The position numbers and the translations under genes are program-made. A stretch of 64,000 nucleotides of DNA, from NCBI RefSeq assembly GCF_003864335.1, contig NZ_BEXA01000002.1, positions 62,001 through 126,000 on the forward strand, written 5' to 3'. The DNA comes from Lentilactobacillus kosonis. GTDB taxonomy: Bacteria > Bacillota > Bacilli > Lactobacillales > Lactobacillaceae. Below are positions 1 to 64,000 of this stretch, piece after piece (within the stretch, counting starts at the first letter, position 1; each line of letters opens with the position of its first letter). The notes under the pieces are model-generated. The model ran no database searches, was not told the origin of the DNA, and was given only the letters and a program-made list of their open reading frames with translations.

Positions 1-1618
1 AAGCAAGTTGTTCGGCCTTTTTGTCAATATAATAGTCATAGTTTCCTAAGTAGATTTTACTTCCAGTTGCAGAAATTTCGACGGTGGCCGTAGCTAATTG
101 ATTGATAAAATAACGGTCATGGGAAACAAATAGAATGGTACCTTCAAAATCTTTGAGGGCTCGTTCTAAGACTTCTCGGCTGTCGATGTCTAAATGGTTA
201 GTTGGTTCATCCAGAATTAGAAAATTATTGTGTTGCATAGCCAATTTGGTTAGAAGTAATCGAGCCTTTTCGCCACCGGATAGGTCAGCAACAGATTTGT
301 CAACATCGTCGCCAGAGAATAAGAAACTACCTAAAATGCCCCGAATGTCACTTTCATTTACAGTAGGATGGTCATCCCACAGTTCATTTATTACCTTCTT
401 ATTTCGATGAAGGCTTTGCTGTTCTTGATCATAGTAACCAGTGTCAACACAGTTCCGTAACTGACTGATCCTCTGATAAACGGAATTTTACCTAAGATAC
501 TTTTAAGAAGGGTAGATTTACCAACCCCATTAGGGCCGACAATCGCAATCGCTTGGTGGCGTTTAACTTCTAAATTAACTGGTTCACTTAAAACGTGGTC
601 ATAACCAATGGCTGCATCTGTTACCTTAAGGACATTTTCGCCGCTCTTTTTATTCGGAGTGAATAAGAATTTGGCAACTTTAGTATAGTCAGTTGGCTTT
701 TCAATGACGTCCATTTTTTCAAGTTGTTTTCGGCGAGCTTGCGCTTGTTTAGTGGTTGAAGCACGAACAATATTTTTATCAACGAATTCTTGTAACTTGG
801 CGATTTTTGCCTGTTGTTTTTCATATTCGCGCATTCTAGTGGTCGTTCGGAGCTCTTTTTGTTTGATAAAATCAGTATAATTTCCCTGATAATGGGTAAG
901 AGTTTTGTGAGCCATTTCGTAGACTTCGTTGACAATTTGATCAAGAAAATATCGATCATGAGAAATGATTAGTAAAGAGCCCGAATAATTCTTGATATAT
1001 CCTTCTAGCCAAGTAATGGTGTCCACGTCAAGATGGTTCGTGGGTTCATCTAAGATTAACAGATCGGGTTTTTCTAAAAGTAGTTTTGCTAAGGCTAACT
1101 GAGTTTTTTGGCCGCCAGATAATTCATTGATTGGTCGATTGTAGTCAAGTTCGCCAAACCCAAATCCATGGAGGACACCACGAATTTCGGCTTCGTATAC
1201 ATAGCCTCCATTTTGTTCGAAATCAGCTCTTAAATTGTCGTAAGTTTTTGAGATATCCTCAAATTCTTCACTGTCCATTGTTGAACTATTTTGACTGATT
1301 TGAGCCTCTAAATTATGAATTTTTTTGTTCAGTTTCTTTTAATGAATTAAAAACGGATTCCATCTCATCATAAATGGTTTTATTGGAATCCAAACCAGTA
1401 TCTTGGGCGAGATAACCGATTGTTAAATTTTTCTTTTCGGAAATTTGGCCCTCATCAGCAGCCATTTCTCCCATAATAATTTTGACTAACGTTGATTTTC
1501 CGGCACCGTTTTGACCTACAAGGGCAATACGGCTTTTTTCCTGAATATTTAAGTTGACTCCAGAAAAAATATTCTCGCCATTAAAACGTGCAATGTCTTG
1601 GACCTGCAAAATAATCAT
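1..1618 (-). CDS. ABC-F family ATPase (YdiF-like), 3' end outside window, two frameshifts
   Basis: Soluble twin-ATPase protein of the ABC-F group, which acts on ribosomes in translation or antibiotic protection rather than in transport. The first domain has Walker A GQNGAGKST; its signature LSGGQKTQ and Walker B DLLILDEPTNHLD follow, then a charged linker, a second Walker A GPNGVGKST, and a second signature LSGGEKAR with another LDEPTNHLD. No membrane segments are present. The start is the ATG at 1618, behind a GGTGG-type ribosome site. Reading is broken twice: an extra A in the A7 run near 1322-1328 and a missing base near 440-452. Repairing both gives one continuous protein of about 540 residues before the window edge. 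Its position just upstream of and divergent from rex matches the ydiF-rex arrangement of Bacillus and lactobacilli. The exact ABC-F subgroup cannot be fixed without alignment. Confidence 0.85.
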
Positions 1619-1684
1619 GTGGCATCCACCTTTCTAAGTAATAACATTCTACCACATATCAGTAATTTGGAAAAAACTGTGATT

Positions 1685-1752
1685 AATATTTGAAATTATT
1701 TTCACAAGCATACATAGTATGATAGAATAATTAGTGAAGAGAGTTTCACAAA
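1685..1752 (+). promoter_or_regulatory. rex upstream region with Rex-like half sites
   Basis: An 18-bp stretch TTGAAATTATTTTCACAA (about 1690-1707) keeps the right half TTTCACAA of the Rex consensus TTGTGAAATATTTCACAA but only part of the left half. A second TTTCACAA lies at about 1744-1751. A possible promoter, TTCACA then 16 bases then TAGAAT, overlaps the first. This suggests autoregulation by Rex, but the match is imperfect and the call is weak. Confidence 0.3.
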
Positions 1753-1789
1753 CTTTTAAATAATTAATAGATACGAGGAGGAACTATTC

Positions 1790-2407
1790 GTGACGGCTGA
1801 AAGCATTCCAAAGGCGACCGCTAAGCGATTACCAATATATTACCGTTATCTAAACATTCTCCATGATACAGGAAAAGAAAGAATTTCTTCTACGGAACTT
1901 GCTGAAGCCGTTCAGGTTGATTCAGCAACAATCCGTCGAGATTTTTCTTATTTTGGAGCTTTAGGTAAACGAGGTTACGGCTATGATGTTGATAGTCTAC
2001 TTAGTTTTTTTAAACAAATTCTAAATCAAGAGCACTTAACCAATGTCGGCTTAGTGGGGGTTGGTAATTTAGGCCATGCCTTATTGAACTTTAACTTTCA
2101 CAAGGATGGCAATGTCAGAATTTCCGCAGCTTTTGATTCTAATGATGATATCGTTAATACCATTCAAGATGGGGTTCCAGTTTATCCAGTTAGCGATCTG
2201 GATACTCAATTACAGGAACAGCAAATTCAAGTTATCATTCTAACCGTTCCTTCAGACTATGCTCAAGGTGTTGCTGATCAAGCAGTTGCTGGCGGGGTTC
2301 GTGGAATTCTTAACTTTACACCAATTAGAATTTCCGTTCCTGAAAGAGTGTTAGTTCAAAATGTTGACCTAACAAATGAATTACAAACTTTAATTTATTT
2401 TTATTGA
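1790..2407 (+). CDS. rex: Redox-sensing transcriptional repressor Rex
   Basis: DNA-binding repressor that senses the NADH/NAD+ ratio and controls fermentation genes. The 205-residue protein has the expected two-part build: an N-terminal winged helix (about residues 10-80, with [19 protein letters not shown] as the recognition region) and a Rossmann NAD(H)-binding domain starting at [10 protein letters not shown]. The GTG start at 1790 sits 7 bases after GAGGAGG. It is followed by a strong terminator, so it is probably transcribed alone. The length is normal for the family and the frame is intact. Confidence 0.96.
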
Positions 2408-2428
2408 AAATTTTGGTAATTAGTTTTT

Positions 2429-2460
2429 AAGCCCAAGTGATAAATCACTTGGGCTTTTTT
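2429..2460 (+). terminator. Rho-independent terminator after rex
   Basis: A perfect 13-bp stem (AAGCCCAAGTGAT paired with ATCACTTGGGCTT) with a short loop, followed by a T run. Confidence 0.95.
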
Positions 2461-2501
2461 ATGTTTAGTGAAGTAAAATTTAAATTTTTGGGTGATGAGG
2501 G

Positions 2502-2569
2502 TTGCATTTTATAACGGATAATAATATTATTAATGTCAGTGATTAGCACTTCTAACAAACGAGTGCTAA
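2502..2569 (+). promoter_or_regulatory. groESL promoter with CIRCE operator (HrcA)
   Basis: A SigA-type promoter, TTGCAT (2502-2507), 17 bases, TATTAT (2525-2530). A CIRCE element follows at 2543-2569: TTAGCACTT, 9 bases, GAGTGCTAA, one mismatch from the canonical inverted repeat. Its placement at the transcript start is the classic HrcA repression layout. Confidence 0.93.
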
Positions 2570-2604
2570 CATTGCTAAAAATAACTATTTATGGAGGGAC
2601 TAAC

Positions 2605-2889
2605 GTGTTAAAACCATTAGGAGATCGCGTTATCATCGAAACGCAAGAAGAAGAAGAAAAAACAGTTGGTGGAATTGTGTTAGCAAGTAACGCAAAAGAA
2701 AAGCCTCAAACTGGTAAGGTTGTTGCTGTTGGCTCTGGTCGAGTTTTGGACAACGGTAATACTGTTGCCCCAATCGTTAAGGCTGGCGACGAAGTAATGT
2801 TTGACAAGTACGCAGGTACTGAGGTTGAAGACGGCGACAACTCCTATTTAGTTTTACATGAAAAAGATATTGTTGCTATCGTTGAATAG
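2605..2889 (+). CDS. groS: Co-chaperonin GroES
   Basis: 10-kDa heptameric lid of the GroEL folding chamber in the cytoplasm. The 94-residue protein begins [11 protein letters not shown] and contains the mobile-loop region TVGGIVLAS followed by [14 protein letters not shown], all standard. I start it at GTG 2605, 6 bases after GGAGGG. A longer frame reaching back to 2533 would read through the CIRCE element and lacks a ribosome site. It forms an operon with groEL, 45 bases downstream. Confidence 0.97.
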
Positions 2890-2931
2890 TTCCGTAAAAA
2901 AATAAAAAAATATTTCATGAGGTGAATTTAA

Positions 2932-4551
<1,620 letters not shown>

Positions 4552-4572
4552 TTTAATAATTAAATTAAATTG

Positions 4573-4601
4573 AGGGCGCTCATATATTGGGCGTCCTTTT
4601 T
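4573..4601 (+). terminator. Terminator after groEL
   Basis: AGGGCGC pairs with GCGTCCT (one G-U pair) around an 11-base loop, then T5. Confidence 0.8.
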
Positions 4602-4635
4602 GTGTTATTGTAGATGTCGGAGAAAGGTATAGGGC

Positions 4636-4664
4636 TTGTTTTTATAGCCAATATGGACTATTAT
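4636..4664 (+). promoter_or_regulatory. Probable kimA promoter
   Basis: TTGTTT, 17 bases, TATTAT. The resulting leader would be only about 45 bases, too short to hold a c-di-AMP (ydaO-type) riboswitch. Confidence 0.55.
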
Positions 4665-4715
4665 TTGTTAGTTCATAATTAGTGCCATTATTAATTTTAA
4701 AGGAGTTAACTCATT

Positions 4716-6557
4716 ATGTGGCGATATATAAAACGACTTCTAATTGGAAAGCCGTTAAAAACTGCCGATGAAGGTGGTCAATCGTTAACAAAATTCAAGG
4801 CTTTGGCCTTATTGTCATCTGATGCGTTATCATCAGTTGCATATGGTACTGAACAGATTACAGCGGTGTTAATTACACTATCTGCTGCGGCCATGATGTA
4901 TCAAATCTGGGTTGCAGCATTGGTTTTAGTATTATTGGCTGCAATCACATTGTCATACCAACAAATTATTCATGCCTATCCATCTGGTGGGGGAGCATAC
5001 GTTGTTGCTAGTACTAACTGGGGACAATCAGCTGGATTAGTAGCTGGAGGTTCGCTATTAGTTGACTATATGCTGACTGTAGCGGTTTCAACTACTTCAG
5101 CTACTGAAGCTATTACTTCGGCAATTCCGTCGTTGTATCAGCATCGAGTGTTAATCTCGTGCTTGATCGTAATTGGAATTATGTTATTGAATTTACGAGG
5201 AATGCGTGAATCGGCCTCGTTCTTAACGTTACCGGTTTACTTATTTATTTTAATGATTTTAGGAATGGTCATTTATGGAATTTTCCAAATTTCAACTGGC
5301 CATATTCAATACCATGCTGCTGCTAATATTGGTTCTCCAGTAGCAGGAATGTCCTTAATTTTATTCTTCAGAGCATTTTCAAGTGGGTCCTCGTCATTAA
5401 CTGGGGTTGAAGCCATCAGTAATGCAGTACCTAACTTCAAGACACCTAAGAGTAAAAACGCTTCTGGAACCCTTGCAATTATGGCAACGATTTTAGCGGT
5501 ATTCTTTGGTGGAATTACGTTCCTAAGTTTCTACATGGGAATTGCCCCTAATGAACACGTAACGGTTCTTTCGCAAATTGGTGAGGGTGTTTTAGGCCAC
5601 GGATTGCTATACTACCTATTACAATTATCCACAGCGATGATTTTAGCGGTTGCTGCTAATACCGGTTTCTCAGCTTTTCCAATTTTGGCTTATAACTTAG
5701 CAAAGGATAAGTTTCTACCTCATGCTTATTTAGATAAGGGTGATCGATTAGGCTATTCTAACGGAATTATTTCGTTAGCATTGGGAGCCATTGTGTTAAT
5801 TCAAATCTTCAATGGTAAGACTAACTCATTGATTCCGTTGTATGCGGTTGGGGTGTTCGTACCATTTACGTTATCGCAATCTGGAATGATTATTCATTGG
5901 ATGCGGAATCGTGGTAAAGCTTGGCCAATGAAGATGGTGATTAACTTTATTGGGGCATTCATCTCATTGGCGTTAGTTGTCTTCTTATTCTTACTAAGAT
6001 TTGAAAATGTTTGGCCATACCTAATTGTTATGCCACTAGTGTTGCGATTGTTTTATAAAATCAATGCCCACTATAAGAAAGTTGCTAAGCAACTGCGGGT
6101 ATCTGATGATGAAACTGAATTAACTCCAGTCCATCACTTTGACGGTTCTACTGTAATCGTGTTGGTCGGTGGGGTGACTAAAGTTACCGCTAGAGCAGTC
6201 AGTTATGCTCAATCAATTGGTGATTATGTAATTGCCATGCATGTATCTTTTGATGCTGATCCTGAAAAAGAACATCAGATTTCTGAAGAATTTAAAAAAG
6301 AATTTCCCGATGTTCGGTTTGTTGATATCCATTCTTCATATAGATCAATTACGCAACCAGCTCTTCGATTCTGTGATGTTATTGCTAAGCGAGCTGCTGA
6401 TCGCAATTACTCTACGACTGTATTGGTTCCACAATTTGTACCACATCATCGATGGGAACATATTCTGCACAATCAAACTAGTCTCAGATTAAGAGCGATT
6501 CTGAATTCACGACAAAACATTATCGTTTCAACTTATAATTACCATTTGCGTGAGTAA
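4716..6557 (+). CDS. kimA: KimA-type high-affinity potassium importer
   Basis: Proton-coupled potassium uptake protein of the KUP/APC superfamily. The first about 440 residues carry around 12 hydrophobic segments; the last about 150 form a soluble Usp-like domain. From memory of Bacillus subtilis KimA (YdaO), several blocks match closely: LIGKPLK at the N-terminus, LSSDALSSVAYGTEQI, YPSGGGAYVV, SLTGVEAISNAVP, LIPLYAVGVF and, in the cytoplasmic part, the STVIVLVGGVTKVT and HSSYRSI blocks. The Usp-like domain is the site where c-di-AMP inhibits KimA in Bacillus. cdaA at the end of this window supplies the likely nucleotide source. The ATG start follows AAAGGAG by 8 bases. A generic amino-acid permease annotation is the main alternative, but the C-terminal domain argues for KimA. 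Confidence 0.85.
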   Translation: MWRYIKRLLIGKPLKTADEGGQSLTKFKALALLSSDALSSVAYGTEQITAVLITLSAAAMMYQIWVAALVLVLLAAITLSYQQIIHAYPSGGGAYVVASTNWGQSAGLVAGGSLLVDYMLTVAVSTTSATEAITSAIPSLYQHRVLISCLIVIGIMLLNLRGMRESASFLTLPVYLFILMILGMVIYGIFQISTGHIQYHAAANIGSPVAGMSLILFFRAFSSGSSSLTGVEAISNAVPNFKTPKSKNASGTLAIMATILAVFFGGITFLSFYMGIAPNEHVTVLSQIGEGVLGHGLLYYLLQLSTAMILAVAANTGFSAFPILAYNLAKDKFLPHAYLDKGDRLGYSNGIISLALGAIVLIQIFNGKTNSLIPLYAVGVFVPFTLSQSGMIIHWMRNRGKAWPMKMVINFIGAFISLALVVFLFLLRFENVWPYLIVMPLVLRLFYKINAHYKKVAKQLRVSDDETELTPVHHFDGSTVIVLVGGVTKVTARAVSYAQSIGDYVIAMHVSFDADPEKEHQISEEFKKEFPDVRFVDIHSSYRSITQPALRFCDVIAKRAADRNYSTTVLVPQFVPHHRWEHILHNQTSLRLRAILNSRQNIIVSTYNYHLRE

Positions 6558-6584
6558 TTGGACTGTGTAATTAAGAAAAGTTAA

Positions 6585-6629
6585 AACGTATTCTTGGGCC
6601 TTGTAAGAGGCTAAAGAATACGTTTTTTT
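6585..6629 (+). terminator. Terminator after kimA
   Basis: AACGTATTCTT pairs with AAGAATACGTT, followed by T7. Confidence 0.92.
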
Positions 6630-6656
6630 GTTGACCACAGATAAAAATGAGTAATA

Positions 6657-6686
6657 AAAAACCGTTAACTTTTAGCTAACGGTTTT
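6657..6686 (-). terminator. Terminator after lrgB
   Basis: AAAACCGTTA and TAACGGTTTT form a 10-bp stem that ends in a T-rich tract on the minus strand, 11 bases past the lrgB stop. Confidence 0.85.
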
Positions 6687-6697
6687 AAATGTTTAAA

Positions 6698-7435
6698 TTA
6701 TAATCCCATCATATGAGCAAAGGTAGGTACAACCAAGTCAACGACGATAGAGATGACAACTACTGAAATGGCAGCCATAGCGCCAGGTACTGAACCAATC
6801 TGGATAGCTTTAGCTGAACCAACGGTATGTCCGGCAGTTCCAAGACCAAGTCCCATTCCAATAGGTTCTTTAAGCCGGAAGATCTTGATTAACCATGAAG
6901 CTAATGCGTAGATCAATACGGCGTTTAGGATACATGCCATTGCGGTAATTGCAGGAGTTCCACCAATAGCGCCAGAAATAGGCATTGCAATCGCAGTTGT
7001 TGCAGCTTGTGGTAGGAGTGAAGCGATTCCGTTATTATCAAGCCCCATAACTTTGGCTACTCCGTAGATTAGGAATAGTGAGATTAATAGTCCAACAATT
7101 AATGATAGCAAGATTTCTAGCCAGAAACGTTTAACAACATCATTTCGTTTGTACAAAGGTACAGCGAAGGCGATTGTTGCTGGATTTAAGAACCAGAAAA
7201 TGATATCTCCACCAGGTTTATAAGCGTTGGTGTAGAACCATGTTACGTCAACGCCGAATGCTTTAGCCATTAACCATAAGGCAAAAATACCTAATACCAT
7301 TCCAACAAATAATGGTTGGAAAATAAATAAACCGTGACTAATTTTGAATAACCATTGACCTAGTAAAAACACGGCCAATGATAAACAAATCCCAAATATT
7401 GGGGTTCCAAGATACGTAAGAATTGTTGTTTGCAT
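6698..7435 (-). CDS. lrgB: LrgB/CidB-family membrane protein
   Basis: Integral membrane partner of LrgA. The 245-residue protein is almost wholly hydrophobic, with about 7 predicted helices, and contains the LrgB signature stretch SLLPQAATTAIAMPIS and the GLGLGTAGHTVGSAKA block near residue 200. Lrg/Cid pairs were first linked to murein hydrolase control, but the Bacillus pair PftAB and Streptococcus mutans LrgAB work as pyruvate importers. Given the CcpA-type site before lrgA, a pyruvate role is plausible here; this is inference. It lies 30 bases downstream of lrgA and is surely co-transcribed. Confidence 0.92.
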   Translation of the reverse strand: MQTTILTYLGTPIFGICLSLAVFLLGQWLFKISHGLFIFQPLFVGMVLGIFALWLMAKAFGVDVTWFYTNAYKPGGDIIFWFLNPATIAFAVPLYKRNDVVKRFWLEILLSLIVGLLISLFLIYGVAKVMGLDNNGIASLLPQAATTAIAMPISGAIGGTPAITAMACILNAVLIYALASWLIKIFRLKEPIGMGLGLGTAGHTVGSAKAIQIGSVPGAMAAISVVVISIVVDLVVPTFAHMMGL

Positions 7436-7465
7436 TATAAGCTCACCCTTTCATTGGTTAGTATT

Positions 7466-7894
7466 TTATTCTTCAACGTTTGCGTCTCTATGGAATACTC
7501 TCTTACGTAACATGATGAAGAATGATGTGGTGTAAGCAACAACAACAAGTAAGATAACAGTTGAAATAATAATTGCAATAATCAATTGTAATCCTTGGGC
7601 CTTCATAATATCTAATGAAGCGGTTAATTGGATACCTGAGGGAACAAACAAGAATGCAATCATACTAATCATAAAGTCGGCGAATTTTTCAACCCACTCA
7701 ATTTTAACGATGTGTAAAACTAGTAGTAAATATAATAGAACTAATCCAATAACTGGAGTTGGAACTGGGAAACCTGCTGGAAACAATGGTGAAATTAAAC
7801 TAGAAACAAATAAAACTGCAGCAAAGATTCCCATTTGAATTAAAATAGGGGCTTCTTTGGTTTCTACTTGTGCAGTATTTTGTTTATCAGCCAT
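7466..7894 (-). CDS. lrgA: LrgA/CidA-family membrane protein
   Basis: Small membrane protein working with LrgB. The 142-residue protein has four hydrophobic segments; the core reads PTPVIGLVLLYLLL followed by FLFVPSGIQL, both typical of LrgA. I start it at the ATG at 7894, 8 bases after AAAGGAG; an upstream in-frame start at 7912 would place the ribosome site inside the coding region. Expression is probably driven by the promoter at 7959-7987 and modulated by carbon source through the adjacent cre-like site. Confidence 0.92.
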   Translation of the reverse strand: MADKQNTAQVETKEAPILIQMGIFAAVLFVSSLISPLFPAGFPVPTPVIGLVLLYLLLVLHIVKIEWVEKFADFMISMIAFLFVPSGIQLTASLDIMKAQGLQLIIAIIISTVILLVVVAYTTSFFIMLRKRVFHRDANVEE

Positions 7895-7958
7895 AACAAA
7901 AACTCCTTTCATCTATAAAGTAACGAAGTTGAACTAAACCGTACGTCTTACAACGTAT

Positions 7959-8015
7959 AGTATAGATGTATTTGTGAAATAACACAATACAAAACGCTTT
8001 CAGATGTTTGTGAAA
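7959..8015 (-). promoter_or_regulatory. lrgA promoter with TTGTG palindrome and cre-like site
   Basis: On the minus strand: -35 TTGTGT (82-87 of 79xx), 17 bases, -10 TATACT (7959-7964). The palindrome TTGTG-6-CACAA (7972-7987) overlaps the -35 and spacer. A cre-like sequence TGAAAGCGTTTTGT (7989-8002, 12 of 14 consensus positions) lies just upstream of the -35. A further TTGTGAAA occurs at 8008-8015 on the plus strand. Confidence 0.55.
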
Positions 8016-8088
8016 GTGAAAACTTGAGCAAAGCTAAATACGGATCTGCCAAAATCTAATTTCAATTGTTACGTAAGCTTAAAGAGCC

Positions 8089-8117
8089 TTGTATTTATTA
8101 GTTGTGATTTGTATAAT
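8089..8117 (+). promoter_or_regulatory. tagO promoter
   Basis: TTGTAT (8089-8094), 17 bases, TATAAT (8112-8117): a near-ideal vegetative promoter about 30 bases before the start codon. Confidence 0.7.
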
Positions 8118-8148
8118 TTACTTAATACTGGATTGTGAGGTTTCATAA

Positions 8149-9240
8149 TTGAGACTTGAAATAATTGTCACATTGTTAGGTACTATGATTATCTCTGCGG
8201 TGTTAACGCCGTTTGTACGACAATTAGCTTTTAAAATTGGAGCGGTTGATAAACCTAACGCTAGACGAGTAAATAAGATTCCAATGCCCACCATTGGTGG
8301 GTTTGCGATTTTTCTATCGTATACATTTGCTACGATGGTTTTATTACGAAATCAGATGCCCACAAAAGAATTGTGGGGGATATTTGGTGGCGAAGTAATC
8401 ATCATTTTAACAGGGTTGATTGATGATATCTTCGAACTTAAACCTCGGCAAAAAATGATTGGGATATCTGCAGCTGCTTTGTGGGTATACTTTTTCGCTG
8501 GTGTGCGGATGACAACTGTTACTTTGCCATTTATCACGATTCATCTGGGATGGATGTCATTACCAATTACATGGTTATGGATTGCAGCAATTACCAATGC
8601 TGTTAATTTAATCGATGGTTTAGATGGATTGGCCACGGGTGTGGGAATTATTGGGTTATCAACTATGGGAATTACTGGGATGTTCTTCCTTAACATCGGC
8701 AATATTTTTGTATCAATTATGATTTTTACATTAGTTGCTGCTTGCATTGGTTTCTTACCATATAATTTCTTTCCAGCAAGGATTTATTTAGGTGATACTG
8801 GAGCGCTGTTCATTGGATTTATGATTTCAGTATTCTCATTATTTGGTTTGAAAAATGCGACGTTTATTACCGTGTTGATTCCAGTTATGATTTTAGGAGT
8901 ACCGATAACAGATACCGTATTTGCAATCTTTAGAAGACTTCTGAATCGTGAACCCATTTCACACGCAGATAAGCGTCATCTACATCATCGGTTAATGCAA
9001 ATGGGTTTGACCCATCGCCAAACTGTATTGGTGATTTATGGAATTGCGTTAATCTTTTCGTTTATCTCACTGTTGTACCCAATCTCAACTTTATGGGGTT
9101 CGGTCCTACTTACGATTGCTTCGCTAGTAGGCTTAGAACTATTTGTTGAGACTATAGGTTTGATGGGTGAATCACGGCAGCCGTTGTTAAATGGGATTAA
9201 AAAACTTGTTAAAGATACAACAAGTAAAAGTAATCATTAA
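8149..9240 (+). CDS. tagO: Undecaprenyl-phosphate GlcNAc-1-phosphate transferase TagO
   Basis: Membrane enzyme that moves GlcNAc-1-phosphate from UDP-GlcNAc to undecaprenyl phosphate, the first step of wall teichoic acid linkage-unit synthesis. The 363-residue protein has about 11 membrane helices and the MraY/WecA family motifs: DKPNARRVNKIPMPTIGG near residue 38, the catalytic LIDDIFELKP near residue 90, NLIDGLDGLA near residue 153, LGDTGALFIGF near residue 214 and the ADKRHLHHR substrate loop near residue 273. The start is TTG at 8149, 10 bases after GTGAGG. A monocistronic transcript is likely, since a promoter lies directly upstream and a hairpin follows. Confidence 0.94.
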   Translation: MRLEIIVTLLGTMIISAVLTPFVRQLAFKIGAVDKPNARRVNKIPMPTIGGFAIFLSYTFATMVLLRNQMPTKELWGIFGGEVIIILTGLIDDIFELKPRQKMIGISAAALWVYFFAGVRMTTVTLPFITIHLGWMSLPITWLWIAAITNAVNLIDGLDGLATGVGIIGLSTMGITGMFFLNIGNIFVSIMIFTLVAACIGFLPYNFFPARIYLGDTGALFIGFMISVFSLFGLKNATFITVLIPVMILGVPITDTVFAIFRRLLNREPISHADKRHLHHRLMQMGLTHRQTVLVIYGIALIFSFISLLYPISTLWGSVLLTIASLVGLELFVETIGLMGESRQPLLNGIKKLVKDTTSKSNH

Positions 9241-9252
9241 CATAAAAGCTAA

Positions 9253-9302
9253 AAATAACCTCCAATTATCTTGTCTTAAGGTAATCGGAGGTTATTTATG
9301 TT
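9253..9302. terminator. Shared terminator between tagO and yigZ
   Basis: AAATAACCTCC pairs with GGAGGTTATTT, with extra pairing inside. It gives a T-rich end on both strands and so can serve both convergent genes. Confidence 0.85.
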
Positions 9303-9309
9303 TAAAAGT

Positions 9310-9950
9310 TTATTTTTCAAAATCAACTTCAAAAATCTCAGTGTCACCAATTGAACTTTTAAATTGGTTGGCTAATAGATTAGTGATATCTTCAAGAAAT
9401 TTGTCGACTTCCTGTTCACTAACAGCCACGGCGATAGTGACTTTATCGGTGTAAGAAGTATCTTTGATTTGATAATTATTTTCTAGTAAATAATAATTTA
9501 ATTTGTCAAGTAGTGGGTATTCAACAGTTAATGAAATGATTTTCTTGTTTATTAACTGAACGAGGCCAATTTCATCAATGGCAGTTGAAACGGAATTACT
9601 GTAGGCCCTGATCAATCCACCAGCTCCTAGCTTTATGCCCCCAAAATAACGTGTAACCACTGCCAATACATTTTTGACGTTATTTTTTTCAAGACTTCTA
9701 GAATTGGAACGCCGGCTGTACCAGAAGGTTCACCATTATCGCTTTCCCGTTGAATTTCGTTACTTTTACCAAGGACGTAGGCATAGCAATTATGGTTGGC
9801 CTTTGAATTGTTGGCACTGATTTGAGCGATTAGTTGCTTTGCCTCAGATTCATCTTCAATTTGTCTTAAATTACAAATAAATCGAGACTTCTTGATTTCT
9901 AGTTCATGAGTCTTATTAGCTTTAATAGTGAGTAAAGGATTTTCTACCAA
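9310..9950 (-). CDS. YigZ/IMPACT family protein (frameshifted)
   Basis: Member of the YigZ (UPF0029/IMPACT) family, two-domain proteins of uncertain biochemical role linked to translation control. The N-terminal part shows KKSRFICNLRQI, NHNCYAYVLG and the GEPSGTAGVPILEVL motif; after the break the sequence continues VTRYFGGIKLGAGGLIRAYS, the family signature, then a C-terminal DUF1949-like fold. Reading breaks near 9685-9691, where one A is missing from an A run (A7 for an expected A8). Repair gives 213 residues, a normal length. Convergent with tagO and divergent from comFA, as in other lactobacilli. Confidence 0.88.
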
Positions 9951-9998
9951 AATAAATTCGCTCCATTTTTACGTACTTAATCATTGAGGTGATTATCT

Positions 9999-11321
9999 AT
10001 TATTCATAGTATATCAGAACTATTTGGTCGCCAAATAAATACGCGGTGTATATCGCCGGAAATTCTTAAATCCGCATTGATAATTTTTCGCAAATCAATA
10101 ATTCGCGAACGTCGGCGAATAGTATGCAATCGTTGTGGATCAACTTTGCGCTGCCCGTTAGCAAGCTTACCTAATGACCACCTTTATTGTTATTGTTGTA
10201 TACAACTTGGTAGATTAGATACATTATCAAAACTCGCAACTGTACGAGAGCCAAATCAATTTAAAATAATTGACTGTCCCTTAGCATGGTCGGGGAAATT
10301 AACTGCTGATCAACAAAGTTGCTCTGACAAGATTACATATGTAATCAACAACAACACTACTCATTTGTTGTGGGCGGTTACTGGAGCCGGCAAAACGGAA
10401 ATGCTATTTGAAGGCATTGCTCAAGCGCTTGTGTCTGGAAAAAGGATTGCGATTGCATCACCTAGAATTGATGTAATTAATGAATTATTTCCAAGACTCC
10501 AAGCGGCGTTTCCTAAGATTGATATTTGTTTACTTCATGGACAAATCAAATCTGGTTATCGGTACTGCCAATTAACTATTTGCACTACCCACCAGTTAAT
10601 GAAATTTTATCAGGCATTTGATGTCTTAATCATCGATGAGGTGGATGTTTTTCCATATGCTGGAAATATGATGCTTCACTATGCAGCCAGTAAAGCAGTT
10701 AAAAGTACTGCCAGTCAGCTCTACTTAACTGCTACGCCAGATGACTTTTTAATAAAACAGATAAAATCTAATAAAATTAGTGTCAGTTATCTGCCGAGAA
10801 GATATCATGGATTTCCATTGCCGGAAATCACTAATGTAAAGATTAGAAGCTTAAGAAACAAGATTGAAAGTGGTAAATTTCCTAAATCAATTCTTGAAAA
10901 GATTGCTAACATAATTTCTCATCAATCATTATTAGTTTTTGTGCCTCAGATTGCTGATCTAGCAAAAATTGCTCAAGTTATAAATGCGTCTAAACGAGGC
11001 TGGCAATTCACAACTGTCTTTTCTGCTGATCCTGAAAGAATTGAAAAGGTGCAATTAATGCGGGATGGCAAGCTTGATTTCTTGATTACCACAACGATTT
11101 TAGAGCGCGGAGTTACTTTCAAAAATCTAAGTGTCATGGTACTAAGTGCCGACAATGATATCTTTAGTACTGCTTCATTAGTCCAAATTGCTGGAAGAGT
11201 TGGTAGAAACGCCAATTTTCCGACAGGTGAAGTGCTATTCTATATTGAAAATATAACACCTAAAATTAGGGCTGCTCATAATCAAATTAAGAAGATGAAC
11301 GTGATGTCAAATGAGAATTAA
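9999..11321 (+). CDS. comFA: Competence DNA-translocation ATPase ComFA
   Basis: Helicase-like ATPase that pulls single-stranded DNA into the cytoplasm during natural transformation. An N-terminal four-cysteine zinc site (CNRCG and CYCC) is followed by Walker A GAGKTE, Walker B IIDEVDVFPY, motif III LTATPDD and motif VI QIAGRVGR. The first conventional start is TTG at 10077, but that would remove an in-frame upstream stretch containing ISELFGRQ, which resembles the conserved ComFA N-terminus. No ATG, GTG or TTG exists in that stretch. ATT at 9999 lies 7 bases after GAGGTG, so either a rare AUU start is used or one more indel hides the true start. Overlaps comFC by 11 bases. Confidence 0.88.
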   Translation: MIHSISELFGRQINTRCISPEILKSALIIFRKSIIRERRRIVCNRCGSTLRCPLASLPNDHLYCYCCIQLGRLDTLSKLATVREPNQFKIIDCPLAWSGKLTADQQSCSDKITYVINNNTTHLLWAVTGAGKTEMLFEGIAQALVSGKRIAIASPRIDVINELFPRLQAAFPKIDICLLHGQIKSGYRYCQLTICTTHQLMKFYQAFDVLIIDEVDVFPYAGNMMLHYAASKAVKSTASQLYLTATPDDFLIKQIKSNKISVSYLPRRYHGFPLPEITNVKIRSLRNKIESGKFPKSILEKIANIISHQSLLVFVPQIADLAKIAQVINASKRGWQFTTVFSADPERIEKVQLMRDGKLDFLITTTILERGVTFKNLSVMVLSADNDIFSTASLVQIAGRVGRNANFPTGEVLFYIENITPKIRAAHNQIKKMNVMSNEN

Positions 11322-12009
11322 TAATTGTCTTCTTTGCGATGGGATGTTACCGCCAATTTTTGAGTTAACTGATATTTTTTCGTTTAAGAAAATTACCGAT
11401 AAATTTGTTTGCCCGACATGTTGGAGGCAATTTACTTATTTGTCAAACCAGCCAACATGTAATTATTGTGGCCGCTTAATGGCTACTAGAACAGTTTGCA
11501 CAGATTGTCAAAAATGGATCATTCGGCAAGATAATTTCATAAATACGGCAATTTTTGCGTACGACAATTCAATGCAGCTATTTATGAAACAATATAAATT
11601 TAATGGTGATTATCGTTTAAGGTTAATATTTTCGGCGTTTATGCAGGCGTTTATTAACCAGCGTTATAAAGTAGAAAATTTGGTGATAGTACCTGTACCA
11701 GTGACGGAAACAACACTGCTTCAACGAGGATTTAATCAAGTTTGTGGACTATTAAGTGAGGTCAAATATATGGATTGTCTGACTATGAAAGCAATCTCGA
11801 AGGTTCCACAATCTATGAAAACGCGACAGGATCGATTATTGACACCACAGCCATTTGAATTAAGACCAAATCTGTATAAAAATTTAACTGGTAAAAATAT
11901 TTTAATTGTTGATGATATTTATACTACTGGAGTGACAATAAGGCATGCAGCTAAGGCGTTAAGCATAGTACAACCATCAAAGATAATGGGATTAACGCTG
12001 GCAAGATGA
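11311..12009 (+). CDS. comFC: ComFC family phosphoribosyltransferase-like competence protein
   Basis: Cytoplasmic protein needed with ComFA and DprA for DNA uptake. The 232-residue protein has an N-terminal zinc ribbon (CLLCDG, CPTCW, CNYCGR, CTDC) and a C-terminal phosphoribosyltransferase fold with the PRPP-site motif ILIVDDIYTTGVT near residue 195. LQRGFNQ near residue 130 is also typical. It overlaps comFA by 11 bases, which indicates translational coupling. No ComK-type box was identified upstream of the pair. Confidence 0.94.
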   Translation: MRINNCLLCDGMLPPIFELTDIFSFKKITDKFVCPTCWRQFTYLSNQPTCNYCGRLMATRTVCTDCQKWIIRQDNFINTAIFAYDNSMQLFMKQYKFNGDYRLRLIFSAFMQAFINQRYKVENLVIVPVPVTETTLLQRGFNQVCGLLSEVKYMDCLTMKAISKVPQSMKTRQDRLLTPQPFELRPNLYKNLTGKNILIVDDIYTTGVTIRHAAKALSIVQPSKIMGLTLAR

Positions 12010-12029
12010 TAGCGTTTTAGTCCTTATTA

Positions 12030-12058
12030 TTGTTAATTTTCAAACTTTAATCTATACT
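12030..12058 (+). promoter_or_regulatory. hpf promoter
   Basis: TTGTTA (12030-12035), 17 bases, TATACT (12053-12058). The predicted transcript would begin near 12065, just ahead of an 8-bp inverted repeat. Confidence 0.65.
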
Positions 12059-12068
12059 TAACTTGTAG

Positions 12069-12102
12069 CCAATGATTAAACTCATTTAAAACATATCATT
12101 GG
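12069..12102 (+). repeat. Inverted repeat at the 5' end of the hpf transcript
   Basis: CCAATGAT (12069-12076) and ATCATTGG (12095-12102) are perfect inverted arms separated by 18 bases. No T run follows, so it is not a terminator. It lies within the first 40 bases of the predicted hpf mRNA. Confidence 0.6.
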
Positions 12103-12138
12103 ACCATTAAACTGTTGATGGCGAAGGGAGAGAGTGTT

Positions 12139-12696
12139 ATGTTAATTTTTAACATTCGAGGAGAAAATATTGAAGTAACTCAAGCAATTCGTGAATATGT
12201 TGAAAAACGAATTAGCAAGTTAGAAAAGTACTTTGACGGTGATGTAAACAACACCGCTCATGTGAACTTAAAAGTATATCCAAACAAGCAGGCTAAAGTA
12301 GAAGTAACCATTCCTTTACCATACTTGACTCTACGTGCAGAAGAGATGTCCAATGATCTTTACGCAAGTATCGACTTAGTAACTGACAAATTGGAACGTC
12401 AAATTAGAAAATACAAAACTAAGGTTAACCGTAAGTCTCGTGAAAAAGGATTTAAGAACCTAGAATTTGCATCTTCAGATGTTACTACTGATGATGACGT
12501 TGATGTTGATTCTAAACTTGAAGTTGTTAGAAATAAACGAGTATCACTAAAACCAATGGATAATGAAGAAGCCATTCTGCAAATGGATATGTTAGGTCAC
12601 GATTTCTTTATCTATGAAGATGCAGAAACGTCAGAAATTGATATTGTATATCGTCGTAATGATGGTCGTTACGGTTTGATTGAAACTGGTGACTAA
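12139..12696 (+). CDS. hpf: Ribosome hibernation promoting factor (long form)
   Basis: Binds the 30S decoding centre and dimerises ribosomes into inactive 100S particles in stationary phase or stress. The 185-residue protein is the long HPF type: an N-terminal YfiA-like domain (FNIRGENIEVTQAIREYVEKRI) and a C-terminal dimerisation domain (VSLKPMDNEEAILQMDMLGHDFF) joined by an Asp-rich linker. I chose the ATG at 12139, 8 bases after GGGAGAG; in-frame starts at 12115-12118 lack a ribosome site. It lies between com genes and secA, as in many Firmicutes. Confidence 0.95.
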   Translation: MLIFNIRGENIEVTQAIREYVEKRISKLEKYFDGDVNNTAHVNLKVYPNKQAKVEVTIPLPYLTLRAEEMSNDLYASIDLVTDKLERQIRKYKTKVNRKSREKGFKNLEFASSDVTTDDDVDVDSKLEVVRNKRVSLKPMDNEEAILQMDMLGHDFFIYEDAETSEIDIVYRRNDGRYGLIETGD

Positions 12697-12716
12697 ATAA
12701 TAATTTTTTACTATAA

Positions 12717-12756
12717 TAAAGAGCTGCGGCAAGAACTTTTGTCGTAGCTCTTTACT
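12717..12756 (+). terminator. Terminator after hpf
   Basis: AAAGAGCTGCGGCAAG pairs with TGTCGTAGCTCTTT (with G-U pairs), followed by a T-rich tract. Confidence 0.85.
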
Positions 12757-12915
12757 TATTTATAAAATGTGTAATAGTATTGAGATTACAATTTATCTAT
12801 GTTTATGTTTTAAAAGGGTAAATGAAATGATACAATTAGAAAGTATGTAATTGACAATAATTAGTAATTTATAAAATCCAATTAAGAATTTGTATGCAGA
12901 AAGGGAATTTATTAG

Positions 12916-15278
12916 ATGCGAAATGTCTTAAAGAAATGGGTCGAAAGTGATAAACGTGAACTTAAACGACTCAGTAAATTGGCCGATCAAGTAGGGTCAT
13001 ACTCTAAAGAATATCGTGAGTTAAGTGATGCTGAACTTCAAGCGAAAACTCCCGAATTTAAACAACGTTATGCTGATGGTGAAACTTTGGATGATTTATT
13101 ACCCGAAGCTTTTGCTGTGGCCCGAGAAGGCGCCAAACGAGTATTAGGTCTTTATCCATTCCACGTGCAAATTATGGGTGGAATTGTGCTTCATGAAGGT
13201 AACATCGCCGAAATGAAGACTGGTGAAGGAAAGACGCTTACAGCAACGATGCCAGTATATTTAAATGCTATCGCTGGCGAAGGAGTTCACGTTGTTACGG
13301 TTAACGAATATCTATCTCAACGTGATGCCACTGAAATGGGCGAATTATATAGTTGGCTAGGTTTAACTGTTGGAGTTAATCTTGCTCAAATGAACCCTGA
13401 TGAAAAACGTGAAGCTTATGCGGCTGATATTACTTATTCAACTAATAGTGAAATTGGTTTCGATTATCTTCGTGATAACATGGTGGCTTATAAAGAAGAA
13501 ATGGTTCAAAGACCGTTAAGCTTTGCTATCGTTGATGAAGTTGATTCAATTTTAATTGATGAAGCCAGAACTCCACTGATTATTTCAGGTCAAGCTACTG
13601 GTACTTCACAGTTATATCAAAGTACTGATCAATTCGCTAAGACCTTCATGAAGGTGAAGACTTTAAGGTTGATTTGGAAACTAAGACAGTTTCATTGACT
13701 GATAAGGGAATTGAGAAGGGTGAAAAGTACTTTAACCTTACTAACCTGTATGACACTGATAACACAGCCTTGACCCACCATTTGGATCAAGCTTTACGAG
13801 CTAATTTCATTATGCTTCGCGATAAAGACTATGTTGTTCAAGAAGATGAAGTTCTCATCGTTGATTCATTTACTGGACGGATTATGGATGGTCGTCGTTT
13901 CTCAGATGGCCTTCACCAAGCAATTGAAGCCAAAGAAGGCGTTACTATCCAAGAGGAAAGTAAGACTATGGCTAACATTACTTATCAAAATATGTTCAGA
14001 ATGTACAAAAAGCTTGCTGGAATGACTGGTACTGCTAAGACTGAAGCTGAAGAATTCCGCGAAATTTACAACATGGAAGTTATTTCTGTTCCTACTAACA
14101 AACCGGTTGTCCGGATTGACGAACCTGATGTTCTCTATCCAAACCTGCAAACCAAATTTGAGGCCGTAGTTAGCAAAATCAAGGAATTACATGAAAAAGG
14201 CCAACCGATGTTGATTGGTACCGTGGCGGTTGAAACCTCAGAGTATCTATCACAACGTTTAGATCAAGAAGGCATTCCTCACGTTGTTTTGAATGCTAAA
14301 AACCATGCTAAAGAAGCTGAGATTGTTACAAATGCTGGTCAAAAGGGTGCTGTTACAATTGCTACCAACATGGCTGGACGGGGAACTGATATTAAATTAG
14401 GACCTGGGGTTGTTGAACTTGGTGGATTAGCGGTTATTGGTACTGAACGACATGAATCTCGAAGAATTGATAATCAACTTCGTGGCCGGGCAGGTCGTCA
14501 AGGTGATCCAGGATTGTCACAATTCTACTTGTCACTTGAAGATGACTTAATGCTTCGTTTCGGCTCCGAAAGAATCAAGAACTTCTTAGAGCGGATGAAT
14601 GTTGAAGGTGATGATGCAGTTATTCGTTCTCGAATGATTACTAAGCAAGTTGAATCCGCTCAAAAGCGAGTTGAAGGTAATAACTATGACTCTCGGAAGA
14701 ATGTGCTTCAATATGATGATGTCATGAGACAACAACGTGAAGTTATTTATGGCGAACGTCAAGAAGTTATCGGCGAAGAAAAATCACTTAAATGGGTAAT
14801 TATGCCAATGATTGAAAGAACCATCAATCGAATTGTTGACCTTCATACTCAAGGTGATACTGAGGATTGGGATCTACAAACCATCCTTGACTTTGCGATT
14901 TCTGCAATGGTAAACCCTGATCAAATTTCAATGGATGACCTTAGAGGTAAATCTGCTGAAGAGATTAAGAGTTTCCTAATGGGATTAGCCAACAAGGTTT
15001 ATGACGAAAAGAAAGAAGCATTATATGATGAATCACAAATGCTTGAATTTGAAAAAGTCGTTATCCTTCGAGTAGTTGATTCTCACTGGACTGATCATAT
15101 TGATATGATGGATCAATTAAGACAATCAATTGGTCTTCGTGGTTATGGTCAACAAAATCCATTAGTTGAATACCAACGTGAAGGTTACAAGATGTTTGAA
15201 GAAATGATCGCTGATATTGATTATGATGCAACCAGATTATTTATGAAGGCTGAAATTAGACAAAATATGCAACGTTAA
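12916..15278 (+). CDS. secA: Preprotein translocase ATPase SecA (frameshifted)
   Basis: Motor ATPase that drives unfolded preproteins through SecYEG. Walker A is in [10 protein letters not shown] near residue 100, DEAD-type box [15 protein letters not shown] near residue 207, and the second nucleotide fold has [12 protein letters not shown] and [13 protein letters not shown]; the helical wing and scaffold end with [15 protein letters not shown]. One base is missing near 13645-13652, splitting the frame; restoring it gives 787 residues. The protein ends [11 protein letters not shown] with no Cys-rich zinc-binding tail, so it is the short form lacking that SecB-binding element. Essential gene, so the break is taken as a sequence error. 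Confidence 0.95.
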
Positions 15279-15285
15279 TCTGACT

Positions 15286-15320
15286 AAAGAATCCAGGCAA
15301 TTATGTTTGGATTCTTTATT
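15286..15320 (+). terminator. Terminator after secA
   Basis: AAAGAATCCA pairs with TGGATTCTTT, followed by a T-rich tract just before prfB. Confidence 0.8.
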
Positions 15321-15343
15321 TTAATAAGGAAATGGTGACTAAA

Positions 15344-16466
15344 ATGACTTTTGAAATAACGGATGCCAAAAAACAACTAGCTGATATGCAACAAGCCATT
15401 GCTGGCTTTAGGAGGTCACTTTGACTTTGATGCTTTAAGTGAAAGTATTGAAATTAATGAGTCAAAGATGGCAGAACCAGGTTTTTGGGATAACCAGGAA
15501 ATCGCTCAAAAATTAATTGATGAAACAAATCAGATGAAAACTAAAGTGGATAGTTATACTCACTTGAAGAACGAGAGCGACGAACTATCTGTGATGTTAG
15601 AGCTGATTGCTGAAGATGATGATCCTGATATGATAAGCGAGTATGCAGATGCTCAAAGCAAATTATCTAAAGAACTTGATAAGTATCAATTGCAGCTTTT
15701 ATTAAATGAAAAATATGATCATAACAACGCTATTCTTGAAATTCATCCTGGGGCTGGAGGAACTGAATCTCAAGATTGGGGGTCAATGCTATTGAGAATG
15801 TATAACCGGTGGGCAGAAGCTCATCGGTTTCGGGTTGAGGTTTTAGACTATCAAGCTGGGGATGTTGCTGGAATCAGTAGTGTTTCCTTGCTAATCTCTG
15901 GTCCGGATGCATATGGTTACCTTAGATCAGAAAAAGGTGTTCATCGCCTGGTTAGAATCTCACCATTTGATTCAGCCGCTCGGAGACACACCTCGTTTGC
16001 ATCGGTAGATGTAATGCCCGAATTGAATGATGATGTTGAAATTGAAATTAATCAAGATGACTTACGAGTTGATGTTTATCGTTCAAGTGGAGCTGGCGGA
16101 CAACATATTAACAAGACTTCATCCGCTGTTCGGATTACTCATCTACCAACGGGAATTGTCGTTGCAAGTCAGGCTCAACGATCACAGCTTCAAAACCGAG
16201 AAACCGCGATGAATATGTTGAAGTCAAAGCTGTATGAATTAGAAGAACAGAAAAAAGCCGAAGAAAAAGCCAAGATTGAAGGCGAACAATTAGAGATTGG
16301 CTGGGGCTCACAAATTCGTTCTTATGTATTTCATCCATATTCAATGGTTAAGGATCACCGTACCAATTACGAAACAGCCAATACTAGTGCTGTGATGGAT
16401 GGTGATTTAGATCCATTCATTAATGCGTATCTGCAGTGGAAGTTAGCTCAACAAAACCCTGATTAA
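15344..16466 (+). CDS. prfB: Peptide chain release factor 2 with programmed +1 frameshift
   Basis: Release factor that reads UGA and UAA stops. The zero frame begins at ATG 15344 and ends at an in-frame TGA (15422-15424) after 26 codons; the rest is in the +1 frame. The junction is the conserved recoding site (see separate entry), so this is real autoregulation, not an error. The full product is 373 residues, with the GAGGQHINKTSSAV peptidyl-hydrolysis loop and the anticodon-like tripeptide region after GPDAYGYLRSEKGVHRLVRISPFD. An alternative in-frame ATG at 15332 is too close to the AAGGA site. Downstream of secA as in most Firmicutes. Confidence 0.97.
15410..15424 (+). promoter_or_regulatory. 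prfB +1 recoding site
   Basis: Internal Shine-Dalgarno AGGAGG (15410-15415), three bases, then CTT-TGA-C: the canonical slippery CUU followed by UGA with a C in the next position. Low RF2 favours the shift to GAC. Confidence 0.96.
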
Positions 16467-16474
16467 TTAAAACT

Positions 16475-16516
16475 AAGCCCCTCAACCACCATCAGGTGGG
16501 CGAGAGGCTTTTTTTA
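16475..16516 (+). terminator. Terminator after prfB
   Basis: AAGCCCCTC pairs with GAGAGGCTT, with an inner CCACC/GGTGG stem, followed by T7. Confidence 0.88.
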
Positions 16517-16608
16517 GTTACATATTTTATTTATGCTACGTGATTGGGGCCTTAAATTAAATTTGGGACAATGCTATACTTAAACTAAACTAATTAGGGG
16601 AAATAGAA

Positions 16609-17766
16609 ATGAAAATTGTGTTTTTGCTCCTCTTTTTTTTACTTCAACCAGTTCTCTGGCTTACAGTAATTAGAAGCGGCGTTTTATTTCTTTCCAGAGT
16701 CAAACGGGAAAGAAAATTATTTAGATCGGCAATTTACGAAGACTTTTTTGAAGGTCGCCATTTATTAAAAAGCACGTTATTTTGCGGCGTAATTGCCTCG
16801 ATTATGGGAATATTGCTTATTAGTGTGTCAGCAAAATGGATTGTGGTTTACATAGCACTTGAGTTAATTAGTGTTGTAGTTTTATCATTTACCAGTTTAC
16901 CAATTACTTTAATTACTTTAAGCGGAGTTTTGGTTACACTGATAACTGTTCCAAATGATCTATTCGGATTAAGTTGGTTAACCTCTGCTTTAAGTGCATC
17001 ATTACAAGCGGTACCGATAGCTAATTTAATTGCCATTTTAGGAATCATATTGGTCTTAAATGGATTATATGTGATCGGTGTCGGTGGTAATTATCCATCG
17101 CCAATAATTGATCGTAATAAGCGAAATACACGAATTGCTAAATTTAGATTTAATGAGTCGGCGGTTGTCCCAATGCTGTTGTTGGTTCCTGGAAACTGGT
17201 TTGAAGCTCATTTATCGTTTTGGCCAGTCTTTAACTATGGCGGACATTCATATACATTATTCATATTGCCATTATTACTGGGACTCCGATTTACGGTTAA
17301 GCGAGGCGTTTTGGGAACTATGATTGCCAAAGTTGCTCATGTAACCATTGCCACTGGAGTATTAGCGTTGCTGGGAGCGATTATTACTAAATTCATTCCT
17401 GCAATTGGCATTTATGCGCTAATCACGATTTGGTTAGTATATTTAATTAGTTTAATGGTGATTAAATCACAGGATCGGCGAATTGATTTTGAGTATAGTG
17501 AAGTAATGGATGGGGTGAGGGTATTAGGTATTAAACCCGAAACTCCTGCTGCTAAAATGAACCTTGAAGTTGGTGACATCATTTTAGAGGTTAATGGTGA
17601 ATTAGTAACCAATGAGACTGAACTGTATCAAGCAATTTCTCAGAATTCAACTTATTGTAAGTTAAAGGTTAGGGATCGAAACGATCAGTTGAAAATTACT
17701 GAAACAGCAATTTTTAAAAATTCACCGCATGAAATTGGTATTAAAACCTATTCAGATTACGCGTAA
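16609..17766 (+). CDS. MinJ-like multi-spanning membrane protein with PDZ domain
   Basis: About 270 N-terminal residues form 7-8 hydrophobic helices; the C-terminal about 90 residues form a PDZ domain beginning near VMDGVRVLGIKPETPAAKM and including LEVGDIILEVNGELV. This build matches Bacillus MinJ/YvjD, which links DivIVA to the division-site selection machinery; the exact role in lactobacilli is not established. The ATG follows AGGGG weakly. It is 13 bases upstream of phoP and so may share its transcript. In many lactobacilli ftsEX or a similar pair sits between prfB and phoPR; here only this gene does. Confidence 0.75.
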   Translation: MKIVFLLLFFLLQPVLWLTVIRSGVLFLSRVKRERKLFRSAIYEDFFEGRHLLKSTLFCGVIASIMGILLISVSAKWIVVYIALELISVVVLSFTSLPITLITLSGVLVTLITVPNDLFGLSWLTSALSASLQAVPIANLIAILGIILVLNGLYVIGVGGNYPSPIIDRNKRNTRIAKFRFNESAVVPMLLLVPGNWFEAHLSFWPVFNYGGHSYTLFILPLLLGLRFTVKRGVLGTMIAKVAHVTIATGVLALLGAIITKFIPAIGIYALITIWLVYLISLMVIKSQDRRIDFEYSEVMDGVRVLGIKPETPAAKMNLEVGDIILEVNGELVTNETELYQAISQNSTYCKLKVRDRNDQLKITETAIFKNSPHEIGIKTYSDYA

Positions 17767-17779
17767 TGAGGGATAAACT

Positions 17780-18499
17780 TTGAAAAATGTGTTGATTGTC
17801 GACGATGAACCAGCAATTATTACTTTACTTCAATATAATTTGAAGCGCGAAAATTTTGAAGTAGACTCTGCCATTAATGGTAAAGAAGCCCTTCAAAAAA
17901 TTAAAGCACATGAATATACAATTGTGCTTCTTGATTTGATGTTACCTGAAATGAGTGGCGAGGAAGTTTTAAAGCAGATGCGCATGGATCGAATCACGAC
18001 ACCAGTAATTATTTTAACCGCTAAAGACACTGAATTTGATAAAGTATTTGGCTTGGAAATGGGGGCAGATGATTACATCTCCAAACCTTTTAGTCCACGT
18101 GAAGTAATCGCTAGAATCAATGCAGTGCTACGACGTTATCAAGTTACAGAAGCTAATTTGAGTGACGTCAAAGAAGCTTCAGATGACAATCAAAATCAAG
18201 TGGTAGGACCATTTACCATTGATAAGAAACAATACCAAGTATTAGTAGATGGGGAAAATCTTAGATTAACGCCAAAGGAGTTTGAACTGTTTAGCTACCT
18301 TGCTAATCACGATAAACAAGTTTTTAGTCGGGAACAATTACTTTCTGGAGTTTGGGGATTCGACTATAGTGGTCAAAGTCGAATGGTAGACATTCAAATT
18401 GCACATTTAAGAGATAAGATTGAAACGGATCCCAAACATCCTGTCTATTTGAAAACGGTACGTGGAATTGGATATCAATTCGTAAGTGGGGATGATTAG
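17780..18499 (+). CDS. phoP: Phosphate response regulator PhoP
   Basis: OmpR-class response regulator. The receiver domain has the acidic pair at residues 8-9, phospho-acceptor Asp52 in LLDLMLPE, Thr in LTAKD and Lys in YISKPFSP. A linker leads to a winged-helix domain with LRLTPKEFELFSYLANH and the recognition helix region GQSRMVDIQIAHLRDKIE. TTG start at 17780 after GAGGG. The stop abuts the start of phoR. Adjacent phoR and the downstream pst genes identify it as the phosphate-starvation regulator. Confidence 0.93.
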   Translation: MKNVLIVDDEPAIITLLQYNLKRENFEVDSAINGKEALQKIKAHEYTIVLLDLMLPEMSGEEVLKQMRMDRITTPVIILTAKDTEFDKVFGLEMGADDYISKPFSPREVIARINAVLRRYQVTEANLSDVKEASDDNQNQVVGPFTIDKKQYQVLVDGENLRLTPKEFELFSYLANHDKQVFSREQLLSGVWGFDYSGQSRMVDIQIAHLRDKIETDPKHPVYLKTVRGIGYQFVSGDD

Positions 18500-19855
18500 G
18501 TGAATAGGTCAACTAAAAATTTATATAATCTGTTTGGCATAGAACTAATCATCTTAGCTTGTCTAGGATTAGGCATTAGCTACCATAATCGCAGTTGGCT
18601 AATTACGACTTTTGTGCTTGCAACTGGGTCCATAGTTTACTTGATGTTTATCTTAATCCAGAATCATCAAGATAATCGGGTCATCTATCGCTTGCATGGA
18701 GCTGTGAAGAGTTTAAATCTAAAGACTTCTGCTCAGCCAGTATTAGTGAAACCGGATGATAATTACAAAGATTTAGCTGATGAAATTAATGAACTGGCGG
18801 CATCACAAAACAAGCAGATTCAGTATTCATCTATGGCAAATAATGAATTGCTAAAGATTATTAATACATTACCAGTTGGGGTAATGGTCATCAATCAAAA
18901 CAGTGACGTAATTTTCGCTAATCCTCAAATGGGTGATATTCTAGACCGTAAAATTAGTCGAGAAGCTCATCCCTACACGATAGATATCGTCAATTACAAG
19001 ATGTTAACCATGATCGACAATGTTTTTAATAGTCATCAATCTGTAAGGTCTGAAATCACTGCGGCGACTGACGGTACGAAAACTATTGATACTCAGGTAG
19101 TGTATAGTCGAATTAATTCTTCGTTTCATGTGATTGTTATTGCCTATGATATTTCTGATGTGATCAATATTACTCAAATGCAAGTGGATTTTTTGCGGAA
19201 TGCTAGTCATGAATTGAAAACCCCAGTGACTGCCATTTCTGGGTTTGCTAAAACATTATTAGATGGGGCAAAAGATGATCCAGAAGTATTAACTGAATTT
19301 TTAGAGATCATTAATCAACAAAGCGATCAGCTAACCTCACTGATCAATGACATCTTAACGATTTCTCATATTCAGAAAGATGAAATTCAAACAAGTGATT
19401 CAGTACGACTAAAGGACTTTGTCGATCAGGAACTAATGACGCAAAGTACTCAAATCAAGCAACATAATCTGGAAATTCAGAATTTAATTGATGAAACATT
19501 CGAGGTCACAATGGCCTTTGATTCACTTCAAAGAATTGTTCGCAATTTAATTTCAAATGCTGTTAAGTATAATCGCGATGGTGGTCAAATTATAATTAAT
19601 GCCTATAGTCAGGGAAACTTCTGGTACTTTAGCGTTAAAGATACAGGAATTGGAATCAGTCAGCGAGATCTTTCTAGAATTTTTGAACGGTTTTATCGTT
19701 CAGATGAATCGCGAAATAAGCAGCAGATTCCCGGAACGGGCTTAGGTTTGTCAATCGTGAATGAACTAGTTGAATCATTGTCTGGAAAGATTACAGTTAA
19801 AAGTCAACGAGGAGTTGGCTCTACGTTTACAGTTCGCCTGCCAAAGGAAAATTGA
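18500..19855 (+). CDS. phoR: Phosphate sensor histidine kinase PhoR
   Basis: Membrane sensor kinase. Two N-terminal helices (about residues 10-52) are joined by almost no extracellular loop, so it probably senses through the membrane or the Pst complex rather than an external ligand. A PAS domain spans about residues 112-205, followed by HisKA with His237 in NASHELKTPVTAISGF, then N box NLISNAVKYN, G1 DTGIGIS, F box and G2 GTGLGLSIV. GTG start directly follows the phoP stop. Intact 451-residue frame; a terminator follows, so pstS starts a new transcript. Confidence 0.93.
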   Translation: MNRSTKNLYNLFGIELIILACLGLGISYHNRSWLITTFVLATGSIVYLMFILIQNHQDNRVIYRLHGAVKSLNLKTSAQPVLVKPDDNYKDLADEINELAASQNKQIQYSSMANNELLKIINTLPVGVMVINQNSDVIFANPQMGDILDRKISREAHPYTIDIVNYKMLTMIDNVFNSHQSVRSEITAATDGTKTIDTQVVYSRINSSFHVIVIAYDISDVINITQMQVDFLRNASHELKTPVTAISGFAKTLLDGAKDDPEVLTEFLEIINQQSDQLTSLINDILTISHIQKDEIQTSDSVRLKDFVDQELMTQSTQIKQHNLEIQNLIDETFEVTMAFDSLQRIVRNLISNAVKYNRDGGQIIINAYSQGNFWYFSVKDTGIGISQRDLSRIFERFYRSDESRNKQQIPGTGLGLSIVNELVESLSGKITVKSQRGVGSTFTVRLPKEN

Positions 19856-19872
19856 ATATTACCGCGATAAGT

Positions 19873-19911
19873 AAGCCCCTATTATGAATGTCCTTCATAG
19901 TAGGGGCTTTT
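19873..19911 (+). terminator. Terminator after phoR
   Basis: AAGCCCCTATTATGAA pairs with TTCATAGTAGGGGCTT, followed by T-rich sequence. Confidence 0.93.
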
Positions 19912-19930
19912 AATTTGTCGATATAAAACA

Positions 19931-19984
19931 TTTACATAATTTTTACAATGGACTGAGTGAATATTTACATTGGTTATTTACAAT
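19931..19984 (+). promoter_or_regulatory. Pho box: TTTACA repeats before pstS
   Basis: TTTACA occurs at 19931, 19942, 19964 and 19977. The first three are in an 11-bp register (gaps of 11 and 22), the pattern of PhoP-dimer binding sites (TT-ACA repeats) in Firmicutes. The last repeat runs into a possible -10, TACAAT (19979-19984). Confidence 0.72.
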
Positions 19985-20015
19985 AGTAAGTGAATTAAGC
20001 GAGGAGGAATTTGCC

Positions 20016-20901
20016 ATGCGGAAACAGACAATTATTAATATTTGTGTGGGCATCTTGTTGGTATTTGGAATTGGCTATGCGTATGCCACACGTGATAGCA
20101 CTGAAAGTACGGGAGAATCCATTACTGCCGTTGGATCAACAGCATTGCAGCCACTGGTTGAAGCTGCCAGTGAGGAATATATTGCTAATCATCCAGGGAT
20201 GTTTATCAATGTACAGGGAGGCGGTTCGGGAACCGGACTTAGTCAAATTGAATCTGGGGCCGTTCAAATGGGAAATTCTGACTTGTTCGCTGAAAGAAAA
20301 AAGTGGGATCAACCCTAAGAAATTAGTCGATCATCGTGTTGCTGTCGTGGGGGTCGCCCCAATTGTAAATAAGGATACTGGTATTAAAGCGTTGACTTCT
20401 AATCAATTAATTAAAATTTTCACGGGAAAGATTACTAATTGGCGTCAGGTTGGTGGTAAAAATATGCCGGTAACTTTAATCAATCGTTCTCAGGGTAGTG
20501 GAACGCGAGTCACATTTGAAGACTACGGTTTGCATGGCGAAGAGAGTGCAGTTGCTCAGGAACAAGATTCATCAGGGACGGTTAGACAAATTGTTAGTAC
20601 AACACCAGGAGCAATTAGTTACGTTGCGTTCGGCTACTTAAATAAATCAATTGTGCCAATTGAAATTGATGGTGTTATGCCAACTGCCAAGAATGTGCAA
20701 ACTAATCGCTGGAGAATTTGGTCTTATGAACATATTTACACGAATGGGCAACCGCGAGGAATAACTAAAAAATTCTTAAACTTTCTTAATAGTCGTCATA
20801 TTCAAAAAGAATTATTCCAAAAACTTGGGTATATCTCAGTTAATGATATGCAATATCAACGGACTTGGGACGGTAAGATAACGAAAGAGGTAGGTGAGTA
20901 A
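20016..20901 (+). CDS. pstS: Phosphate ABC transporter substrate-binding protein PstS (frameshifted)
   Basis: Extracellular phosphate-binding subunit. Phosphate-loop motifs [25 protein letters not shown] and, later, [15 protein letters not shown] and [14 protein letters not shown] are present. One extra A in GAAAG near 20294-20297 splits the frame; removing it gives about 294 residues. The N-terminus has one hydrophobic segment (about residues 6-23) ending in GYAYA-type cleavage sequence, but no lipobox cysteine; most Gram-positive PstS proteins are lipoproteins. It may remain as a membrane anchor or be released. First gene of the pst operon behind the Pho box. Confidence 0.93.
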
Positions 20902-20902
20902 T

Positions 20903-21832
20903 GTGGAAAATAAGAAATTAGCTTCACAGTTACTAAAAAAATCTAAAACAGCGCGTTATGAACGTTTCGGCCAAGGGATTAGTTTAGCAGCGTTACTGTT
21001 GATTATGTTAGTTGTGGTAGGCATTATCTTATTCGTTGCATCCAAAGGAATTTCAACGTTTACTCATGATCATATCTCATTAAAAGACTTCTTTGGTGGG
21101 ACTATTTGGAATCCGGGCACCAATACGCCTGATGGTAAACCAGCTGTTGGGGCATTACCGATGATCTTAGGGTCATTTTTAGTAACCTTGTTAGCAGCGT
21201 TGGTTGCAACTCCATTTGCAATTGGAACGGCAGTGTATATGACTGAAATTTCACCTAAGAAGGGTGCTAAATTCTTGCAACCAGTCATTGAATTATTAGT
21301 GGGGATTCCCTCCGTAGTTTATGGCTTTATTGGATTGTCAGTCGTAGTACCTTTCGTTAGAAACACCTTTGGAGGTTCTGGATTCGGAATCTTATCAGGT
21401 ACTTTTGTCCTTTTCGTAATGATCTTACCAACCATTGTTTCAATGACCGTTGATTCACTAAAATCAGTGCCTAAGTATTATCGACAAGCTTCTTTGGCTC
21501 TGGGAGCTACTGCTTGGCAAACCATCTGGAAAGTTGTATTACGTGCAGCCACTCCAGGGATTTTAACAGCAATTGTCTTTGGAATGGCTCGAGCATTTGG
21601 TGAAGCTCTTGCGGTACAAATGGTAATTGGGAATGCGGCATTGATGCCCCAAAATCTTGTATCACCAGCGTCAACTTTGACGTCAGTTCTAACTTCCGGA
21701 ATGGGTAATACCGTTATGGGGTCGCTTCAAAATGACGCTTTATGGTCGTTAGCTTTGGTACTGTTATTCATGTCACTGTTCTTCAATCTCCTGGTTCACT
21801 TCATCGGCCGGAAAGGGGCGTTTAAAAAATGA
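20903..21832 (+). CDS. pstC: Phosphate ABC transporter permease PstC
   Basis: Membrane permease subunit of the Pst importer, pairing with PstA. The protein of about 309 residues has six hydrophobic helices and the permease EAA-type loop around YRQASLALGATAWQTIWKVV. I favour GTG 20903, about 6 bases after AGGTGAG and overlapping no more than the pstS stop; GTG 20894 lies inside the ribosome site. It overlaps pstA by four bases (ATGA). Confidence 0.92.
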   Translation: MENKKLASQLLKKSKTARYERFGQGISLAALLLIMLVVVGIILFVASKGISTFTHDHISLKDFFGGTIWNPGTNTPDGKPAVGALPMILGSFLVTLLAALVATPFAIGTAVYMTEISPKKGAKFLQPVIELLVGIPSVVYGFIGLSVVVPFVRNTFGGSGFGILSGTFVLFVMILPTIVSMTVDSLKSVPKYYRQASLALGATAWQTIWKVVLRAATPGILTAIVFGMARAFGEALAVQMVIGNAALMPQNLVSPASTLTSVLTSGMGNTVMGSLQNDALWSLALVLLFMSLFFNLLVHFIGRKGAFKK

Positions 21833-22716
21833 AAACTCAATCTCAGAGTAAGATTGCAATTGGAATTTTAAAAGGCATTGCGATTTGTGTGGTCCTGATT
21901 CTTGCCTTCCTATTGGGATATATTTTTATCACTGGTTTACCTAACGTTAGTTGGGGATTTCTAACTAGACCAGCCAAAGCCTTTCAAGCCGGTGGTGGTG
22001 TTGGAGTACAACTATTCAATTCCTTTTATTTATTAATTTTGGCAATGCTAATCTCGACGCCAATTGCTTTAGGAGCAGCGATCTATCTAAATGAATATGC
22101 TAAGGATAACTGGGTTACATCAACCATCCGAACAATGATTGAAATTTTAAGTTCGTTACCGTCAGTTGTCGTTGGATTGTTTGGGTTTCTATTGTTTGTT
22201 ATTCAGTTTAATTACGGATTTTCAATTTTATCTGGAGCATTGACATTAACCATTTTTAACTTACCATTGTTGACGCGGAGCATGGAAGATTCGCTTTCAA
22301 GTGTTTCAAATGATCAACGTCAAGGTGGTCTAGGGTTAGGACTTTCAAAGTTTGAAACAATTACCCATATCGTGGTTCCGGCAGCACTTCCGGGAATTAT
22401 CAGCGGCATGATTCTCTCATCTGGTAGAATTTTTGGTGAAGCAGCCGCCTTAATTTACACTGCGGGACAAAGTGCGCCTGCGCTAAATTTTGGTGATTGG
22501 AATCCATTTAACATTGATAGCCCGCTGAGCCCAATGCGTCCGGCTGAGACGCTGGCGGTACACATTTGGAAGATTAATTCAGAGGGCATTATGCCAGATT
22601 TGAGCCAAGTTTCATCTGGATCATCGGCAGTGTTAGTTCTCGCCATCTTAATTTTTAACTTATCGGCTAGGTACCTGGGACGGAAAATCTTTGAAAAGAT
22701 GACTTCAGCAAGTTAG
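21829..22716 (+). CDS. pstA: Phosphate ABC transporter permease PstA
   Basis: Second permease subunit. The 295-residue protein has six hydrophobic segments and the cytoplasmic loop QRQGGLGLGLSKFETITHIV that contacts PstB. Residues STPIALGAAIYLNEYAKDN and GEAAALIYTAG are typical of the family. Start ATG overlaps the pstC stop, so translation is coupled. Intact. Confidence 0.94.
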   Translation: MKTQSQSKIAIGILKGIAICVVLILAFLLGYIFITGLPNVSWGFLTRPAKAFQAGGGVGVQLFNSFYLLILAMLISTPIALGAAIYLNEYAKDNWVTSTIRTMIEILSSLPSVVVGLFGFLLFVIQFNYGFSILSGALTLTIFNLPLLTRSMEDSLSSVSNDQRQGGLGLGLSKFETITHIVVPAALPGIISGMILSSGRIFGEAAALIYTAGQSAPALNFGDWNPFNIDSPLSPMRPAETLAVHIWKINSEGIMPDLSQVSSGSSAVLVLAILIFNLSARYLGRKIFEKMTSAS

Positions 22717-22726
22717 GAGAAGAGCT

Positions 22727-23536
22727 ATGCAAGATATGTTAAATAACCAGAAACAAGAGCGGTTCATTTATCGGTTTGGCGAAGATGAAGAAATTACAAT
22801 GGCCACCGAAGATTTACAAGTGTTTTATGGGGATTCACTGGCTATGAGTAATGCTGATTTAACTTTTAAGAAGAATACGATTACGGCATTGATTGGTCCA
22901 TCAGGTTCAGGTAAATCAACTTATTTAAGAAGTTTAAATCGAATGAACGATGAGGTTGCTACGGTTAAGGGTAAAATTTTTTATCAGGGAGTGGATATCA
23001 ATCAGCCGGGAATTGACGTATATGAAGTCCGCCGCCGAATCGGCATGGTGTTTCAACGACCTAATCCCTTTGCTAAGTCGATTTACGATAACATTACTTT
23101 CGCACTTAAGCGCAGAGGAATTCGTGATAAGCAAAAGTTAGATGAAATTGTTGAGACGACATTAAAGGAAGCTGCAGTTTGGGATCAAGTTAAGGACTCG
23201 TTGCATAAAAGTGCTTTAGCCTTATCTGGTGGCCAGGCTCAGCGAGTTTGTATTGCAAGGGCATTAGCAGTACGACCAGATGTGTTGTTACTTGATGAGC
23301 CAGCATCGGCTTTAGACCCAGTTTCAACGGTTCAATTAGAGCAGACCTTGCAAGAGCTAAAAAAAGACTACACGATTATTATCGTTACCCATAACATGCA
23401 ACAAGCTGCTAGATTAAGTGACTACACGGTATTCTTTAATTTGGGTCAAGCAATTGAATACAATAAGACAAGAAAGATATTTACCCGACCAAAAATTCAG
23501 TTAACGGAAGATTATGTTTCCGGAAACTTTGGGTAG
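22727..23536 (+). CDS. pstB1: Phosphate ABC transporter ATPase PstB (copy 1)
   Basis: ATPase of the Pst importer. Walker [11 protein letters not shown] loop MVFQRPNPF, signature ALSGGQAQR, Walker [14 protein letters not shown] and switch His in VTHNMQQA are all present. At 269 residues it carries an extra about 20 N-terminal residues compared with copy 2. Two adjacent pstB genes are usual in lactobacilli and streptococci. RBS AGGAGA precedes the ATG. Confidence 0.94.
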
Positions 23537-23547
23537 GAGGATCTGTG

Positions 23548-24306
23548 ATGAGTGAACCAATTATTTCATCAAAACACCTAGATTTATTTTATGGTGATTA
23601 TCAAGCATTACATGATATTAACTTGAGTTTTGAAGACAATGAAATCTCCGCGTTAATCGGTCCGTCAGGATGTGGAAAATCAACTTTTCTTCGATGCTTA
23701 AATCGAATGAACGATATGATTGATAGTGTCACGATTACTGGCTCGGTTCAATTTAGAGGTGAAAACATTTACGCTCCCCAAACTAACTTAGTTGAATTAC
23801 GAAAAGATATTGGTATGGTCTTTCAGCAACCCAACCCATTTCCATTTTCAGTCTATGACAATGTTACGTATGGGCTTAAAATTGCTGGGATTAAAGACAA
23901 GGCTAAACTAGATGAAATCGTTGAGCGAAGCTTGCGTCAAGCAGCAGTTTGGGATGAGGTCAAAGATCACTTATACGATAATGCCTTATCATTCTCTGGC
24001 GGGCAACAACAGCGGATTTGTATTGCTAGGGTGCTAGCTGTCTCACCAGATATTATTTTGATGGATGAGCCAACCTCAGCGCTGGATCCAATTTCTAGTG
24101 CCAAAATTGAAGATACTTTGCTTGATTTAAAGGAACAATACACCATCGTGATTGTTACACATAACTTGCAACAGGCTTCTAGAATTTCTGATAAGACAGC
24201 GTTCTTTATGGATGGCACAGTAGTTGAGTATGACAAGACTAGCAAAATTTTTGTTAATCCGGAAAATCAAAAAACTGAAGATTACGTTTCGGGAAGATTT
24301 GGATAG
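23548..24306 (+). CDS. pstB2: Phosphate ABC transporter ATPase PstB (copy 2)
   Basis: Second ATPase, 252 residues. Walker [11 protein letters not shown] loop [17 protein letters not shown], signature SFSGGQQQR, Walker [15 protein letters not shown] loop [10 protein letters not shown] 23548 is chosen at 7 bases from GGAGG; GTG 23545 is also in frame. Whether the two ATPases act as a heterodimer or in different conditions cannot be told from sequence. Confidence 0.94.
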
Positions 24307-24315
24307 GAGGAAATT

Positions 24316-24972
24316 ATGGGAAAAATATTTGATGACGAATTGGCTAGTCTTAAAGCCGATTTTATGAAGATGGCAGCTTTGGTGAGGGATGCAGTGGCAA
24401 ATAGTGGCCAAGCATTTATTGATCATGATGTAGATGCGGCAAATGTGGTGATTGATCATGATCACGAGATTAACGAGTTACAAACGTATCTAGAGAAACG
24501 ATCATTTGAATTGATTGCATTATATCAACCCGTTACCACTGATTTACGGGAAGTTGTCGGGGTACTTAAGAGTGTTACAGATCTTGAACGAGCAGGAGAT
24601 CATGCACGAAATATCGCTAGATCAACAATTAAGATTAAAGGCCAAGATCGAATTCCAGAAGTTGAAAAGGTGATTGCCACGATGGTTAATGAAGTGGTTA
24701 AGGAGTATTCACAATCAATTGATGCCTACGCAGCAGTTGATGAAAGTCGGGCCAAAGAAACAGCTTCAATTTTTAATGAAGAAATCAATGATTTGTATAA
24801 CGGGGTTGCTTCACCAAGTTATCGAACAATGACTGAGAAGCCAGATATTTTAAATTCTGCGATTATTTATTTAAACGTTGCTAAAGATCTTAGTCGAATT
24901 TCAGATTATAGTACTAACATTTGTGAGTGGACAGTTTACCTTGCGACCGGAAAAATTATTGAACTAGGTTAA
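24316..24972 (+). CDS. phoU: Phosphate regulator PhoU
   Basis: Cytoplasmic metal-binding helical-bundle protein that restrains Pst uptake and signals phosphate sufficiency to PhoR. The 218-residue sequence is two repeated three-helix units, each with a family metal-site motif (LERAGDHARNIAR and LSRISDYSTNICEW). RBS AGGAGG is 5 bases before ATG. Last gene of the pst operon, closed by a terminator. Confidence 0.94.
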   Translation: MGKIFDDELASLKADFMKMAALVRDAVANSGQAFIDHDVDAANVVIDHDHEINELQTYLEKRSFELIALYQPVTTDLREVVGVLKSVTDLERAGDHARNIARSTIKIKGQDRIPEVEKVIATMVNEVVKEYSQSIDAYAAVDESRAKETASIFNEEINDLYNGVASPSYRTMTEKPDILNSAIIYLNVAKDLSRISDYSTNICEWTVYLATGKIIELG

Positions 24973-24986
24973 GATTTTGTGATTTT

Positions 24987-25019
24987 AGCGTTGCATACTT
25001 GAATGTAACGCTTTTTTTT
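24987..25019 (+). terminator. Terminator after phoU
   Basis: AGCGTT pairs with AACGCT with further pairing inside (GCAT/ATGT), followed by T8. Confidence 0.9.
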
Positions 25020-25055
25020 AATACTCTTAAGTTATTGTTAGAGGAGGAATTATAC

Positions 25056-25372
25056 ATGAAATGGTTAAATACATTTAAACGATCTGTAACCGATCGGTGG
25101 ATTGCTGGTGTCATCGGTGGACTTTCTCAATCACTTAATTGGAATTCTACATTAGTTAGGGTATTATTTTGGTGTTACTATTCATGCCAGTAATCAATCT
25201 CATTATTGTGATAGCTTACGTGGCAGCAGTGATATTGGTTCCTTCTGAGAATTCAACTGGTTCGTTTTTTGACTTATTCAAAGGATTTAGTCAAACACCA
25301 GCAAAAAATTCAAGAAAGGTTATCCATGATGCTGAAGAGCAAGACATTGATAACGATAATAAAGGAGAATAA
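25056..25372 (+). CDS. PspC-domain small membrane protein (frameshifted)
   Basis: Small envelope-stress type membrane protein. The N-terminal PspC motif reads DRWIAGVIGGLSQSLNWN followed by a hydrophobic helix, then an acidic, hydrophilic tail. A T is missing from the run at about 25165-25168; repair joins LVRVLF to LVLLFMPVINLIIVI and gives 105 residues. RBS GAGGAGG before ATG. It forms an apparent operon with the next gene, three bases on; this pspC-yvlD-hprK order is common in lactobacilli. Confidence 0.8.
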
Positions 25373-25374
25373 GT

Positions 25375-25729
25375 ATGCGCTTTTTATCAAGTTTACTGAT
25401 CAATACCATTTTGTTTATGGCGATTAGCGGTTTTTTACCAAATTATTTTTACGTGGCTAGTTTTGGAATTGCATTTTTAGCAGCCTTTGTTTTAGCATTT
25501 CTAAACTTTTTGATTAAACCAATTTTAAAATTACTATCCTTACCAATTACGGTTTTAACATTTGGATTATTTAGTTTAATTATCAACGGTTTTTATTTTG
25601 GAATTGACGTCAAAAATTGTAGGTTCAGGGTTTGAATTTTCATCATTTTGGATGGCCGTGTTAGTGGCAGTTTTGATGTCAGTATTGAATGGAATCATCA
25701 CAGAATTCTTTTCTCGAGAGGTCCATTAA
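25375..25729 (+). CDS. YvlD-type phage holin family 4 membrane protein (frameshifted)
   Basis: Short protein of four predicted helices, of the YvlD/holin-4 superfamily; despite the name, chromosomal members are linked to envelope stress operons and not to phage. Sequence FLNFLIKPILKLLSLPITVLTFGLF is diagnostic in part (FLIKPILKLLSLP). An extra A in the A5 run near 25612-25616 breaks the frame; removing it yields about 117 residues ending FFSREVH. Starts two bases after the PspC stop. Confidence 0.8.
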
Positions 25730-25783
25730 GCGCTAACAAAGTGGTAAAATTAAACTAATATATTGCATTGAGGAGGGGTTAAT

Positions 25784-26818
25784 TTGGCAGACAGCGTAAC
25801 GATTGCTGAATTGGTTAAGACTGCGAGATTAGATGTTTATTCTGGGGAAGAATATCTTGAAGAACGTAGTGTTTCAACTAGTGATATTTCGCGGCCCGGT
25901 TTGGAATTAACCGGATTTTTTAATTATTATCCAGCAAAACGAATTCAACTTTTAGGAATTACTGAGATTTCGTACTCCAAAGGTTTATCTCATGAAGAGT
26001 TATTGAAGGTCATGAAGCAGATGTGTCAGCCTGAAACGCCAGCATTTGTGATTTCAACACAGTTAGATCCACCGGAGGAGTTGATTGAGGCCGCTGAAGA
26101 AAAACGCATCCCAATTTTAGGTTCAAAATTGACCACTTCTCGAGTTTTGAGTAACATGACTAACTATTTAGAAGACAAGTTGGCAGAACGGCAATCAATT
26201 CATGGTGTCCTAGTTGATGTTTATGGATTGGGAATTTTGATTACTGGTGATAGTGGAGTTGGTAAGAGTGAAACCGCATTGGAGCTTGTTAAGCGGGGAC
26301 ACCGACTAATTGCAGATGATCGAGTTGAAGTTTATCAACAAGATGAACAAACTTTGATGGGAGAAGCTCCGGCTATTTTAAAGCACTTACTCGAAATTCG
26401 GGGTATTGGGATTATTGATGTGATGACTTTATTTGGAACTGGGGCAGTTAGAAGTCGAACTAGAGTATCACTGATTATCCATTTAGCTAACTTCTCTAAG
26501 GACGCTAAGTATGACCGTCTGGGAAACGGTACGCAGGATGTTAAGTTTTTTGATGTGACGGTTCCTAAGATGACGATTCCGGTTAAGACTGGTCGGAATT
26601 TAGCAATTATTATCGAGGCTGCTGCAATGAACTTCCGGGCCCAGTCAATGGGGTATGATGCTACGGAAACCTTTGACCGGAATTTAAATAACTTAATTAA
26701 GGTTAATAGCCAAAAAGATATTGATGAAAAAAAGCAAGCGGATGAAACAAAAAAAGAGAATCAAGAAGCTTTATCGGAATCCGACAACTCTAAGGGCAAA
26801 GATGATAGTAAAGATTAG
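25784..26818 (+). CDS. hprK: HPr kinase/phosphorylase
   Basis: Bifunctional enzyme that phosphorylates and dephosphorylates Ser46 of HPr, setting CcpA-mediated carbon control. After an N-terminal DRTGG-like domain come the catalytic [16 protein letters not shown], Walker [19 protein letters not shown] and the signature [16 protein letters not shown]. The last about 35 residues are a highly charged Lys/Glu/Asp tail, longer than in Bacillus. TTG start follows GAGGAGGGG. It relates directly to the cre sites seen upstream of lrgA and gap. Confidence 0.96.
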
Positions 26819-26829
26819 GAGTTTTAATT

Positions 26830-27674
26830 TTGAAAAATTCGGTGTTACTGGCTTTGAATCCAATTGCCTTTAATCTAGGTCCAATTGAGGTCCACTGGTA
26901 TGGGATTATTATTGCAACTGGTGTAATTTTAGCAGTGGCTTTAGCAGTGGCAGAAGGCAATCGACAGGGAATCAAGGATGACGATATTTATGATATGATT
27001 CTATGGGCATTACCGGCGGCATTAATTTGTGCTCGAGCATATTACGTTATTTTCCAATGGAGTTACTACAAGGATAATCCAGGTGAAATTATTAAAATCT
27101 GGGATGGCGGCATTGCCATTTATGGCTCACTAATCGGGGCGATTATTGTGGTAATTCTGTTTTGTCGCAGTCGCTTCATTCCAGTTTGGAAGATGCTTGA
27201 TGTTGCAGCACCAACGGTAATTATGGCTCAAGCAATTGGCCGTTGGGGTAATTTTATGAACCAGGAAGCTTTTGGTAAAGTTACATCATTGTCGTTTTTA
27301 CAGGGATTGCACTTACCAAAGTTTATTATTAACCAGATGTATATCTCTGGCGCATATCGGCAACCCACTTTTTTATATGAGTCAATGTGGAGTTTTCTCG
27401 GTTTCTTATTGTTGATCTCACTTCGGCACAATCCTCAATTATTTAAACGAGGCGAGATTTTCTTAACTTATGTAATGTGGTATTCGTTTGGAAGATTCTT
27501 TATAGAAGGAATGAGAACAGATAGCCTTTATTGGGGACCTTTAAGAGTTTCTCAAATTCTTTCAATCGGATTGTTCGTTGGCGCGCTGATTACTTTAGTT
27601 GTGCGGCGCCGAAAAATAATGATGTGTGGTATGTTGAAGATAACTCGAAGCAGAAGATTAAAGGAGAAATCTAA
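26830..27674 (+). CDS. lgt: Prolipoprotein diacylglyceryl transferase Lgt (frameshifted near 3' end)
   Basis: Membrane enzyme that adds diacylglycerol to the lipobox cysteine of lipoproteins. Seven helices; the Lgt signature is [13 protein letters not shown] near residue 138, and [10 protein letters not shown] near the N-terminus is also conserved. Near 27614-27618 one A is missing from a run; the unrepaired frame runs into gpsA, while repair gives the tail [19 protein letters not shown] and a stop that overlaps the gpsA start by one base (TAATG). That tidy junction supports the repair. Confidence 0.93.
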
Positions 27675-28690
27675 TGACAAGTAAAATCGCAGTTTTAGGT
27701 GCTGGATCCTGGGGTAGTGTGTTAGCTAGTGTGCTGGATGAAAATGGCAATGATGTTAAGCTATGGTCATACAATAAGGAACAAGTTGAATTATTTAATT
27801 CAACACACACTAATCCTCACTATATCAAGGACCACACTTTTTCCGATACATTGGTTGCCTATAATGATTTAGCTGAGGCAATTAAGGATGTTGAATATAT
27901 TTTATTTGTTGTCCCAACTCAAGTGACAAGATCGGTTGCTAAGCAAGTATCAGAAATTTTAATTCAAAATAACCAAAAAGTTGACTTGATTCATGCTTCA
28001 AAAGGAATTGAGGAAGGCACATATATGCGGTTATCTGAAGTGCTTGCTCAAGAAATCAAACCAGAAAATCGGAAATCAATTTCAGTTATTTCTGGCCCTA
28101 GCCACGCTGAAGATGCGATTAAAAAAGACATTACGTTAGTGACAGTGGCTAGCCGTAATTTAGGTGATGCTGAACGAGTTCAAAATTTGTTTATGAACAG
28201 TTATTTCCGGGTTTATACAAGTGACGACGTCATCGGCGTCGAGATTGGGGCGGCCCTTAAAAATATTATTGCCTTAGGAGCCGGGGCCTTAAATGGCCTT
28301 GGTTATAAAGATAATGCTAAGGCAGCTTTGATGACTCGAGGATTAGCAGAGATTTCTCGGTTAGGCACTTCATTTGGTGCTAATCCATTGACCTTCATTG
28401 GTCTATCTGGTGTAGGTGATATTATCGTTACTGGAACCAGTACTAATTCAAGAAATTGGCGGGCTGGTAATGAATTAGGTCAAGGTAAATCGCTTGATGA
28501 AGTGGTTAAAAATATGGGAATGGTAATTGAAGGAATTTCAACTACTAAAGCAGCCTACGAGCTATCCAAGAAGCGTGGGGTTGATATGCCAATTACGAGT
28601 GCCATTTATCACGTGCTATATGATGGTGCTGACATTAAGACAACAATCAATCAATTAATGACTCGTGAAGGCCGTTCAGAGCTTTCATAG
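27674..28690 (+). CDS. gpsA: Glycerol-3-phosphate dehydrogenase [NAD(P)+]
   Basis: Reduces dihydroxyacetone phosphate to sn-glycerol-3-phosphate for phospholipid and teichoic acid synthesis. N-terminal Rossmann motif [12 protein letters not shown], then [15 protein letters not shown], and the catalytic helix region [21 protein letters not shown] with [11 protein letters not shown]. 338 residues, intact. ATG at 27674 after AAGGAG. Translationally linked to lgt. Confidence 0.96.
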
Positions 28691-28711
28691 GAGAATTTGG
28701 AGACGAAAATA

Positions 28712-29612
28712 ATGCCAAAAAAAGTTACTAAAGCTGTTATTCCGGCGGCAGGGCTAGGAACTAGATTCTTGCCTGAAACCAAAGCCTTACCAAAGGAAAT
28801 GTTACCAATTGTTGATACCCCAACGATTCAATTCATCGTTGAAGAAGCGAAAAAGTCTGGAATTAAGGATATTGTAATTGTAATTGGTAAAGGAAAGCGT
28901 TCGATTGAAGATCATTTGATTCGAATCCCGAACTTGAACAAAACTTAGAACAAAAGCATAAAGATGATATTTTAGAAACCATTCGTAAAACTAATGATAT
29001 GAATATTTACTTTATTCGGCAGTCTCATCCTCGTGGATTAGGCGACGCCGTTTATACTGCTCGTAGTTTTATTGGTAACGAGCCATTTGTGGTGATGTTG
29101 GGTGATGATGTCATGCAGGATGAAGAACCATTGACTAAGCAATTGATGGATAGTTATAAAACTACTGGAGCTTCAACTTGGCAGTTAAGCGGGTTGCACA
29201 TAAAGATATTTCTAAGTATGGGGTCATTGATCCTTCTGAAGAGGTAACTCAGGGTCTATTTAACGTTAAGAAGTTTGTGGAAAAGCCAAAACCTGAAGAA
29301 GCACCTTCTGATTTAGCCATCATTGGTCGGTATTTATTTACGCCAGAAATTTTTGGCATTCTTGAACATACTAAACCAGATGCTTCTGGTGAAGTTCAAT
29401 TAACTTCAGCCATTGATGAATTAAATCAAACCCAGCGAGTTTTTGCCCATGAGTTTAAAGGCGAACGTTTTGATACGGGGAATAAATTAAGTTGGCTAAA
29501 GACTAATATTACTTTTGGTTTACGACATCCTGAAATCTCAACTGGATTACGTAACTATCTAATTGATTTGGGTAAGTCTTTGAGTGAAGAAAATGAAGCA
29601 GATAAAAAATAA
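28712..29612 (+). CDS. galU: UTP-glucose-1-phosphate uridylyltransferase GalU (two frameshifts)
   Basis: Makes UDP-glucose for glycolipids, teichoic acid decoration and galactose metabolism. Nucleotide-binding motif [20 protein letters not shown] at the start, then [14 protein letters not shown] and VVMLGDDVM, and later [12 protein letters not shown] and the [12 protein letters not shown] block. T is missing at about 28915-28919 (HFDSNPELE restored) and at about 29178-29180 (ASTLAVKRV restored). The repaired product is 300 residues. I use ATG 28712, 9 bases after GGAG, not the earlier TTG. Confidence 0.93.
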
Positions 29613-29688
29613 TTAAAAACAATTTGCTTTACATACTTATCTTTTGATAGTAAATTATGTTGCAGAAGAATTTTAAGGAGGATCCGTT

Positions 29689-30631
29689 ATGACCAAAGTT
29701 ATGATGTAGTAGTAATTGGTGCCGGACCAGGTGGGATGACTGCTGCTCTGTATGCTTCCAGAGCTAATTTGTCTGTCGCAATGATCGATAGAGGAATTTA
29801 TGGTGGCCAAATGAACAATACTGCTGAAATTGAGAACTATCCTGGCTTTAAATCAGTGATGGGTCCCGATTTGGCTCAACAAATGTATGATGGTTCAATC
29901 AATTTTGGTGCCGAGTACGTTTATGGTGCTGTTGAAGAAATTGTTGATAATGGTGATACCAAAACAATTAAAACTGATAGTGAAGAAATTGAAGCTAAGG
30001 TAGTGGTTATTGCTACTGGATCTGAATACAAGAAGTTGGGGATTCCCGGCGAAAAAGAATATGGTGGCAAGGGTGTTTCTTACTGTGCCGTCTGTGACGG
30101 TGCGTTCTTTAGAAATAAAGACGTGGTCGTTGTTGGTGGTGGTGATTCCGCCATTGAAGAGGGGTCATACCTTTCAGGAATTGTAAATAATGTTAAGGTT
30201 ATTCATCGTCGTGATACATTGCGCGCTCAAAGATTATTCAAGATCGCGCATTTAAGAACGATAAGATGGATTTTGTTTGGAATACCAACGTGATCGAAGT
30301 ACTCGGTGATGGCAATAAAGTTACTGGCGTTAAGGTTAAAAACAATGAAACCAATGAAGAATCCGTTGTTGAAACTTCAGGAGTCTTTATCTATGTTGGA
30401 TTACTACCAATGACTGAACCATTTAAAAACTTGAATATTACTGATGAATCCGGTTGGATTGTAACTAATGATCAAATGGAAACCTCAGTTCCAGGAATTT
30501 ATGCCATTGGTGATGTTCGTCAAAAGGATCTTCGCCAAATCACCACTGCCGTTGGTGAAGGTGGGATTGCTGGCCAACAAGCTTTTAAATATATTGAAGC
30601 GTTAAGCTCTAAAGCTCCAGTTACTGACTAA
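29689..30631 (+). CDS. trxB: Thioredoxin reductase TrxB (two frameshifts)
   Basis: FAD enzyme that passes NADPH electrons to thioredoxin. FAD motif VVVIGAGPGGMTAALYASRA, redox disulfide CAVC, NADPH motif VVVVGGGDSAIEEGSYLS and C-terminal FAD motif GIYAIGDVRQKDLRQITTA. The start is interrupted: ATGACCAAAGTTATGATGTAG needs one A (near 29694-29697) to read MTKSYDVVV. A second A is missing near 30229-30231. The repaired protein is 314 residues. RBS AAGGAGG precedes ATG 29689. Confidence 0.94.
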
Positions 30632-30658
30632 GGTTTTAGAAAAAGATAACCGAATAAA

Positions 30659-30686
30659 TTGGCGAAGTATGTTCGTATGGTAAAAT
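30659..30686 (+). promoter_or_regulatory. uvrB promoter with LexA-type (SOS) box
   Basis: TTGGCG (30659-30664), 16 bases, TAAAAT (30681-30686). CGAAGTATGTTCG (30663-30675) equals the Gram-positive SOS box CGAAC-4-GTTCG less one base. Restoring one C would perfect both the operator and a 17-base spacer, which fits the indel pattern of this sequence. Confidence 0.6.
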
Positions 30687-30698
30687 ACTTTGTTAGTG

Positions 30699-30738
30699 AG
30701 GCTGACACAAAACATAGTTTTGCTGCAGCCTTTTTATT
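30699..30738 (+). terminator. Hairpin with T tract between uvrB promoter and uvrB
   Basis: AGGCTG pairs with CAGCCT and the inner CAAAAC with GTTTTG, across a 3x3 internal loop, followed by TTTTTATTT. It may end the trxB transcript, but the likely uvrB promoter lies before it, so it could also attenuate uvrB. Confidence 0.7.
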
Positions 30739-30791
30739 TGCGTTATTATATTAATAAATAAACTGGGTTAGTTTGATTGGAGGAATGTAGT

Positions 30792-32793
30792 TTGATCGAA
30801 AGAAAAGAAGACAACAAGTTTGATTTGGTATCCCAATACAAACCAACTGGAGACCAGCCAGCTGCAATTAAAGAATTGGTTGCAGGTGTAGAGAGTGGTG
30901 AAAAAGCACAAATATTAATGGGGGCCACGGGGACTGGAAAGACCTTTACCATCTCAAACGTAATTTCCCAAGTTAACAAACCAACCCTAGTGTTATCCCA
31001 CAACAAGACGCTTGCTGGTCAACTGTATAGTGAGTTTAAAGAATTCTTTCCGAATAACGCGGTTGAATACTTTGTTAGCTACTATGATTATTATCAGCCA
31101 GAAGCATATGTGCCATCAAGTGATACCTATATTGAAAAAGATTCAGCCATTAATGATGAAATTGATAAACTACGACATTCTGCAACTAGTTCATTACTTG
31201 AACGAAATGATGTAATTGTTGTGGCTTCAGTATCATCTATTTTTGGCCTAGGAAGTCCTAAAGAGTATAGTGATCAAGTAGTTTCTTTGCGTGTTGGCCA
31301 AACATTGGAACGTGACGCACTACTTAGGCAATTAGTTTCAATTCAATTTGATCGCAACGATATTGATTTTCAGCGGGGACGTTTTAGAGTTCATGGCGAT
31401 ATAGTGGAAGTATTCCCAGCTTCTCGTGATGATCATGCACTAAGAATCGAATTTTTGGTGACGAAATTGATCGAATTCGTGAAGTTGATACTTTAACTGG
31501 CGAAGTGGTTGGTGATCGGGAACACGTGGCAATTTTCCCGGCAACCCATTTTTTGACAAATGACGATATTATGAATCAGGCTTTACCAGAAATTAAAGAA
31601 GAACTTGATGAGCGAGTAAAACAATTTGAGGCTGAAGGCAAATTACTAGAAGCTCAACGATTAAAGCAACGGACAACCTATGATATTGAAATGATGAAGG
31701 AAATGGGCTATACGAGTGGAATTGAGAACTATTCTCGATTTATGGATCGTAGAAAACCTGGAGAGCCACCATTTACACTGTTAGATTTCTTTCCCAAAGA
31801 TTTCTTATTAGTTGTTGATGAATCTCACCAAACAATGCCTCAAGTTAGAGGAATGTATAACGGTGATCGGGCTCGAAAACAACAATTAATTGATTATGGA
31901 TTTAGATTGCCATCTGCTTTGGATAACCGGCCACTTCAACTCGACGAATTTGAAAAACATGTCAATCAAGTTGTCTATATGTCAGCCACTCCCGGACCTT
32001 ATGAAATGGAACAAACTGACAAGGTGGTTCAACAAATTATTCGTCCAACTGGATTGTTAGATCCCACCATTGATGTGCGTCCAATTATGGGGCAGATGGA
32101 TGATTTAGTTGGTGAAATTAATAAACGAATTGAGCGTAAAGAACGAGTCTTTGTGACAACGTTGACGAAAAGATGGCTGAAGATTTAACTGATTATTTAA
32201 AGGATTTGGGAATTAAAGTTAAGTATCTGCACTCTGATATTAAGACGTTAGAGCGGACACAAATTATTCGTGACTTACGATTAGGTAAGTTTGATGTGTT
32301 GGTCGGAATCAACCTATTGCGTGAAGGAATCGATGTTCCAGAGGTGTCTTTGGTAGCAATTTTAGATGCTGACAAGGAAGGATTCCTCCGTAACGAACGG
32401 TCATTAATTCAAACGATTGGTCGGGCTTCTCGAAATGAGCATGGAGCAGTAGTGATGTATGCTGATAGAATTACCGATTCAATGAAGGCTGCAATCGATG
32501 AAACTCAGCGTCGTCGAGATATTCAAATAAAATATAATGAAGAACATGGCATCACACCCCATACAATTAAGAAAGAAATCCGTGGCCTGATCACATCAAC
32601 TGTTAAAACAGATGATAGCGGTGAAAAGGATGACTTTGTCGAAAGTGATTTCCAACAAATGTCTCCTAAGGATCAAAAAGCAATGATTGCTCGACTTGAG
32701 GATGAAATGCGGGCAGCAGCTAAGTCATTAGATTTTGAGCAAGCCGCAACTCTAAGAGATACCGTAATGGAACTCAAGGGTGAAATGGATTAA
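30792..32793 (+). CDS. uvrB: Excinuclease ABC subunit B (two frameshifts)
   Basis: Damage-verifying helicase of nucleotide excision repair. Walker [11 protein letters not shown], the beta-hairpin region [21 protein letters not shown], motif [13 protein letters not shown], helicase motifs [17 protein letters not shown] and [12 protein letters not shown], and a C-terminal UVR motif with [12 protein letters not shown] is missing near 31449-31454 and A near 32171-32174. The repaired protein is 667 residues. TTG 30792 is taken as start, 7 bases after GGAGG. It precedes uvrA with a 13-base gap. Confidence 0.95.
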
Positions 32794-32806
32794 AGAGGGA
32801 TATAAA

Positions 32807-35661
32807 TTGGCAATGATAAGATAGTTATTCGTGGGGCTAGGGCCCACAACTTAAAGAACATTGATGTGTCTATCCCTAAAAATAAGCTAGTCGTAATGAC
32901 TGGACTGTCAGGTTCCGGTAAAGTTCGCTAGCGTTTGATACTTTGTATGCTGAAGGTCAACGACGTTATGTTGAAAGTCTTTCTTCATATGCGCGTCAAT
33001 TCTTAGGCCAAATGGATAAACCTGATGTTGATTCGATTGAAGGACTTAGTCCAGCGATTTCAATTGATCAAAAACTACTTCGAAGAATCCCCGATCAACG
33101 GTAGGAACCGTTACAGAAATCAATGATTATTTACGGTTGCTCTGGGCGAGGGTTGGAACACCAATCTGTCCTAATGATGGTTCAGTAATTTCTAGTCAAT
33201 CAGTTGATCAAATGATTCAGCAAATTATGCAGCTACCTGAGCGAACTAAGTTACAAATTTTCTCACCAATTGTGCGAGGCAAAAAGGGCGAGCATAAAAA
33301 GATCTTTGAAAAAATTAAACGTGAGGGATTCGTACGGGTTCAAGTTGATGGTGAAAACTATGATATTGATGACGACATTGAGTTAGATAAGAATAAGTCT
33401 CACGATATTAATATCATTATTGACCGAATCGTGGTTAAGGAGGGCATTAATAATCGTCTTTCAGATTCATTAGAGGCCGCCCTCAGATTATCAGGAGGAT
33501 ACGCGGTTGCTGATTTCTTAGGTGAACGGGATCCAATGATGTTTTCGGAACATTATGCTTGTCCAGTGTGTGGATTTACAGTTGGCGAATTAGAGCCTAG
33601 GCTATTTTCATTCAACTCACCATTAGGGGCTTGTCCGACTGTGATGGTCTAGGAATGAAGTTGGAAGTGGATCCTGATCTAATTGTTCCCGATCAAACGA
33701 AGACATTGAATGAAGGAGCACTGGTTCCTTGGAGTTCATCCAATTCTAAGTATTACCCAAATATGCTGGAACAAGTTTGTGCTGCTGAAAAGATTGATAT
33801 GAATACCCCATTCAATAAGCTAACAAAAAAAGAGCGTGATTTGTTATTGTATGGATCTAAAAAATCTAAGATCTATCATTTTCATCTAAGTAGTGATTTT
33901 GGCGGGATTCGTGATGTTGACGGACCATTTGAAGGAGTCGTGAACAACGTTGATCGCCGTTATAACAGTACTTCCAGTGATTTTGTGCGCGGCCAATTAG
34001 GGGCATATATGACCGAGTTAACCTGTGCGACATGTCATGGCCTTCGGCTAAATCGGAAGGCCTTGGCTGTTAAAGTGGATGGTCGTAACATTGCTGAAAT
34101 TTCTGAATTAAACGTCGGTCGAGAATTAACCTTCTTTAATGAAGTTAAGTTCGGTGAACAAAGTACGATGATTGCAAAACCAATCATTAAGGAGATTGGT
34201 GATCGATTAACTTTCCTACAAAATGTTGGTTTGGATTATTTAACGTTATCAAGATCCGCTCGGACACTTTCTGGTGGAGAGGCCCAACGAATTCGATTGG
34301 CTACTCAGATTGGTTCTAATTTATCCGGGGTCCTTTATATCTTAGATGAACCCTCAATTGGGTTACATCAACGAGATAATGATCGGTTAATCCAATCACT
34401 CAAAAACATGCGTGATCTAGGTAATACACTTGTTGTAGTTGAGCATGATGAGGATACTATGCGGGCAGCCGATTATATTGTTGATATTGGTCCGGGAGCA
34501 GGAGCCGCCGGTGGTGAAGTGATGGCTGCCGGAACACCAAAGCAGGTTGAACGTTCTAAGAATTCAATTACTGGTCAATATTTAGCTGGTAAACGTTTCA
34601 TTCCAGTTCCAACTGAACGCCGCACTGGTAACGGTGATTCAATCACTGTGGTAGGCGCTAGCGAAAACAATTTAAAGGATATTACAGTTGATTTTCCGCT
34701 TGGCGAGTTGGTGGTAGTCACAGGGGTTTCTGGTTCTGGTAAGTCAACATTAGTTAATGATATTTTGAAGAAGTCATTAGCTCAAAAGATTAATCGTAAT
34801 TCAGAAAAGCCTGGTGCGTATAAGGATATTAAAGGTTATGAAAATATTGAAAAAATAGTTAATATTGATCAGACACCCATTGGTAGAACTCCTAGAAGTA
34901 ATCCAGCTACTTACACGGGTGTATTTGATGATATTCGTGATTTGTTTGCTAGCACTAATGACGCTAAACTAAGAGGCTTTAAAAAGGGTCGCTTTAGTTT
35001 TAACGTTAAGGGTGGTCGTTGTGAGACTTGTCGAGGCGATGGAATCATTAAGATTGAAATGAATTTCTTACCTGATGTGTACGTTCCATGTGAAGTGTGT
35101 CATGGCAAGCGATACAACGCTGAAACCCTTGAAGTTGAATATAAGGGTAAAAGTATTGCTGATGTCTTGGATATGACCGTGGAAGAAGCCCTCAATTTCT
35201 TTAATTCCATTCCAAAGATTCAAAGAAAGCTTCAAACTATTAAGGATGTTGGTTTAGGTTATGTGCCACTTGGTCAATCTGCAACGACACTTTCAGGCGG
35301 GGAAGCTCAACGTATGAAGCTAGCTTCTGAGCTACACAAGAAAGCTTCTGGAAAGAACTTCTATATTCTTGATGAACCAACCACTGGGTTGCATACCGAA
35401 GATATTCGTAAGTTATTAGGAGTACTGCAACAACTAGTTGATCAAGGTAATACTGTATTGATTATTGAACATAATCTAGACGTGGTTAAGAGTGCTGATC
35501 AATTAATTGACCTTGGTCCTGAAGGTGGCGATGGTGGCGGTCAAGTAATCGCAACCGGAACGCCAGAACAAATTGCTGCAGACCAGAATAGTTATACTGG
35601 ACAATACTTAAAACCAGTTCTGGAACGTGATCTAGAATTAGAAGCACAAATTAAAAAATAA
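32807..35661 (+). CDS. uvrA: Excinuclease ABC subunit A (four frameshifts)
   Basis: Damage-recognition ATPase of nucleotide excision repair, with two ABC modules and zinc fingers. First Walker A reads [17 protein letters not shown] after repair; zinc motifs CPVCGF...CPDCDG and CETCRGDG...CEVCHGKR; signature [16 protein letters not shown], then second Walker [11 protein letters not shown] and [15 protein letters not shown]. Losses of one base occur at about 32811-32813, 32921-32923, 33075-33079 and 33636-33638; the repaired length is 952 residues, normal. TTG start follows AGAGGGA. Four indels in one gene make this the densest error cluster in the window. Confidence 0.94.
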
Positions 35662-35683
35662 AATAAACAAATAAATAAACAAA

Positions 35684-35730
35684 AAATAAGCTAATGACTG
35701 CCATATAAGTAGTTATTAGCTTATTTTTTA
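35684..35730 (+). terminator. Terminator after uvrA
   Basis: AAATAAGCTAAT pairs with ATTAGCTTATTT, followed by T run. Confidence 0.92.
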
Positions 35731-35757
35731 GTTTTGTACAATTAATGATGAATTAGT

Positions 35758-35786
35758 TTAAAATGGAACGCCCGGTATGTTATACT
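35758..35786 (+). promoter_or_regulatory. rapZ promoter
   Basis: TTAAAA, 17 bases, TATACT (35781-35786), 32 bases before the rapZ start. Confidence 0.55.
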
Positions 35787-35817
35787 CTAATAAGTTTGTA
35801 TACGGAAGGAAACATTT

Positions 35818-36699
35818 ATGGCAGTCAAAAATCGATTTGTAATTATTACCGGGATGAGTGGTGCTGGTAAGACAGTTGTAGCTCAAAGCTTTGAAGACTT
35901 GGGCTACTTTGTAGTTGATAACATGCCACCAACCCTGTTACCTAAATTTATGAATATTATTCGTAGTGAACGTGATATTGATCGGATTGCATTAGTTGTC
36001 GATTTACGGTCACAAGTTTTTTATGATGAAATTTTAGAAATGAATCAAGCTTTAAAAGATGATAAAAATAATGATGTAGATTTAGTTTTCTTAGATGCGT
36101 CAGACACTAAATTAGTATCAAGATATAAAGAGACTCGGCGTTCTCATCCATTAGCTAGAAATGGTCGGACGATTGATGGTATCAAAGAAGAAAGGACATT
36201 GTTAAGTAGCGTTCGTGAAGCAGCTGATTTAGTGGTTGATACTACTAGCTTATCGCCAAGAAAGCTTAGGGAAGAGATTTTCCATAGTTATGCTATCGAT
36301 GACGGTAATGTTCCCTTTCATATCGAAGTCATGTCATTTGGTTTTAAGTATGGATTGCCACTGGACGCCGATATTGTAATGGATGTTAGATTCTTGCCTA
36401 ATCCTTACTATGATCCAGATATGCGTTATAAGACAGGGCTAGATAAAGAAGTTAGCAACTTTGTGATGAAGTCTGCAGGGGCTGAAGAGTTCTATACTAA
36501 ATTGCATGATTTAATTGCGTTTACTTTACCAGGTTATGAAAAGGAGGGTAAAGCTAACCTAACTATTGCGATTGGATGTACTGGCGGTCAACATCGATCC
36601 GTGGCAATTGCTGAACGGTTAGCTAAAGATCTTCGTCAAAACTACACGGTAAATGTTACTCATCGTGATATTGAACGGATCAAAAAGGGGGCCGACTGA
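35818..36699 (+). CDS. rapZ: RNase adapter / nucleotide-binding protein RapZ (YvcJ)
   Basis: P-loop protein of the RapZ/YvcJ family. Walker [10 protein letters not shown] near residue 12, then DNMPPTLLP and VVDLRSQ, and the C-terminal [16 protein letters not shown] motif. In enteric bacteria it controls GlmZ decay; in Bacillus the molecular role is less clear but affects competence and cell envelope. 293 residues, ATG after GGAAGG. It is fused by a one-base overlap to yvcK and followed by whiA, the conserved Firmicutes trio. Confidence 0.94.
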
Positions 36700-37694
36700 T
36701 GTACAATGCATTAATTAGTCATCGGCCTAAGGTCGTTGTTATTGGTGGTGGAACTGGCTTGCCAGTCATCCTCAATAATTTAAAGAATAAACATGTTGAT
36801 ATCACGGCAGTGGTTACAGTCGCTGATGACGGTGGTTCATCTGGAATTATTAGAGATTATATTAACGTGGTGCCACCTGGAGATATCAGAAATGTTATTG
36901 CAGCTTTATCTGAACTACCCAAGACCGAATTAGAGCTTTTTCAGTACCGTTTCAATAGTAAGGATCAATTTTTCGCAGGGCATGCCTTGGGTAATTTGAT
37001 TATTGCGGCGCTTTCCGAAATGGAAGGTGGGATTTTTGATGCGGTTCAATATTTAAGTCAGTCAATGCACGTTAATGGAAATATTTATCCTGCTGCTAAT
37101 GAACCATTAGAGTTAAATGCTGAGTTTTCTGATGGAACACAGTTACGAGGTGAATCAGAAATCACGGCTGCTGACAAGCAGATCAAACGGGTTTGGGTAA
37201 CTACCAGAGATAGGGATCATGAACCGGAGGCCGTGCAAGAAGTTGTGGATGCAATTCTGGAGGCTGATCAAATCGTCTTAGGGCCAGGTAGTCTGTTTAC
37301 TAGTATCCTACCTAATTTAATGATAAAAAACGTTGGCGAGGCAATCATAGAATCAAGTGCAGACGTTGTTTATATTTGTAATATCATGACGCAAAAAGGC
37401 GAAACTGATAACTTTACTGAAGCAGATCATGTGCGGGTGTTAAATAAACATTTAGGCCAAAATTTTGTTAATACTGTCTTGGTCAATAACCAAAAAGTCC
37501 CCGAAGAATACATGGACTATCAAAAATGGAATGAAATTTCTCAGCCTGTAAAGCATGATTTTCAAGGACTTCGTGATATGGGATGCCGAGTAGTTTCAGC
37601 TGACTTTTTGGAGTTGAAAGAACGGGGAGCATTTCATAACGGTCAAGAAGTTGCAGATGAATTGATAAACTTAATCGGGAGACCGAATGATTAA
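36699..37694 (+). CDS. yvcK: YvcK/GlmR-type UDP-sugar-binding regulator
   Basis: CofD-like fold protein needed for growth on gluconeogenic substrates and for routing carbon to cell-wall precursors; binds UDP-GlcNAc in Bacillus. N-terminal [14 protein letters not shown] and [14 protein letters not shown] are signature motifs; [14 protein letters not shown] follows later. 331 residues. Its ATG overlaps the rapZ TGA by one base, and whiA follows within 25 bases. Confidence 0.94.
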
Positions 37695-37715
37695 TAACTG
37701 AAGGGAGTGATGGGG

Positions 37716-38657
37716 ATGTCATATGCTAGTGAGGTTAAAAAAGAACTCACATCGTTAACTGTTCATCGCGATAATGCTAAGGCAGAGTTGATGGCCTTGA
37801 TTAGAATGAATGGTACGATTTCAATCAAAAACCACCACTTTGTTCTGAACGTTTCGTCTGAAAATCCGGCAATTGCTCGCCGAATGTATCAATTGTTGAC
37901 GCAATTTTACGGCATTACGGGTGAACTTAGTGTTCGGAAACAAATGAAGCTAAAGAAAAATAATTTGTATATTTTACGGGTTAATGAGTCGGCATCAGAA
38001 TTGTTAGATGACTTAAAAATCTTTGATGGAGTTCAACTTGTTGATCGAGTACCCGTTGAATTATTAACAAAGGATTCTCAAATTAGATCATATTTGCGAG
38101 GAGCTTTTTTAGCTGGGGGATCGGTTAATAACCCTGAAACTTCTCGTTATCACCTAGAGATTTATTCATTATACGAAAATCATAATGATATGATTGCCGA
38201 AATGATGCAGAAGTATAATTTGCCAGCCAGAACGACGAAGCGACGGAGTGGATATATTACGTACATCAAGGAAGCTGAAAAGATTGCTGACTTCTTGCAA
38301 TTAATCGGCGCAACTAACTCAATGTTGAAGTTTGAAGATATTCGGATCGTTAGGGATATGCGAAACTCAGTTAATCGATTAGTTAATTGCGAAAATGCCA
38401 ATATGAACAAGGTCGCTAGCGCGGCCAGTAAGCAAATTGAAAATATTAAATTGATTGATAGTCGTGTGGGGTTAGACCAGTTACCAGATAAACTGGCTCA
38501 AATCGCGCAAACAAGGTTGCAACATCCGGAGGTTAGCTTAAAAGAACTTGGCGAAATGGTCCCTGGTGGGCCAATTTCCAAGTCTGGAGTTAATCATCGA
38601 CTAAGAAAGATTAATGAATTTGCTGAAAAATTTATATCTGATGAGGAAGTAGTCTAA
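37716..38657 (+). CDS. whiA: WhiA-family DNA-binding regulator
   Basis: Two-domain protein: an N-terminal LAGLIDADG homing-endonuclease-like fold without nuclease activity ([23 protein letters not shown]) and a C-terminal helix-turn-helix ([26 protein letters not shown] region). In Bacillus it influences division and metabolism. ATG 37716 is 8 bases from AGGGAG; GTG 37707 and ATG 37710 overlap the ribosome site. 313 residues. Confidence 0.93.
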
Positions 38658-38662
38658 ACAAA

Positions 38663-38712
38663 AAACAGGTATCGCTTTAACCCAATGAGGTTAAGTGATA
38701 CCTGTTTTTTAG
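38663..38712. terminator. Bidirectional terminator between whiA and clpP
   Basis: AAACAGGTATC and GATACCTGTTT plus inner GGTTAA pairing, with A/T tracts on both sides, between convergent genes. Confidence 0.92.
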
Positions 38713-38732
38713 AAATTAAATAATTAACTTAA

Positions 38733-39326
38733 TTATTTTCTTTCACTAGTTGAGGACATGATACCATCAAGCAATCCATAATCAACGGCTTCTTGGGCAG
38801 TTAAGTAATGGTCACGATCAGTGTCACGATTGATTTTCTCTAGTGGTTGGCCAGAGTTTTCTGCTAAGATTTCATTAAGCATTTTACGTGACTTAAGGAT
38901 TTCTTGAGCAGCAATTTCGATTTCAGTCTGTTGTCCTTGAGCACCACCTAATGGTTGGTGAATAAGAACTTGAGAATGAGGCAATGCGAAACGTTTGCCC
39001 TTAGTTCCTGATGAAGCCAAGACAGATGCCATTGAGGCAGCCATACCCATAACGATAGTTTGAACATCAGCTTTGATGAAGTTCATAGTATCGTAGATGG
39101 CCATTCCAGATGTAATTACACCACCTGGTGAGTTAATGTAAAGGTAAATATCTTTTTCAGAGTCTTGAGCATCTAAGAATAATAGTTGCGCAATGATCGC
39201 GTTAGCCATATCATCGTTAATTTCACCTGATAGCATGATGATTCTATCTTTTAATAGGCGAGAGTAAATATCATATGCACGTTCTCCGTTTGATGATTGT
39301 TCAATAACGGTTGGCACTAAGTTCAT
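38733..39326 (-). CDS. clpP: ATP-dependent Clp protease proteolytic subunit
   Basis: Tetradecameric serine peptidase that degrades misfolded and regulatory proteins with ClpX/ClpC/ClpE. Catalytic Ser98 in [10 protein letters not shown], His123 in [11 protein letters not shown], Asp in the [13 protein letters not shown] region. 197 residues from ATG 39326, 7 bases after AAGGAGG; an in-frame start 57 bases earlier has no ribosome site and would add a non-conserved leader. Controlled by the CtsR site upstream. Confidence 0.97.
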
Positions 39327-39383
39327 GAGAATGCCTCCTTTTTTCTTTTGTGATAGATGGTCTCTACCAAGTTCACGATACAT

Positions 39384-39413
39384 AGTTTACTGTATTGGTC
39401 AAAAAAGGTCAAA
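39384..39413 (-). promoter_or_regulatory. clpP promoter overlapped by CtsR operator
   Basis: Plus-strand GGTCAAA-AAA-GGTCAAA (39397-39413) matches the CtsR heptad direct repeat exactly. On the minus strand it covers the -35 (TTGACC) and spacer of TTGACC, 17 bases, TAAACT, so CtsR binding would block polymerase. Confidence 0.93.
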
Positions 39414-39533
39414 TACTTTAACTCCTAATTTAATTTAACTAACAATTCCTTATGGTACTAAGGCTTTACGGGGATGATTTTACCACATTAATGGTATACT
39501 CGAGACAAATAATAGCAGTGGGAGGTAAGATTT

Positions 39534-40441
39534 ATGCACAGTCATCATATTTCGTTATTAACTAAAGATGCTAAGCAAAATATCGACTTTTATACTCGCG
39601 TAATGGGTTTACGATTAATTAAAAATACGGTTAATCAAGAGAATATTAAGGTGCGTCATTTGTTTTATGGTGATTACTTAGGAACCCCAGGAACGGTGGT
39701 TACATTCTTTGCGCTACCATTGTTAGGCCAACGGACGGATGCCAAACACTTCTTTAACGGTTTTAGACTCGCTATTCCAATGGGCAGTGCCGACTTTGGC
39801 AGGAACGACTAACTGCTGAGAATTTAGCTGTTAAACAAACTTCAGCAGGATTATCATTTGATGATCCTGAAGGTATTGCCATCGAATTAGTAGTGACCGA
39901 TCGAAAGTTAGTTGGCTACCAAGTAGTTCCAGACAACAATATTCCAGCTGCGTTTCAGGTGACAAGATTACTGGGCACTGAATTGCATATTCCTGATCCT
40001 GATAAAACTGCGGCATTTTTCCATGATTGGCTGGGATTGTCAGTTACTAATGATAATGAGGTTCAATTAGAAGATAACGAGAGTATTCGTTTATTTGCTA
40101 CTGACAGTGATGATAAAACTCGTTTTGGTCGTGGTAGTATTGATCATTTTGCTTTGGCGGTAGCCGATACTGACGAATTGGAAAAGTATTATCAAATTGC
40201 TAAGGAACAGCACTTAAACATTGAAGAATATATTGATCGGGGTTGGTTCAAGAGCCTGTATGTCCGAGATCCTGGGGATAATCGGATTGAGTTAGCTACG
40301 TTAGGACCTGGTTTTAGCCTAGATGAACCAATCCTCACAATGGGAAGTGCGCTTGGACTACCACCAGCATTTGAAGATAAACGTCAAGAAATTATGGACT
40401 ACTACGCTAAAACTGGAGTAAACTTCGCGGATAAAAATTAG
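39534..40441 (+). CDS. VOC-family ring-cleaving dioxygenase-like protein (frameshifted)
   Basis: Two vicinal-oxygen-chelate (glyoxalase fold) modules in tandem. The start HSHHISLLTKDAKQNIDFYTRVMGLRL and the second module ELHIPDPDKTAAFFHDWLG ... YVRDPGDNRIELATLGPGF resemble the MhqO/CatE group of quinone- and catechol-linked dioxygenases, with metal-ligand His and Glu in expected places. One T is missing near 39796-39798; the repaired sequence reads ADFWQERLTAEN and gives 302 residues. The natural substrate is unknown; quinone or electrophile detoxification is the usual suggestion. RBS GGGAGG before ATG. Confidence 0.8.
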
Positions 40442-40445
40442 CTAT

Positions 40446-40476
40446 AAAAATCACCTGTTATGGTGGATTTTTTGTT
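40446..40476 (+). terminator. Terminator after the dioxygenase-like gene
   Basis: AAATCACC pairs with GGTGGATTT (one bulged G), then T6. Confidence 0.78.
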
Positions 40477-40477
40477 T

Positions 40478-40876
40478 TTATTCCTCAATAATTTCCAAAC
40501 TCCGAATCTGTTCTAACTTAACGTGTGATTGGCCAATGACAATTGTTTGGTTTTCTTGGCCGTTAATTTTTCCGATAATTTCTGGTGGAACTGCGCGGTC
40601 AGTATCAGTTTCATTTAATTGAACAGATACCAATTTATTCTTGGTATATGCTTGGTCAATATTTGTTGCGATTTCTTCAGGGGTCATCTCAGCAGTTCGT
40701 TGACGTAAGTTAGTAATGGTTTCTTGCTGATACTCTTGTTCAAGTTGCTTAGTGTGATCTGAAAGATAGAAGCCCTGCCACTTCATCATACCCCGGTCAT
40801 GGTAGGCACTAAAGAATTCTGAAACCAAGTCTGGATCATAGTCGGGGTAATCGCTATTCATATGAATTACCGCCAT
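40478..40876 (-). CDS. YolD-like protein linked to Y-family polymerase
   Basis: Small hydrophilic protein of about 132 residues. The block DYDPDLVSEFFSAYHDRGMMKW carries the RGMxKW motif found in YolD-like partners of UvrX/UmuC polymerases. It overlaps the end of umuC, so the two are co-transcribed and under the same SOS promoter. Start candidates are ATG 40876 and ATG 40861; the second begins directly at the conserved part. A role as polymerase cofactor is inferred from genomic association only. Confidence 0.7.
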   Translation of the reverse strand: MAVIHMNSDYPDYDPDLVSEFFSAYHDRGMMKWQGFYLSDHTKQLEQEYQQETITNLRQRTAEMTPEEIATNIDQAYTKNKLVSVQLNETDTDRAVPPEIIGKINGQENQTIVIGQSHVKLEQIRSLEIIEE

Positions 40877-42154
40877 TGTGGCCACCAACTAAGCCAGCTC
40901 GTTTGATAGCGGTGCCACCTTTTTGGAGGCTAGATAGTCTGACGAGCTTCGTAAAGCCAAAGTGTCTCCTGATACTATCCATAGTTTCATCGATCTTTCT
41001 GGATTTAAAAGTTTCTTGAGGGCTTTTAAACAGATCAAGTTGATCATAAGTATCAGCGATAAGTTTACCGTAGGTGATACCTATATTGCGGACTACTTCA
41101 CCATGCCAATTCTCATGAAAGATGTTCATGATGTGGTCGATTAATTCTTTGGAATTATTGGTGGGCTCAATTTTCATCTGCCGATTAAATCCATGATTGC
41201 CTTTGTCATGTTCTGCGTAAGATAGACCAATGTATAGAGAAACTACTTGAGCTTTTTTTCGATGCTTCCGGATTCGAGAAGCAACTTGATCAGCCAGTTC
41301 CTTGATGACTAATTCAATTTCACTGCGAATTTGATAGTCTCGGGGGAGTACTTGAGAATTGCTATAAGATTTTTCTTTAACATTATATTTTTGGTTGATG
41401 ATCGAACGGTCGATGCCCCAAGACAATGCGAATAATTCGCCACCTGACACCTTGCCAATCTTTTCCGTGAGTAGGTAAGGATTATAGTGGGCAAGATCTT
41501 CCATAGAATGAATATTAAGATGCCGGAGTTTTTCAGCGGTGGCGTGGCCGATACTCCAAATATCTGATAAATTAGTGATCGGCCAAAGTTTATCTGGAAT
41601 GTCTTCATAATGCCATTCGCCAATTAACGAGCGCTTCTTTTTGGCCTCTAAATCTAAGGCTAACTTTGCAAGTAGTGGATTATCACCAATACCGACGGTT
41701 AAATAAATACCAGTTTCTCGCTTAACTTGAAGTTGAATTTTTCTAGCAACTTCATAAGGACTTTCTCCGTATAAATGCCAGGAATGGGTCATATCTAGTA
41801 ATGATTCATCGATTGAGTAGGGACACCAATCCTCTTTTGGAGTGTACTGTTTAAAAATATCATTAATACGAATATTTTCTTTGATATAGTAGTTCATTCG
41901 TGGTTGAACGATAATCAAGCGAGGATCCTTTGGCACGTCGCGTTTGCGCATGACATTTTTGACATTCAAGAGCTTCTTGGCCATGGGGGATGCTGCTAGC
42001 ACTAATCCACCATTGGTATTTTCTACTTGTGACATCACAATTAAAATTGATTTTAGCGGGTTTATATCGAGAGATACTGATTCACAACTTGCATAGAAGC
42101 TCTTACTATCGATCATAAAATGACCTTTCTAGGTTCTTTACTGTAATCATACAT
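40854..42154 (-). CDS. Y-family (UmuC/UvrX-like) DNA polymerase (frameshifted at N-terminus)
   Basis: Error-prone translesion polymerase. Catalytic residues fall in LIDSKSFYASCE-type and PYSIDESLLDMTHSW motifs; a helix-hairpin-helix block (LWPITNLSDIWSIGHATAEKLRHLNI) and a C-terminal little-finger domain follow. One T is missing near 42118-42121; repair adds the upstream MYDYSKEPRKVIL-, as in other Gram-positive UmuC-like proteins, and moves the start to ATG 42154. The repaired length is 433 residues. Regulated by the LexA-type box at 42199-42212. Together with the YolD-like gene it forms an SOS mutagenesis cassette. Confidence 0.88.
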
Positions 42155-42192
42155 AGCACCATCTCACAATCGTGTTCTTAATTTCATTTTTA

Positions 42193-42221
42193 ATTATACG
42201 AACATGCGTTTGTGTGTGCAA
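42193..42221 (-). promoter_or_regulatory. SOS promoter of the Y-family polymerase operon
   Basis: Minus strand TTGCAC (42216-42221), 17 bases, TATAAT (42193-42198). The spacer is filled by CGAACATGCGTTTG (42199-42212), which matches the Bacillus LexA consensus CGAACRNRYGTTCG at all but one position. Confidence 0.88.
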
Positions 42222-42356
42222 GAAGAATTTTAAACTATTAGTAATCATAAGTTAAAATCCGACGGCATTGAGGAAATGATGAGGATAGATAATTTATAAA
42301 TCAAGACGCACTAATAAGTTTTTTGTAAGTGCGAAATCTTATAGATTGGGCATAAT

Positions 42357-42386
42357 AAAAAGGCACCTAAGTGGGTGCCTTAAACT
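42357..42386 (-). terminator. Orphan minus-strand terminator
   Basis: AAGGCACC pairs with GGTGCCTT around a 6-base loop, and ends with T5 on the minus strand. The tRNA upstream already has its own terminator, so this one implies another minus-strand transcript starting between about 42390 and 42890. Confidence 0.75.
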
Positions 42387-42502
42387 TATGAAATTTTTTT
42401 AATTAATATGTTTCATTTAATTAAAATTATTAAGTTTGCCTATTGCTTGATAAGAAAATTGCTTGAACCAATAGTATTTTATATTCATTCGGATTTGGCA
42501 AA

Positions 42503-42701
42503 TCACGGGATGATGCTGTGCTTATAAATGTTCAAACTAACAGGCGTATTTAGGAAACATCTTAATTGTGATCGTGCCAATTTTTCAGATTCTAAAGTCT
42601 TAATATAATTCAAATAATTACTGTCACTATTAAATAATATTTAGCAGCTTTGTATATGCTGGTGTTTCAAGACAATAACTATCTTGGTCAGAAGCATTCA
42701 C
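42503..42701 (-). other. Possible decayed or misread small gene
   Basis: Two minus-strand open stretches in different frames: 42701-42630 reads NASDQDSYCLETPAYTKLL, and 42640-42503 reads on as SNYLNYIKTLESEKLARSQ and ends LNIYKHSIIP. Removing one T near 42631-42634 would join them. I recognise no family. It may be a gene remnant, a small protein broken by a sequencing error, or chance. Confidence 0.25.
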
Positions 42702-42893
42702 ACTGGTTTAAGTTATTACTAATCCCAGTCTGATGGTGGCAGAGTCATTCACTAAAATAGTTTAGCGGGTAGCGAGTTAGAATTATATTAATTAATAGGA
42801 AGAAAAAAACAAATTTTGTATGGCATAGTATATAACTACATTCATACAATTAAACTTATTTGAGCAGTTGAATTAGTTTATAAATTTAGATAA

Positions 42894-42921
42894 CAAAAAA
42901 GCGAGGCATTTGCCTCGCTTC
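42894..42921 (-). terminator. tRNA-Arg terminator
   Basis: AAGCGAGGCA and TGCCTCGCTT form a 10-bp stem with a tiny loop and T6 on the minus strand, 45 bases past the tRNA. Confidence 0.93.
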
Positions 42922-42964
42922 CAACTATTACCAACATTCGTTAATAAATTCGATTAAATAATTA

Positions 42965-43036
42965 TGCGCCTGGAGGGAATCGAACCCCCATTTCAAGAAC
43001 CGGAATCTTACGTGCGATCCATTACACTACAGGCGC
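42965..43036 (-). tRNA. tRNA-Arg(CCG)
   Basis: Cloverleaf read on the minus strand: acceptor GCGCCTG/CAGGCGC, D stem GTGT/GCAC, anticodon stem TAAGA/TCTTG with loop TTCCGGT (anticodon CCG, reads CGG), and T arm GGGGG-TTCGATT-CCCTC. Discriminator A; CCA is not encoded. Its own terminator lies downstream. Confidence 0.95.
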
Positions 43037-43116
43037 AATGCAACTACAACTTAATAATATACATAAAAATCATGCATTTCTCAAGAAGAAAAACCGGAAA
43101 AAAAATAAATTTCATG

Positions 43117-43130
43117 TGAAAACGGTTACA
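43117..43130 (+). promoter_or_regulatory. cre site (CcpA) upstream of gap
   Basis: TGAAAACGGTTACA fits the cre consensus TGNAANCGNNNNCA at every fixed position. It is centred about 55 bases before the start predicted for the promoter at 43144, a spacing seen in CcpA-activated genes. Confidence 0.7.
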
Positions 43131-43143
43131 AGATCGTAAGTCA

Positions 43144-43171
43144 TTGCATTCCATTCAACGTCTGATATACT
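43144..43171 (+). promoter_or_regulatory. Probable gap promoter
   Basis: TTGCAT (43144-43149), 16 bases, TATACT (43166-43171). It would give a leader of about 155 bases containing the 12-bp direct repeats. A second candidate (TTGTAC, 17 bases, TACTAT at about 43264-43292) overlaps those repeats. Confidence 0.55.
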
Positions 43172-43246
43172 GTTGATTGGAATAAATTGTGGATGTCCTT
43201 TTAATTGAATTTTTTTCACAAAGAGGTACTGACAATGTTCTGTTTT

Positions 43247-43290
43247 AGTGGTACGATTAACTTTGTACAGTGGTACGATTTATTGTACTA
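43247..43290 (+). repeat. Tandem 12-bp operator-like repeat before gap
   Basis: AGTGGTACGATT occurs exactly at 43247-43258 and 43269-43280, a period of 22 bp (two helical turns). Each copy is followed by a TTGTAC (the first) or TTGTAC-like (the second) half, 10 and 8 bases after GGTAC. A third GGTAC lies at 43225. The layout recalls the CggR operator (tandem GGGAC-N-TGTC units) downstream of the cggR-gapA promoter in Bacillus. Confidence 0.6.
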
Positions 43291-43333
43291 TATTTAAAAT
43301 TTTTCTTGATTTCCTAAAGGAGGAAAATACAGT

Positions 43334-44344
43334 ATGACTGTAAAGATTGGTATTAATGGTTTTGGCCGTATTGGTCGTTTGGCATTCAAACGTATTCACG
43401 AATTGCACTCAGACGAAATTGAAGTTGTTGCAATCAACGATTTAACTACACCTGACATGTTGGCATACCTTTTGAAGTATGACTCAACTCATGGTCGTTT
43501 TGACGGCGAAGTTTCATCAACTGACAAGGGTATTGTTGTTGATGGTAAGGAAATTCCTGTTTACGCTGAAAGAAACGCTGCTGACCTACAATGGGTTAAG
43601 AATGATGGTGTTGACTACGTTCTTGAATGTACTGGTTTTTACACTTCAAAAGAAAAGTCACAAGCACATATCGACGCTGGTGCAAAACGTGTCTTGATTT
43701 CAGCTCCTGCTGGTCCTATCAAGACTGTTGTTCCTGGTGTTAACTTGGATATCTTGGACTCAGATGACGTTATCGTTTCTGCTGGTTCATGTACCACTAA
43801 CTGTTTAGCACCTATGGCTTACTTCATGAACGAAGAATTCGGTATTCAAGCTGGTACTATGACTACTGTTCATGCTTTCACTGCTTCACAACAAATCCTT
43901 GATGGTCCTAAGTCAAAGAAGAAGCGTGTTAACAGAACTGCTAGTGCTAACACTATTCCTCATTCAACTGGTGCTGCTAAAGCTATCGGTTTAGTTATTC
44001 CAGAACTTGATGGTAAGCTTCAAGGACACGCACAACGTGTTGGTGTTGTTGATGGTTCATTAACTGAATTAACTACTATCCTTGACAAAAAGGTTACTGC
44101 TGAAGAAGTTAACGAAGCAATTAAGAAGCATACTGTTGATAACCCTGCATTTGGTTGGAACGAAGATGAAATCGTATCATCAGATATTATTGATGACGAT
44201 CACGGTTCAGTATTTGACCCAACTCAAACAGAAGTTACTACTGCCGGCGATGCTCAATTAGTTAAGACTGTTGCTTGGTACGATAACGAATGGGGCTTCA
44301 CTTGTAACATGGTTCGTACTTTATTGAAGTTTGCTACTCTTTAA
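43334..44344 (+). CDS. gap: Glyceraldehyde-3-phosphate dehydrogenase
   Basis: NAD-dependent glycolytic enzyme converting glyceraldehyde-3-phosphate to 1,3-bisphosphoglycerate. Rossmann motif [12 protein letters not shown] at the start, catalytic Cys153 in [12 protein letters not shown], and the [12 protein letters not shown] block at the end. 336 residues, intact. RBS AAAGGAGG. First gene of the glycolytic cluster; cggR, usual in front of it, is absent. A hairpin separates it from pgk. Confidence 0.97.
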
Positions 44345-44363
44345 TAAATAGTTGTACAATATT

Positions 44364-44392
44364 AACGGAGGAGAACTTCTTCTCCGTTTTTT
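44364..44392 (+). terminator. Hairpin between gap and pgk
   Basis: AACGGAGGAGAA pairs with TTCTCCGTT, followed by T6. It probably ends or trims most gap transcripts. Confidence 0.82.
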
Positions 44393-44435
44393 ATTACCTA
44401 ACAAAAATAATTTATAAAATCAGGAGGTTACTCAA

Positions 44436-45650
44436 TTGGCAAAACTTACAGTTTCTGACCTTGAACTTGAAGGCAAAAAGGTACTAATGCGGGTTGATTT
44501 TAACGTTCCAATTAAAGACGGTGTTATTGGTGACGATAACCGTATTCAAGCTGCATTACCAACAATTAACTTTGTATTAGATCATGGTGGAAAGGCAATT
44601 TTGTTCTCTCACCTTGGCCGTATCAAAAAGGAAGATGACAAGAAGGATCTTTCAATGCGTCCAGTTGCTGAAAGACTTTCAAACTTGTTAAATAAGCCTG
44701 TTATCTTCGTACCTGTTACCGAGGGTGCCCAACTTGAAGACGCCATTGCAAAAATGGACAACGGTAGTGTTCTTTTATTTGAAAACACTCGTTTTGAAGA
44801 TGTTGTTAACGGTGAATATGTAAAGCGTGAATCTGGTAACGATCCTAAATTAGGTGAATACTGGGCTTCATTAGGTGATGAATTTGTAAACGATGCCTTT
44901 GGTACTGCTCACAGATCACATGCCTCAAACGCTGGTATTGCTGAAGCAATGCATAAATCAGGAAAACCAGTTGCTGCTGGTTTCTTGATGGAAAAAGAAA
45001 TTCAATTCTTAGGTGAAGCTGTTAATGCACCAAAACGTCCATTTGTTGCTATTTTGGGTGGTGCTAAGGTTTCTGATAAGATCGGTGTTATCGATAACTT
45101 ACTTGATAAAGCTGACAAAATCATTATCGGTGGTGGAATGACTTACACATTCTACGCTGCTAAGGGTATTAAAATTGGTAACTCACTTGTTGAAGAGGAC
45201 AAGATTGATGTTGCTAAGAGTATCTTAGAAAAGGGTGGCGACAAGATCGTTCTCCCTTCTGATAATGTTGTTGCTACAAGCTTCAGCAACGATGCTGATC
45301 ACAAAGTCGTTGAAGGCGATATTGATGATGGTTGGATGGCTTTAGACATTGGTCCTAAGTCAGTTGAAGAATTTAAGGCAGTTCTTAAAGATGCTAAGAC
45401 AGTTGTTTGGAATGGACCTATGGGTGTATTCGAAATGTCTAACTTTGCTAAGGGAACCCTTGAAATTGGTGAATACCTTGGTAGCTTAACTGATGCTACT
45501 ACAATTGTTGGTGGTGGTGATTCAACTGCTGCTGTTAAGCAATTGGGAGTTTCTGACAAGTTGACACATATCTCAACTGGTGGTGGAGCTTCACTTGAAT
45601 ACCTTGAAGGTAAGACACTTCCTGGTATCGCTGCAATTGACAACAAATAA
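44436..45650 (+). CDS. pgk: Phosphoglycerate kinase
   Basis: Transfers phosphate from 1,3-bisphosphoglycerate to [14 protein letters not shown] near residue 20, LFSHLGR near 58, ENTRFED near 112, [14 protein letters not shown] near 205 and the nucleotide-site GGGDSTAAV near 355 are all standard. 404 residues. TTG 44436 is the start, 9 bases after CAGGAGG. Followed by a terminator. Confidence 0.97.
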
Positions 45651-45657
45651 TCATGGA

Positions 45658-45688
45658 AAAGCTTAGCAATTTTGCTGAGCTTTTTTTG
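45658..45688 (+). terminator. Terminator after pgk
   Basis: AAAGCTTAGCAA pairs with TTGCTGAGCTTT, followed by T7. Confidence 0.9.
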
Positions 45689-45781
45689 TTAAATAAAAAA
45701 TTGGTATATGTTTATTGGTGGCTTTGATAGCAAATATTAGGTACAATAGCAGTAACTAATGTATAAGGGACTGATCGTGTA

Positions 45782-46540
45782 ATGAGAACACCGTTTATTG
45801 CGGGAAATTGGAAAATGAATCTTTCCGTCAAAGAAGCAGTTGATTTTTTACATCAATTATCTGGCAAATTGCCAGATCCTTCGGATACGGAAACGGCAAT
45901 TGCGGCATCACCACTTTTTTTGGAGAGCATGGTTGAAAATAGTGATGATTTACCACTGATAATTGCTGCAGAAAATTGTTTTTATGAAGATACTGGAGCT
46001 TATACTGGAGAAACGAGCCCATTAGCTTTAGCCAAAATGGGTGTCACGCATGTGATCATTGGTCATTCAGAACGCCGTAAGTATTTCAAAGAAACTGATG
46101 ATATTATCAACAAAAAGGTCCATGCAGTCTTTCGAAATGGTTTGACCCCAATCGTTTGTTGTGATGAAACTATGAGTCGACGTGAATCTCCAGACAGAAT
46201 TTCTTGGGTAGTTAGCCAAGTAACTAATGCACTTAAAGGAGTCACTGAAGAACAGGCTCGTTCAATTATTGTTGCTTATGAACCAAGCTGGGCAATTGGA
46301 AGCGGTAATATCGCTAGTGCATCAGAAGCTGAAGAGGGATGTTATCTAATTCGGCAAACAATTGCTGACTTGTATTCTGACGATCTGGCCAATGATGTTC
46401 GAGTTTTATATGGTGGTAGTGTTAATGATGAAAATGCAGCTGATATTTTGGATCAGAATGACATTGACGGCGTTTTAGCCGGCGGTGCTAGCTTGAAACC
46501 GGAGTCATTTTTAAATTTAGCCAACTTTCTTAAAAAATAG
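45782..46540 (+). CDS. tpiA: Triosephosphate isomerase
   Basis: Interconverts dihydroxyacetone phosphate and glyceraldehyde-3-phosphate. NWKMN with catalytic Lys near residue 12, HSERR with catalytic His near 95, [11 protein letters not shown] with catalytic Glu near 168, and the phosphate loops YGGSV and AGGAS. 252 residues. The ribosome site is weak (GGGACTGATC), unlike its strong neighbours, so translation is likely less efficient. TACAAT at about 45743 may be the -10 of its own promoter. Confidence 0.97.
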
Positions 46541-46563
46541 TGAGATAGTTAAGAATTTTTATA

Positions 46564-47965
<1,402 letters not shown>

Positions 47966-47970
47966 TAATA

Positions 47971-48000
47971 AAAAAAGTCGTCTTATGACGGCTTTTTTTA
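47971..48000 (+). terminator. Terminator after eno
   Basis: AAGTCGTC pairs with GACGGCTT (one G-U), followed by T7. Confidence 0.85.
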
Positions 48001-48015
48001 TTTAAAAAATAAATC

Positions 48016-48063
48016 ACCTCCATTTGCGTATTTAACAATTGAATACACAAATGGAGGTTTTTT
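48016..48063 (+). promoter_or_regulatory. Terminator-like hairpin sequestering the ribosome site of the surface protein gene
   Basis: ACCTCCATTTG (48016-48026) pairs with CAAATGGAGGT (48048-48058), and after a C-A mismatch GTATT pairs with AATAC, around a 9-base loop. T6 follows (48058-48063), then ATG at 48065. The only Shine-Dalgarno, GGAGG (48053-48057), lies inside the 3' arm, so the folded RNA would both stop transcription and hide the ribosome site. Confidence 0.75.
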
Positions 48064-48064
48064 A

Positions 48065-49700
48065 ATGAAAAAATTTGCAATAATGTCAGTTGGAATTATG
48101 TCGATGTCGCTGGTCATGTCAAATGTCCAACCAATTTTGGCTGATACGAATTACTCTGAGTCACAAGCTAATAACGAATCTAACTTGCAAGTTAGGTGGG
48201 ATAGTCGTTACTTTGTTGTTAATACAGACGGAACGCAGGAACTTGTTAAGCAAGTACTAAACGACAGTTCGATTAAAACTCGCCTTGGTGGGATGGTCAT
48301 CCCGACTTCAGAAAATTCCGGTGGTTGGATTTTACTTAATGATGATCCAATCAAGGCAACTAAAAAGGATGGTCAATTTGTAATTGTTCCCCGTAATCTA
48401 ACGCAGCCCAAGGCTAGCGTTACCCTTAAATTGGTTGATGATTCAGGAAATGAAATTGCAAAACCAATTGTGCTAACTAAGGCATCTGTAAAGGGAAAAT
48501 TAATTTTACCTCCTGAAACACAAATCGATGGGTATGCGTTAACTAATCGAGAAAAATTACCGACTAACGTTGATGAAGATAAGATTGAACTAACGTTAGT
48601 TTATAAAAACATCAAAGACGATCATGATGTGACTGACAAAGATGAGTCTGATGATATTAAACCGGAAAATCCGGATCGTGATTCTTCAGTAGTTGAAAAT
48701 GATGATTACCAATCAGCTAAGGATAAGGACGAAGAAACCCAAACGAATATTTCGAACGAAACAAAGAGTGAAGAGGTTCAAGTTGATGCAGGTAAATCTG
48801 GAGAATCGACTACTACGCAAACTGATGAATCAGAGCTAAAAGATGTAGACACCCAAGCTGATACCACCATTGAAACTACTATTGAGGGTACACAAATCAA
48901 CGACGTTAACCTTGGCGATGCCGTGACGCAAACGGATTTAATTAATTCCAAGGATGAATCCAATCAAGCAGAAATCACCAAAAATTCAGTTGATGGATCA
49001 AATCAAACTGATGATTGGACAACTCAAAATCGAGGAACGCAAACTAACAGTAATGTAGATAGCAATGTATCCGTTGATCCCGTTTCAAGCAAAGATGTTA
49101 TTAATAATAAGGTTCCAGTTGGTCAAGCAAACGTTAAGAATGCCGAGTATCAAGTAACCGGTAAGACCGTTCAAGGAAAAATTCTGTTTAGTCGGGTGAT
49201 TAATTCCACTAGTCAAGGTAATCACTTAGAATTTAATGTACCAGGATATGTAATTTTAAGTAGCGAGTTTAAAAACAATGAATTAACACTAAATTACGTA
49301 CCAAAACCAATTAATATTTTAGTAACAGCTTTAGATGAGCAAGGTAAGTCCTTATATCAATCGAGATTTACTTCAGTGTTTGGAAGTAAATTTAAATATA
49401 CTCCAGTTCAAATTTCTGGATACAAATCGCTTGATTCAACGATTGATAAATTTTTGTCAGCTGATGATTTAGTTGAATATCAAGTTCATTATCAAAAATT
49501 ACAAAAGTTAAATACCAAAAAAACAGCAAAGGAGAAAAAGACAAAAGTCAGTTAAACGGACCACAAAAAGGGCTAAAAAGAACACAGAGAGGGTTAAGAA
49601 ATCACCTAAGAAGAAAAAGGCGAAATTATCCAAGACTACAAAAAAACGAGTAACTGCAAAAAGAGTTAATAGTAAAGTCGTACGACATGCAATTCATTAG
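48065..49700 (+). CDS. Secreted MucBP-like surface protein with basic C-terminal tail (frameshifted)
   Basis: Exported protein with a signal peptide (MKKFAIMSVGIMSMSLVM, cleavage likely after ILA near residue 27). A MucBP-like module spans about residues 115-190 (LKLVDDSGNEIAKPI, DGYALTNREKLPTNV). Residues about 190-345 are acidic, rich in Asp, Glu, Asn, Thr and Gln with recurring TQT/TQTD. A second beta-rich, MucBP-like region follows (about 355-480). An extra A in the A5 run at 49535-49539 stops the frame at 49555; removing it extends the protein to 544 residues with about 28 Lys/Arg in the last 61. There is no LPXTG motif or membrane anchor, so attachment through charge to the anionic wall is plausible. 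Follows eno. Confidence 0.75.
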
Positions 49701-49775
49701 TGTCTGAAATTTCCGAATTAACACTAGATGCCTGTGGTAATATAGTTTAGGAGACTATGTAAAGGGATGAATTTA

Positions 49776-51302
49776 GTGCGAATTCATATTAATTGTAATA
49801 GAAGTCAAATCAAGTTAATCGGTAGTGGTTTAATTATTGGCGTGTTGGTTGGTGCCGTGGTGGCTACCTTTAGATTTTTAATTGAACGCCTTCAGTCAGT
49901 CTTTGAATTCATTTTTAATCAAGGCAAGACCAGCTTGATGTGGTTAGGTTTAGGAATCGGATTATTTATACTAATTGCAATCGTTAATGATTTGCTTTTG
50001 AAATCTCATCCAGAAATTAAGGGGTCAGGAATTCCTCAAGTTGAAGGTCAGTTAATGGGACTAATCGATTATTCATTTTGGCCAGCGTTATGGCGAAAAT
50101 TTATTGGTGGAGTGTTATCGATTGGAAGTGGCTTGTTTCTTGGTCGAGAGGGTCCATCTATTCAATTGGGATCAACTATTGGTCAGGGGGTTGCTAAGTG
50201 GACGAATCAGATAGGTATCAATAGGAAAGTGTTGATTTCTAGCGGGGCAGCAGCTGGATTAAGTGCGGCCTTTAATGCACCAATTGCTAGTACGCTGTTT
50301 GTTTTGGAAGAAATCTATCATAACTTTTCAACTAACATCTGGCTGATTTGTTTAACCGCCTCGATCTCTGCTGATTGTATTGCGACATATATTTTTGGCT
50401 TGAAGCCAGTTTTATTTATGTCAAGCACATCATTACCAATTAAATTTTTTGGTTGGGTACTTCCGTTAGCGCTACTACTGGGTATATTTGGTCGAATATA
50501 CCAGTTAATGTTACTGAATGTTGATAAGCTATATGCTAAGATCAAAATAATACCACGGTCGTTTAGCGGCGTTATTTCATTAGCATTATTAATTCCGATA
50601 ATGATGGAATTACCAATTATTATTGGTGGTGGAAGCAAATTGATTTTGTCGCTACAGTATTTAAAATATTCTCTTACGTCGTTAGTCGTCTTTTTCATAA
50701 TTCGCCTAATCTTCTCTGTATTTACGTATGGTAGTGGTTTGCCAGGAGGAATATTCTTACCTATGTTGTGTCTGGGAGCTTTGTTAGGAGCCGCTTATGG
50801 AACGATAATGGTCAACTTACACTTCATCCCAGCAATTTACTTTCCATCGTTTGTAATCATGGGAATGGCTGGATATTTTTCTTGTGTTAGTAAGGCTCCA
50901 TTTACTGCAATTCTATTGATTACCGAAATGGTTGGTACACTTTCTCACTTACTAGGTTTGGCATCGGTGGCGCTATTGGCTTACTTAGTTGTTGATCTAC
51001 TGGGTGGTAAGCCGATTTATCATTCATTATTGTTGAAAATGCTTGGCAAGGATGAAAACAAGACAGAATCAATGTTATTTGATTCGATTGAAACGGTGTT
51101 TGTTGGTTCTGAAGCGGACGGCAAAGCGATTAAGCAACTTAAATGGCCTAATGGTTCATTATTAATTAAAATTAACCGCCATGGTGATGAGATTATTCCG
51201 TCAGGTGATATAATATTGAATGCAGGAGATGTGTTAATTATTAGAATTACTGGTAATAAGCGTCAGCAGGCGATTCATAGTATTCATATGTTGACTAGAT
51301 AA
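49776..51302 (+). CDS. ClC-type chloride/fluoride transporter with TrkA-C domain
   Basis: Ten or more hydrophobic helices with the ClC selectivity motifs GSGIPQVE near residue 85, GREGPSIQLG (gating Glu present) near 125 and GSGLPGGIFLP near 320, then a C-terminal RCK_C/TrkA-C regulatory domain (about 430-508). The external gating Glu and the Glu pair in VLEEIYH suggest an H+-coupled antiporter rather than a channel. GTG 49776 is 11 bases from AAAGGG; ATG 49767 is in frame but sits against the ribosome site. Ion specificity is not settled by sequence. Confidence 0.85.
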   Translation: MRIHINCNRSQIKLIGSGLIIGVLVGAVVATFRFLIERLQSVFEFIFNQGKTSLMWLGLGIGLFILIAIVNDLLLKSHPEIKGSGIPQVEGQLMGLIDYSFWPALWRKFIGGVLSIGSGLFLGREGPSIQLGSTIGQGVAKWTNQIGINRKVLISSGAAAGLSAAFNAPIASTLFVLEEIYHNFSTNIWLICLTASISADCIATYIFGLKPVLFMSSTSLPIKFFGWVLPLALLLGIFGRIYQLMLLNVDKLYAKIKIIPRSFSGVISLALLIPIMMELPIIIGGGSKLILSLQYLKYSLTSLVVFFIIRLIFSVFTYGSGLPGGIFLPMLCLGALLGAAYGTIMVNLHFIPAIYFPSFVIMGMAGYFSCVSKAPFTAILLITEMVGTLSHLLGLASVALLAYLVVDLLGGKPIYHSLLLKMLGKDENKTESMLFDSIETVFVGSEADGKAIKQLKWPNGSLLIKINRHGDEIIPSGDIILNAGDVLIIRITGNKRQQAIHSIHMLTR

Positions 51303-51387
51303 TCAATGTTTTGCTAGCATATTTATGCTGATTATGATAATGTAGTATGAGTACTATAAGCCGATTGAATTGGTAGGAGGCTATCAC

Positions 51388-51624
51388 GTGTATAATTTTT
51401 TATTAACACTATTGATAATTGATTGTATCTTAATTACAATTGCTGTTTTGATGCAACCATCGAAGACAAATGATGCAATGTCAGCATTAACTGGTGGTGC
51501 AGATGATTTGTTTGCTAAGCAAAAGCCTCGTGGCTTTGAAGCTTTCATGCAAAGAACCACTTTGGTTTTAGGCATTATTTTCTTTGCACTTTCACTAGCT
51601 CTAGCGTGGTTTTCATCACACTAG
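51388..51624 (+). CDS. secG: Preprotein translocase subunit SecG
   Basis: Small SecYEG subunit with two membrane helices (about residues 2-22 and 55-75) flanking a hydrophilic loop rich in Ala, Gly and Ser, LTGGADDLFAKQKPRGFEAFM, which contains the SecG-type glycine pair. 78 residues from GTG 51388, 7 bases after GGAGG. Followed by esterase, rnr and smpB, the standard secG-yvaK-rnr-smpB order. Confidence 0.93.
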   Translation: MYNFLLTLLIIDCILITIAVLMQPSKTNDAMSALTGGADDLFAKQKPRGFEAFMQRTTLVLGIIFFALSLALAWFSSH

Positions 51625-51658
51625 AAAATTCCTCCTGTTTAAATGCAGGGGGATTTTT
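51625..51658 (+). terminator. Terminator after secG
   Basis: AAATTCCTCCTG pairs with CAGGGGGATTT (small mismatch), followed by a T run. Confidence 0.8.
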
Positions 51659-51696
51659 ATTATAATTACGGTAAATGGTAATTGGGGATGAAATAA

Positions 51697-52440
51697 ATGG
51701 CTCAACCAGGAACATTTTATTTTGATCATGGTAATAAGGCGATTATTTTGCTTCATGCTTTTGCTAGTGGACCTGTTGATGTTAGACTATTAGCACGCCG
51801 ACTTGAAAATGAAGATTATTCGATTTATGCGCCAATATTTACTGGTCATGGTACCGATGACTTTACGGATATCATTACTAGTGGCTCGCCGGCTGTATGG
51901 TGGCAAGATGTCGTTGATGCAATTAATTTTGTTAAGTCTAAAGGAAAAACCGAAATTAGTATTTTTGGGATTTCTTTGGGCGGAATCTTTGCTGCTAAGT
52001 CTTTGGAAGAGTATCCTGAACTAGTCGGTGGTGGTTCATTTGGGTCGCCTATTGTCCGTAATGGTCGTTCAAATAATGTTAGAGCGACATTTTTACAAAT
52101 GGCTATTACTAATTACCGGCGTTTTAAAGTAGATGAAGAGACAATAAAGACTAAAGTGCAGTGGCTTGATGATAATATCGACCCGTTACTAAGTGAAATT
52201 AATGATTTTGCTAATGGGGTAGCGGAGGACCTTGCAAAGATTCATCAGCCATACTTTATTGGTCAAGGGTTAGCAGATGAAATGGTTGATTCACAGAGTG
52301 GCCAGAGAATTAAGGCTAAGTTAGTTAATAGTCAGGTGGCTTTTCATGAATATTCTGATGCTAGTCACATGATTACGGTTAATTCTGCTCACACGGAATT
52401 AGAAACCGATTTAAAGTCGTTTTTAAATAGAATATACTAA
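51697..52440 (+). CDS. Alpha/beta-hydrolase carboxylesterase (Est/YvaK-like)
   Basis: Serine esterase of 247 residues. Oxyanion region LLHAFASGPVDVRLLARRL, nucleophile Ser in FGISLGGIFAAKSL near residue 93, Asp in GLADEMVD near 193 and His in SDASHMITVNSAHTE near 222 make a complete triad. Related enzymes hydrolyse short-chain monoacyl esters. ATG follows a weak GGGGATG site. Placed between secG and rnr, as in Bacillus yvaK. Confidence 0.9.
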   Translation: MAQPGTFYFDHGNKAIILLHAFASGPVDVRLLARRLENEDYSIYAPIFTGHGTDDFTDIITSGSPAVWWQDVVDAINFVKSKGKTEISIFGISLGGIFAAKSLEEYPELVGGGSFGSPIVRNGRSNNVRATFLQMAITNYRRFKVDEETIKTKVQWLDDNIDPLLSEINDFANGVAEDLAKIHQPYFIGQGLADEMVDSQSGQRIKAKLVNSQVAFHEYSDASHMITVNSAHTELETDLKSFLNRIY

Positions 52441-52466
52441 AATTAAAGTAAATTGAGGAATAAATT

Positions 52467-54835
52467 TTGCAAGATAATGAATTAAAAAATGAAATTGCTA
52501 ACGTTCTTGTCGGTCATCCTGACAAGTCGTTTTCTGTAGAAGAAGTTGCTGATGTTTTGAAGTACCATGGTTCAGCAGCATTTAAATTGATTGTTCAAGA
52601 ATTGGCTGTATTGGAAAGAGAAAAGGTTGCTTCGGTTACTCTAGACGGCAAGTTCCAACTTAATCCTGAAAAGCGTAAACTAACAGGGATTTTCCATGCT
52701 AATGATAAGGGATTTGGTTTTGTCGCATATGATGAAGTTGAACCTGACGCTTACATTGCCCCGGACAATACTATGTTGGCACTTAATGGAGACACAGTTG
52801 AAATCGAAATTGTCCGACCAGGTTCTGCCGATCAATCTAAAGGACCTGAGGGTAAGGTTACTGCAATTGTTGATCATAAGTACAAGTCTGTAGTTGGCGG
52901 ATTTTCTAAGCCTGATGATGACCGTGGGTATTATGGTGAAGTAAAATTAACTGATAAGAAAATTGCTAAGTATAAATTTTATATCAATGATGTCGGAATT
53001 AAGCCCACACCTGGTGAAGTGGTCACGGCTCAAATCGTTGAATATCCTAATGCTAGTCATCCAGACTACATGGTGGGAATTGCAGAAAAGGTAATTGGCT
53101 CAGTTGACGACCCAGGAATTGATATTTTGCAAGTGGTATATGCTCATGATATCCCAGCAGAATTCCCTGAAGAAGTTACTGAAGCCGCTAATGCAATTCC
53201 AGATCATGTTACTGAAGAAGAAAAAATCGGTCGCGAAGACATTACTGATCAAACGTTAGTAACAATTGATGGTGAATCTTCAAAGGATTTAGATGATGCC
53301 GTAACTGTTTGGCAACTACCAAATGGTAATTATCATTTAGGAGTTCACATTGCTGATGTTAGTCATTACGTTACACCAGGTAGTCCATTAGACAAAGAGG
53401 CATTTAGACGTGGTACTTCCGTATATTTAACTGACCGAGTAATTCCAATGCTTCCTAGAAGATTATCTAACGGAATTTGTTCACTTAACGAGGGTGAGTT
53501 AAGACTTTGTATGAGTTGTGAGATGGAAATTGATCAATTTGGAAATGTTATTAAGCATCGAATTCATCCGAGCTTGATGAGATCTAAAGCTAGAATGACA
53601 TACACTGCAGTTAATCAAATCTTAGAAGCTCATGACGAAAAGACAATGGATCAATATAAAGAATTGGTACCAATGTTTGAACAGATGGGTGATTTACATC
53701 GAATTTTAGCTAAGAACCGAAAAATCATGGTGCCATTGATTTGACGATCATGAAGCAGAAATTATTGTTGATGAAAAAGGTCATCCAATTGACATTAAGG
53801 TTAGAGTGCGTGGATTAGCGGAAAGAATGATTGAATCATTTATGTTAGCTGCTAATGAAACGGTTGCTCAACATTATTTTGAACAACATGTGCCATTCCT
53901 ATACCGGGTCCATGAAACGCCTGATGCTGATCGAATTAAGACCTTCTTTGAAACGTTGACTGCTTTTGGAATCAACGTTAAGGGTGATCCCGAACATATT
54001 CAACCTAAGACTCTTCAAAATGTGCTTAAGCAAGTGGCTGGTAAGCCTGAGGAAACCATGGTTTCAGTTATGTTACTTAGAAGTTTGAAACAAGCTAAGT
54101 ATTCAGACCAATCTCTTGGTCACTTTGGTCTTGCTGCGCCTTACTATACTCACTTCACGTCACCAATCAGACGTTATCCTGATACGATGGTTCACAGAAT
54201 GATTCATTACTACGATGAAAATGGGATTAACGAAGAAACTAAAAAGAAAATTTGCTAACGTGCTTGATGAGGTCGCCGTAACCACGTCAGAATATGAACG
54301 CCGAGCTATCGATGCTGAACGAGACACCGATGCTATGAAGAAGGCTGAGTACATGAACGACCACGTGGGTGAAGAATTTGACGCCGTTATTAGTTCAGTA
54401 CTTAAGTTTGGAATGTTTATTGAATTACCTAATACTGTTGAAGGATTAGTTCATATTAGTCGAATGGATGATGACTATTATGAATATGTTGAACAATTTA
54501 TGGCTCTTGTTGGTAGAAATACTCGTAGAACATATAAAATGGGTCAGCCAATTCGAGTGAAGGTTATCAATGTTGATGTTGAACAAAGTGCTGTTGATTT
54601 TGACATTGTTGATCCACAAAATACACCGACAAGTGATATTTTGCCTAAGCGTCGACATAATGATAATTATCGCGGTGGTAATCGTCAAAACAGTAATAGT
54701 AACAATCGGAACGGTAATCGAAATAATAGTAATAATCGAAATGGTCGAAATAATAACCGAAATAGCAATAGTAATAACAGCAATCATAGCTCAGGTAATC
54801 GATCACGCAACAATAGCAACAGTCGCAAGCACTAA
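52467..54835 (+). CDS. rnr: Ribonuclease R (three frameshifts) with Asn-rich tail
   Basis: 3'-5' exoribonuclease that degrades structured RNA and works with SmpB-tmRNA. N-terminal winged helix, cold-shock domains (KLTGIFHANDKGFGFV), RNB catalytic domain with DITDQTLVTIDGESSKDLDDA and HYVTPGSPLDKEAFRRG, and an S1 domain (FDAVISSVLKFGMFIEL). Two missing bases near 53721-53725 and 53731-53733 and one extra A near 54249-54252 break it; repair gives 789 residues. The last about 55 residues are almost only Asn, Arg, Ser and Gly in place of the usual Lys-rich tail. TTG start at 52467 after GAGGAA. Confidence 0.93.
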
Positions 54836-54854
54836 AAAATCATGAGGTGAGATT

Positions 54855-55331
54855 ATGGTTAAGAAAAAAACCAAAAAAAATGACGATAATCTAATGGCTC
54901 AAAATAAGAAGGCCCGCCATGATTATTCCATCGAGGAAACTTATGAAGCTGGAATTGTATTGACAGGAACTGAAATTAAGTCAATTCGAGATCGGCGATT
55001 AAATTTAAAAGATGGATTTGTGCAAATCAAAAATGGTGAAGCGTTTATGATGAACGTTCACATTAGTGAATATACTAATGGGAATCAGTTTAACCATGAT
55101 CCGTTAAGAAATCGTAAGTTATTACTTCATAAAAAGGAAATCAAGCGGTTGGCTGGTGCTTCTTCAGATAAAGGGGTTACAATTGTGCCATTGAAAGTTT
55201 ACCTTAAAAATGGTTTTGCCAAGGTATTAATTGGTGTTGCCAAGGGTAAAAAAGAATATGACAAACGTGAAACGCTTAAACGAAAAGAGCAAGATCGGCA
55301 AATTGAACGGGTTATGAAGCATTATAATTAA
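54855..55331 (+). CDS. smpB: SsrA-binding protein SmpB
   Basis: tmRNA partner in ribosome rescue. 158 residues: [22 protein letters not shown], then [34 protein letters not shown]-type strand and a basic C-terminal tail ([16 protein letters not shown]) that enters the decoding centre. ATG follows GAGGTGAG. ssrA itself is not found beside it. Confidence 0.96.
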
Positions 55332-55334
55332 ATT

Positions 55335-55376
55335 AAAAGGGATCTAATTCAATTATCGAATTAGATCCCTTTTTGA
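55335..55376. terminator. Bidirectional terminator between smpB and LURP-one gene
   Basis: AAAAGGGATCTAATTC pairs with GAATTAGATCCCTTTT, with A/T tracts on both sides. Confidence 0.94.
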
Positions 55377-55381
55377 ATGGA

Positions 55382-55906
55382 TTAACTGATGGTGGGGTTA
55401 AAGTGATTAAATGGATTTTTGGAGATGTTTAGTTGGCTAGTGGTTACTGGATGGTTCAAAATTGCAGCAATTGCCACCATTATTGATTCGTCATTAATAT
55501 TATCAGTAGAGATAATCCTAACAACATCGCCATGAGTGTTGAACGAGTGAATTGTGCCAATCCGTTTCTGCTTTTTAATAATTGAATAGTTTTGTTTTAC
55601 TTCGTTGCCGATAATTAACCAATTGATTCCCTTAATATAAATGGTTGAATAGTGTAATGATAAGTTAATTATTGATGTGCCGACTAATTTATCTAAGTAA
55701 TAGATATCAAACCGGGGGCTAGTTCCTAGTGTAGCTTGTTTGATTTCACACAGTAATTCTCCGGATCTTGAATAAATTGAGTAGCTGTCAGTAACAAGAC
55801 CCCATCTGCCGACTACCAAGTATTGATTGTTACTAAATTCATTGATAACCTTAGTGGCGTGTGATCGTTCAAGCTCTGACACGTTGATTTGAATTTTTCT
55901 TGCCAT
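55382..55906 (-). CDS. LURP-one-like (YxjI family) protein
   Basis: 174-residue cytoplasmic beta-rich protein without signal or membrane segment. The pattern YLVVGRWGLVTDSYSIYSRSG, then SPRFDIYYLDKLVGTS and QNYSIIKKQKRIGTI resembles the beta-barrel of LURP-one/tubby-like proteins such as Bacillus YxjI, whose function is unknown. Starts at ATG 55906 after AAAGGGA. Convergent with smpB. Confidence 0.6.
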   Translation of the reverse strand: MARKIQINVSELERSHATKVINEFSNNQYLVVGRWGLVTDSYSIYSRSGELLCEIKQATLGTSPRFDIYYLDKLVGTSIINLSLHYSTIYIKGINWLIIGNEVKQNYSIIKKQKRIGTIHSFNTHGDVVRIISTDNINDESIMVAIAAILNHPVTTSQLNISKNPFNHFNPTIS

Positions 55907-56016
55907 AACATTATCCCTTTACAATGATTTAATTCATTTTAACACGGGATTTAATAATTGATTACTGAATGTTATTTAACTTTTGATATGGTAAAATGGA
56001 TGTTGAGGTGTTAGGA

Positions 56017-56708
56017 ATGAAACCGTTTATCAAAATGATTGGTGGGGTGTTTTAGAGCCAGAGTTTGAGAAGGAATACTATCAACAACTTCGCAAGTTTT
56101 TAGTCTCTGAATATCAGACGCAATTTATCCATCCAGACATGGATAATATCTTCGAAGCATTTAAATTAACCCCGTTTAGTAAGGTTAAAGTGGTTATTCT
56201 TGGTCAAGATCCTTACCATGAACCAAATCAGGCCCATGGATTGAGCTTTTCAGTTTTACCAGGAGTAAAGGTGCCACCATCGCTAAGAAATATTTACAAA
56301 GAGTTGCAATCTGATTTAGGAATCAAACCAGTTAATCATGGTTATCTAACTAAGTGGGCTCAGCAAGGGGTTCTAATGCTTAACTCGGTGTTAACCGTCA
56401 GAAACGGTCAGGCCTTCTCTCATAAAGGTAAGGGTTGGGAACAATTAACTGATGCAGCAATTAGAAAATTATCTGAACGTGACCAACCAGTTGTTTTTAT
56501 TCTTTGGGGACGAGCTGCTAGGGATAAGATTTCGTTGATTGACACAGAAACGAATATCGTTATCCAATCAGCTCATCCAAGCCCATTATCAGCAAGTCGA
56601 GGATTTCTTGGTTCAAAGCCATTTTCTAAAACCAATGAAGCTTTGATCGCAATGGGCGAGGAGCCAATTGATTGGCAGTTACCTGAAAATGTTAACCAGC
56701 TAACCTAG
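56017..56708 (+). CDS. ung: Uracil-DNA glycosylase (frameshifted at start)
   Basis: Removes uracil from DNA. Catalytic loop [20 protein letters not shown] with catalytic Asp, [22 protein letters not shown] after it, and the DNA-intercalating [12 protein letters not shown] near the end. One A is missing near 56032-56035 in the N-terminal codons; repair reads [19 protein letters not shown] and gives 230 residues. ATG 56017 follows GAGGTGTTAGG. Confidence 0.95.
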
Positions 56709-56737
56709 GTTCAATTACATTAATTGGAGGAATGATG

Positions 56738-57721
56738 ATGGAATTATTTGAAAGTCTTAAACAAAAGATTCAAGGTAAACAAATTAGAATTGTATTTCCT
56801 GAAGGCAATGATGAACGGGTAATTAAAGCAACCGCTAGATTAGCTCATGAATCATTGATTCGACCAGTTATTTTAGGTTCAAATGACGAAGTTTCTAAAT
56901 TAGCAAACGAATTAGATGTTGATTTGGATGGTGTAGAAGTCGTTGATTACTTAAATCAACCCCAAGATGTAATTGATCAAATGGTAAATGCAATTGTTGA
57001 ACGTCGAAATGGAAAAACTGATGCTGATAAGGCACGTCAATGGTTGAATGATCCTAATTACTTTGGGACAACAATGGTATATTTGGATAAAGTCGACGGA
57101 ATGGTTTCTGGGGCTAATCATCCAACCGGTGATACCGTTCGACCAGCATTACAAATTATTAAAACTAAACCTGGCGTTAAGTTGATCAGTGGCTCATTTA
57201 TTATGCAACGGGATAACGAACGTTATTTGTTCGCAGATTGTGCAATTAACATTGAATTAAATGCTGAACAAATGGCTGAAGTGGCCATTGAAAGTGCTAA
57301 AGTTGCCAAAACATTTGATATTGATCCTAAAGTGGCCCTTCTAAGTTTTTCAACTAAAGGTTCCGCTAAGGGTGACATGGTAACTAAAGTTCAGGAAGCA
57401 ACTAAAATTGCTAATGAAGCAGCTCCAGAATTACCGATCGATGGTGAATTACAATTCGATGCCGCTTTTGTACCTGAGGTTGGGACTAAAAAAGCTCCTG
57501 ATTCAAAGGTTGCCGGACATGCCAACGTATTCATATTCCCTGAATTACAATCAGGAAATATTGGTTATAAAATCGCTCAAAGATTTGGTGGCTTTGAAGC
57601 TATTGGACCTATCCTACAAGGCTTAAACAAACCGGTATCAGATTTGTCACGTGGTAGCAATGAAGAAGATATCTACAAGGTTTCAATCATCACTGCTGCT
57701 CAATCATTAACAAACGACTAA
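56738..57721 (+). CDS. pta: Phosphate acetyltransferase
   Basis: Converts acetyl-CoA and phosphate to acetyl phosphate. 327 residues from ATG 56738 (third of three ATGs; 7 bases after GGAGG). VFPEGNDERVIKATARLA at the start, MVSGANHPTGDTVRPALQII in the middle, LLSFSTKGSAKGDM and the C-terminal DLSRGSNEEDIY. This is the single-domain Pta type. ackA is not in the window. Links pyruvate/acetyl-CoA flux with acetyl phosphate. Confidence 0.96.
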   Translation: MELFESLKQKIQGKQIRIVFPEGNDERVIKATARLAHESLIRPVILGSNDEVSKLANELDVDLDGVEVVDYLNQPQDVIDQMVNAIVERRNGKTDADKARQWLNDPNYFGTTMVYLDKVDGMVSGANHPTGDTVRPALQIIKTKPGVKLISGSFIMQRDNERYLFADCAINIELNAEQMAEVAIESAKVAKTFDIDPKVALLSFSTKGSAKGDMVTKVQEATKIANEAAPELPIDGELQFDAAFVPEVGTKKAPDSKVAGHANVFIFPELQSGNIGYKIAQRFGGFEAIGPILQGLNKPVSDLSRGSNEEDIYKVSIITAAQSLTND

Positions 57722-57733
57722 TTAAATTAACTT

Positions 57734-57772
57734 AAGGATTGTGGTGATTTATTGCCGCAATCCTTTGATTTT
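57734..57772 (+). terminator. Terminator after pta
   Basis: AAGGATTG pairs with CAATCCTT, with inner TGG/CCG pairing; the T tract is interrupted (TTTGATTTT), so it may be leaky. Confidence 0.65.
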
Positions 57773-57788
57773 AAGGGAGGAATTCAGA

Positions 57789-58256
57789 TTGCAGTCAGTA
57801 AAAGTTAAATCGGCCGAAGAAACTATGCAAATAGGTAAAAGATTAGCTCCCTTGTTATCCGCTGGCGATGTAATTTTGCTAGATGGTGATCTAGGTGCTG
57901 GAAAAACCACTTTTACCAAGGGATTGGGTGAAGGACTTGGCATTAAGCGGTCAATTAAAAGTCCAACATTTACAATTATTCGAGAATACTCCGGTGGTCG
58001 TTTACCACTTTATCATATGGATGTCTATCGATTAGAAGATGGTAGTGGTGATGAACTAGGACTAGACGAATATTTTAACGGTGATGGAGTTAGTGTGGTT
58101 GAATGGTCACAATTTGTGGAAGACACGTTACCCCAAAATTACTTAAAAATTAGCTTTCAACGACTAGATAATGAATCTGATAGTAAACGACGACTAACTT
58201 TCACCGGAACAAGTGAACGGTATAATCGAATTATTAACCAAATTTTAGGAGATTAA
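57789..58256 (+). CDS. tsaE: tRNA threonylcarbamoyladenosine biosynthesis ATPase TsaE
   Basis: ATPase needed with TsaB and TsaD for t6A at position 37 of ANN-decoding tRNAs. Walker A GDLGAGKTTFTKGLGEGLGI, then SPTFTIIREY, YHMDVYRLED and VVEWSQF. 155 residues from TTG 57789, 7 bases after GGGAGG; a longer in-frame reading to 57741 would cover the pta terminator. GNAT gene follows after two bases. Confidence 0.94.
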   Translation: MQSVKVKSAEETMQIGKRLAPLLSAGDVILLDGDLGAGKTTFTKGLGEGLGIKRSIKSPTFTIIREYSGGRLPLYHMDVYRLEDGSGDELGLDEYFNGDGVSVVEWSQFVEDTLPQNYLKISFQRLDNESDSKRRLTFTGTSERYNRIINQILGD

Positions 58257-58258
58257 TA

Positions 58259-58750
58259 ATGGCTGAAGAAGTGGACTTTCGGTTAGCAAATGAGGCCGAT
58301 GCGGCAGCAGTAATCGAACTATTAAAAAAATTGCAAACTGAATCCGACACTTTTGTGGTAGATTCTGATTTGAATTCCCTAACGGTAGAAGATGAAGCAA
58401 AGATGATTTCGTTGATTAATTTATCGAAAAGTAGCTTGATTGCTGTGGCTACACTTAGTGATGAACTAATTGGAATTGTCACGGTTGAATTTTTAAAGAA
58501 GGGAATTGGTGAACTGGGTGTGGCTGTGCTTAATGAATATCAGGGATATCAAATTGGCTCAAATCTGGTTGAATTAGCAGTTGAATGGGCAATTGACTAT
58601 TCTAATTTGAATAAGATGGCCTTGACTGTATTTAAGGACAATGCACCGGCAATTCACATTTACGAAAAGTATGGATTTAAAGTAGTTTCTGAACTGGCCA
58701 TTGATGATCGTGCGTCAGTATACATGGAAATTGATACAGCAGATATTTAA
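58259..58750 (+). CDS. GNAT-family N-acetyltransferase
   Basis: 163 residues with GNAT motifs: the acetyl-CoA binding strand-loop ELGVAVLNEYQGYQIGSNLV near residue 83 and NAPAIHIYEKYGFKVVSE near 128. Substrate unknown. The position after tsaE recalls rimI in t6A gene clusters, but tsaB and tsaD are not adjacent and the sequence is not clearly RimI. RBS AGGAGAT before ATG. Confidence 0.85.
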   Translation: MAEEVDFRLANEADAAAVIELLKKLQTESDTFVVDSDLNSLTVEDEAKMISLINLSKSSLIAVATLSDELIGIVTVEFLKKGIGELGVAVLNEYQGYQIGSNLVELAVEWAIDYSNLNKMALTVFKDNAPAIHIYEKYGFKVVSELAIDDRASVYMEIDTADI

Positions 58751-58752
58751 AT

Positions 58753-58790
58753 AAAAAGCCTACCGAAATATTTCGGTAGGCTTTTTATTT
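58753..58790. terminator. Bidirectional terminator between GNAT and exonuclease genes
   Basis: AAAAAGCCTACCGAAA pairs with TTTCGGTAGGCTTTTT. Confidence 0.94.
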
Positions 58791-58799
58791 AAAACTGGA

Positions 58800-59333
58800 T
58801 TAAACAGTTTTAACAAATGGAATCAAGGCTTGGGTGCCAAAGACTTGTTGTTCATATAGCAAGATATTAGCACAAGCAACACTATCATCTAAGGCGTTAT
58901 GGTGATGTTCCAAAGGAATATTGAATTCATCGCATAAAGTGTTTAATTTATGATTTTTCAAATCTGGATAAAACTTTTTAGATGTTTTCAGAGTATCAAG
59001 TGACATGTAGTGTGGCAACTCGATTTCATAGCGTTCTAATGAGCGTTTTAGGACACTATTATCAAACGAAGCATTGTGAGCAACCACTAAACGATTGGTT
59101 TTGAAGATATCGTTAATGTGCTCCCATAATTCGGCAAAGTTGGGGGCATCCTTGACGTCAACAGCCGTTAAGCCATGAATCTGAGTGTTTCGCCAATCAA
59201 AATCAGTCTCCGGATTAATCAACGAATAAAATTGATCCGCAATTTGATTGTCACGGACGATGGTTAAAGCCAAAGAACAAGCGCTTGCTCGCTGACGATT
59301 GGCAGTTTCAAAATCAAATGCAACAAAATTCAT
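58800..59333 (-). CDS. DnaQ-like 3'-5' exonuclease
   Basis: 177-residue DEDDh exonuclease of the DNA polymerase III epsilon type, standing alone. Exo I NFVAFDFETAN with both acidic residues, Exo II VVAHNASFDNSVL and Exo III HHNALDDSVACANIL with His and Asp are intact. May act in repair or RNA degradation; the exact role is unknown. ATG 59333 is 6 bases after GAGGTG. Confidence 0.88.
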   Translation of the reverse strand: MNFVAFDFETANRQRASACSLALTIVRDNQIADQFYSLINPETDFDWRNTQIHGLTAVDVKDAPNFAELWEHINDIFKTNRLVVAHNASFDNSVLKRSLERYEIELPHYMSLDTLKTSKKFYPDLKNHKLNTLCDEFNIPLEHHHNALDDSVACANILLYEQQVFGTQALIPFVKTV

Positions 59334-59493
59334 GTTTTCACCTCAATTAATGTTGTTAATTGTAATTGTAATTAGCTAAATATGCAATCAGTTTAATCGC
59401 CGAATGAAACGGGCGACTAGCTTCCAGGATGAAAACGGACTGATTCATGGTACAATATATTTACATATGTATTCGGAATGAGGAAATGACTAT

Positions 59494-60403
59494 ATGAAAA
59501 ATTATAGAGAAATGCAAAACTAAATTTTCAGCTGATATGGATATTTTTTTAGATGAACCATTATCTAAATATACCAATACCAAGACTGGTGGCAAAGCAG
59601 ACATTTTGGCTTTTCCTGAATCAGTTGATCATATTCAACAATTAGTTCAATATGCTAATGAAAACCAACTGTCAATTACAGTTATTGGTAATGCAAGTAA
59701 CTTGATTGTTAGAGATGGTGGGATCCGAGGATTAACCTTGATTCTTACCAAAATGAATAAAATCACAGTTCATGAAAATGTTTTGATTGCCCAAGCGGGG
59801 GCATCTTTTATCGAAACGACAAAAGTTGCGCAAGCAAACTCATTGAGTGGCATCGAGTTTGCCGCAGGGATTCCTGGAAGCATTGGTGGCGCCGTCTTTA
59901 TGAATGCAGGTGCTTATGGTGGCTCAGTGCAAGACGTTGTAGTATCTGCTGATGTGTTAACGCCAGATGATCAAGTTCTTCATCTTGATAAACAAGAACT
60001 TGATTTTGGTTATCGACACTGCAGTGTTCAAGAAAATAATCAAATCGTTCTGGCTGCTACCTTTGAATTAAGCCATGGCAGTCGCGATAAGATTCAAAAA
60101 GAAATGGATCATTTAAATGAATTAAGAGCTGCAAAACAGCCATTAGATTTACCTTCATGTGGTAGTGTCTTTAAGCGCCCGGAAGGTTATTTTGCTGGTA
60201 AACTAATTCATGATGCCGGTCTTCAGGGCTTCCAAATTGGTGGTGCTCAAGTATCTAAAAAGCATGCTGGATTTATTGTGAATGTTGATAAGGCCACAGC
60301 AACGGATTATTTAAATGTCATTAAGCATGTTCAAGCAACCGTTAAGGAGAAATTTGGAGTTAATTTAGAGACTGAAGTACGGATTATTGGCGATAATGAG
60401 TAA
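59494..60403 (+). CDS. murB: UDP-N-acetylenolpyruvoylglucosamine reductase MurB (frameshifted at start)
   Basis: FAD enzyme making UDP-MurNAc for peptidoglycan. [30 protein letters not shown] and [19 protein letters not shown] bind FAD; catalytic Ser in [14 protein letters not shown] and Glu near the end. An extra A in CAAAAC near 59516-59519 breaks the N-terminus; removing it gives about 302 residues beginning [22 protein letters not shown] 59494 is 10 bases from GAGGA. Confidence 0.94.
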
Positions 60404-60417
60404 AAGGAGGATGTTAA

Positions 60418-62539
60418 TTGCACATACTTGAAGCAGTCATATTATTAATTGGAGTAGTCTTACTTTCCAATGTTTTAGACCATTTTATTCCATCTGTTCC
60501 GGTTAGCTTGATCCAGGTGTTTTTAGGGCTATGTGCGGCACTATTTATGCAGGTATCGATTCCGTTAAAGACGGATTGGTTTTTACTATTATTCATTGCT
60601 CCGTTGTTATTTAATGATGGTCGAAGGTTTCCCAAACGAGAGCTATGGAAATTAAGAGGACCCATTCTTGGAAATGCGATTGTCTTGGTATTTTTAACAA
60701 CTTTATTGGGTGGGTTGTTGTTCCATGTTATTATTCCAACGATGCCAATGGCAGTTAGCTTTGCACTAGCAGCGATTTTATCACCTACTGATCCCGTTGC
60801 GGTTCAGTCGATTTCTAAGCGAGTATCGCTTCCAGAAGGGGTGTTACATATTGTTAGCGGTGAAGTCTGATTAATGATGCCTCTGGTCTAATCGCCTTTA
60901 AGTACGCAATTGCTGCGACGGTCACTGGCATTTTTTCAATTCAGTCAGCGACATTAGACTTTTTTTATATTAGTGTCGTGGGTTGTATTAGTGGAGCAGT
61001 ACTAATAAGTTTAGTAATTGTATTGCAAAACTGGCTATTTAGACAAGGAATCAATGATGTTATTTTTAATACGATATTGCAAGTGCTAACGCCATTTGGA
61101 ATTTATATGATTACCGAAGAAGGACTTCATGCATCTGGAGTTATTGCGGTAGTAGTGGCTGGAATTTTATTTCATTTCTTTGGTGGGGTTACGGATTATA
61201 GTCAACCGGAACTAACTTTGGTTAGTGAAAAGACTTGGGACATTATTATTTATATGCTAAATGGAATTGTGTTTGTTATTTTAGGAATTGAATTACCAAT
61301 TGCCACTAAGGAAATTATTCATAATGACAATATTAATACATTTCATGCTGTTTGGATTTCCTTTGTCGCTTGGCTAATCTTATTAGTTATTCGGGTCGTT
61401 TGGATTTATTTATATCAAGTCTTAGGTACAGCGATTACTCACGGAAAAAACTCGATGTCACCCTTAAAAGCAGCTTTAATTGCTGGATTATCAGGTGTCC
61501 GTGGAGCAGTAACGATGGCTGGTGTATTATCAATTCCAACGGTTATTGACGGCGGAGCTAGGTTCCCATCTCGTTCCTTGGCGCTATTTGTGGCTGCTTT
61601 TGTGATTATTATTAGTTTAATTGTGGCCACCATTACATTACCGTTAGTCTCCAAAAATAAGGCGCCGTTAATTACGCGGGGTTCAAATACTGATGGTAGC
61701 GATGGTGAGGACGAGGATTTGGAAGCTGACTCACAAACCGATTCAAATTATATTACTGAAGAACAAGCGAGAATTTACATTATGAAGCTTGCAATTAATA
61801 GTATTGAAGAGAATCGCCGTACAGAAAATCAACAAGCCGCATTTGATTTGATTTTAGATTACCAATTTTTAATTAGAAGATTGGAGCTAAAGGAAAATAA
61901 CTTGCGAGATATGAATAAAATCATTGCTGATGAAATGGCCTTACGCCGAGTAGCGATAAATGGTGAATTTGAAGCACTTGATAAGCTTAGAGATGATAAT
62001 GAAATTTCTGAAGATGCTTATTTAATTAGCCTTGATCAACTTCAAAAAATGATAAACGTTTAAGAAAGTCTGAAGGAAATAAACCAAAGATTAGTTTTAG
62101 TTTGAATAATCAACATCGAATTCGTAAAATTCGGCGAATAATTACTATGTGGCTAGTTAATCGAAATGCTAATTCCGAATTAGCTAATCAATTATCTACA
62201 GCCCATATTGAACAGGCTAAGGCGGCCATTAAGGCGTTATCTGAGTATTTCAATCGGGATGATATTGAAAATGAACGATTTGATAGTCAGTCGGTATATC
62301 ACTTAGTAATTCATTATCGAAATCAGATTGAAGAATCAAAAAATCGAATGTCAACTGACCGCAATCGGCTACATTCTCAAGTTCAGGGACTAAGAATCAA
62401 AGCATTGGCTTCGGAGCGAGAAGGGGTTCAGGTTTTGTTGGAGCAAGGCAAAATTGAATGGCGGATGGCGGCTCGATTAAGACAATATATTAATTATTCT
62501 GAAACTGTCTTAATTATGGACTATCAGGATGAAAATTAA
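60418..62539 (+). CDS. CPA1-family Na+(K+)/H+ antiporter with long cytoplasmic tail (two frameshifts)
   Basis: About 12 helices in the first 420 residues with SPTDPVAVQSISK and the ion-site GESLINDASGL (restored by one missing A near 60864-60866), then SGVRGAVTMAGVLSIP. A 280-residue cytoplasmic tail follows with an acidic hinge (SDGEDEDLEAD) and predicted coiled coil; a second A is missing near 62052-62055, which rejoins the tail. Full length 707 residues, NhaP/NhaK-like. TTG 60418 is 6 bases after AAAGGAGG, 14 bases past murB. Ion specificity unknown. Confidence 0.9.
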
Positions 62540-62540
62540 A

Positions 62541-62573
62541 AAAATGGAGGGGAATTTCCCCCTCCATTTTTAT
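62541..62573. terminator. Terminator between antiporter and DUF1361 genes
   Basis: AAAATGGAGGGG pairs with CCCCTCCATTTT around a short loop with T/A tracts on both sides. Confidence 0.92.
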
Positions 62574-63234
62574 TTATTCATCTTGAAAATGATTTAGCTG
62601 AATTAGTTTGATTAAATAGAAAAATAGTAGCTGGATAATAGTTAGCAGACCGATAAAAAGGAGTGCACTACTGCTCCACATATTTAATAGTGGTTTGATA
62701 AATTGCTCTGGCGTTAAGAATAAGTAGATTGTGTGAATTCTGAGAAATCTACCAATAAAGATTCCAATTGAAGACAAAATCGTTAAAATCACAATGACCA
62801 CATTTGTAAATACTAAGTGATGCATGTGTAAACGATCTGCAATGGCTTTGGCAACTCGATCTAATCCCCAAAAACCTAGAACGGTACTTGAAATAGTTGA
62901 AATCATAAGAAGAGCGTAATTGAACCACATATAATTATTTAACCGTAATAAACCATTGCTACCATAAGGTTGTAACAGTGATAGATGGAATAAATCGGTT
63001 AATAAGTAAGGAGTATTTGGATAGAAGAGTAACCAGATAATCACGATTACCCAAAATAAAATGGGGTTATGAGGGCGCTTCTTATCGATGTGAAAGCTCA
63101 GTTCAATGGGAATAAACGCTAAAAAAGTGTTTAAAACTAAAAAAATTAAATGGAGGATTTTTTAGATACGTATACAAAAAGCCCATCCAGATAATCGCGA
63201 TTATCCGAATCACCCATTTAGTTAATGTGTTCAA
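62574..63234 (-). CDS. DUF1361 membrane protein (frameshifted)
   Basis: Predicted six- to seven-helix membrane protein of about 219 residues, DUF1361 family, function unknown. The family motif WLLFYPNTPYLLTDLFHL lies near residue 70, preceded after repair by NTFLAFIPIELSF. An extra T (seen as A7 on the plus strand, 63149-63155) breaks the frame. TTG start at 63234 is 7 bases after AGGAGG. Divergent from cdaA. Confidence 0.8.
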
Positions 63235-63363
63235 ATTAATTCCTCCTTACTAATATCATTATCATTAAACTATGTTTTGAGAGTAATTACCATGAATTTT
63301 AGAATTAATTTACTTATTTTATATTTTATTTAAACAACGTCATAATTTATTGGAGATTAGGCG

Positions 63364-63379
63364 ATTGACGCCAGTCAAT
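63364..63379. repeat. Palindrome upstream of cdaA
   Basis: ATTGAC-GCCA-GTCAAT, a perfect 6-bp inverted repeat three bases before TATAAT (63382-63387), in the expected spacer of a possible cdaA promoter. Confidence 0.5.
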
Positions 63380-63416
63380 GATATAATAATAACGAATAAT
63401 TTTTAAGGAGAACATA

Positions 63417-64000
63417 ATGGATTGGTCTACGATATTTACATTACAAAATTTTTCAAGGTTTAATTGATTTCGTAGTCGTTTGGATCCTAGTTTACTATCT
63501 AATTTTGATGGTTAGAGGCACCAAAGCAGTCCAATTACTTCGTGGAATCGTTGTAATTGCCCTTGTAAAGCTTATCAGTTTATGGGCAGGCTTCCCCATG
63601 GTTTCATGGTTGGTTGATCAAGTCCTAAGCTGGGGAGTTATCGCAATCATCGTTGTCTTTCAGCCAGAAATTAGGCGTGGATTAGAGCATCTTGGACGTG
63701 GCTCCCTATTTATAAAGGGGAAGCAGGAAAATCAGGCCGCTCAAAAGCTGATTACTGAATTGGATAAAGCAATTCAATACATGTCGAAGCGACGAATTGG
63801 GGCGTTAATTACAATTCAGATGAATACTGGATTAGAGGAATATATTGAAACTGGAATTGATATTGATGCTGAGGTGACTGGCGAATTATTAATTAATATT
63901 TTTATTCCTAATACGCCCTTGCATGATGGTGCCGTGATTATTAAAAACAATCGGGTTGCTGTTGCTGCAGCTTATTTACCACTGTCACAAAGCAACCTGA
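63417..64000 (+). CDS. cdaA: Diadenylate cyclase CdaA (partial at window end, frameshifted)
   Basis: Membrane-bound enzyme that makes the second messenger c-di-AMP from two ATP. Three N-terminal helices, then VVFQPEIRRGLEHLGRGSL and the DAC-domain active-site motif LHDGAVIIKNNRVAVAAAYLP; the RHR motif would lie past the window. An extra T in the T5 run near 63450-63454 stops the frame after 16 codons; removing it gives the normal reading LQNFQGLIDFVVVWILVYYL. ATG 63417 is 6 bases after AAGGAGA. cdaR and glmM usually follow. It pairs functionally with kimA. Confidence 0.93.

Follow-up and report, generated by a model that had tools for sequence, protein, structure and literature searches.

A competence-type promoter box nested within a Shine-Dalgarno-hiding hairpin downstream of eno in Lentilactobacillus: a candidate two-way gate for a surface protein gene

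At pyrC of E. coli and Salmonella, the position at which the transcript starts decides whether a hairpin forms over the Shine-Dalgarno (SD) sequence, the switch there lying in start sites a few bases apart at a single promoter and not in a choice between two sources of transcription; IS10 is, besides IS200, another insertion sequence guarded against read-through. In phage T4, the late genes I-TevI, I-TevII, I-TevIII and segB have a late promoter that lies within, or next to, a hairpin hiding the SD, and the ribosome-binding site (RBS) is hidden also in soc and e (PMC2988022); the nested-promoter mechanism as such is already known from this phage. In IS200, one stem-loop stops impinging transcripts and another occludes the RBS (PMC3196728). 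A different line of work concerns the competence genes. In L. sakei, SigH drives the com genes, and its overexpression raised comFA, comEA, comGC, comC and dprA 261- to 2163-fold as measured by qPCR, the SigH table there containing no surface protein (PMC3364868). The pneumococcal ComX motif reads TTTTTNHNNNYTHTTMCGAATADWNWRRD-[start] (PMC6560143), and Listeria SigH promoters have a -35 of the AAAGGATTT type (PMC4754846). Our searches of the open-access literature yielded no report of a nested-promoter SD hairpin in lactobacilli or as a competence gate.

We analysed a 64,000-nt stretch of the Lentilactobacillus kosonis genome (hereafter, the window), in which eno (enolase; 46649-47965, + strand, from the ORF list) closes a gap-pgk-tpi-eno glycolytic run and is followed on the same strand by a gene for a secreted or surface protein (48065-49555; ORF list and full-length relatives in genomes G023 and G002). 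Any RNA that reads through into the surface gene comes from eno. Minimum free energy (MFE) folding placed eno's own terminator-like hairpin and T-tail at 47967-48002, where the original prediction had also recognised a terminator, and revealed a second hairpin at the junction. The latter comprises 19 pairs, 11 of them between the 5′ arm ACCTCCATTTG (48016-48026, supported by folds and arm swapping) and the 3′ arm CAAATGGAGGT (48048-48058) and eight in the apical stem (48028-48035 with 48039-48046), with a single C·A mismatch (C48027/A48047) and a CAA loop (48036-48038); the one mismatch had been described correctly, the earlier count of 16 pairs had not. Its MFE is -25.3 kcal/mol, whereas shuffled sequences averaged -5.2, and none of 200 shuffles equalled it. 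The SD sequence GGAGG (48053-48057) lies entirely within the 3′ arm and is buried in the computed fold of the long transcript, as had been proposed. It is followed by six T residues (48058-48063), the first of them paired, and then by one A, not two bases, before the ATG at 48065. A stable stem with an immediate U-run is the form of an intrinsic terminator, and the terminator shape originally noted is borne out by the computed energy and the T-run, termination itself being predicted. We write "terminator-like" because the term describes fold and T-run, a consensus terminator scan having listed neither the eno hairpin nor the junction hairpin. Searching Rfam gave 37 sub-threshold matches to E 5 and none above the gathering score, and hence no known cis-regulator or thermometer family. 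A repeat or mobile element was considered and rejected, the hairpin being unique in its own genome apart from its own complement, and an exact-pattern scan of the genome contigs gave no match.

A sigma-70 scan of the + strand of the junction returned no match, in agreement with the original prediction that no good promoter precedes the ATG, as far as the housekeeping type is concerned; the earlier reader had seen a real and unusual structure but missed a competence-type promoter box within it. This box, TTTGCGTATTTAA (48023-48035, core C at 48027), is composed of a T-rich stretch and CGTAnnTA and spans the 5′ arm and the apex of the hairpin. With a matrix built from 62 com promoters of other genomes, it ranked second (15.9 bits) among 127,962 window positions, after the box of comFA (18.2 bits; 9968-9980, + strand), a second regulon member for comparison; the training sites were required to contain CGTA, and the rank is only as independent as that permits. 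The 62 sites were drawn from 70 com promoters at hand, from which we deliberately excluded the three of the window's own genome and dropped five without a recognised box and SD (comGA of G021 and G001; comFA of G018, G019 and G021). The pattern TTTNCGTANNTAA alone was weakly enriched (48 matches vs. 36 for the reversed pattern in three close genomes), and a looser box-plus-SD pattern gave 104 matches vs. 36 reversed in 24 genomes; hence, many single box matches are due to chance.

The box resembles late-competence promoters in having a T-rich stretch and a CG-containing core just before the start, as well as in the shared gene set comGA, comEA, comFA, dprA, coiA and cinA (PMC6560143, PMC3364868), and is nearer to the pneumococcal ComX motif (PMC6560143) than to Listeria SigH promoters (PMC4754846). 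It differs from them in its core (CGTAnnTA vs. CGAATA; PMC6560143), in its placement within an SD-hiding hairpin and in its target, a surface protein. When the pneumococcal spacing is carried over (core C + 13 nt), the predicted start falls at about 48040 (48038-48042), the position that the original prediction had named as incompatible with its read-through reading. Since the 5′ arm lies upstream of or within the box, the regulated start implied by the position of the box should yield RNA without this arm, whichever exact base is used, which makes the earlier suggestion that a promoter inside the stem would give a leader unable to fold the reading we now favour. The surface gene thus shares a box of the late-com type, with a distance from core C to SD of 26 nt as opposed to 14-19 nt at the com genes, so that its leader is longer.

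In the window's own genome, comEA, comGA and comFA are each immediately preceded by the same box. Across the genus, comGA and comFA are each present in 23 of 24 genomes and comEA in all 24, and most of these copies have a CGTA-type box before the SD; the distance of 14-19 nt was found at 21 comGA, 20 comFA and 24 comEA promoters in which both box and SD were recognised. Among 20 of the places matched by the looser pattern, boxes lead cinA, coiA, comC and dprA in some genomes, and others precede unrelated genes or no gene. A CCTCC before many comFA boxes was examined as a possible anti-SD and rejected; it is better read as the SD of a divergent upstream gene (as seen in G023), and comFA is therefore not counted as gated. 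Several side observations were made at these promoters. The comFA gene of the window has ATT (9999-10001) where most relatives have ATG, as do the copies in two close genomes (L112 in G023, L131 in G002), which is perhaps a rare AUU start codon. At cinA (L386, L402) and comEA (e.g., L310-L313), the T-rich part of the box seems to be supplied by the T-run of the upstream gene's terminator. A competence-type box with an SD precedes an SbcD-like phosphoesterase gene (named by eye) in G004 (L396) and G013 (L404), and a short uncharacterised ORF of the window's genome (L143, G000:C8:42391) also has such a box ahead of it.

As to the factor involved, the window's genome carries a SigH-like gene between an NYN-domain gene and rpmG-secE-nusG (gene names by eye), whose matches to the NCBIfam models of SigH fall short of the curated cut-offs; a candidate sigma factor of this kind is present. 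A second small sigma-like gene (L178, G000:C1:140287-140481; 181 aa, with an HTH end) could encode another competence-type factor, and either of the two may read the box.

The arrangement is conserved throughout the genus. Enolases are 92-100% identical in all 24 Lentilactobacillus genomes, and in 23 of them eno is followed by the hairpin with its box and with GGAGG in the 3′ arm; the best eno matches in a named collection (L. parakefiri, L. hilgardii, L. kisonensis and L. rapi) have the same junction. In the remaining genome (G008), the eno contig stops after the eno terminator and the hairpin opens another contig (by eye), and we excluded it from all statistics because its contig is broken at the element. 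In the 23 genomes the N-terminus of the downstream product looks, by eye, like that of a secreted protein, the start codon being ATG, GTG or TTG. The box reads CGTA in 22 of the 23 and CGGA in G021, and its distance to the anti-SD is nearly fixed at 9-13 nt. When the 15 nt holding the 5′ arm were shuffled, at most one of 200 shuffles folded as well in 18 of 23 genomes, the others being G013 (48/200), G005 (19/200), G020 (7/200), G015 (5/200) and G006 (3/200). Beyond the genus, 26 of 80 named loci were read by eye. Secundilactobacillus malefermentans has a box-bearing hairpin, and no further terminator is evident after its eno; in S. silagei and S. yichangensis the box is accompanied by weaker-looking arms. 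A similar gene in Levilactobacillus cerevisiae lacks an intact box, and the remaining genera among these loci showed no box within 1.2 kb after eno.

The two arms coevolve, in keeping with the compensatory changes that had been foreseen. In 22 genomes (the elements of G017 and G003 are identical across the region analysed and enter the alignment, pair test and arm swapping as one), the hairpins formed by own 5′ and 3′ halves averaged -19.8 kcal/mol vs. -14.4 for swapped halves, and none of 20,000 permutations was as good. Pair counts on MAFFT columns were dropped since the arms were out of register; in the test used instead, anchors were fixed solely on the CCTCC-like motif and GGAGG, and four neighbouring columns were scored. 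The expectation was 67.4 paired cells out of 88, and 77 were observed, a figure reached by 0 of 2000 permutations, with A-U, G-U, G-C and U-A pairs in column 1 (p 0.002), a p of 0.024 in column 2, and no significance in columns 3 (0.18) and 4 (1.0); all these permutation figures are guides and not probabilities, the genomes being related and thus non-independent. Loss of the left arm with retention of GGAGG, which would have spoken against the original prediction, was seen in none of the 24 genomes, and three of the 22 tested (G006, G012 and G013), all with weak hairpins, showed little or no own-arm advantage. A further statistic, the pairing of the SD with the upstream arm, carried little information, since shuffled arms also pair (medians of 0.63 for shuffled and 1.00 for observed arms; 0.66 at comGA, 0.86 at comFA and 0.02 at comEA); it was discarded in favour of fold energy and arm swapping. 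By energy, the surface gene stands apart (median -19.4 kcal/mol, compared with -5.5 at comGA, -4.5 at comFA and -7.2 at comEA); the strong hairpin goes with the surface gene and not with the box.

The two transcripts differ accordingly in their computed folds. Over 23 genomes, the median chance that the SD is unpaired was 0.0005 in read-through RNA vs. 0.56 in RNA beginning 11 nt after the box C. In the short RNA of the window it was 0.21, i.e., the SD is mostly paired in the computed ensemble, owing to a weak pairing with the coding start (about -6 vs. -25 kcal/mol); in G001 it was 0.08, and in G006 and G012 it hardly changed from long to short RNA (0.32 to 0.36 and 0.22 to 0.30, respectively).

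The hairpin, the box within it, the boxes at com genes, the conservation, the coevolving arms and the sigH-like gene can all be read from the DNA, and we consider them best explained, with a probability of roughly two in three, by a two-way gate, in which the hairpin silences read-through from eno and the nested competence promoter makes a translatable RNA of the surface gene. One segment of some 50 bp would make up the gate. A polymerase coming from the glycolytic genes would transcribe all of it; the 19-pair hairpin would fold and ought to terminate the RNA immediately ahead of the ATG, and the SD would be buried in any RNA that extends further, so that translation in the cell would be silenced as well. 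For polymerase carrying a competence sigma factor of the SigH/ComX type, the 5′ arm and apex would instead be a promoter; we infer that SigH reads it and that RNA starts in the loop at about 48040, without the 5′ arm, with a much freer SD, and is translated. The surface protein would then be absent in ordinary growth, active as the neighbouring gene is, and would be produced alongside the DNA-uptake genes, its gene being expressed only when competence is switched on.

Other explanations were weighed against this one. The competence promoter may be real and the hairpin only a (second) terminator of eno, the hidden SD being a by-product of position. The T-run would fit, with 5 to 7 T within the 8 nt after GGAGG in 23 of 23 genomes, as would the four genomes (G009, G018, G019 and G021) in which our script found no comparable hairpin with T-run before the element. 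However, a separate eno hairpin with T-run (at least -4.2 kcal/mol) is retained in the other 19 of 23, the tract after GGAGG is interrupted in G011 (TTCCT), G016 (AATTTT) and G020 (GCTTT) with the SD still in the stem, and a box with a buried SD occurs also at dprA, comC and other genes that are not behind eno; we therefore hold this explanation to be unlikely, while granting it some weight. That the whole is an ordinary tandem eno terminator and the likeness of the box accidental agrees with the terminator shape and with the fact that the box core also arises by chance, but accords poorly with the second rank in the window and with a CGTA kept in 22 of 23 elements at a near-fixed distance from the anti-SD, and appears very improbable.

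The original prediction preferred a gene without a local promoter, whose protein is made only on glycolytic read-through once heat, a small RNA or a protein opens the hairpin. The buried SD and the empty sigma-70 scan of the junction suit such a scheme; the competence-type box inside the hairpin, at matrix rank 2, does not, and a fold of -25.3 kcal/mol is so stable that it would make a poor thermometer, with no Rfam family above the gathering score. We regard it as very improbable. Alternatively, the palindrome could be a DNA operator, with a protein binding the dyad over the promoter and the RNA fold being secondary. The apical part is indeed near-palindromic over the box, and a DNA palindrome would give coevolving arms equally well; yet outside the box and SD the sequence varies widely while complementarity is kept, the G-U pairs that G002, G020 and G023 have in the first column tested fit RNA better than a protein site, and a strong dyad is missing at comGA, comFA and comEA, which leaves an operator highly doubtful.

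The arrangement behind the proposed gate is not confined to eno. A search of 397 Lactobacillaceae genomes for an anti-SD, a CGTAnnTAA box and an SD gave 25 matches in 21 genomes and none for the reversed pattern: ten at the eno junction, four at dprA, one at comC, two at a glucosaminidase-LysM gene, seven (in four genomes, two overlapping) at genes of the PD-(D/E)XK nuclease family and one, in another genus, at a surface-like gene that is not next to eno. One copy each of the dprA, comC, glucosaminidase-LysM and PD-(D/E)XK kinds was checked with Pfam. In G345, G293, G355 and G017 (the last from the looser pattern), a co-directional rnhB-like gene ends 9-35 nt before the box of the gated dprA, whereas the nearest such ORF in G391 ends 267 nt away; dprA of G004 and G005 has the box with a weak fold. 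At the gated comC (G010) and surface-like gene (G365), the upstream neighbours are divergent, so that read-through offers no obvious reason there. The gated design recurs without being universal, and transcription running in from a neighbour does not account for every case. The PD-(D/E)XK genes, from another genus (L175, L154, L157 and L155 in G143, G188, G091 and G166, respectively), have the box inside an SD-hiding hairpin, as if they were induced with DNA uptake. In a separate family-wide 23-mer search, of whose matches 20 places were read, most of the weak matches look like chance AT-rich ones. The 23-mer matches near contig ends were rejected, as they proved by eye to be a spacer between tRNA genes; a two-tRNA spacer (L073-L079; G013, G022, G008, G010, G018, G019 and G004) contains TATGTATTT(G/A)ACAATTGAATACACAA-like DNA, similar in sequence to the hairpin apex, a resemblance perhaps due to chance.

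As for the surface protein itself, 16 of 23 copies end in an LPxTG-type anchor as read by eye, those of G002, G021 and G023 have a lysine/arginine-rich tail, and the frames of G000, G005, G014 and G020 are apparently broken before the end. A MucBP domain was present in two of four relatives scanned; none was found in the window's copy, whose frame seems broken near the 3′ end, a lysine-rich stretch continuing in another frame. Besides the surface gene with its end at 49555, other frames of this genome look broken too: rnr (52467-54835) is split over three ORFs, and comGA (L137/L259) and comEA (L142/L329) carry stops. With an assembly completeness of 83%, these may be sequencing errors rather than decay. 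Our guess is that, during competence, the surface protein helps to handle DNA or the wall.

Compared with the known systems, the T4 genes resemble the proposed gate in that a long upstream RNA folds and hides the RBS and the RNA of a later promoter is too short to do so, but they are phage genes with phage late promoters (PMC2988022), while the Lentilactobacillus element lies on a bacterial chromosome and has a competence-type box, a terminator-like tail and genus-wide conservation. IS200, like the proposed gate, shields a gene from its neighbours' transcription by termination and RBS occlusion, yet uses two separate structures where the eno junction has one, and is a mobile element and not a fixed chromosomal gene; the passage describing it notes no nested alternative-sigma promoter (PMC3196728).

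Taken together, the matches lead us to lean, if only slightly, towards the view that Lactobacillaceae repeatedly build gated competence genes, in which a promoter of the SigH type sits inside a hairpin that hides the SD and often looks like a terminator, such that leakage transcription would yield no protein. Such a gate would serve the genus-wide eno-linked surface protein, which would be produced together with the DNA-uptake machinery, as well as dprA where it follows an rnhB-like gene, the glucosaminidase-LysM gene and PD-(D/E)XK genes. An odd, seemingly self-blocked gene thereby turns into a testable rule, in which one stretch of DNA silences one transcript and launches another, and the anti-SD, CGTAnnTAA box and SD provide a signature that can be searched for. 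To our knowledge, the conditions for natural transformation in food lactobacilli are poorly known, and a reporter placed behind such a gate could give a low-background read-out of competence. If the two-way gate is true, a surface protein would join the competence programme of food lactobacilli.
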